This document shows, piece by piece, positions 1-26,454 of a DNA stretch of 26,454 nt. The notes below the pieces were generated by a model. That model ran no database searches. It saw only the letters and a program-made list of their open reading frames with translations, and was not told the origin of the DNA. The DNA is from a virus. Where the stretch lies: the IMG/VR virus record IMGVR_UViG_3300017770_000128, positions 1-26,454 of that record; one strand, given 5' to 3'. How positions within the stretch are numbered: position 1 is the first letter of the stretch; the number at the start of each line of letters is the position of its first letter. A program made the translations under genes and the position numbers.

Positions 1-1018
1 ACTTTGATATACCTTTTTTCTTAGCTTCAGCTTCAGACTGTACCATTTTATATCCTGCGCCAGTTAAAACCTGCATAGCATTCATTGAACTTAAATCACT
101 TTTATCACCAGTAATACTATCTATTTGATCACTCATGAATTCTTCATAAGTCATTTTAGACCCATCATCATTCTTTAACTCCATATACCCTTTTCCATCA
201 GGAGTTTCTGCATCAAATAAATTTCTAAAATCTTGAATAGAAGTTACTTGACCACCACCACTATAAAGATTGTATTCTTGTGATGTAGATAAAATTACAT
301 CTGCTAAATTCTCTGTAATACCATCAGCTAATGTATTTGTGTTTCTACGATCTAATTTAAAATCAGTAGCTACATTTAAGTAAGCTGTGTTTTGAAAAAA
401 TTCTGGATTTGTATCTGGATCTGGCATAACTAAATTTCCAGTTCCATCATCTTGCATTGTAACTAAAACCAGTTCTCCGTTTCTTGGGTTAGTAATTAAT
501 CTTTTATTTCTTAAATTACCAAAACCAAATGTCCCTTCATTCCAAGTCATTTCCAAATCTGAAGCAATGGACTGACCGTCTTCACCAAGCTCTAATCTTG
601 TCATAGCTTCTTGGTACTTAGCATCAGCTCCTTCAGCGTATAGGCTTAAATTTTTATACCCATCTAATTGACTTTGCATAATTAATTGATAATCTTTAGG
701 ATCAAGACCACCATTACGGAGCAATTCCATATTAGCCATTAATGTTTTTTTAGAAAAATCTGAACCATTAATTAAAAGTTTACCTAATGATTGATTATCA
801 ACATCAGCAATTTGAGCCAAATCATTCATGGCTTTACTTGTCGCATCTGTTATCGCTTGCTTTTTAGCCTCTCTGCCGTCACGAATTGCATTTGCACCTG
901 TAGTTAAATCCTTGGCTATCTGTCCCCAATTAACTTGAGTAGCTTGAGTATCCCTATTTACATATACCGAATACTGATTCGCAGCTGCTGCTCTGTCGTT
1001 GTTTTCTCTTTCTGCCAT
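1..1018 (-). CDS. N-terminal part of a large probable virion (cargo/ejection) protein, cut by window edge
   Basis: An open frame runs from ATG at 1018 to the window edge without a stop, giving 339 residues. The protein begins MAERENNDRAAAANQYSVYV and continues with charged, Ala-, Asp- and Gln-rich helical sequence (for example DATSKAMNDLAQIADVDNQ). After about residue 150 it becomes more mixed. I see no signal peptide or transmembrane segment. The start lies 6 nt after the stop of the preceding gene and no other start is nearby. I do not recognise the family. In crAss-like and T7-like podoviruses the genes after the neck and tail commonly encode large internal virion proteins ejected with the DNA, so that role is an inference from position and composition. 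It could also be a tail-tip protein. The frame and start are secure; the function is not. Confidence 0.8.
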   Translation of the reverse strand, partial: MAERENNDRAAAANQYSVYVNRDTQATQVNWGQIAKDLTTGANAIRDGREAKKQAITDATSKAMNDLAQIADVDNQSLGKLLINGSDFSKKTLMANMELLRNGGLDPKDYQLIMQSQLDGYKNLSLYAEGADAKYQEAMTRLELGEDGQSIASDLEMTWNEGTFGFGNLRNKRLITNPRNGELVLVTMQDDGTGNLVMPDPDTNPEFFQNTAYLNVATDFKLDRRNTNTLADGITENLADVILSTSQEYNLYSGGGQVTSIQDFRNLFDAETPDGKGYMELKNDDGSKMTYEEFMSDQIDSITGDKSDLSSMNAMQVLTGAGYKMVQSEAEAKKKGISK

Positions 1019-1024
1019 AAACTA

Positions 1025-1804
1025 TTATTTCGGTGGTGTATATAAGTTGTTAAATATAGAGTAGTCAAAACCTTCAAACTTATCTTTCAAGAACCCTCTT
1101 GTTTGTTTTCCTGAAAAATCTTGTTTTCTCAGTGTATTTTTTATTACTGCTGCTGATAATTCTCCACCTGCTGCTTTTGAAATTTGATCAATATCTAAAC
1201 CTTCAGCAACCATACCATCATATAATCTTTCAGCCCTTTTCATACCGCCAGATTTACCATATAAAGGTGCAATAGATGCTAAACTATTTGCGGCCGTACC
1301 AATACCTGATATACCACTTGAAATAGCAGCAACTCGTGCTTGATCAGCATCTCTGGCCATTGCAGCCTGATCAGCCGCTTGACCCATGTCCATAGCTTTT
1401 AAATCTTGGTTTATGGTATTTTGAGCGTCAGCTTTCATTTTTCTATTTTCATACAAAGCTTCTCCTAAACCAATACGAGTCTGTTCGTTAGCCGCTGCTC
1501 CTGCTGCGGTTAAAGCACCAATTCCACCTTGTAAGTTTCTTTGATCACCTTCTTGTAAAGCTTGAATGGCCTGTTGTTGTCCAGCAATATTTTGTCTAAA
1601 TTGTTCACCATAAGCATCTAATGGCACATTAAGACCTTGATAAAAGTTTTTCTCTGCTCGTTCTCTTGCTGAAGCTTGAAGTTTTTTTTGATCTGCTATC
1701 GCCTTAGATGATGCTCTTTTTTGTTGAGCGGCTTGACTAAAAGACATGCCTGCACTTGCCAAACCTGAACCAATACCTACTACTGCTGCTGTTGTTACTG
1801 CCAT
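1025..1804 (-). CDS. Probable internal virion (ejection) protein, 259 aa
   Basis: The protein opens with an Ala/Gly/Ser-rich hydrophobic helix (residues about 3-24, including AAVVGIGSGLASAGMSFSQ). A long Ala/Gln/Lys-rich helical stretch follows (about 25-155), then a second Gly/Ala segment near 160-180 and a charged C-terminus ending YTPPK. A glycine-rich hydrophobic N-terminus followed by long Ala/Gln helices is the usual look of small podovirus core or ejection proteins that sit inside the head and insert into the cell envelope, such as the T7 gp14 type. I infer that role; direct homology to gp14 is not claimed. It sits 1 nt after the GNAT gene and 6 nt before the large partial gene, which suggests one ejection module. 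Confidence 0.62.
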   Translation of the reverse strand: MAVTTAAVVGIGSGLASAGMSFSQAAQQKRASSKAIADQKKLQASARERAEKNFYQGLNVPLDAYGEQFRQNIAGQQQAIQALQEGDQRNLQGGIGALTAAGAAANEQTRIGLGEALYENRKMKADAQNTINQDLKAMDMGQAADQAAMARDADQARVAAISSGISGIGTAANSLASIAPLYGKSGGMKRAERLYDGMVAEGLDIDQISKAAGGELSAAVIKNTLRKQDFSGKQTRGFLKDKFEGFDYSIFNNLYTPPK

Positions 1805-1805
1805 A

Positions 1806-2216
1806 TTATAATACTTTAATCATTTCACTCGTATAACTTGAACCTTCTACATAACCTATTTTTTTATAGGTATCAATTAAAGGTTTGTTTTTTATTAATG
1901 CATACGAATATTTATATCCTTTTGTTTTAGCAATTTCAGTTATATGTTCTATTAATAATCCAATTGCTTCTTTTCTTTTTTGTCTATCTTTGTAATGTAT
2001 ATTAGATATGATCCAATCACACCAGACAGACTTAGAGTTTGTTTCATACATAAAACCTGCGCATATAGGAGTATCTTTTTCATATACAATATATCCTCCT
2101 ACACCATTTTCTGGTAAAAAGTCTCTGTGAGGTGGTGTCCATCTCCAGTCTTTCCACCACTGACATAATATATTATCATAGTCAGCAAATTTTAAAGGCT
2201 TTACATTTAATTTCAT
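1806..2216 (-). CDS. GNAT-family acetyltransferase-like phage protein, 136 aa
   Basis: The C-terminal half has the GNAT look: a helix rich in Arg/Lys (residues 77-96, including KDRQKRKEAIGLL), a strand YSYALIK (104-109), then PLIDTYKKIGYVEG (112-125), the typical 'tyrosine, then Gly-[FY]-V' ending of the fold. The N-terminus has a Trp-rich stretch (residues 20-28, QWWKDWRWTPP). The usual acetyl-CoA loop Q/R-x-x-G-x-G/A is degenerate here (RQKRKEA), so catalysis is uncertain. Similar short GNATs occur among structural genes of many marine phages; their substrate is unknown. The gene follows a promoter-like TATCTTTG that ends only 6 nt before ATG, so its mRNA may be nearly leaderless. The next gene starts 1 nt after its stop. 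Confidence 0.72.
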   Translation of the reverse strand: MKLNVKPLKFADYDNILCQWWKDWRWTPPHRDFLPENGVGGYIVYEKDTPICAGFMYETNSKSVWCDWIISNIHYKDRQKRKEAIGLLIEHITEIAKTKGYKYSYALIKNKPLIDTYKKIGYVEGSSYTSEMIKVL

Positions 2217-2222
2217 TTAAAG

Positions 2223-2230
2223 CAAAGATA
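2223..2230 (-). promoter_or_regulatory. Promoter -7 element TATCTTTG before the GNAT/ejection genes
   Basis: On the minus strand this octamer matches the Bacteroidota primary sigma -7 consensus TAnnTTTG. It lies in the 22-nt gap between the tail gene ending at 2239 and the ATG at 2216. The same octamer occurs in three other gaps of this window. No clear -33 TTG element is visible at the expected distance. Confidence 0.6.
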
Positions 2231-2238
2231 GTAAATTT

Positions 2239-3024
2239 CTATGGAAAACTTTTCATCATACTACTACCAACAGAAAACAACTCTACTTCAGTAGTATCGT
2301 CATTAACTAAAGTAAATTCCATATAGTAACCACGCATACCGTAACTCTCAGCTACAGTGTTATTAGCAAACAATAAAAAGTTATTAGCTACAGGAGCAGT
2401 TGCGCCCGTTACTGTGGTATCTAAAGTTACAGTTCCGCTGTCTCCTAACTTAGTTACTGCTGTTACTTTTCCTGCAAGTACAGGAGCTTGGCCATTAACT
2501 AAAGTATAAGCGTTTGCACCATTAGTAATAAGGTTTCCTATATTATTATTAAAAGAACAAACTAATGCATTGGCGTTTCCAGCTACACTTGCTATAGTTC
2601 CTAAACCATTAGAATATCTTAAAGCAAAATTAGTAACACCTGTGTTGTGTCTTACATAAGCAAACCATTCACCTTCTTTCTGTTCAAAGTTTATTTCTGC
2701 TACATTTCCTTGACTTAAATCTGTAAGTAAAGATGTGCAATTCCAAGCCGCATTACTTTCAAAAGAAAGTGTTTTAAATAATTTAATTGTTAGCGATGGC
2801 TCAGGATTAAATACACTGGTTACTTGTGAACTACCTTGATTGCCATAATAGTTATTACGTAATGGAGAAGTATTATGTCTATATATATTTCCATTTTGAA
2901 ACGTATACAAAAAACCATTCATTCCTTTTATATATTCAGGATAGAATGTGTAAAATGACGGCCAACCTTCAACACCTTCGCTGTAGGTTAATGTAAATGG
3001 ATTATTTAATGATGGTATAGGCAT
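2239..3024 (-). CDS. Tail structural protein, 261 aa (crAss-like tail/muzzle-associated family)
   Basis: A beta-rich protein with aromatic motifs in its first third: EGWPSFYTFYPEYIKGMNG (residues 19-37), FLYTFQNGNIYRHN (38-51) and RNNYYG (56-61). I recognise this 'W-x-S-F...M-N...YTF-x-x-G-x-[LI]-YRHN' signature from tail proteins of crAss-like and related Bacteroidota phages, where it can also be part of the muzzle protein. The C-terminal half is rich in Val, Thr, Asn and Gly, consistent with a beta-sandwich. It follows the 346-aa tail gene by 9 nt and ends in TAG just before a promoter-like element. A tail-tip or receptor-proximal role is inferred from position. Confidence 0.62.
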   Translation of the reverse strand: MPIPSLNNPFTLTYSEGVEGWPSFYTFYPEYIKGMNGFLYTFQNGNIYRHNTSPLRNNYYGNQGSSQVTSVFNPEPSLTIKLFKTLSFESNAAWNCTSLLTDLSQGNVAEINFEQKEGEWFAYVRHNTGVTNFALRYSNGLGTIASVAGNANALVCSFNNNIGNLITNGANAYTLVNGQAPVLAGKVTAVTKLGDSGTVTLDTTVTGATAPVANNFLLFANNTVAESYGMRGYYMEFTLVNDDTTEVELFSVGSSMMKSFP

Positions 3025-3033
3025 AGTTTTTTT

Positions 3034-4074
3034 TTATGGTGTTACACAGTTTCCAGTTGATATTACTACCCCTCTTCTAACTTGAATATATGAACTTGAA
3101 GCTTGTAATGAATAGAATTTAGGGGTTGCTGTGTCGTTCAAATAAGTCGATCCATTATTTGTAGTAAACACAAAGTTCCCTACATTTGGTATTGTATTAG
3201 TGTCTTCATTAAAAGGAGCTGTAGTACCTGTAGCGTTTCTTGCAAAATATAACGTTTGAGTATCTGCACCACAATTAGGTACACTATTAGTTGCGGCGGA
3301 TGCTGTAAATGAAGGTAAATCTGCTGGACAATCTACTTCCCAACTAAAAGCTGTTCCACACATAGGTGCAGCAATTAATACATTTCCTAAAGTAGGCGTA
3401 ACACTTGTTTTAGGAAAGACTAAAGTAAATACTGGAGAGGAAGGTGTTGATGTATCAGTGGCGTATCCAACCTGATTATTTACTACACTAACACTTTGAA
3501 GAGTGCCTTGAGCTACATAAGATCCACTTGTTAAAACGTAATCTTGAGGTTTATCTCCTTGACTACATGAACCTCCTGGAGCTGTTGTGTAGTTTCCAAC
3601 TAAATTTGCATTTTGATTACCAACATACGTAGGTAGTTGTGTGCCTTGATTATTTTGTCCTGCATAATCTACAGTTGCTCCCGATCCGTCCACTAATGTT
3701 ACTCCATTATGATTGTTAAAAGCAGTCAGTCTATTATAATAAGCACTATTGTATGTTACTAATAAACCATCAGGTATACTTGATCCTAAAAAACATCTTA
3801 ATATAACTGCACCTGTGGAGTTGGCTAAATCAACTGAAGCTTGAAACCATCCGTTTTGATTGCTTATAGCCGCAGAAACTCCATTACCACAGGACACCGC
3901 ACATGTATCGCATGATTGTGCGTTTAACAAAATACCATTTAATTGTTGTCTTACAATACCTGCATTAGAATAGAATCCATCAGGCGCAAGAGTGGTCAAT
4001 GCTGCATTTGTATATATAGCAGATGCAGTAGAGAAAGATGTTCCATTAAAATAATATATTCCTAATTGAGCCAT
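3034..4074 (-). CDS. Tail protein with Cys-containing N-terminal module, 346 aa
   Basis: The N-terminus (residues 1-60) carries YYFNG, then IYTNAALTT, APDGFYS, and CDTCAVSCG. This pattern is shared with the C-terminal end of the preceding 1598-aa protein. The rest is Thr/Ser/Asn/Gly-rich beta sequence with several further cysteines, lacking long helices. Such sequence is typical of phage fibre or receptor-contacting proteins. No enzymatic motif is visible. The start ATG follows an A-rich leader (TTAAAAAAATAAA) and lies 9 nt after the muzzle stop, so the gene probably belongs to the same transcript. I recognise the GFYS module from Bacteroidota phage tail proteins; an exact role (adaptor or fibre) is not determinable here. 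Confidence 0.6.
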   Translation of the reverse strand: MAQLGIYYFNGTSFSTASAIYTNAALTTLAPDGFYSNAGIVRQQLNGILLNAQSCDTCAVSCGNGVSAAISNQNGWFQASVDLANSTGAVILRCFLGSSIPDGLLVTYNSAYYNRLTAFNNHNGVTLVDGSGATVDYAGQNNQGTQLPTYVGNQNANLVGNYTTAPGGSCSQGDKPQDYVLTSGSYVAQGTLQSVSVVNNQVGYATDTSTPSSPVFTLVFPKTSVTPTLGNVLIAAPMCGTAFSWEVDCPADLPSFTASAATNSVPNCGADTQTLYFARNATGTTAPFNEDTNTIPNVGNFVFTTNNGSTYLNDTATPKFYSLQASSSYIQVRRGVVISTGNCVTP

Positions 4075-4083
4075 TTTATTTTT

Positions 4084-7000
4084 TTAACAATTAATTATTT
4101 GAATTACTAAACCACTTGTACCAACTTGCATATACTGAGTGTTTGATATTTTATAATAACCTAAAGGTAAGAAATTTACTATTCCTAAATTACTATCTTC
4201 ACAATTTGAACTTGTATATATTGAACTTCCTACTATTGGTAAAGCATTACTTCCGTTATTATGATAATAAGTGCTTGATCTAACTAACCCACAAGCATCT
4301 TGTGGTTGCTCTGTTCCAGAACTTGCAAGAAATGAAGTACAACTCCATGTACATAAACAACAAGCATCATTAGCTGAATTTGCATCATAACACAATTGTT
4401 GTGCAGAAATTTCTCTTACGTCATATATCACATATAAATATTGATTATTTGTAGGTAAACTTAAATTTGATACAGTTGCTAAATGAATATTAGTTGATGG
4501 ATTAGTAACAGCACTATTAGGTATTGTAGTTGCAGCTGCTAATAATGAAGCTACTCCTGAAGGTGTGTTTGGATATAAAGTATTAGAAGATAAGTATCTA
4601 AAATTATCTTGAGGGTAACTCCAATCATATGTATCAAAGTTAACTTTGTTAACTCTAATAGTAAAATTCACCCCACTGTAAGGAAAAGTTCCTTGTGATC
4701 TAACACCAACCTGACTATTATAAAAACTAAATATAGTATTATTAGAACCTAATGTTGCCATGTCACTATCAACAGGACTAATAGAAGTTGTATCTGCCCA
4801 ATTGTATTCTACGTGTATAGTTTGGCCACTATTAGTACTTGAATTTATTAAACACTTAAATACTGTTAATGGAGTTTTGACTACACATTCAGGTGTTACA
4901 CTATAAGTTGCTGTTCCCCCAGGTGTAATTTTTATTGTTGCTGTTGTAGGTGTGGCAGATGATTTAGTCCAACTAAAGTTTCCAGATCCTGTAACGCTAC
5001 CTGAATTAAAATTATTACCATTCCATGAAACATTTATAGTTATACTACCTGAAGTAACATTATAAGCTACGTTTGAAGCTCCAATTATAGTTCCATACTC
5101 ATAAGTATTAGAAACTATTTGATTTTGGTTTTTAAAATTTATTTCTACTCCACAACCATAAACAGGGTCTGGAACAGGAATTGAATTTAAGTTAGTACCT
5201 ATTACATACTCGTCCATAAAAGGATCGTACCCTCCTATTTTTTGTGTATTGAGCTGAAAGTTGAATTGGTCTCTAAACCAAGATCTCATACCCAAATCAG
5301 ATATTACTTTTAATCTGTCATTCACAGAATTACCAACCAGTTCGATAACAGCTCCTCTTTTAGTATCTGTAAAATAAAAGTAAGCTCCATAGTTTGCAAA
5401 ACTTTCTGGATTATAACTAATACCATATTCTTCTACACGAGCTATTTGCGTCCCTAAAACTTGAGGCACTGAAGCAATAACACCACCACCTGTTGAATCG
5501 CTAATAATATTTTTAGATGCAAGTACATAACTAATTCTATCTTCTTGCAATGTTAAAATATCTGTTTCTCTTGCAAACAATAATTGTATAGGGCCAAATG
5601 AAGTTTCTAAAGTTTTAAAATTAGCTAATCCTAAATTAAATTCATTAAGATTATTTAATCCTGAACTACTACTGTATACTCCACTGTATGTTAAATCAGC
5701 AAATCTATTTGTTTCTTTAAAATCTTGTTGTGACGCTGCCAATCCTCTTTGACCCATTACTACAGATCTTCCTTCTATTCTATCTAAATATTTAAAACTT
5801 TCTACTCCGTTACCAAACGTGTAACAATCCATAAAATCTAAAGTTACTATAGCTGGTTGATTTAAAGTTTGATTTTGATCTCCAGCATCAGTATCATTAT
5901 CTGATTGATGTAACATAATTCCTGTACCTCCATTTCTAACTAAAGGCAATGCTCTCGATGCATCATAGTATATCTCTTCATTTGCATCAGCTGGCTGTGT
6001 TTCAAAAACTAATACTGAATTAGCTCTTTGTACAACTATGTCAGCTTTGACCGTCATTGTTTTGTTACCAATATTAAAAGGTTCGTCTACTCCAATACCA
6101 CCACATCTAACACCTAACCATAAAGGACTGGTTACATCTCCTGGAACTGCTTGTATAAATTGAAAAGTCATGGTAAATTTCCCATTACAATCTACATTGT
6201 TAGCACGTTTATAAGTTCCGCCTGAGCCACTTATTGATGGATCAATACCACTACCAGATGGTGTAGCAAACGCATTGGAATATTCACCAGTACATTCTAC
6301 GTTTACACAAAGATCTGCTTCAAGATCAATATTAGATGCTGTCCACCAATCTGCAAAATCATTAAATGTTTCCGAAGCAACAAATGTTTTTTCTATTCTC
6401 CAATGTCTTATAGGTGCGCCTAATCCATTACCTCCCCTTCTAAATTCAAACATAACCTCTATTATTGAACCTCCAGGAATATTGTAATTTGTAGTTGAGT
6501 TATTAGCTTGATCATATGTAAATAACGGATAAGATAAAGCCCATACCGTACCACAAGCATTTTCACTATCACTACCTCGACTTCTTTCTCCATAATCTAT
6601 TATAGCGTCATCACTAATTTCAATACTAAAATTAGATGCTTTAAGCTGCATATAAAGTCCTGCTAATTGCTCAGAGTTTGCTCCAAGCTCTTGCTCTCCG
6701 TTTAAAAAATCAGAACTTTGAGCTTCAACCGCAAGTACAGTTGTTTCAACTAAAGATGTTAATGCACCCCCAGTATCTCTTTTTACAATAATTCTATCTC
6801 CTGTCTTTACTTTATTGGTGTTATCTCCTTCTAATTTAAAGTGAGTTACATTATCAAAAGGATTGGTGTAAAAGAAATTTGTATATATTGTCTCATAACC
6901 TGCTTTACTTGGCTTTACTACGAATTTATATTTAGTTGCCCAAGTAGGAGCATAGTTGTTTACTGTTACTTGTATTCTGTTTTTATTTACACTTGATGCA

Positions 7001-8880
7001 GGGGGAATGTAAATAGTGTTGTATTCAGAAACTAAAACCGTAGAGGCTCTGGCATATTCATCCATATACACAATACCTGTTTCAAAATCTCTATTACTAT
7101 GTAAACTATTTTTATTTATATTACTACTGTACTGTACATTAAATCTTATAAATCTAAAATACTCATACATGTTACTTGTAACACCGCCCGTAGTGTTAGT
7201 ATAGTTCATTGCCAATAACTGAATTGTAAATGAAGATGAACCAGGAGTTCCTGATATTTGAAATCCTTGCTGTACGGTAGAAGATGTTACACTACTTATA
7301 TTTTTTGTAAAAGCACATGTTATTTGAGGCGGCACTAAAGCTGCATTAAATCTATCTGTAAGAGAGAAACCTTGATCAGCTGTTGCCATTGGTTCAAAGT
7401 TTGTGCTTTCAATAGTTCCAATTGCATTTTCAAAATCAGATGATGTAACAAAATCATATGTATTAGCATAATTTTGTGTAAGATTTATTACTACACCTAT
7501 TGAAGTATCTGCAGTTTTAAAACCAGCATTATCTTGATAACAAGTAGTGCCAGTAGTTCCATTTATTAATGCATGTTCAAATCTAATATTTAAAACAATT
7601 TGTGACCCTTGTTTTAATTTATCTTCTATTTCAGCTAAATTTACAGTTGCTAAAGAGTTTGCTACTGTGGTTGTAGTTGCAGCGTTTATAGTATAATTTA
7701 CACCTGTTGAAAACACAGGCCCTGCTAAATTTTTAAAATCTAATGCTGTCTCAAATAAAGATGTAGAAAAGTCTAAAGGTATGTTTTGAAGGTTTATATT
7801 AACTATATCAAAACCATCACTGTAATTTCCATATATTAATCGGTTACCCATTATTGTTTGAGCTTGCGCTTTTAAAGGAACATTATCGTATAATCTTAGC
7901 AATTCATCCGCACCAATAACTGAATATATTTTACTGTTTGTAAAAACATATTCTTGATGAGTGTTATCTGCCCATCCGTAATCTTCTTTTTTAAACCTTT
8001 CAATTACGTATATACTGTTAGTATTTGAATCTTTATAAAGTAAATCCACTTGAACTACCCTGTCACTTCCTGTACTAAATTGTACTTTAGCTCCATTAAA
8101 ATTATTAGACATACCTGCATTATCATAAGTTCTTGTATCAAACCTAAAATTACCAGGTTGAAATGCTGCTAAACTAAATAATGATGTAGCACTGTATTCA
8201 TTATTTAGATATTTGTATCTATATGCAAAACTTATAAATCTATCTTCTAAATAATTTTGTCCTCCAGCCGCATTAATTAATGAAAACGTAGGAGCTGGTA
8301 AAGGAATACTACCCGATGGTAGTAAATCTTCAAACCCTGGTGGTTTTAATATTACTGAAATATCTTCTTCTTCTATACCGTCTGTATTACCTGTAGGAAA
8401 ATCATAGTTACTTGTAACATTAATTCTCCTTGGAGGATTTTTACCATCAGTAAAAAACAATAAGTTTTCAATTTTATCTACACCTGTTACTAAATACTCA
8501 GGGTCAAACTTTAAAACGTCTAATGTTATTACATGATATATAAGTTGATCAGTTTGTGTATTAAAAGACACAATCATATCTACCGTTTCGTCTTGAGCTA
8601 CTGGATTATCTGGATCATGAACAAACCAATATATGGTTTCTAACTGACCATCATCAAATGCACCGAGACACTTAGCTAAAGGAGACAAAGGTTGACCGCC
8701 ATAACTTAATGTTGTCAAAGCAGAATTTCCTCTTGAATTTTCTACAGCACCTATTTCAGTGTTTTCAGTAGAACCTAAACGTACATTTATGGCATCAATA
8801 TATTCACCTGGCGGAAGAAGTCTTTCATCCACAGATTTATTCATTCTACCTGCAATAAAATTTGTATTTACTATTGGCAT
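4084..8880 (-). CDS. Tail stabilisation / 'muzzle' protein, 1598 aa
   Basis: The start motif NTNFIAGRMNKSVDERLLPP followed by GEYIDAINV is characteristic of the large podovirus stabilisation protein (the muzzle of crAss-like phages), which plugs the end of the short tail below the connector rings. A second family signature lies about two thirds along: ANYGAYFYFTDTKRGAVIEL, then GMRSWFRDQF and GGYDPFMDEYVIGTN. The body between them is beta-rich. The last about 110 residues are Cys-rich (ACCLCTWSC and a final Cys) and share a module with the next gene's N-terminus. Length is in the range for this family. It lies 4 nt after the second ring gene and leads into two tail genes, an arrangement that fits tail assembly order. 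Identification rests on remembered family motifs. Confidence 0.82.
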   Translation of the reverse strand: MPIVNTNFIAGRMNKSVDERLLPPGEYIDAINVRLGSTENTEIGAVENSRGNSALTTLSYGGQPLSPLAKCLGAFDDGQLETIYWFVHDPDNPVAQDETVDMIVSFNTQTDQLIYHVITLDVLKFDPEYLVTGVDKIENLLFFTDGKNPPRRINVTSNYDFPTGNTDGIEEEDISVILKPPGFEDLLPSGSIPLPAPTFSLINAAGGQNYLEDRFISFAYRYKYLNNEYSATSLFSLAAFQPGNFRFDTRTYDNAGMSNNFNGAKVQFSTGSDRVVQVDLLYKDSNTNSIYVIERFKKEDYGWADNTHQEYVFTNSKIYSVIGADELLRLYDNVPLKAQAQTIMGNRLIYGNYSDGFDIVNINLQNIPLDFSTSLFETALDFKNLAGPVFSTGVNYTINAATTTTVANSLATVNLAEIEDKLKQGSQIVLNIRFEHALINGTTGTTCYQDNAGFKTADTSIGVVINLTQNYANTYDFVTSSDFENAIGTIESTNFEPMATADQGFSLTDRFNAALVPPQITCAFTKNISSVTSSTVQQGFQISGTPGSSSFTIQLLAMNYTNTTGGVTSNMYEYFRFIRFNVQYSSNINKNSLHSNRDFETGIVYMDEYARASTVLVSEYNTIYIPPASSVNKNRIQVTVNNYAPTWATKYKFVVKPSKAGYETIYTNFFYTNPFDNVTHFKLEGDNTNKVKTGDRIIVKRDTGGALTSLVETTVLAVEAQSSDFLNGEQELGANSEQLAGLYMQLKASNFSIEISDDAIIDYGERSRGSDSENACGTVWALSYPLFTYDQANNSTTNYNIPGGSIIEVMFEFRRGGNGLGAPIRHWRIEKTFVASETFNDFADWWTASNIDLEADLCVNVECTGEYSNAFATPSGSGIDPSISGSGGTYKRANNVDCNGKFTMTFQFIQAVPGDVTSPLWLGVRCGGIGVDEPFNIGNKTMTVKADIVVQRANSVLVFETQPADANEEIYYDASRALPLVRNGGTGIMLHQSDNDTDAGDQNQTLNQPAIVTLDFMDCYTFGNGVESFKYLDRIEGRSVVMGQRGLAASQQDFKETNRFADLTYSGVYSSSSGLNNLNEFNLGLANFKTLETSFGPIQLLFARETDILTLQEDRISYVLASKNIISDSTGGGVIASVPQVLGTQIARVEEYGISYNPESFANYGAYFYFTDTKRGAVIELVGNSVNDRLKVISDLGMRSWFRDQFNFQLNTQKIGGYDPFMDEYVIGTNLNSIPVPDPVYGCGVEINFKNQNQIVSNTYEYGTIIGASNVAYNVTSGSITINVSWNGNNFNSGSVTGSGNFSWTKSSATPTTATIKITPGGTATYSVTPECVVKTPLTVFKCLINSSTNSGQTIHVEYNWADTTSISPVDSDMATLGSNNTIFSFYNSQVGVRSQGTFPYSGVNFTIRVNKVNFDTYDWSYPQDNFRYLSSNTLYPNTPSGVASLLAAATTIPNSAVTNPSTNIHLATVSNLSLPTNNQYLYVIYDVREISAQQLCYDANSANDACCLCTWSCTSFLASSGTEQPQDACGLVRSSTYYHNNGSNALPIVGSSIYTSSNCEDSNLGIVNFLPLGYYKISNTQYMQVGTSGLVIQIINC

Positions 8881-8884
8881 ATTT

Positions 8885-9808
8885 TTATTTTATCCATTTA
8901 TCTTGCCCTCTCATGTTCATCAAAAGGCGGCCAGGGTGTATGTTACTTAATCTTAATTTTGCATTTCTTAAAAGAGAAGACTTATCTTTTCTTGCTCTAC
9001 TTACAACATATTCTTGAACTCCAAGCCTGCCGTTTAAAATAGCAAAACGGATATATGCATATATATAATCTTCAAATAATTTATTTAAACTAACTGAAGC
9101 ATCATTTCCATTTTCCATTCCGTCAGAGACGTATTCTAAAACTATAGACATTACTCCTCCAGAAGAACTAAAATTAATAACTCCACCCTTTTTATCTATA
9201 GTAAATACAGGGTTTACATTTGCTGTTTCAGTATTTAATCCAAACCTTGCTCCTACTGCATAATCAAAATACCAACAACCATCTACGTTGTATCCTTCTT
9301 GACCGTCAAAGAGACTGTTAGAGTTTAAATAAATACTTCTTCCTCCTGATGTTATTCTTGCTAAATCTACTTCACTATCCTGTGGACTAAGAACATTACC
9401 ATCTTGATCAAATAATAAATTAGAATTATTATCTTGTAAATATGCGGCAGCAAAACTTGTCTGAATATTTTCAGTTAGCGGAAGTAAAACTCCATTTTTC
9501 CATTGAGATATTCTTACCCAATTTACATAATCAGATGGTAAAATAAATCTATAGTTACTATCTAAATCTAATTGTAATATTTTAATTTCTTTTAAAGCAT
9601 CATAGTTCAGTTCTTGTATTCCACGTTTTGCGTGAAACAAGACTTGAAATCTATTTAGATTATTTACTAATTCATGATTACCTTGATAGATAAGCATAAA
9701 ATTATTTACTATGTCTTCTAATGATATATACTGATATGAACCCCAATTTGCATCATTAGGGTTTACCTCGTTATTAGTATAATATTGATATTGATTTATA
9801 TATGCCAT
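8885..9808 (-). CDS. Head-tail connector ring protein, 307 aa (crAss-like)
   Basis: The N-terminal half is helical, with YISLEDIVNNFMLIYQG and FHAKRGIQELNYDALKEIK. The strand-turn YRFILPSDYVNWVRIS follows. This order is typical of neck ring/adaptor proteins of crAss-like and other Bacteroidota podoviruses. The C-terminus RLSNIHPGRLLMNMRGQDK is a recognisable family ending. The middle part is beta-rich and probably forms the ring's outward domain. It starts 1 nt after the preceding ring gene and stops 4 nt before the muzzle gene, so the three are very likely co-transcribed and assembled in that order under the portal. Confidence 0.75.
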   Translation of the reverse strand: MAYINQYQYYTNNEVNPNDANWGSYQYISLEDIVNNFMLIYQGNHELVNNLNRFQVLFHAKRGIQELNYDALKEIKILQLDLDSNYRFILPSDYVNWVRISQWKNGVLLPLTENIQTSFAAAYLQDNNSNLLFDQDGNVLSPQDSEVDLARITSGGRSIYLNSNSLFDGQEGYNVDGCWYFDYAVGARFGLNTETANVNPVFTIDKKGGVINFSSSGGVMSIVLEYVSDGMENGNDASVSLNKLFEDYIYAYIRFAILNGRLGVQEYVVSRARKDKSSLLRNAKLRLSNIHPGRLLMNMRGQDKWIK

Positions 9809-9809
9809 A

Positions 9810-10778
9810 TTAACTTGTTTCTTGTGTGTCTATACTTTCTTGTCCCAACGCATACTCAACAACATCTCCTTCTCTAATTTCTACCCCAGCGTATTGTAAT
9901 ATTTTCATTATTAAATTAGGCTCATCTGATAATGGTAATTCAAAACTTTGATACAAAGGATCAGAAGCATTGAATATAGGATCATTTCCAGAAGTCTCTA
10001 AATAAGTCCAATTAGGCGTAAACGGATATCTAATATACTGACAAACGACTTGACCTTGCTCATATATAGAAATAGGATACATCTTAGCCGCTAAAGCATC
10101 TTGAGTGTATGCAGGGTAAGTTAGAGTTGGTTTTGTTAAAAGAGAGTTGTCTAAAAGTGTAATTTTAGAATGAGTTACTTTTTCAGCTTCTTTAATATCC
10201 GAACTATTAAATATAGAATAACTTATTCCTGTTGCAGTTAAATTGGTTGCTTCTAATTCCAGTTGTGTTTGTGAAGTAACTACTTCTACTACTGCATTAA
10301 AAGGAATACCACCTACAACATATCCTACTATATCTCCAGCAACAACACCATTTGTTATAAAGGTAGCATTAGTATCAATAAGTTGATTGTTACCTACTAC
10401 TGCAGTATTTGTTCCCGTAGCTCTTACTGTTTGATAAATTAATATTTTGTTTAGTAAATAATAGTCACTTCCATTCAAAGTTGTGGTAGGAAGTGTATAT
10501 AAACTTTTATTTAATTGAGCTGTACTTTGGTTTAACAAAGGACTAATAATGCTAAACGTATCTATAACCTCTTCTAAGCCTTTTACAATATCTGCATAAC
10601 CTGTTCCAGAGGTTCTATTATTTTCTCTGTTAATCCAGTTGTTATATTGGTAAAAGTAATCCTCAAACATATCCATTTGCGCTTGCAAACAATACAAATT
10701 AAAGTCTTGAGGAGAAAGGTATCCGTAATTGTTTTTATTGAGTACAGCTAATACTGTATTTCTTACAGAATTTATCAT
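9810..10778 (-). CDS. Head-tail connector ring protein with inserted beta domain, 322 aa
   Basis: The N-terminal helices (residues 1-50, including YLSPQDFNLYCLQAQMDMFE) resemble the portal-proximal ring proteins of crAss-like phages. Residues about 120-192 look like an inserted beta domain with the pattern 'N-x-L-I-D-T-N-A-T-F...GDIV...V-x-x-V-x-S...T-G-x-x-Y-x-I-F', a small module found inside many unrelated phage structural proteins. The C-terminus returns to helix (EPNLIMKILQYAGVEIREGD). The gene is first in the neck/tail unit: a TATCTTTG element ends 15 nt before its ATG, directly after a terminator. It is followed by the 307-aa ring gene with a 1-nt gap. Confidence 0.72.
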   Translation of the reverse strand: MINSVRNTVLAVLNKNNYGYLSPQDFNLYCLQAQMDMFEDYFYQYNNWINRENNRTSGTGYADIVKGLEEVIDTFSIISPLLNQSTAQLNKSLYTLPTTTLNGSDYYLLNKILIYQTVRATGTNTAVVGNNQLIDTNATFITNGVVAGDIVGYVVGGIPFNAVVEVVTSQTQLELEATNLTATGISYSIFNSSDIKEAEKVTHSKITLLDNSLLTKPTLTYPAYTQDALAAKMYPISIYEQGQVVCQYIRYPFTPNWTYLETSGNDPIFNASDPLYQSFELPLSDEPNLIMKILQYAGVEIREGDVVEYALGQESIDTQETS

Positions 10779-10793
10779 TGATTTCTTTTTTTA

Positions 10794-10801
10794 CAAAGAT
10801 A
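10794..10801 (-). promoter_or_regulatory. Promoter -7 element TATCTTTG for the neck/tail unit
   Basis: Reads TATCTTTG on the minus strand, matching TAnnTTTG of Bacteroidota promoters. It begins 2 nt past the T-tract of the upstream terminator and ends 15 nt before the ATG at 10778, implying a short leader. No -33 element is recognisable because the terminator hairpin occupies that place. Confidence 0.65.
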
Positions 10802-10803
10802 GC

Positions 10804-10838
10804 AAAAAAAAAAGAGGCCTATTTTTTTTAAGCCTCTT
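10804..10838 (-). terminator. Rho-independent terminator after the 109-aa gene
   Basis: On the minus strand the arms AAGAGGC and GCCTCTT pair perfectly. They extend inward by a G-U and two A-U pairs around an A-rich loop, and are followed by a run of ten T. The element lies 25 nt past the stop at 10863. It is the only textbook intrinsic terminator I see in the window. Confidence 0.85.
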
Positions 10839-10862
10839 CTATTTTTTGAATGTTAACGTAAT

Positions 10863-11192
10863 TTAAGCAGAGTATTCCACTTCTATTTGAGCTATTGATG
10901 TAATAGCAAATTTAGGCTCAAGAACGAAGTAAGGATTTAACCAACTTGTTGCTAATGCTTTTTCAATCGCATCTACAATGCTGTTTAATTGCTCTTTAGT
11001 TTTAGCTGCATCCGCTGCTGTTGTAGCAACGAGTTCAACTCCTAATACTTCTGACGCTCCAGTAGCTCTGTGACCTACTGAATTGTAAAGAATGTTAACT
11101 TTAGTGTCTACTCCCACTTCTATTCCAAGTATGTTTTTAATTGGAATTAAGTGATAAGCTCCACTTAAACTGATTTTTAGAAATTTTTCCAT
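10863..11192 (-). CDS. Small conserved virion protein candidate (head decoration?), 109 aa
   Basis: A compact alpha/beta protein. Strands at the start (MEKFLKISLSGAYHLIPIKN) and around VDTKVNILYN are followed by a helix (DAAKTKEQLNSIVDAIEKAL) and C-terminal strands ending IAQIEVEYSA. It has no signal peptide. Small proteins beginning 'M-E-K-F-L-K-I' are, to my recollection, common close to the capsid gene in marine phages, but I cannot name a function. It is the only gene here framed by its own promoter-like element (11236-11243) and a strong terminator (10804-10838). That makes separate, probably high expression likely and suits a multi-copy head protein such as a decoration protein. This role is inferred. 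Confidence 0.75.
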   Translation of the reverse strand: MEKFLKISLSGAYHLIPIKNILGIEVGVDTKVNILYNSVGHRATGASEVLGVELVATTAADAAKTKEQLNSIVDAIEKALATSWLNPYFVLEPKFAITSIAQIEVEYSA

Positions 11193-11235
11193 CTTTAAAA
11201 AAAAAAATAAATGTTATATGAGACTATTCTCAATA

Positions 11236-11243
11236 CAAAGATA
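11236..11243 (-). promoter_or_regulatory. Promoter -7 element TATCTTTG before the 109-aa gene
   Basis: Minus-strand TATCTTTG, flanked upstream by AT-rich sequence, lies in the 58-nt gap between the 251-aa gene (stop at 11251) and ATG at 11192. It ends 43 nt before that ATG. The rest of the leader ends in a long T-run followed by AAAG immediately before ATG. Confidence 0.65.
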
Positions 11244-11250
11244 CAAGTTA

Positions 11251-12006
11251 TTATTTATTACTATTTAAGCGTTTTTTTAGCAACTTGTACGTTTCGATTC
11301 CTTCATCGGATTGAAATAAAGATGCCACAATATAATATGGATCTTCACCAAATGGAACAGTTAATAGTTTGGTTTTATTTTTTGGTAGATTAAAGTAAAC
11401 ATCTTTCCCTGCATTTTTCATAGTTAAAAATGAATGGTTAAAAAACTGAACCACATCATTTGTTAGTTCTAACATAGGATCATTTAATGTTTCTATAAAG
11501 TCAAACGGATCATTTTGTGCATAAACCATTACGTCTCTTTTTATTTCTGCCGTAGACATACGATCAACACTTGCTCCTATTAAAACTCTTGCTACCGCTA
11601 ATAAGCTATCCCCTTTTAATTCTTTAGCTTGAATCATTGCTTCTACAGCTTGTTCTACTATTTCTAACTCTTCAGATGCATCACGAGCTTTATCTACTGC
11701 TTCGTATACTCTTCCGTTAGAAGGATGATAGTGTAAAAATTTTTGTAATACTTGATTTTGTTTTGGAACAAATAACATTCCATCTTCAAATACAATTGGT
11801 TCTAATACTGCATTTCCATCCTGCTCGTCTTCAAACGGGCTTTTTTGGTTTCTTGCATATCTTAGTGGTCTATTAATTCCTTTATCTTCATCGAAATATA
11901 ATAAAGGTGAACGTTTTGAGTGGCGAGAAGCCAACATATAACTTAAAGGCGCACGCTCTTGAATTAGTCTATAAGCTACGTCTATATACTTTTGTGTGTT
12001 TTTCAT
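11251..12006 (-). CDS. Conserved phage head-module protein, 251 aa
   Basis: The N-terminal half contains ERAPLSYMLASRHSKRSPLL, then RPLRYARNQKSPFEDEQDG and IVFEDGMLFVPKQNQVLQKF. The C-terminal half is helical and acidic (SEELEIVEQAVEAMIQAKE) with a basic end (YKLLKKRLNSNK). I recognise the 'LRYA-x-N-Q-K-[ST]-x-F-E-D-E-Q-D-G' block as recurring directly after the capsid gene in marine phages, but know no assigned function. Candidates are a head-completion protein or a cargo protein. It follows the capsid gene after a 72-nt gap holding a hairpin and no promoter-like element, so it is probably expressed by read-through from the capsid transcript at a reduced level. Confidence 0.72.
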   Translation of the reverse strand: MKNTQKYIDVAYRLIQERAPLSYMLASRHSKRSPLLYFDEDKGINRPLRYARNQKSPFEDEQDGNAVLEPIVFEDGMLFVPKQNQVLQKFLHYHPSNGRVYEAVDKARDASEELEIVEQAVEAMIQAKELKGDSLLAVARVLIGASVDRMSTAEIKRDVMVYAQNDPFDFIETLNDPMLELTNDVVQFFNHSFLTMKNAGKDVYFNLPKNKTKLLTVPFGEDPYYIVASLFQSDEGIETYKLLKKRLNSNK

Positions 12007-12037
12007 TTGATATAATTTAATTTTAATTTAAAAATAA

Positions 12038-12064
12038 TTACCCCCGTCTTTGCAACGAGGGTAA
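12038..12064 (-). terminator. Hairpin after the capsid gene, possible attenuating terminator
   Basis: The arms TTACCCTCGT and ACGGGGGTAA pair over 10 bp with one T-G wobble and a 7-nt loop. On the minus strand TTATTTT follows, a weak T-tract. It starts 15 nt past the capsid stop. No promoter-like element follows before ATG at 12006, so partial termination or protection of the capsid mRNA 3' end is more likely than full termination. Confidence 0.6.
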
Positions 12065-12078
12065 ATATTACTTACTTA

Positions 12079-13545
12079 TTATGCATCTTGAAATAAGAAG
12101 AAGTTGTTTGCTCCTAAAACACAAACAGCTCTTTCAGTCAAGAAGTTTACTTCCATAGCATCTAAAGAAGATGTTTTTGCTCCACCAGCAGAACCAGTGA
12201 TCCAAGTCTTGTATCTTCTATCTTCAGTTTCAGAAGCTCTGTAACGAACATGTAAGAAAGGACGCTTAGCATTCTTTCCTAAGATTTGATCGTAAACTGT
12301 AGTTGAACCAGCAGGAACTAACATTCCGTTGATTGCTCCACCTACAAGACCACCTCTCATTGTCGGGTCGTTCAGATATTTCCAGTCAGACTTGTAAAAG
12401 TCATAACCTCTTCTAAATCCTGAGAATCCAAGATTTAAAGCCATCTCTTCATCATTGTCAAATAAACCATATGAAGTACCACCAGCTCCGTAAGAGTTTT
12501 GTGCTGCTAACATATCGTCAATGTCAAATGAAAAGTCTCTATTTACAAAAAGAACATTTTCTTCAATAGCTCCTTGCTTGTCTAATCTTTGGATAATAGA
12601 ATCAAATTCAGCAAGAGTTGTTGGATTACCTCCACCAAATACATTACCTCTTTGTCCTACTACAAAGAATACACCTTCAGAACCATTTAAGTTTGCTGCA
12701 GACGCACCAGCACCAACTCCTTGGAAAAAGTCTCCTGCTCCAGAAGTAGCTTCTGCAGGCACAGCTTCAATCATAGCTGTCTCCATATAGTCTTCAAAAC
12801 GTAATCTTGTGTCATGCTCAGATTTTAAATACCATAGGTATCCGCTTACGCCATCTTCACCTGATACTTCGATCCATCCGATTTGAGCCATATCAGAACC
12901 AGAAACAGAATACTTGTCTTTGATAATGATTGGTTTGTTATCGAAAATAAAATCGTCAGATTCATTAGATCCTACCATACCATCAGTTCCTTTGTTAAAT
13001 TCAGAACCATAGATAAAGATATCACACGCTACACCAGCTCCCATTACTTGTCCGCTTGCTTCATAGTAAGCAATTGTTACAACGTTTGGCGCACCAGCTG
13101 TAGGTGCTACTGTAATTACACCTTTGTTGGTTAAATTTGAACCAGGTGTTTTGTCAGAGATCATTACTGTTTGTCCAACTCTTAACGATGCTGTGTTAGG
13201 TGTTCCACCTAAAGCAGGGTTAAAGTTAGAAACATTGTTTGGAATAGTCCATACTGCTGATCTTGTTCCTGCACCAGCTGCTGATCCAGATGTGCAATTT
13301 TGATATTTTACATGCAATCTTCCTTGCTCAGCCCATTTGATAAGGTCAGAGTTAGAAGGCATTTCAGCTCCTACCAATCTTAGGAAGGAGGATACGCTTC
13401 GATTACCATATCTTTCAAACTCTTTTTCATAAGTGTCAGGTAAATACTGATTTAAGAAATTGAAGTCTGTAATATAGTTGCTTTCCAACGGCACTTGTTG
13501 TGCTGAAGGTTGTAAGTCGAAACCAGGGGTTACATTTACTGCCAT
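12079..13545 (-). CDS. Major capsid protein, 488 aa (HK97-fold type expected)
   Basis: This gene occupies the capsid position: after portal and scaffold candidate, before neck proteins. The N-terminus has a helical segment TDFNFLNQYLPDTYEKEFER, then RSVSSFLRLVGAEMPSNSD and LIKWAEQGRLHVKYQ (about residue 70). These are features I associate with crAss-like and related Bacteroidota phage capsid proteins. The middle is Gly/Ser/Ala-rich beta sequence, and the C-terminal third includes the helix-turn region LAEFDSIIQRLDKQG and a final strand AVCVLGANNFFLF. Length near 490 residues fits that group. The HK97 fold is assumed for all tailed phages, not read directly. A hairpin lies just after the stop. 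Confidence 0.85.
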   Translation of the reverse strand: MAVNVTPGFDLQPSAQQVPLESNYITDFNFLNQYLPDTYEKEFERYGNRSVSSFLRLVGAEMPSNSDLIKWAEQGRLHVKYQNCTSGSAAGAGTRSAVWTIPNNVSNFNPALGGTPNTASLRVGQTVMISDKTPGSNLTNKGVITVAPTAGAPNVVTIAYYEASGQVMGAGVACDIFIYGSEFNKGTDGMVGSNESDDFIFDNKPIIIKDKYSVSGSDMAQIGWIEVSGEDGVSGYLWYLKSEHDTRLRFEDYMETAMIEAVPAEATSGAGDFFQGVGAGASAANLNGSEGVFFVVGQRGNVFGGGNPTTLAEFDSIIQRLDKQGAIEENVLFVNRDFSFDIDDMLAAQNSYGAGGTSYGLFDNDEEMALNLGFSGFRRGYDFYKSDWKYLNDPTMRGGLVGGAINGMLVPAGSTTVYDQILGKNAKRPFLHVRYRASETEDRRYKTWITGSAGGAKTSSLDAMEVNFLTERAVCVLGANNFFLFQDA

Positions 13546-13563
13546 TTTTTTAATTTTTAATTG

Positions 13564-14703
13564 TTAATTTTTTTTAATACTTCTAATTTTGAGTCCTCTT
13601 CCGCTACTACTGTCACCAATTGGGCGAATCTTTAAACCATCTTTTGTTGATAGCTGTGGCGATTTACGTACATCCATATTAATGTTTTTGGATTTACGTG
13701 TAACATCATCCACTGCTGCTGCAACACCTTGGTCATAAAAGAACTGAGCAAACTTTTCTGGATTCATTGCAACCGATAAGGCTTTATGGTATCCATTTGC
13801 ATCTGACATTAAACCATCTTTGTTAATGTATTTATTTACAAAGTTGTTTACGTCTGACTGCTTGTTCATCAATTCATCTGCTGTACCTGGTTTATAATTA
13901 ATCTTTTTTTCACCAACCTCAAATTCAAAACCTTTGAACTCATTGTTAAACACTTCTTTAGTGCGGCTTAAAAAGTAATCATATCGCTTTTCATTACTTT
14001 CAGCAATTGTTTTTGATTCCTCTATATACTTATTATAGTCACTTAATTTTTTTTCCTGATCATCAGATAATCCATCCCTGCTTGACTCAAGAGGAATTTT
14101 ATATTTATCTTTCTGTTCAGTAAAAAACTTACGTGCCTTAGCAAGTTCTCTTTTTTTAGCTAATTTTATTTTTCTAATATCTTTTTCATCATCATCTTCA
14201 TCATATCCAAACTTGTCATCCATTAAGTCTTGAATATCAATAGCATCCAAACCTTCTTCTTGAATAGACATATAATCAGCTATCACTGCGTCTTCTTCCA
14301 TGTTATCGTAGTCTTTTTGTAATTTATAAAAGTCTTCGATTCCACGACCAGTTTCTTTTTTATACTCAAAATACTTTAAAACATCTTCAGGTAATTTTTC
14401 ATTTGATTCTTTGGTCTCAAATAATTGATCAACTGATTCAATGTCTTTATTGTATCTTTCTTTTATATATGAAAGAACGTTATCATCATTTACCCCTGAT
14501 GATTCAGGTATATCTTTAGAAGTATTTTCAACTTCTTTAGTTTCAACTTCTTTTGCTTGCTCTGGAGCTTCTACCTTTACTTCTTCTACTTTATCTACAG
14601 GTTTTTCCTGAGATGTAGTTTCTTCGTGTTTTTGCAGTAACTGCTCTTCTATTTCAGCTTTAGATTTTTCATTTCCACTAACTTCTTTTACTTGTAATTT
14701 CAT
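13564..14703 (-). CDS. Probable capsid scaffolding protein, 379 aa
   Basis: A highly charged protein. Residues about 1-65 are Glu/Lys-rich and low in complexity (EEVKVEAPEQAKEVETKEVE); acidic clusters follow (DDKFGYDEDDDEKDI), then Lys/Glu helices probably forming coiled coils. The basic C-terminus has two copies of a short motif, GLKIRPI and GLKIRSI, the last ending in KKN. An acidic, helical protein with a basic tail directly upstream of the capsid gene is the usual picture of a scaffold, whose basic tail binds the capsid protein. No protease motif is apparent. A TAnnTTTG element ends 16 nt before the start. The capsid gene begins 18 nt after its stop, so the two are probably co-expressed. 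Confidence 0.68.
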   Translation of the reverse strand: MKLQVKEVSGNEKSKAEIEEQLLQKHEETTSQEKPVDKVEEVKVEAPEQAKEVETKEVENTSKDIPESSGVNDDNVLSYIKERYNKDIESVDQLFETKESNEKLPEDVLKYFEYKKETGRGIEDFYKLQKDYDNMEEDAVIADYMSIQEEGLDAIDIQDLMDDKFGYDEDDDEKDIRKIKLAKKRELAKARKFFTEQKDKYKIPLESSRDGLSDDQEKKLSDYNKYIEESKTIAESNEKRYDYFLSRTKEVFNNEFKGFEFEVGEKKINYKPGTADELMNKQSDVNNFVNKYINKDGLMSDANGYHKALSVAMNPEKFAQFFYDQGVAAAVDDVTRKSKNINMDVRKSPQLSTKDGLKIRPIGDSSSGRGLKIRSIKKN

Positions 14704-14719
14704 TTGATTTAATTTTTAA

Positions 14720-14727
14720 CAAAGTTA
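14720..14727 (-). promoter_or_regulatory. Promoter -7 element TAACTTTG before the scaffold/capsid unit
   Basis: Minus-strand TAACTTTG fits TAnnTTTG. It lies in the 53-nt gap between the 43-aa ORF (stop at 14757) and ATG at 14703, ending 16 nt before the ATG. The gap is otherwise AT-rich. A TTTG lies upstream near 14760, too far for a normal -33 element. Confidence 0.5.
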
Positions 14728-14756
14728 ATACTTATTTAATTATATATTTTAGCTGT

Positions 14757-14888
14757 TCAAATATTACAAAAACGTCTTTTGGATTCCCATTGGACTTTTT
14801 TTGATTTACCCAACATACTTTTTCTACTAACCCTTTTATTAAAATCTTCTCTTGCTTGATTTAATTGTGGGCCTGCTGTTTTTTGCAT
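14757..14888 (-). CDS. Small basic protein, 43 aa
   Basis: This short frame starts at 14888, and its ATG overlaps the TGA stop of the basic 109-aa gene as TGATG. That arrangement suggests translational coupling. The peptide (MQKTAGPQLNQAREDFNKRV..., ending in CNI) is Lys/Arg-rich in its second half, with RKSMLGKSKK and ESKRRF. It fills an otherwise empty 184-nt space in a region where every other gap is tiny. I do not recognise it. It could be a real packaging-module peptide or the decayed remains of a longer gene. Confidence 0.5.
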   Translation of the reverse strand: MQKTAGPQLNQAREDFNKRVSRKSMLGKSKKVQWESKRRFCNI

Positions 14889-15217
14889 CATTTTTTTATA
14901 TTTTTATCAAGAACTTTAGGACCTCCTTTTTTAGCTAAATGTTTAGCTGCAAATTTGCCAATTTGTTTAGCGCCACTTAAAATTTTTCCGCCGCCTATCC
15001 ATCCTCCGCCTACAATGCCACCTTTCATTTTTGGCTTGGGAAGAGGTTTAAGATTTTTAGCATACTCTTTTAGTTTAGCTTTTTGTGCCTCTGATTGTTT
15101 TTTTGTTATTAGTTTTTTACGAGGTTTAGTAGGAACGTTTGTTACAGTACGTGTAGACTCTTTTGCTATCGCAGCAGGTCTTTGTTTTTTTCTTTTTTTC
15201 TTATCTAATTTACTCAT
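14888..15217 (-). CDS. Very basic small protein with Gly-rich amphipathic segment, 109 aa
   Basis: Strongly Lys/Arg-rich from the start (KLDKKKRKKQRPAAIAKES), with further clusters PRKKLITKKQ and LKPLPKPKMK. It then has a Gly-rich hydrophobic stretch (residues about 66-80, GGIVGGGWIGGGKIL) leading into a cationic helix (SGAKQIGKFAAKHLAKKGG). The charge suggests nucleic-acid binding, and the C-terminal part resembles membrane-active cationic peptides. No known family is recognised. It starts 1 nt after the portal stop and overlaps the 43-aa ORF. Possible roles are a DNA-binding packaged protein or a portal-associated assembly factor; both are guesses. Confidence 0.68.
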   Translation of the reverse strand: MSKLDKKKRKKQRPAAIAKESTRTVTNVPTKPRKKLITKKQSEAQKAKLKEYAKNLKPLPKPKMKGGIVGGGWIGGGKILSGAKQIGKFAAKHLAKKGGPKVLDKNIKK

Positions 15218-15218
15218 A

Positions 15219-17654
15219 TTATCTTGGGTTAAATTCTGCTAAATCAAAACCATCTAAACTATCTTCATTAGATTCAAAAGTTATTGGAGGTAAGTTTCTT
15301 TTTCTTTGCTCAATCATTTTAGATTGTTGCGAGTTAGCCATAGTAATTCTATCTGACTTACCTTTTTCTTTAGCTTGTTCACGTAAATCAATTTGTTTTT
15401 GTTCTAAACCTCTTAGTTGCATATTATATGCAAATTCAGTTTCCATTAGTTGTGCTTTTAATGCAGCTTCGTTTTTAAGCTTTTCGATATCCATAGCAAC
15501 CTCTTGTTGTTTTAATTGCATTTTACCTTGGATTTCCATTTGTGCTTTTTGTTGGTCAGCTTGAGCCTGAGCCATTATACCAGCTTGCTGTTGTTCAGCT
15601 TGTGCTGCTTGCTGTTGTTGCATTTGTTGCATTTCTGCATCCTGCTTTCTTTTTCTTTTTACTTTTAATAATTGGTTAGCCATTTTTAAATTATGGATTT
15701 CCCTAATATCAATAGCGTCTTCTAAGCTTATATCATTTTTAGATAAAGCCATTTGTATGTTTTGTTCAAGCATTTGCTTTTGTTCTTCATCAGGAGACAT
15801 TTCTAAGAAAACACCAAAATCATATAAATAGAAATCTTTTAAGTCTTCTAATATTCTTAAATTGTATTTACCAATCTGCATTGCAAATTGATTTTTAAAT
15901 GAAGAATATTCTAAAATATCTGCAGTTCTTATAACTACACCTTCTGCTAATCTTTTAGTCATATACAAACTACTGTTTAATATATGCCTTGTAGCAGTAT
16001 TAGAACTAAGAGCTGCAAGTTTTTGAACACCGACTAAAGCATCTGGATTAGGACTTGAAGCATCTCGTGCCTCATTTAATCCTGTGACTGTTCTAATCAT
16101 ATCCATATAATGATTATAGTTACCTATAAGCATTTGAAGTTTTCCAGCACCACTACTTGAAGTTAATTGCTGAATAGGTTGTCTTGCATTATTAAACTCT
16201 CCATCTTGAGTATAAGATCTACCAACTACAGAACCTGTTTGGAAGTAAAGTCTTAATGCATCTTCTGGATTGTATGCGTTTCCTGTTCCTAAGTCAACTT
16301 CATTTAAACCATCAGCATCAATAAAAACTCCATCAGGGACAACACGTGAAACTACTTGTTGTATTTTTAAATGTGTTATTTGTATTAAGTCTGCAAAAGG
16401 AATCATTCTTCTAACTAAAGACTCGTAAACTCCTTTATACATTCTTGGCGCACAAGCCACATAATTAGGCATTGCATGTTGAGATGCAGACTTAGGTCTT
16501 ACCATATTTTCTGCCAGCTCCCATTTTAGCATAATATTAGTACCCATAACCATGATACCATCATACCAAACTTCTATATTTTTTTCTATTCTTTCGAATT
16601 TACCTTCCTCTTGCATTTCTGTTGGAGGATTAAATTCATCTGTTTTACTTACTACTTTAAAACTTCCGTCCGCCATTTCTTTCTTTTTATAAACAAAAGA
16701 ATGAGTCGTTTTATAATTGAAATATAATAAAGTAACAGTGTCACGCATAAACATACTATTCTCATAGTACTGTGCGTTATTATAATAGTTGTACCAAGAT
16801 TGACTATACTTGGATATAGTTTCCATTTCTTCATTAGTAATATCAGGATTTATTTTGACCAACTCTGACATTGGTATAGTTTTAATTTCACCCCAATAAA
16901 AACAATCTTTAAAATAAGGATCTTCTGTATAGCTATAAACAACATTAGCTGGATCAACATAATCTAATTGAACACCTTGTCCTGGCAAGAATTGATGTTT
17001 TGCCATACTAACTCCAAGAGTCATTAAATCGTAATCACATCTTTTTCTAATTTCTTGATATTGGTTTTTATTTAAAATCGTATCAATTGCTTCTTCTGCA
17101 GCTATCTCTATTGCTGGTTTGTACTTCATTTGCATAAACAACTGAAGTTCTTCGTCATCATTAGGAAGTTCAGATTCTTCTGTTTGAAAAACATTAACTC
17201 CAAAGTCTTGTTCGATTTGTTGAAATAAAGGTCGAGCTATCATCTCACCTTCTATTTGTTTTTGAAACTCATTTCTTTTTTCAGCCGACATTGCGTCTTC
17301 CGCAAATGCTTTTACTTTAAAAAGTCGGTCATTCAATCCATTAACTACTATGTCTACAAATTTGGGAATAACAGGAACTGGTGTCCAATCTAAATTTAAG
17401 TAACTTAAATCTCCGTCTACTGCAATTTCGTTTTTATATTTAGATACAGATTGTTCTCCACGAGCATAAAGTCTAAGTCTGTTAAACTCTCCCCATTGAT
17501 TAAAAAATCTACATGTACTATTATCTTTTCTAAACCACTCGTACTGTATCGCCTGCCCTACTTGTAGGCCGTACTCCATGGTATCTTTTTGTGCGTCAGT
17601 AACAAACTGATCAGGAAAAGCGGCTTGATTAATTTGTATATTTACCTCTTTCAT
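15219..17654 (-). CDS. Portal protein, 811 aa
   Basis: Placed directly after the large terminase with a 4-nt ATGA overlap, the classic portal position. The N-terminal third has RLRLYARGEQSVSKYKNEIA, then VPVIPKFVDIVVNGLNDRLF. Further on come YDLMTLGVSMAKHQFLPGQG, VDPANVVYSYTEDPYFKDCF and YWGEIKTIP, which I recognise from crAss-like portals. The central part holds RMIPFADLIQITHLKIQQVV, and then RTVTGLNEARDASSPNPDAL, typical of the portal stem/crown region. Residues about 671-760 are extraordinarily Gln-rich, forming a probable helical barrel. The end (ITFESNEDSLDGFDLAEFNP) is acidic. Length is in the range for crAss-like portals. Confidence 0.88.
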   Translation of the reverse strand: MKEVNIQINQAAFPDQFVTDAQKDTMEYGLQVGQAIQYEWFRKDNSTCRFFNQWGEFNRLRLYARGEQSVSKYKNEIAVDGDLSYLNLDWTPVPVIPKFVDIVVNGLNDRLFKVKAFAEDAMSAEKRNEFQKQIEGEMIARPLFQQIEQDFGVNVFQTEESELPNDDEELQLFMQMKYKPAIEIAAEEAIDTILNKNQYQEIRKRCDYDLMTLGVSMAKHQFLPGQGVQLDYVDPANVVYSYTEDPYFKDCFYWGEIKTIPMSELVKINPDITNEEMETISKYSQSWYNYYNNAQYYENSMFMRDTVTLLYFNYKTTHSFVYKKKEMADGSFKVVSKTDEFNPPTEMQEEGKFERIEKNIEVWYDGIMVMGTNIMLKWELAENMVRPKSASQHAMPNYVACAPRMYKGVYESLVRRMIPFADLIQITHLKIQQVVSRVVPDGVFIDADGLNEVDLGTGNAYNPEDALRLYFQTGSVVGRSYTQDGEFNNARQPIQQLTSSSGAGKLQMLIGNYNHYMDMIRTVTGLNEARDASSPNPDALVGVQKLAALSSNTATRHILNSSLYMTKRLAEGVVIRTADILEYSSFKNQFAMQIGKYNLRILEDLKDFYLYDFGVFLEMSPDEEQKQMLEQNIQMALSKNDISLEDAIDIREIHNLKMANQLLKVKRKRKQDAEMQQMQQQQAAQAEQQQAGIMAQAQADQQKAQMEIQGKMQLKQQEVAMDIEKLKNEAALKAQLMETEFAYNMQLRGLEQKQIDLREQAKEKGKSDRITMANSQQSKMIEQRKRNLPPITFESNEDSLDGFDLAEFNPR

Positions 17655-19903
17655 CTATTATTTATTCTACTGCGAGAATCAGTGTTGTTATATGTTGCAA
17701 ATTTAATGCTTATTTTCGTCTTTTCTCTTGACGGTGTATATAAGTGTTTTTGGTTAGCCATTATAGCTAATCCAGAGCTTATAGAAGCATCAAATTTTGT
17801 TCTATTATTTATGTCAAATTTTGCCCAATCTTCTAATGTTCTTTGAAAATAAGTATCACCCATATCTCCTTCTGTTCTATAAATACCACCCATATCTAAT
17901 CCTACATATTTTTCTATATACGACTCAATAGCAGACGCATGTGATTGCTTTACATCTTCAGAAGTGTTTGGTATACCTCCTAATTCTTTTTCAGTCTTAG
18001 AAAGCTTAGAGTAAGCTTTATCTGGTCTATTAAGACAAAAGCCTCTATACCCTCTATTCTTAAAATGATATAACAAACGAGGTTTATTATTTTCACATAA
18101 TATTGGCATACCAAAAAAAACACATGCCATTAAAACTTCTTCAAAAAATATTTCAGCTGTTTGAGGTCTGGCTATGTATTCTAAAAAGAAATGATTACTT
18201 GGTATCTCTTCCATAGAAAACTTAGTTAAACCATGCAAAGAACCATTAGACCCTTTACCTACAACAACACCTGAAATATCATAAGAATCGCAACCAAACG
18301 AACCTAAATGTTCGTTTCCAGGAAAAAACCTGCCATTCTTTTTTATAACATTATTTTGTAATGCTACTTTTGGCATGTAAGTTACAAAAAATCTACCTCT
18401 TTTATTTGGTGTCCAAATAACCTTAGTATCTTTAATCCCATCTTTCCAACTAAACGAACCTTGTGTTATAAAATGTTCTTTAATTAAAGAGTCGTTGTAA
18501 TCTATTTGTTGGTATATCTTTGTTAAATTAAAAATAGATTGTTTACTTTCATCTCTAAATGCATGTGATTCTGTACGAGGAAATTGTCTGTAAAATTCAT
18601 TTAAAGCGTCTGGATCTGAATTTAAAGAGTTTACTTCATTTTCCCAATAATTAATTGCTCCTTGATTTATTATTTCATCATCAATCCCCCTTACTGGTTT
18701 TTCTGGATTATCTAAAACAGGCATACCATACTGATCTATAAAGCCTTCCATATTCCATTCCATCGGAACGAAAAGGGAATATAATCCACTTTTAGTTTGA
18801 CCATTTGAGTTTCTCTTTGAAACATCAGAATCATAAAAAAGTTGTTTAAAATTTCTACCTCCTTTATCTAAAGCATTTGATGTAGACCCCATCATACATT
18901 TGCCTATAACTTTACTTCCTAATCTTAAACAAGTCTTTGTAACCCTCCAGTTATTTAATATATTATCAGGTCTTTCCCATTTTCCAGATTCATCATGAAC
19001 AAGTAATTTTAATTTTTCACCATCATAACTGTTATCGCCTGTGTTTTTCCAATCAATAGTTGTGTCTAATCCCTCAAGTTGTTCTTCTTCATCTATTACA
19101 AACATATTTTTTTTTGTAATTTTTGCAGCAGGAACTCTATAGGCTAATTCAGTTTTTGGTTTATCCATACCATCTTGTATGGGTTTAAAGAAAAAAGGAT
19201 AATTATTAGAAATAGGAACAACTTTATCAGTAAACATTTTTTTAGCATCTGAACCTGTTTTAGATAAAATTCCTACACGTGCATCTTTTGCAAGAGTTGC
19301 TAAGTTCACACATTCTTCAGAACCCATATATGAAAATCCTGAACGTCTAATTTTTAAATAACAAATACCAAAACTTCTTTTGTCAGCTTTACAAGCTTCC
19401 CAGTATAAGTAAAATATTCTATTAGCTTCACGAAAGTCTGGTAAACCGACATCAATTTTTGTCCATTGAAGATACATATAATGAGATCCTGTTATATATG
19501 TGGGAACTCCGTTATTATAAAACCAATAACCCAACTCTCTTCTATTAAATTCTTTTTCTATATAATCAACCCACTGTTCTTTAAAACTATTAGGCATTGA
19601 ATGCCACTGAAATATAGTAGATATTCTTTTTAGTGTTTTAGAATACTCTGAAGCCTCCCAATATTGCTTTGACTTTTCAGATGATCTTTTATATATTTCT
19701 TTTGGAGTATTTGGAACAGCTACTTTTAAGTTGTTTATATTATATATATCTCCTATTGTTCCGTCACGAGATATAATAACCATATCGTATTTTTCATTAT
19801 AACCATATTGCCAAGACCTTTTACGGTTTTTTAAAACCCTGGCTTGTTTTGGCACAACACTGTTTACTTTTATATATAAACTATTTTGATTTTGATTCTG
19901 CAA
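17651..19903 (-). CDS. terL: Terminase large subunit, 750 aa
   Basis: This is the packaging motor and genome-cutting enzyme. The ATPase part has a Walker A-like segment KIRRSGFSYMGSEE (residues 184-197), Walker B LLVHDE (300-305, with Asp304 and Glu305), and the coupling motif MGST (338-341). The nuclease (RNase H-like) part begins with FGCDSYD (536-542, Asp539), has a second acidic site at Glu604 (PILCENNK) and a probable third at Asp705 (TKFDASISS). The Walker A segment lacks the canonical lysine before the Ser/Thr, Phe190 taking that place; to my recollection this variant occurs in this terminase group. The start overlaps the preceding 91-aa gene by 23 nt and the stop overlaps the portal start by 4 nt. 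Confidence 0.93.
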   Translation of the reverse strand: MQNQNQNSLYIKVNSVVPKQARVLKNRKRSWQYGYNEKYDMVIISRDGTIGDIYNINNLKVAVPNTPKEIYKRSSEKSKQYWEASEYSKTLKRISTIFQWHSMPNSFKEQWVDYIEKEFNRRELGYWFYNNGVPTYITGSHYMYLQWTKIDVGLPDFREANRIFYLYWEACKADKRSFGICYLKIRRSGFSYMGSEECVNLATLAKDARVGILSKTGSDAKKMFTDKVVPISNNYPFFFKPIQDGMDKPKTELAYRVPAAKITKKNMFVIDEEEQLEGLDTTIDWKNTGDNSYDGEKLKLLVHDESGKWERPDNILNNWRVTKTCLRLGSKVIGKCMMGSTSNALDKGGRNFKQLFYDSDVSKRNSNGQTKSGLYSLFVPMEWNMEGFIDQYGMPVLDNPEKPVRGIDDEIINQGAINYWENEVNSLNSDPDALNEFYRQFPRTESHAFRDESKQSIFNLTKIYQQIDYNDSLIKEHFITQGSFSWKDGIKDTKVIWTPNKRGRFFVTYMPKVALQNNVIKKNGRFFPGNEHLGSFGCDSYDISGVVVGKGSNGSLHGLTKFSMEEIPSNHFFLEYIARPQTAEIFFEEVLMACVFFGMPILCENNKPRLLYHFKNRGYRGFCLNRPDKAYSKLSKTEKELGGIPNTSEDVKQSHASAIESYIEKYVGLDMGGIYRTEGDMGDTYFQRTLEDWAKFDINNRTKFDASISSGLAIMANQKHLYTPSREKTKISIKFATYNNTDSRSRINNR

Positions 19904-20156
19904 ATCCTTTAGGTAAATTATTTGTTTTTCTTTCTATTCCATTGATTTTATCTTCTTCTTCTTCAATACGTTTTAAAATATCAAACGCATCAAATATTGC
20001 AAGTTTTTTAGTTGCAGCTGCATTTTTTAATCTATCAGCAGCAAGTTCATCTTCAGGATCACCAGTAATAATTTTTTCATTAGCAACTTTAATTAGGTGC
20101 TTTACAGCCTTTTCACCTGCTTGAATTATTTGTATTTTTAAACTTACTATATCCAT
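19881..20156 (-). CDS. Candidate terminase small subunit, 91 aa
   Basis: An all-helical small protein: helices around residues 3-31 (VSLKIQIIQAGEKAVKHLIK) and 34-72 (EDELAADRLKNAAATKKLAI, then FDILKRIEEEEDKINGI), with a Lys-rich tail GFAESKSK. It sits immediately before terL and overlaps it by 23 nt, the usual place and size for the DNA-recognising small subunit. The 'DPEDELAADRLKNAA...F-D-A-F-x-I-L-x-R-I-E-E-E' block looks like proteins found in front of terL in marine phages. No clear helix-turn-helix is visible, so the assignment rests on position and composition. It starts with a TAATG overlap with the oxygenase-like gene. Confidence 0.6.
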   Translation of the reverse strand: MDIVSLKIQIIQAGEKAVKHLIKVANEKIITGDPEDELAADRLKNAAATKKLAIFDAFDILKRIEEEEDKINGIERKTNNLPKGFAESKSK

Positions 20157-20725
20157 TACTTAAATTTATAAAACATTACAAATACTTTACGTCCTTCTTC
20201 CCAAGATTTATTAGGATATTTACTATGAAAATAATTAGATGGATAAGAAACTAATCTATTTTCTTCATAACCAACTACCGTACTTAATCTCCATTTATTT
20301 AAATCTTCTGAATCTAATTTAAGTATTTCATCATACTCATCATCAGACATATTTTTTGGCATTTCTTTTCCATAAATATCGTGTTCCCAAAAAGCCGTTC
20401 CATTTAAATCTTCTAATTCTCTTGGTGATAAATATAATACTATAGCCCTATCAGGTTTTTGACCTTTAATATTCAAGTCTGAATGAATACCCCAAGTTAT
20501 ATCTAATTTATCCGTAGATACTCTAAAAAAACTTAGTATGTTTTCTAATTCTCTTTCTTCTCTTTGTTGTAAAATATCTAAAATAAAATAATCAAAATCT
20601 TCATTAGATTCTAAAACATAAAAATCCTTACCACCAGATATTTTCTTTTGGAAAGGATTATCTAAATATTCTTTAATTATTTTTAAAAAATCTTTATCTA
20701 TAACATCATCTAATATATAAATCAT
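20156..20725 (-). CDS. 2-oxoglutarate/Fe(II)-dependent oxygenase-like protein, 189 aa
   Basis: The iron-binding facial triad is visible: HxD at His81 and Asp83 (TWGIHSDLNI), and a distal His167 (SNYFHSKYP). Arg179 (EEGRKVFVMFY), twelve residues later, is the expected 2-oxoglutarate anchor. The core strands AIVLYLSP (94-101) and GTAFWEHD (109-116) and the C-terminal VFVMFYKF complete a small double-stranded beta-helix. Short oxygenases of this type, prolyl-hydroxylase-like, are common in marine phages; their substrate is unknown (protein side chain or nucleic acid). It overlaps the GroES-like gene by 4 nt (ATGA) and the 91-aa gene by 1 nt, so expression is coupled to the packaging genes. Confidence 0.8.
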   Translation of the reverse strand: MIYILDDVIDKDFLKIIKEYLDNPFQKKISGGKDFYVLESNEDFDYFILDILQQREERELENILSFFRVSTDKLDITWGIHSDLNIKGQKPDRAIVLYLSPRELEDLNGTAFWEHDIYGKEMPKNMSDDEYDEILKLDSEDLNKWRLSTVVGYEENRLVSYPSNYFHSKYPNKSWEEGRKVFVMFYKFK

Positions 20726-21288
20726 AGTTTTATGGTTATATTATCAGTGTACATTCTGTATAATAAATCTCCTTCTATAACAAATTCATATTCACTAAAA
20801 GGCTCATAACAAATTTGATCTCCTTTTTTTAAACCAAGTTCTTCTAATTGTTTATTTAGATAAACTAACTCTCCTTGTAAAGGTTCGTTTTTAACACCAC
20901 TACCTACAATATAAGAATCTTTTTTTGCAATAGGTTTTACAAAACAATATTTATCAAAAGCATTCCATTTATTATTTTTTTTATAGAGAAAAAATTGATC
21001 AAAATCTACAATAAATAAATCGTCTTTAATCCAGCTTCTACCGCTTTTTTGCCTACCATACATATCATTATAATATTTAAAAACATTATGATGAACTAAT
21101 ATAGTATCTCCAATAGAAACCTCACCCTTATAATTTATTGGAACATTTACTACTTCTGCAAATCTATTTGAAACTGTATGATCTTCTTCAGAAACACTAA
21201 TGATTAATTCTTTATCACCATAGTTTCTAATATTATCATATCTTCTGCCATTTACTGGCTTTACTATAAATGAATATGGGGATTGCAT
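20722..21288 (-). CDS. Probable tandem GroES-fold (co-chaperonin-like) protein, 188 aa
   Basis: Two consecutive units look like Hsp10/GroES folds. Unit 1 (residues 4-103): SFIVKPVNGRRYDN, a loop with KELIISVSEEDHTVSNR (like a mobile loop with its hydrophobic tripeptide), AEVVNVP, then GEVSIGDTILVHHN and LFIVDFDQFFLY, matching the GroES order 'G-x-V...V-x-x-G-D-x-V-L-[FV]...E-x-D-I-L-A'. Unit 2 (108-186): FVKPIAKKDSYIVGSG, PLQGELVYLN, LGLKKGDQICYEPFSEYEF and LLYRMYTDNI repeats the order. Phage co-chaperonins (T4 gp31) replace host GroES for folding the capsid protein. Here that role is an inference; the tandem form could instead be a virion protein. It overlaps both neighbours by 1 and 4 nt. 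Confidence 0.6.
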   Translation of the reverse strand: MQSPYSFIVKPVNGRRYDNIRNYGDKELIISVSEEDHTVSNRFAEVVNVPINYKGEVSIGDTILVHHNVFKYYNDMYGRQKSGRSWIKDDLFIVDFDQFFLYKKNNKWNAFDKYCFVKPIAKKDSYIVGSGVKNEPLQGELVYLNKQLEELGLKKGDQICYEPFSEYEFVIEGDLLYRMYTDNITIKL

Positions 21289-21512
21289 TAAAAGTTTATA
21301 TTATATTCCAAAGATATAGGCATAGTCATTTTAAATTCTTTCCAAAGCAATACCTCATCTCCGTTCATAATCCATATTTTATATGAATCCATAACTTTAT
21401 CGTGTTGTATTAAATGAATAGCATATGATCCACCTAAAACCTCTTGGCCAACAATATAATGCATTGCGCCAGATTTATAATCTGATCCTATGGAGATTTT
21501 TCTTATGTCCAA
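21288..21512 (-). CDS. Conserved small protein, 74 aa, unknown function
   Basis: A beta-rich small protein with the strands GAMHYIVGQEV, YAIHLIQHD, YKIWIMNGDEVLLWKEF and PISLEYNINF. It has no signal peptide, membrane segment or catalytic motif. The stop overlaps the start of the GroES-like gene (TAATG), suggesting coupled translation and perhaps partnership. I recall similar 'D-[IV]-R-K-I-S-I-G-x-D-Y-K-S-G-A-M-H-Y' proteins in marine phage contigs but know of no function. The coding sequence contains a TATCTTTG near its end at 21309-21316. Confidence 0.7.
   Translation of the reverse strand: MDIRKISIGSDYKSGAMHYIVGQEVLGGSYAIHLIQHDKVMDSYKIWIMNGDEVLLWKEFKMTMPISLEYNINF
21309..21316 (-). promoter_or_regulatory. 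Possible internal -7 element TATCTTTG before the GroES-like gene
   Basis: The octamer used in the intergenic gaps also occurs here inside the 74-aa gene, ending 20 nt before the ATG at 21288. It is explained equally well by the codons for Ile-Ser-Leu, so its promoter role is doubtful. Confidence 0.25.
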
Positions 21513-21521
21513 TTTATTAAA

Positions 21522-22052
21522 TTAAAATGTAGACCCTGTAGTCAAAACTCTATAATAAACATTAATAAACATTTTTCCATCTCCTTGCGAAGGATTGGCT
21601 GATGTTTTTAAGTTTAAAGCTTGTCCAGGGGATAGGGTTACAGAGTTACCGCTTCCTACCATAACTTTAGCAACATTATTAGCAGCACTATTTACAGATG
21701 CTTTAGGCAAAGTTCCCATTAACACAGAATTATAATCAAATGTTAAGTCATTTCCAAAATTATAAACTGTTGTTCCTGGAACAAAATTAATAGAAATAGA
21801 TAATATATCTATAACCTTGTCTGATCCAGGAGATGCAATTAAAACTTTAGATGTAGAAGCTAAGGTTTGTAACTGTGCTGATGTAACCTCTACATGAGCC
21901 ACCAACGTATCTATCCCAAAAAATGATTGTAGTTGACTAACAGTACAAGACTTAGTCATTAACTGGTTTTCTTTGTCAGTTAAAATTAAATAATCACCTA
22001 AATCTAAATTTAGTATTTCTGGATATGCCGTTGTGTTACTTATTCTTGCCAT
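21522..22052 (-). CDS. Fibre-like structural protein, 176 aa
   Basis: The N-terminal block GDYLILTDKENQLMTKSC, then TVSQLQSFFGID (residues about 19-49), resembles the short 'D-x-[FL]-I-[VL]-x-D...K...L-x-x-F' unit that also occurs in the giant fibre upstream (DEFIVLDNGAERRKAANEIG). The rest is a beta-sandwich-like sequence with VYNFGNDLTFDYNS, KVMVGSGNSVTLSPGQALNL and a final strand FINVYYRVL. It is probably a fibre accessory or small structural protein. The gene starts directly after the coiled-coil gene's stop with no gap, and the 74-aa gene follows after 9 nt. Confidence 0.62.
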   Translation of the reverse strand: MARISNTTAYPEILNLDLGDYLILTDKENQLMTKSCTVSQLQSFFGIDTLVAHVEVTSAQLQTLASTSKVLIASPGSDKVIDILSISINFVPGTTVYNFGNDLTFDYNSVLMGTLPKASVNSAANNVAKVMVGSGNSVTLSPGQALNLKTSANPSQGDGKMFINVYYRVLTTGSTF

Positions 22053-22310
22053 TTATTCTTTTTTTTCTTCAGGCTGAGTAACCTCTCCTGTTTGTAAATT
22101 TATAGTAGCGTTTTCGCCATATTTTTCAGCAAGTACTTTTTCTTGCTTTTTAAAATCTTTTTGAACTTCACTTAATTCTGCAACTAATTGTTGTTGTTGA
22201 ATTACAGCATCTGCAATCGCAACTTTAGTTTGCATAAATTTTTGATTTAATTCTTGAATGACTACTAATTCATCTGCATTCAATTTTACGGACTCTTCTT
22301 TTTTACTCAT
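22053..22310 (-). CDS. Small coiled-coil protein, 85 aa
   Basis: Residues about 10-65 form one long charged helix with heptad-like spacing (ELVVIQELNQKFMQTKVAIA, then QQQQLVAELSEVQKDFKKQE). A short strand-like end (ENATINLQTGEVTQPEEKKE) follows, the GEVT turn resembling a small beta hairpin. Such proteins are common near phage structural genes and are probably oligomeric; no specific function is known to me. It is first after a promoter-like TATCTTTG (22343-22350) and so probably heads a long coupled unit running through terminase and portal. Confidence 0.7.
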   Translation of the reverse strand: MSKKEESVKLNADELVVIQELNQKFMQTKVAIADAVIQQQQLVAELSEVQKDFKKQEKVLAEKYGENATINLQTGEVTQPEEKKE

Positions 22311-22342
22311 AATATTAAATTTAATTTGTTATTTATTTTATA

Positions 22343-22350
22343 CAAAGATA
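22343..22350 (-). promoter_or_regulatory. Promoter -7 element TATCTTTG heading the packaging unit
   Basis: Minus-strand TATCTTTG lies in the 56-nt gap between the 110-aa gene (stop at 22367) and the ATG at 22310, ending 32 nt before the ATG. The gap is AT-rich with no terminator hairpin. It is the last such gap until 14756, so this element may drive about ten genes. Confidence 0.65.
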
Positions 22351-22366
22351 CTAATTTTATTTTTGC

Positions 22367-22699
22367 CTAAATAGAATCTTGCCACGTAAAATACAACTCT
22401 TCATTTACTGGGCTTTTTTCAACTTGTATGGCTGCAGAAATAGTTGCTTTCATTTCATCTACATCTACAGATCCTTCTAACCAACCTATCACTACGTTTT
22501 CAAAAGCTTCCGTATTTTCATATGGCACAAAAGGATCACCAAATTTATAAGTAAAATCTTGTTCTCCATTTTCAGCACTCATATAAGCGTCTTCTTGTCC
22601 TACATAAGTCCACTGCACTTTGTGTATTACATTGCTTTCGCCTTCTGATTCAACATAAGCTTCCATTTTTGAAATTACCCATTTATAATTAATTGCCAT
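22367..22699 (-). CDS. Small conserved phage protein next to the tail fibre, 110 aa
   Basis: Begins with a strand-type sequence AINYKWVISKMEAYVES, then VIHKVQWTYVGQEDAYMSAE, and ends with a helix FENVVIGWLEGSVDVDEMKA and VEKSPVNEELYFTW. The pattern 'M-A-I-x-Y-x-W-x-I...V-x-x-V-x-W...F-x-P-Y-E...V-x-x-W-[LV]-E' is one I recognise from short proteins that neighbour tail-fibre genes in many marine phages, with no assigned function. It starts 4 nt after the fibre stop and is probably co-transcribed with it. A fibre-associated or chaperone role is possible but unproven. Confidence 0.7.
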   Translation of the reverse strand: MAINYKWVISKMEAYVESEGESNVIHKVQWTYVGQEDAYMSAENGEQDFTYKFGDPFVPYENTEAFENVVIGWLEGSVDVDEMKATISAAIQVEKSPVNEELYFTWQDSI

Positions 22700-22703
22700 A
22701 ATT

Positions 22704-25700
22704 TTATTTTTCTAATTGTTCTATTCTTGCTTTTAAATCTTCTATCATCACTTGTTGTTCCTTTACCGCATTTATTAGTACAGCAGTTAATTCTGAGTAA
22801 GCTACAGATTTAAGTCCGTCATCTTCATTTTCTAATATAAGTTCTGGTAAAACTTTTTCAACCTCTTGAGCTATAACACCTACTTTAGTAACCTCTGTAT
22901 TTATATCAGTTCTATTGTAGTAAACGCCTCGCATTTCTTTAACCTTACCAAGACAATCATCTATTTCAACAATATTTTCTTTTATCCTCGCATCAGAACC
23001 CTGAGTTATAGTACCATTAACAGTCATGTTAGCAGTTGAAGGGAAGAAGGTATATCTTGTTGATCCACCATCTCTCCAGTATACATTACCGCAATTCATG
23101 TCAAAGTAAGTATTGGCATTGTTTGTGTGAAATCTAAAGTGATTTGCTGTTGCGTTATTTCCTAAATAAAAATCACCTACACCAGAACTTGTTCTTACTA
23201 ATGAAGTTCCGTTTACATGAAATTTTGCTAATGGTGTCACACCAATACCACAATCTTGATTTATTATAGTAGCAAAATTATTAACTGATATTCTATAAGC
23301 TCCACCAGTTGCAAATTGTATTGTATCCGAAGATGGGTTAAACATACCAGTGTTTGTGTCACTTGTAAAAGCAATACTTGGTTGAAAAGCATTTCCACTT
23401 GTATATCTACCACGTCCTGCTACAATATTTCCTACCGCTTCAAGGTTACCTTGAGATCTAATGTTTGTGGATACGTTTAATTCAGATCCATTAGCATCAA
23501 GTCTTACATCATAATCAGATGTACCTGTGTTGCTTGTGTGAAAATCTATATATCTACCTATTTCAGTTACAGCACCAACAATCGCTACTCCACCATTATG
23601 CCACGCTCCACTTACTGGTTTTAATACACTAATAGTACCAGAGCTTGTAATTGTTCCACCTAATACAGGTGATGATGTAGCAATTGACGTAACTCCAGAA
23701 GAAGTTTTAAATCCTGCGTCATTATTAAACATGCTTAGATTAACATCTGTAAACTGAATTTTTTTAGTATCTCCACCAGAAGAAGAATCTGCACCATAAA
23801 TAATATAATCATCCAGATCTGGAGTACCATCCGAAGCCTGCATAACAAGTGAGTCACTACCTGCGTAATCTACATTTAAAGTAACTGAGCCGCTTGTTCC
23901 ACCGCCTGTTAGACCTGATCCAGCAGTTACTGCTGTTATATCTCCAACGTTAGTTGTAAATCCTCTACCGTTAGTTAATTGATTATTATTTGTAATAGTA
24001 CAATTTAATGTAACTGCTCCACTTGAACCGCCACCACTCATATTTGTACCTGCAGTAACACTTGTTATATCACCCGAATTATTAGTGAATGGCAAGTTAC
24101 TTATAGTTGATTTAGCAACATTATTTGTAGATGCACTACTAATAAGTATTTGATCTGAAGTACTTAACGTACCTGTAGCTGTGTTAGGTGCATCTAATAT
24201 AATATTATCACTTCCTGTGTAATCAACACTTACAGTAGGCGTTCCACTTGAACCTCCACCAGTCAATCCATCTCCTGCAGTAATACCATTTATATCTCCA
24301 GTACCTCCTGTAGTTATAGCAGTTACTCTACCATAAGCATCAACTGTAATGTTGTCTATTTTAGTAGAATTGGATGTTGAGCCATATGTCCCAGCACCAA
24401 CTCCTCCTGTTGCCATATTTAATGTTACACTACCTGTTGTTCCTCCTCCTGTTAAATTAGTTCCTGCATTTACAGCAGTAATGTCTCCAGTATTAGATGT
24501 GAATCCAGCATCGTTACTAAATATACTAAGCCCTATTTCATTAGCTGCTTTTCTACGTTCTGCACTATTATCTAATACTATGAACTCATCAGTACCAACC
24601 ATCGTAGCTGTCATATCAGTAAGTTCTGATAAATCTAAAGTAATAGTAAAGTTAACGTTGGCAGATGAATTAGCGTTAAATGTTTGTGTACCACCGTCAA
24701 GACCTGTACCTGTGGACATTGTAAGCAAACCACTCCCAACAGAACTTGAAGTTATATATCCTGCACCATTTGTAAGTTGGTTATTGTTTGTAATATAATT
24801 TGCATTAGTTGCACCTGTATAACCAAGTGTGGCTAATGTAGTTGTCGCAGATGTTAGACTTGTAACATGACCATATGTATCTAATGTTACATCTTGTATA
24901 TATGTATTGCCTGAGTTATTTACAGAACCTTGACTTGATGTATCTGCATGTGATAAAGTTCCAGTTGAAGTTATTGTTCCACCTGTTAATCCACCACCAG
25001 TTGCTACAGAAGTTACACCTGAAACTACTGAACTTGAAGCTGCTCCTATAAAAGTTCTAATAGCAGAAGCATCACTACAAAAACGTATGTAGTTGTCTGT
25101 TGTACTGGTTCTAAATGCTATTGCTCCACCTATAGTACTTTGATTTTGATAATTAGATCTAAATAATCTTGCGTTAATATCAGCAGATGAATCTCTATAA
25201 GCAATAGTACTTGCTGTTGCAGCAGTTGTTGCGTTTGAAGTTACTGTAAATGTAGTATTACCACTTTGATTTGCAGTTGCATCCATAGAACCGCTTAATC
25301 CATTACCACTTGTTCTACCGTCTATTTGACCATTACCAACTGTTGGTAAAGATGATGATGTTATGTATCCAGCTCCATTTGTTATAGCATTATTATTTAA
25401 TGATATATTAGCTGATCCATTAAATGAAACACCAGCTATAGTTCTTGCTGTTTGCAATACAGTTGCAGATCCTGCGTTACCAGATACTGTTGTTTGAACA
25501 ATATTAGGTTTTGTATTAGTTATAGTTAATGTTCCTCCACTTGAAGTAGAAGTAAGTTCAGACTGTATACCATTACCCTGTGCAAAAGTTACTGTTTCGC
25601 CATTTGTAACAGTACTTGTTTCTGTTCCATTCCCTTCTTTTAACGTCCAAGAAGACATATTACCTACTTGAGAATTATCTACTTTTGTCCATGTTGTATT

Positions 25701-26454
25701 AGCAAACACAGCCCAATCACCTATTGCCCAGTCTGTTATTCCATTTAAGTTAGTAGAACCTGCAACAGACACTATGTAATAGTCCCCTGATGTGCCGACA
25801 CTACTTGTTAATGTCGGTGTGTTTGTACTTGCGTTCCATGTACCCTCAAATTGAACCACTCCAGTAAGAGCAGTATTAATAGCTGTTTGTATTTGCGCTC
25901 CTGTTGCTAAACTTGAAGAACTACCACTTACTGCGGCAGTTATTGGTGTTACTGTTGTTGTTGTACCACTGCTTACTGTAAGTGTAGATAAATTACCTGA
26001 GTTTACTTGATTAACTTGACCAGTAGCTCCAGTTGATACAGCAGTTACTCTACCGTATGCATCAACTGTAATATTATCTATCTTAGTACTGTTAGATGTA
26101 GAACCATATGTTCCTGAACCAATTCCACCAGTTGCCATGTTTAATGTTACACTGCCCGATGTTCCACCGCCAGTTAAATTAGTACCAGCGTTTACCGCTG
26201 TAATATCTCCAACGTTAGATGTAAATCCAGCATCATTACTGAATATACTTAAACCTATTTCATTAGCAGCTTTTCTTCTTTCAGCACCGTTATCTAATAC
26301 TATAAATTCATCTGTGCCTATCATAGTCTGCGTCATATCAGCTAACTCAGATAAGTCTAAAGTTATTGAAAATGATCCAGAAGTAGTAATAGTTCCACCA
26401 CCATCTAAACCTGTACCTGTTGAAAGACCTACACTTGTTACAGTACCCGTATTA
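22704..26454 (-). CDS. Giant tail fibre with S74 self-cleaving chaperone, 5' end outside window
   Basis: The frame stays open beyond ATG 26336 to the window edge. The extra codons (TVTSVGLSTGTGLDGGG, then ITLDLSELAD before that Met) match an internal repeat, so 26336 is not the true start and the protein is at least about 1249 residues. It is Gly/Ser/Thr/Asn-rich, with repeated GDITxVxAG and GGGxSGxVTLN units and VDAYGRVT turns, the style of trimeric fibres. At 25671-25850 a Trp-rich module (FEGTWNAS, GDYYIVSVAG, AIGDWAVFANTTW) resembles a carbohydrate-binding domain. The last 97 residues form an S74 intramolecular chaperone beginning at SDARIKENI (Ser codon at 22995-22997) and ending in a coiled coil (MIEDLKARIEQLEK). 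In this family the domain trimerises the fibre and then cleaves itself off. Confidence 0.92.
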   Translation of the reverse strand, partial: NTGTVTSVGLSTGTGLDGGGTITTSGSFSITLDLSELADMTQTMIGTDEFIVLDNGAERRKAANEIGLSIFSNDAGFTSNVGDITAVNAGTNLTGGGTSGSVTLNMATGGIGSGTYGSTSNSTKIDNITVDAYGRVTAVSTGATGQVNQVNSGNLSTLTVSSGTTTTVTPITAAVSGSSSSLATGAQIQTAINTALTGVVQFEGTWNASTNTPTLTSSVGTSGDYYIVSVAGSTNLNGITDWAIGDWAVFANTTWTKVDNSQVGNMSSWTLKEGNGTETSTVTNGETVTFAQGNGIQSELTSTSSGGTLTITNTKPNIVQTTVSGNAGSATVLQTARTIAGVSFNGSANISLNNNAITNGAGYITSSSLPTVGNGQIDGRTSGNGLSGSMDATANQSGNTTFTVTSNATTAATASTIAYRDSSADINARLFRSNYQNQSTIGGAIAFRTSTTDNYIRFCSDASAIRTFIGAASSSVVSGVTSVATGGGLTGGTITSTGTLSHADTSSQGSVNNSGNTYIQDVTLDTYGHVTSLTSATTTLATLGYTGATNANYITNNNQLTNGAGYITSSSVGSGLLTMSTGTGLDGGTQTFNANSSANVNFTITLDLSELTDMTATMVGTDEFIVLDNSAERRKAANEIGLSIFSNDAGFTSNTGDITAVNAGTNLTGGGTTGSVTLNMATGGVGAGTYGSTSNSTKIDNITVDAYGRVTAITTGGTGDINGITAGDGLTGGGSSGTPTVSVDYTGSDNIILDAPNTATGTLSTSDQILISSASTNNVAKSTISNLPFTNNSGDITSVTAGTNMSGGGSSGAVTLNCTITNNNQLTNGRGFTTNVGDITAVTAGSGLTGGGTSGSVTLNVDYAGSDSLVMQASDGTPDLDDYIIYGADSSSGGDTKKIQFTDVNLSMFNNDAGFKTSSGVTSIATSSPVLGGTITSSGTISVLKPVSGAWHNGGVAIVGAVTEIGRYIDFHTSNTGTSDYDVRLDANGSELNVSTNIRSQGNLEAVGNIVAGRGRYTSGNAFQPSIAFTSDTNTGMFNPSSDTIQFATGGAYRISVNNFATIINQDCGIGVTPLAKFHVNGTSLVRTSSGVGDFYLGNNATANHFRFHTNNANTYFDMNCGNVYWRDGGSTRYTFFPSTANMTVNGTITQGSDARIKENIVEIDDCLGKVKEMRGVYYNRTDINTEVTKVGVIAQEVEKVLPELILENEDDGLKSVAYSELTAVLINAVKEQQVMIEDLKARIEQLEK
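24306..24716 (-). repeat. Internal repeat copy B of the tail fibre
   Basis: Encodes a segment from STGTGLDGG through ITLDLSELTD, GTDEFIVLDNSAERRKAANE and GDITAVNAGTNLTGGG to DNITVDAYGRVTA. It matches copy A at 26028-26423, offset by 574 codons. DNA differences are mostly at third codon positions. Confidence 0.85.
26028..26423 (-). repeat. Internal repeat copy A of the tail fibre
   Basis: The partner of copy B at 24306-24716. The protein block (DEFIVLDN, ERRKAANEIGLSIFSNDAGF, TKIDNITVDAYGRVTAV) is nearly identical while codons differ. Its match continues upstream past the ATG at 26336, which is the main evidence that this ATG is internal. Confidence 0.85.

Follow-up and report, generated by a model that had tools for sequence, protein, structure and literature searches.

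Comparison of the late regions of related phages of marine flavobacteria identifies a fused, putative terminator-promoter junction as a near-fixed boundary of this phage group, with the 109-aa gene as an optional insert upstream of it. We consider this gene to be, somewhat more likely than not, an optional, strongly expressed virion-protein gene at a fixed operon boundary, its product being most likely capsid-associated (decoration-type) and probably made in many copies. The window, that is, the whole stretch of DNA analysed, is a 26.5-kb phage contig from a virus record, with the late genes on the minus strand in the order large-terminase-like gene, portal, scaffold-like gene, capsid, a 251-aa gene, the 109-aa gene, and neck and tail genes; the terminase, scaffold, capsid and neck roles rest in part on position and on comparison with annotated relatives. 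The closest named relatives are MW202828 (an environmental record), Maribacter phage Panino, the Flavobacterium elemo phages and the Cellulophaga phages of the Pervagoviridae/Pachyviridae.

All features mapped here between positions 9810 and 14727 are on the minus strand. A promoter-like box, TAACTTTG (14720-14727), lies 5' of the scaffold-like and capsid genes, directly before the ORF at 13564-14703. The 488-aa gene that follows (12079-13545; PHROG 13704, 'virion structural protein', E = 2e-101) was assigned as the probable major capsid protein gene from its position and strong codon bias. The 251-aa gene (11251-12006; PHROG 34748, unknown function, E = 9e-29), the 250-aa gene of the comparisons below, is a conserved neighbour with matches in 85 phage records. 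It is separated by the slot, which holds the optional 109-aa gene of an uncharacterised superfamily (10863-11192), from the first gene of the neck/tail unit, which encodes 322 aa (9810-10778; PHROG 14543, virion structural protein, E = 8e-28) and is called a neck gene by position.

Residues ~121-205 of the 322-aa neck protein form an inserted region that is absent from five aligned relatives and overlaps a weak tail-fibre PHROG match (E = 7e-4); identity of this insert with that of a 184-aa slot protein in locus L178 received no support from BLASTP (E = 0.062 over 26 residues). A second, Lys/Arg-rich 109-aa ORF (14888-15217) lies between the portal and scaffold-like genes, has no PHROG or Pfam match at E 0.1 and, by eye, is unrelated to the slot protein. 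Giant proteins of ~3,700-3,860 aa, 'structural' in the elemo annotation, end the late region in L078 (18718-29802) and MW202828 (741-12320).

Putative stop and start signals around the 109-aa gene

As originally predicted, the 109-aa gene has a promoter-like element of its own, the -7 box TATCTTTG at 11243-11236, 43 nt before the ATG (11192). Downstream of the gene lies a hairpin, AGAAGAGGCTTA...TAGGCCTCTTT (10810-10840; -16.7 kcal/mol, z = -4.5), which none of 200 shuffled sequences matched in folding, followed by a T10 tract (10804-10813). Two nucleotides (GC) past this tract, as had also been proposed, stands a second TATCTTTG (10801-10794), the putative -7 box of the neck/tail unit, which ends 15 nt before the neck-gene ATG at 10778. 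A GC-rich hairpin, a directly adjoining T-tract and compensating changes in the stem, the sequence features by which an intrinsic terminator is recognised, are all present, and transcription would be expected to stop here.

Both boxes are consensus matches to the Bacteroidota -7 box, TAnnTTTG, close upstream of gene starts; this sequence has been described as the sigma-A box of F. psychrophilum, at positions -12 to -5 (PMC9723704). Judged from box position, transcripts would start near 11231 and 10789, giving a leader of 39 nt for the 109-aa gene (11193-11231) and one of ~11 nt for the neck gene. No TTG, the core of the -33 TTTG motif in the B. fragilis consensus, occurs in the 45 nt before the junction box; we did not take this motif as required for flavobacteria because it was reported not to be identifiable in F. 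johnsoniae (PMC7366714). In seven related records, 82 non-coding promoter-like sites, about ten of which are the fused junctions themselves, were A/T-rich and T-enriched near the box, and the T-tract of the terminator therefore fits as the upstream part of a promoter, so that one T-run could serve both signals. A sigma-70 scan of 5000-17000 returned 69 sites versus 55.9 +/- 7.9 in shuffled sequences; such a scan is uninformative for Bacteroidota and misses the TAnnTTTG boxes.

The slot terminator had also been described as the only strong intrinsic terminator of the window, a claim that did not hold, since a second predicted terminator hairpin 3' of the capsid gene (12038-12064; -17.8 kcal/mol, z = -6.1) is more stable than the slot hairpin, with a poorer T-tract and no TAnnTTTG after it. 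When relatives were scored by a lax fold test, 83 of 98 distinct intervals between the capsid gene and the next gene among the matches listed had a post-capsid terminator, for which reason, too, the slot terminator would not be the sole one; a simple scan gave 2 to 9 terminators per record. With no promoter box after the 12038-12064 hairpin, the 251-aa gene of the window would need read-through or an unseen promoter. The lax test also scored 11 capsid-to-250-aa intervals as fused, several of which are plain A/T-rich matches, and this count was set aside. In elemo and MW202828, a fused terminator-promoter follows the capsid gene, where the window has a hairpin without a box.

Conservation of the junction with and without the 109-aa gene

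We collected 81 109-aa genes including that of the window, 79 of them with at least 80 nt of downstream sequence, some contigs being near-duplicates. A hairpin, a T7-or-longer tract and TAnnTTTG with 2-3 nt spacing followed the gene in 78 of the 79 loci, and L059, the one exception, departs from this layout in that its T-tract is interrupted. Upstream, TAnnTTTG was found within 70 nt of the 109-aa gene in 73 of 78 loci, and TATCTTTA in the other five. The 54-nt junctions comprise 29 distinct sequences, in whose hairpins 232 of 232 pairs are kept over 8 stem positions, 7 of them variable with different pair types, compared to a mean of 193.6 and a maximum of 212 pairs in 2000 swaps of arms between sequences; the stem register was picked per sequence, which favours pairing, and the arm swap controls for composition, not relatedness. 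By this comparison, the predicted slot hairpin is preserved through compensating changes.

A further set of loci was chosen by the neck or capsid gene, not by the 109-aa gene, taking the best 80 of each list; from 166 loci, exclusion of 13 without a usable neck start, 2 with an unclear start and 39 duplicates left 112 distinct junctions. Among these matches listed, 100 of the 112 passed a strict test for a fused junction preceding the neck gene (83 of 92 where a slot gene is missing and 17 of 20 where one is present), and the spacing from box to T-run in those 100 was 1-3 nt in 98 and 6 or 8 nt in two. On inspection by eye, nine of the 12 misses have the layout except for a single defect, namely TATCTTTA in L200 and L208, an imperfect hairpin in L211, L212, L218 and L307, or a short or interrupted T-tract in L297, L146 and L148. 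The layout is clearly absent at the neck gene in three of the 112 junctions among the matches listed: L075 (Panino), L147 (phi46:3) and L244. Panino (L075:14336-15439) and phi46:3 (L147:6941-9406) carry clusters of small unrelated genes at the same boundary, and the head-neck boundary is therefore an insertion hot spot in a wider sense.

The layout is rare elsewhere in these genomes. When the strict test was run on the 585 ORFs of seven related phage records, 10 passed. These comprised all seven neck genes, two genes that immediately follow the capsid gene, and one slot gene; every pass fell within the head-neck region and none elsewhere. Other criteria applied to the same 112 junctions, among the matches listed, gave 103 of 112 (an earlier criterion) and 108 of 112 (a lax fold-based test, with a background of 13 of 585); the latter figure was set aside because the lax test accepted Panino, which has no hairpin abutting a T-rich stretch. 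Two other slot subfamilies contributed 55 further distinct junctions; all 55 passed the lax test, and 53 the strict one (32 of 34 and 21 of 21; the misses are L337 and L338). In one slot subfamily the box lies 8 nt from the first T-run in 18 of 32 distinct junctions, so the spacing is not rigid everywhere.

The same fused junction is found in named phages. Elemo and MW202828, in which the 109-aa family is absent, have it where the 250-aa gene is immediately followed by the neck gene, and phi38:1 and Calle_3 have it at the neck gene with an interrupted T-tract. Because 83 of the 92 slot-less junctions carry the fused layout among the matches listed, the junction appears to be older than the 109-aa gene, and its presence in phages without that gene argues that it is not there for the gene's sake. 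The arrangement had been called unusual, which is right for its rarity within genomes, but at the neck position it is the rule even where the 109-aa gene is missing.

A model for the junction and its main alternative

We propose that the slot unit is a portable cartridge of three parts: a TAnnTTTG promoter, a leader of ~24-51 nt, which in many loci has a short inverted repeat at its 5' end and is rich in U ahead of the start codon, and a small ORF. Having no terminator of its own, it would borrow the conserved terminator-promoter junction found almost without exception in front of the neck gene. Host RNA polymerase would start at the slot promoter and produce a short, abundant mRNA ending at the hairpin and T-tract, and the terminator would shield the neck/tail genes from high-level transcription of the capsid region. 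Neck and tail genes, whose products are needed in few copies, would restart from TATCTTTG, with the terminator's own T-tract as its A/T-rich upstream region. A fused stop-start signal between head and tail genes would therefore make different expression levels possible. With only a few nucleotides between the two signals, a polymerase stopping at the terminator would reach into the next promoter, which makes either a hand-over or mutual blocking conceivable.

A simpler account, which we regard as possible but short of an even chance, is that of genome economy, by which terminator and promoter merely fit a short gap, with no coupling and with no relation to the nature of the protein; it is compatible with insulation of the neck/tail genes but denies a hand-over. 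The gaps are indeed short (115 of 144 intervals among the matches listed are at most 160 nt), the upstream part of flavobacterial promoters apparently has to be no more than A/T-rich, as any T-tract is, and the spacing reaches 8 nt in one slot subfamily. In T7, T3 and SP6, the distance between a terminator and the closest start site ranges from 14 to 1742 bp (PMC11347151). Economy would less readily account for a spacing that stays at 1-3 nt in all but two of the 100 strict junctions (among the matches listed) despite replacement of the hairpin sequence, or for the failure of every ORF outside the head-neck region of the seven records to pass the strict test.

The slot holds an optional, divergent superfamily

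A first scan of viral contigs yielded 72 loci related to the 109-aa gene. With tblastn, the gene had no match at E <= 1 in 50,697 phage records, where searches with two distant 109-aa relatives and with three slot proteins gave no match or chance matches only, and a pattern-based scan of bacterial genomes found no 109-aa relative. A profile of the family matched none of three named relatives (MW202828, elemo, Panino) and matched once in each of the eight viral contigs searched.

The interval between the 250-aa and neck genes exceeds 250 nt in 29 of 144 measurable loci among the matches listed. Except in Panino and phi46:3, these long intervals contain small genes whose products, by eye, have M-x-K near the start and mostly a T-S-W-like motif near the end. 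They include a 93-aa family, a 92-aa family (followed by a tandem 184-aa member) and a 95-aa family, as well as long forms of 388 aa (L266) and 235 aa (L274). Profile comparison joined the 109-aa family to three families from the same place with probabilities of 97.9, 96.5 and 94.8. The superfamily profile supported the 184-aa form and the 388-aa form, and the 235-aa form marginally (E = 0.005); the window protein has no direct BLASTP similarity to the 184-aa protein of L178 and is linked to it by this profile only. In two slot families that we fetched, all 124 loci were beside capsid, 250-aa or neck genes, and in all 114 checkable loci the slot gene lay between the 250-aa gene and the neck gene. 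By these profile and position data, the slot is occupied by one divergent, uncharacterised superfamily, mostly of 92-110 aa.

Optionality in close relatives was found for a sister slot family. What distinguishes loci L168 and L169 is a slot unit of 342 nt, comprising promoter, leader and gene, just upstream of a common terminator, with 5 differences in 78 nt on the left flank and 993 of 1000 nt identical on the right. Overall, a slot-superfamily ORF (E <= 1e-3) was present in 33 of the 166 neck/capsid-chosen loci among the matches listed, some of these loci being incomplete. Four of five clustered ORFs in L214 (526-2243) are profile-supported slot members, the ORF at 1156-1542 being the one without support, which suggests that units may be gained via duplication or recombination at junctions. 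The same cluster has a fused terminator-promoter before the last of its five tandem ORFs. The slot protein at L227:2609-2920 has a short collagen-like C-terminal tail (GPEGPPAP); collagen-like tails occur on displayed virion proteins.

The predicted leader of the window gene begins with a 5'-terminal GAGA-AUAG-UCUC hairpin (11220-11231; -3.3 kcal/mol, not significant alone, z = -1.0) and continues to a U11 run just before AAAG-AUG. Across the four slot subfamilies, a TTAACCC leader type occurs in 30 of 41, 16 of 27, 7 of 21 and 2 of 4 distinct leaders, and a GAGAn2-5TCTC type in 6 of 41 (the 109-aa subfamily), 0 of 27, 10 of 21 and 0 of 4. Within 45 nt of ORF starts in five genomes, TTAACCC was found at 6 of 407, three of the six being slot genes. 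Since leader types are common to several subfamilies, promoter and leader seem to have been kept or exchanged apart from the protein. We can offer a guess that the slot leader acts in translation or mRNA stability.

Codon bias and the likely abundance of the slot product

As a proxy for expression level, we measured the share of C-ending codons at two-fold NNY codons. In the window, this share is 0.59 (10/17) for the 109-aa gene and 0.47 for the capsid gene, and at most 0.28 for the other 20 genes; the slot gene is small, making per-gene values noisy. Pooled over relatives, in counts that include duplicate loci, the share is 0.51 for the capsid gene, 0.38 for the 109-aa gene, 0.31 for the 250-aa gene and 0.22-0.25 for neck genes; two other slot subfamilies have 0.36 and 0.37. 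Locus by locus, the capsid gene exceeds the scaffold-like gene in 60 of 60 cases, the 250-aa gene in 74 of 75, neck genes in 64 of 64 and 60 of 60, and the portal gene in 15 of 15. The slot gene exceeds the neck gene in 56 of 72, 68 of 73 and 35 of 35 loci. Its share is higher than that of the 250-aa gene in only 53 of 76, 42 of 73 and 36 of 42, and higher than that of the capsid gene in only 13 of 69, 5 of 41 and 9 of 33. The 250-aa gene itself has no other sign of abundance besides codon bias. These values fit a slot product less abundant than the capsid protein and more abundant than the neck proteins.

The 109-aa protein had been suggested to be a many-copy, decoration-like protein. An optional gene and a hypervariable slot are what is expected of decoration proteins, and the idea is therefore supported indirectly, along with the codon bias of the window gene (10/17, compared to 0.47 for capsid); in most loci, however, the capsid gene is the more biased. 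From sequence comparison, we infer transcription and termination of the slot unit as well as the copy number and capsid location of its product.

The main rival for the protein itself, which we rate as rather unlikely, is a moron-type accessory, that is, a non-virion protein (for superinfection exclusion, anti-defence or host modification) with its own promoter, inserted harmlessly at an operon boundary. It would account for the gene's promoter, its optional occurrence, the clean presence/absence between near-identical flanks, the rapid divergence and the lack of a known homologue, and unrelated small genes do occupy the same boundary in two isolates (five ORFs in Panino, eight genes in phi46:3). 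However, long-interval loci from viral contigs mostly hold one superfamily rather than unrelated genes, slot members also occur in tandem and enlarged forms, as displayed proteins do, and slot codon bias is shifted towards that of the capsid gene. Of the traits of a moron gene, the unit has a promoter of its own and an optional occurrence but no terminator of its own, since the terminator belongs to the fixed junction (L168/L169; 83 of 92 slot-less junctions, among the matches listed). A minor or assembly-only head protein of low copy number (a chaperone, head-completion or neck-vertex factor), its promoter a by-product of insertion, would suit a small gene between head and neck genes and has a parallel in gp57 of phiCrAss001, a portal-vertex-specific auxiliary protein (PMC10172136), but is improbable given that a slot ORF is present in only 33 of 166 loci (among the matches listed, some incomplete), unlike an essential completion factor, and that slot codon bias is above that of neck genes. 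Capsid decoration is, at somewhat better than an even chance, the most likely role of the slot protein.

Protein matches and predicted structure

The 109-aa protein has no significant match in Pfam or PHROGs (best E = 0.043 and 0.044), and the best PHROGs match of 42 members is to a family of unknown function (E = 0.0054). Searches of PDB sequence profiles gave best E values of 0.5 for the window protein and 0.25 for the superfamily profile, which we took as chance. The original prediction had named a head-fibre protein as one option; matches to such proteins stayed at chance level, the phi29 head fibre scoring E = 0.56 and 2 in the PDB profile search and one of 42 members matching the head-fibre PHROG 4366 at E = 0.016, with none found by the superfamily profile, and this option was dropped.

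An AlphaFold model built with the superfamily alignment reached a pLDDT of 87.2 and a pTM of 0.77. The rise in pLDDT from 74.2 once the slot families were added suggests that the alignment is sound. The predicted fold consists of five strands, a helix and two strands. Its resemblance to PH-like domains is weak (3ulc, Z = 5.3, rmsd 4.1, 70 residues aligned), as was that of an earlier, poorer model (Z = 6.1, rmsd 3.7, 79 aligned), both at a level that the tool calls uninformative. Decoration folds have been reviewed as beta-tulip, beta-tadpole, OB, Ig-like and knotted helical (PMC7602432); none of these five was recognised among the listed structural matches of the 109-aa models. In structure prediction, proposed earlier as a check on the protein, no decoration fold stood out. 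At E <= 0.001, Foldseek returned nine viral proteins, all uncharacterised and eight of them 91-110 aa long, and, for the first model against the PDB, no match at this threshold. These unnamed small viral proteins in the structure database thereby acquire likely relatives whose genomic address is known and whose role can be tested.

Relation to known systems and significance

Insulation of late genes by a terminator is familiar from T7, with its terminator T-phi after gene 10. In the T7-like phage LUZ100, a strong terminator stands right after the capsid gene (PMC10134795). In contrast to insulation of the T7 type, the slot terminator lies two genes further on, would serve a gene that is optional, and forms one fused element with the promoter that follows, which appears to be of the host sigma-A type. 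The slot gene is like the optional decoration proteins L Dec and T4 Soc/Hoc in being a small optional gene among virion genes; the Dec gene of phage L is a small extra gene in the virion region that is absent from P22, and in phage L the procapsid gene module is predicted to end in a terminator (PMC8022706, PMC7602432). Unlike these, the slot gene brings its own putative promoter and leader. Another point of comparison is gp36 of the Bacteroidota podovirus phiCrAss001, a two-domain auxiliary capsid protein of >300 residues with a PH-like domain, present in as many copies as the capsid protein and of a type found in most crassviruses (PMC10172136). The 109-aa models resemble PH domains only weakly (Z 5.3-6.1), and PDB profile searches found no sequence relation to gp36, nor was there a clear fold link. 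The word 'terminator' is absent from the phiCrAss002 paper (PMC8042965).

Rather than leaving the DNA at an intrinsic terminator, bacterial RNA polymerase can remain bound and begin anew at the nearest promoter, as described in vitro for the E. coli enzyme over up to ~1000 bp by estimate, and not for T7, T3 and SP6 polymerases (PMC11347151). The likeness to our junction is a terminator close to the next promoter, such that a terminated polymerase could restart; the differences are a distance of a few nucleotides and a presumably flavobacterial polymerase. By the same source, a terminator close to a start site is not new as such, the nearest in phages being 14 bp (PMC11347151). Among the titles and openings of abstracts covered, largely of open-access papers, we found no report of a fused terminator-promoter, of its context in this phage group or of a decoration slot. 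The kind of system is known; by the same coverage, the fused, position-fixed junction with interchangeable cartridges would be new.

A more far-reaching reading, which we put forward as speculative and on the whole doubtful, is that of a mobile 'display slot' in flavobacterial podoviruses, in which interchangeable cartridges dock in the fused socket and polymerase is handed to the neck/tail promoter, setting head-to-neck stoichiometry. Each cartridge would comprise a promoter, a conserved leader and a fast-diverging small capsid-surface protein, single, tandem or enlarged; the leading edge of the stopping polymerase would come to lie over the next promoter, and one 50-nt element would set the stoichiometry.

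For the reading that we favour, an optional, probably capsid-associated gene at a fixed boundary, the near-identical pair L168/L169 represents a natural presence/absence of one slot gene, and the slot as a whole provides a superfamily of optional virion-gene candidates adjoining the capsid gene. The fused junction also offers a compact system, provided by nature, in which to ask whether an RNA polymerase that has been released at a terminator starts again at the promoter abutting it. In sum, a widespread group of aquatic Bacteroidota phages appears to conserve an operon boundary to within a few bases while the sequence of its hairpin turns over.
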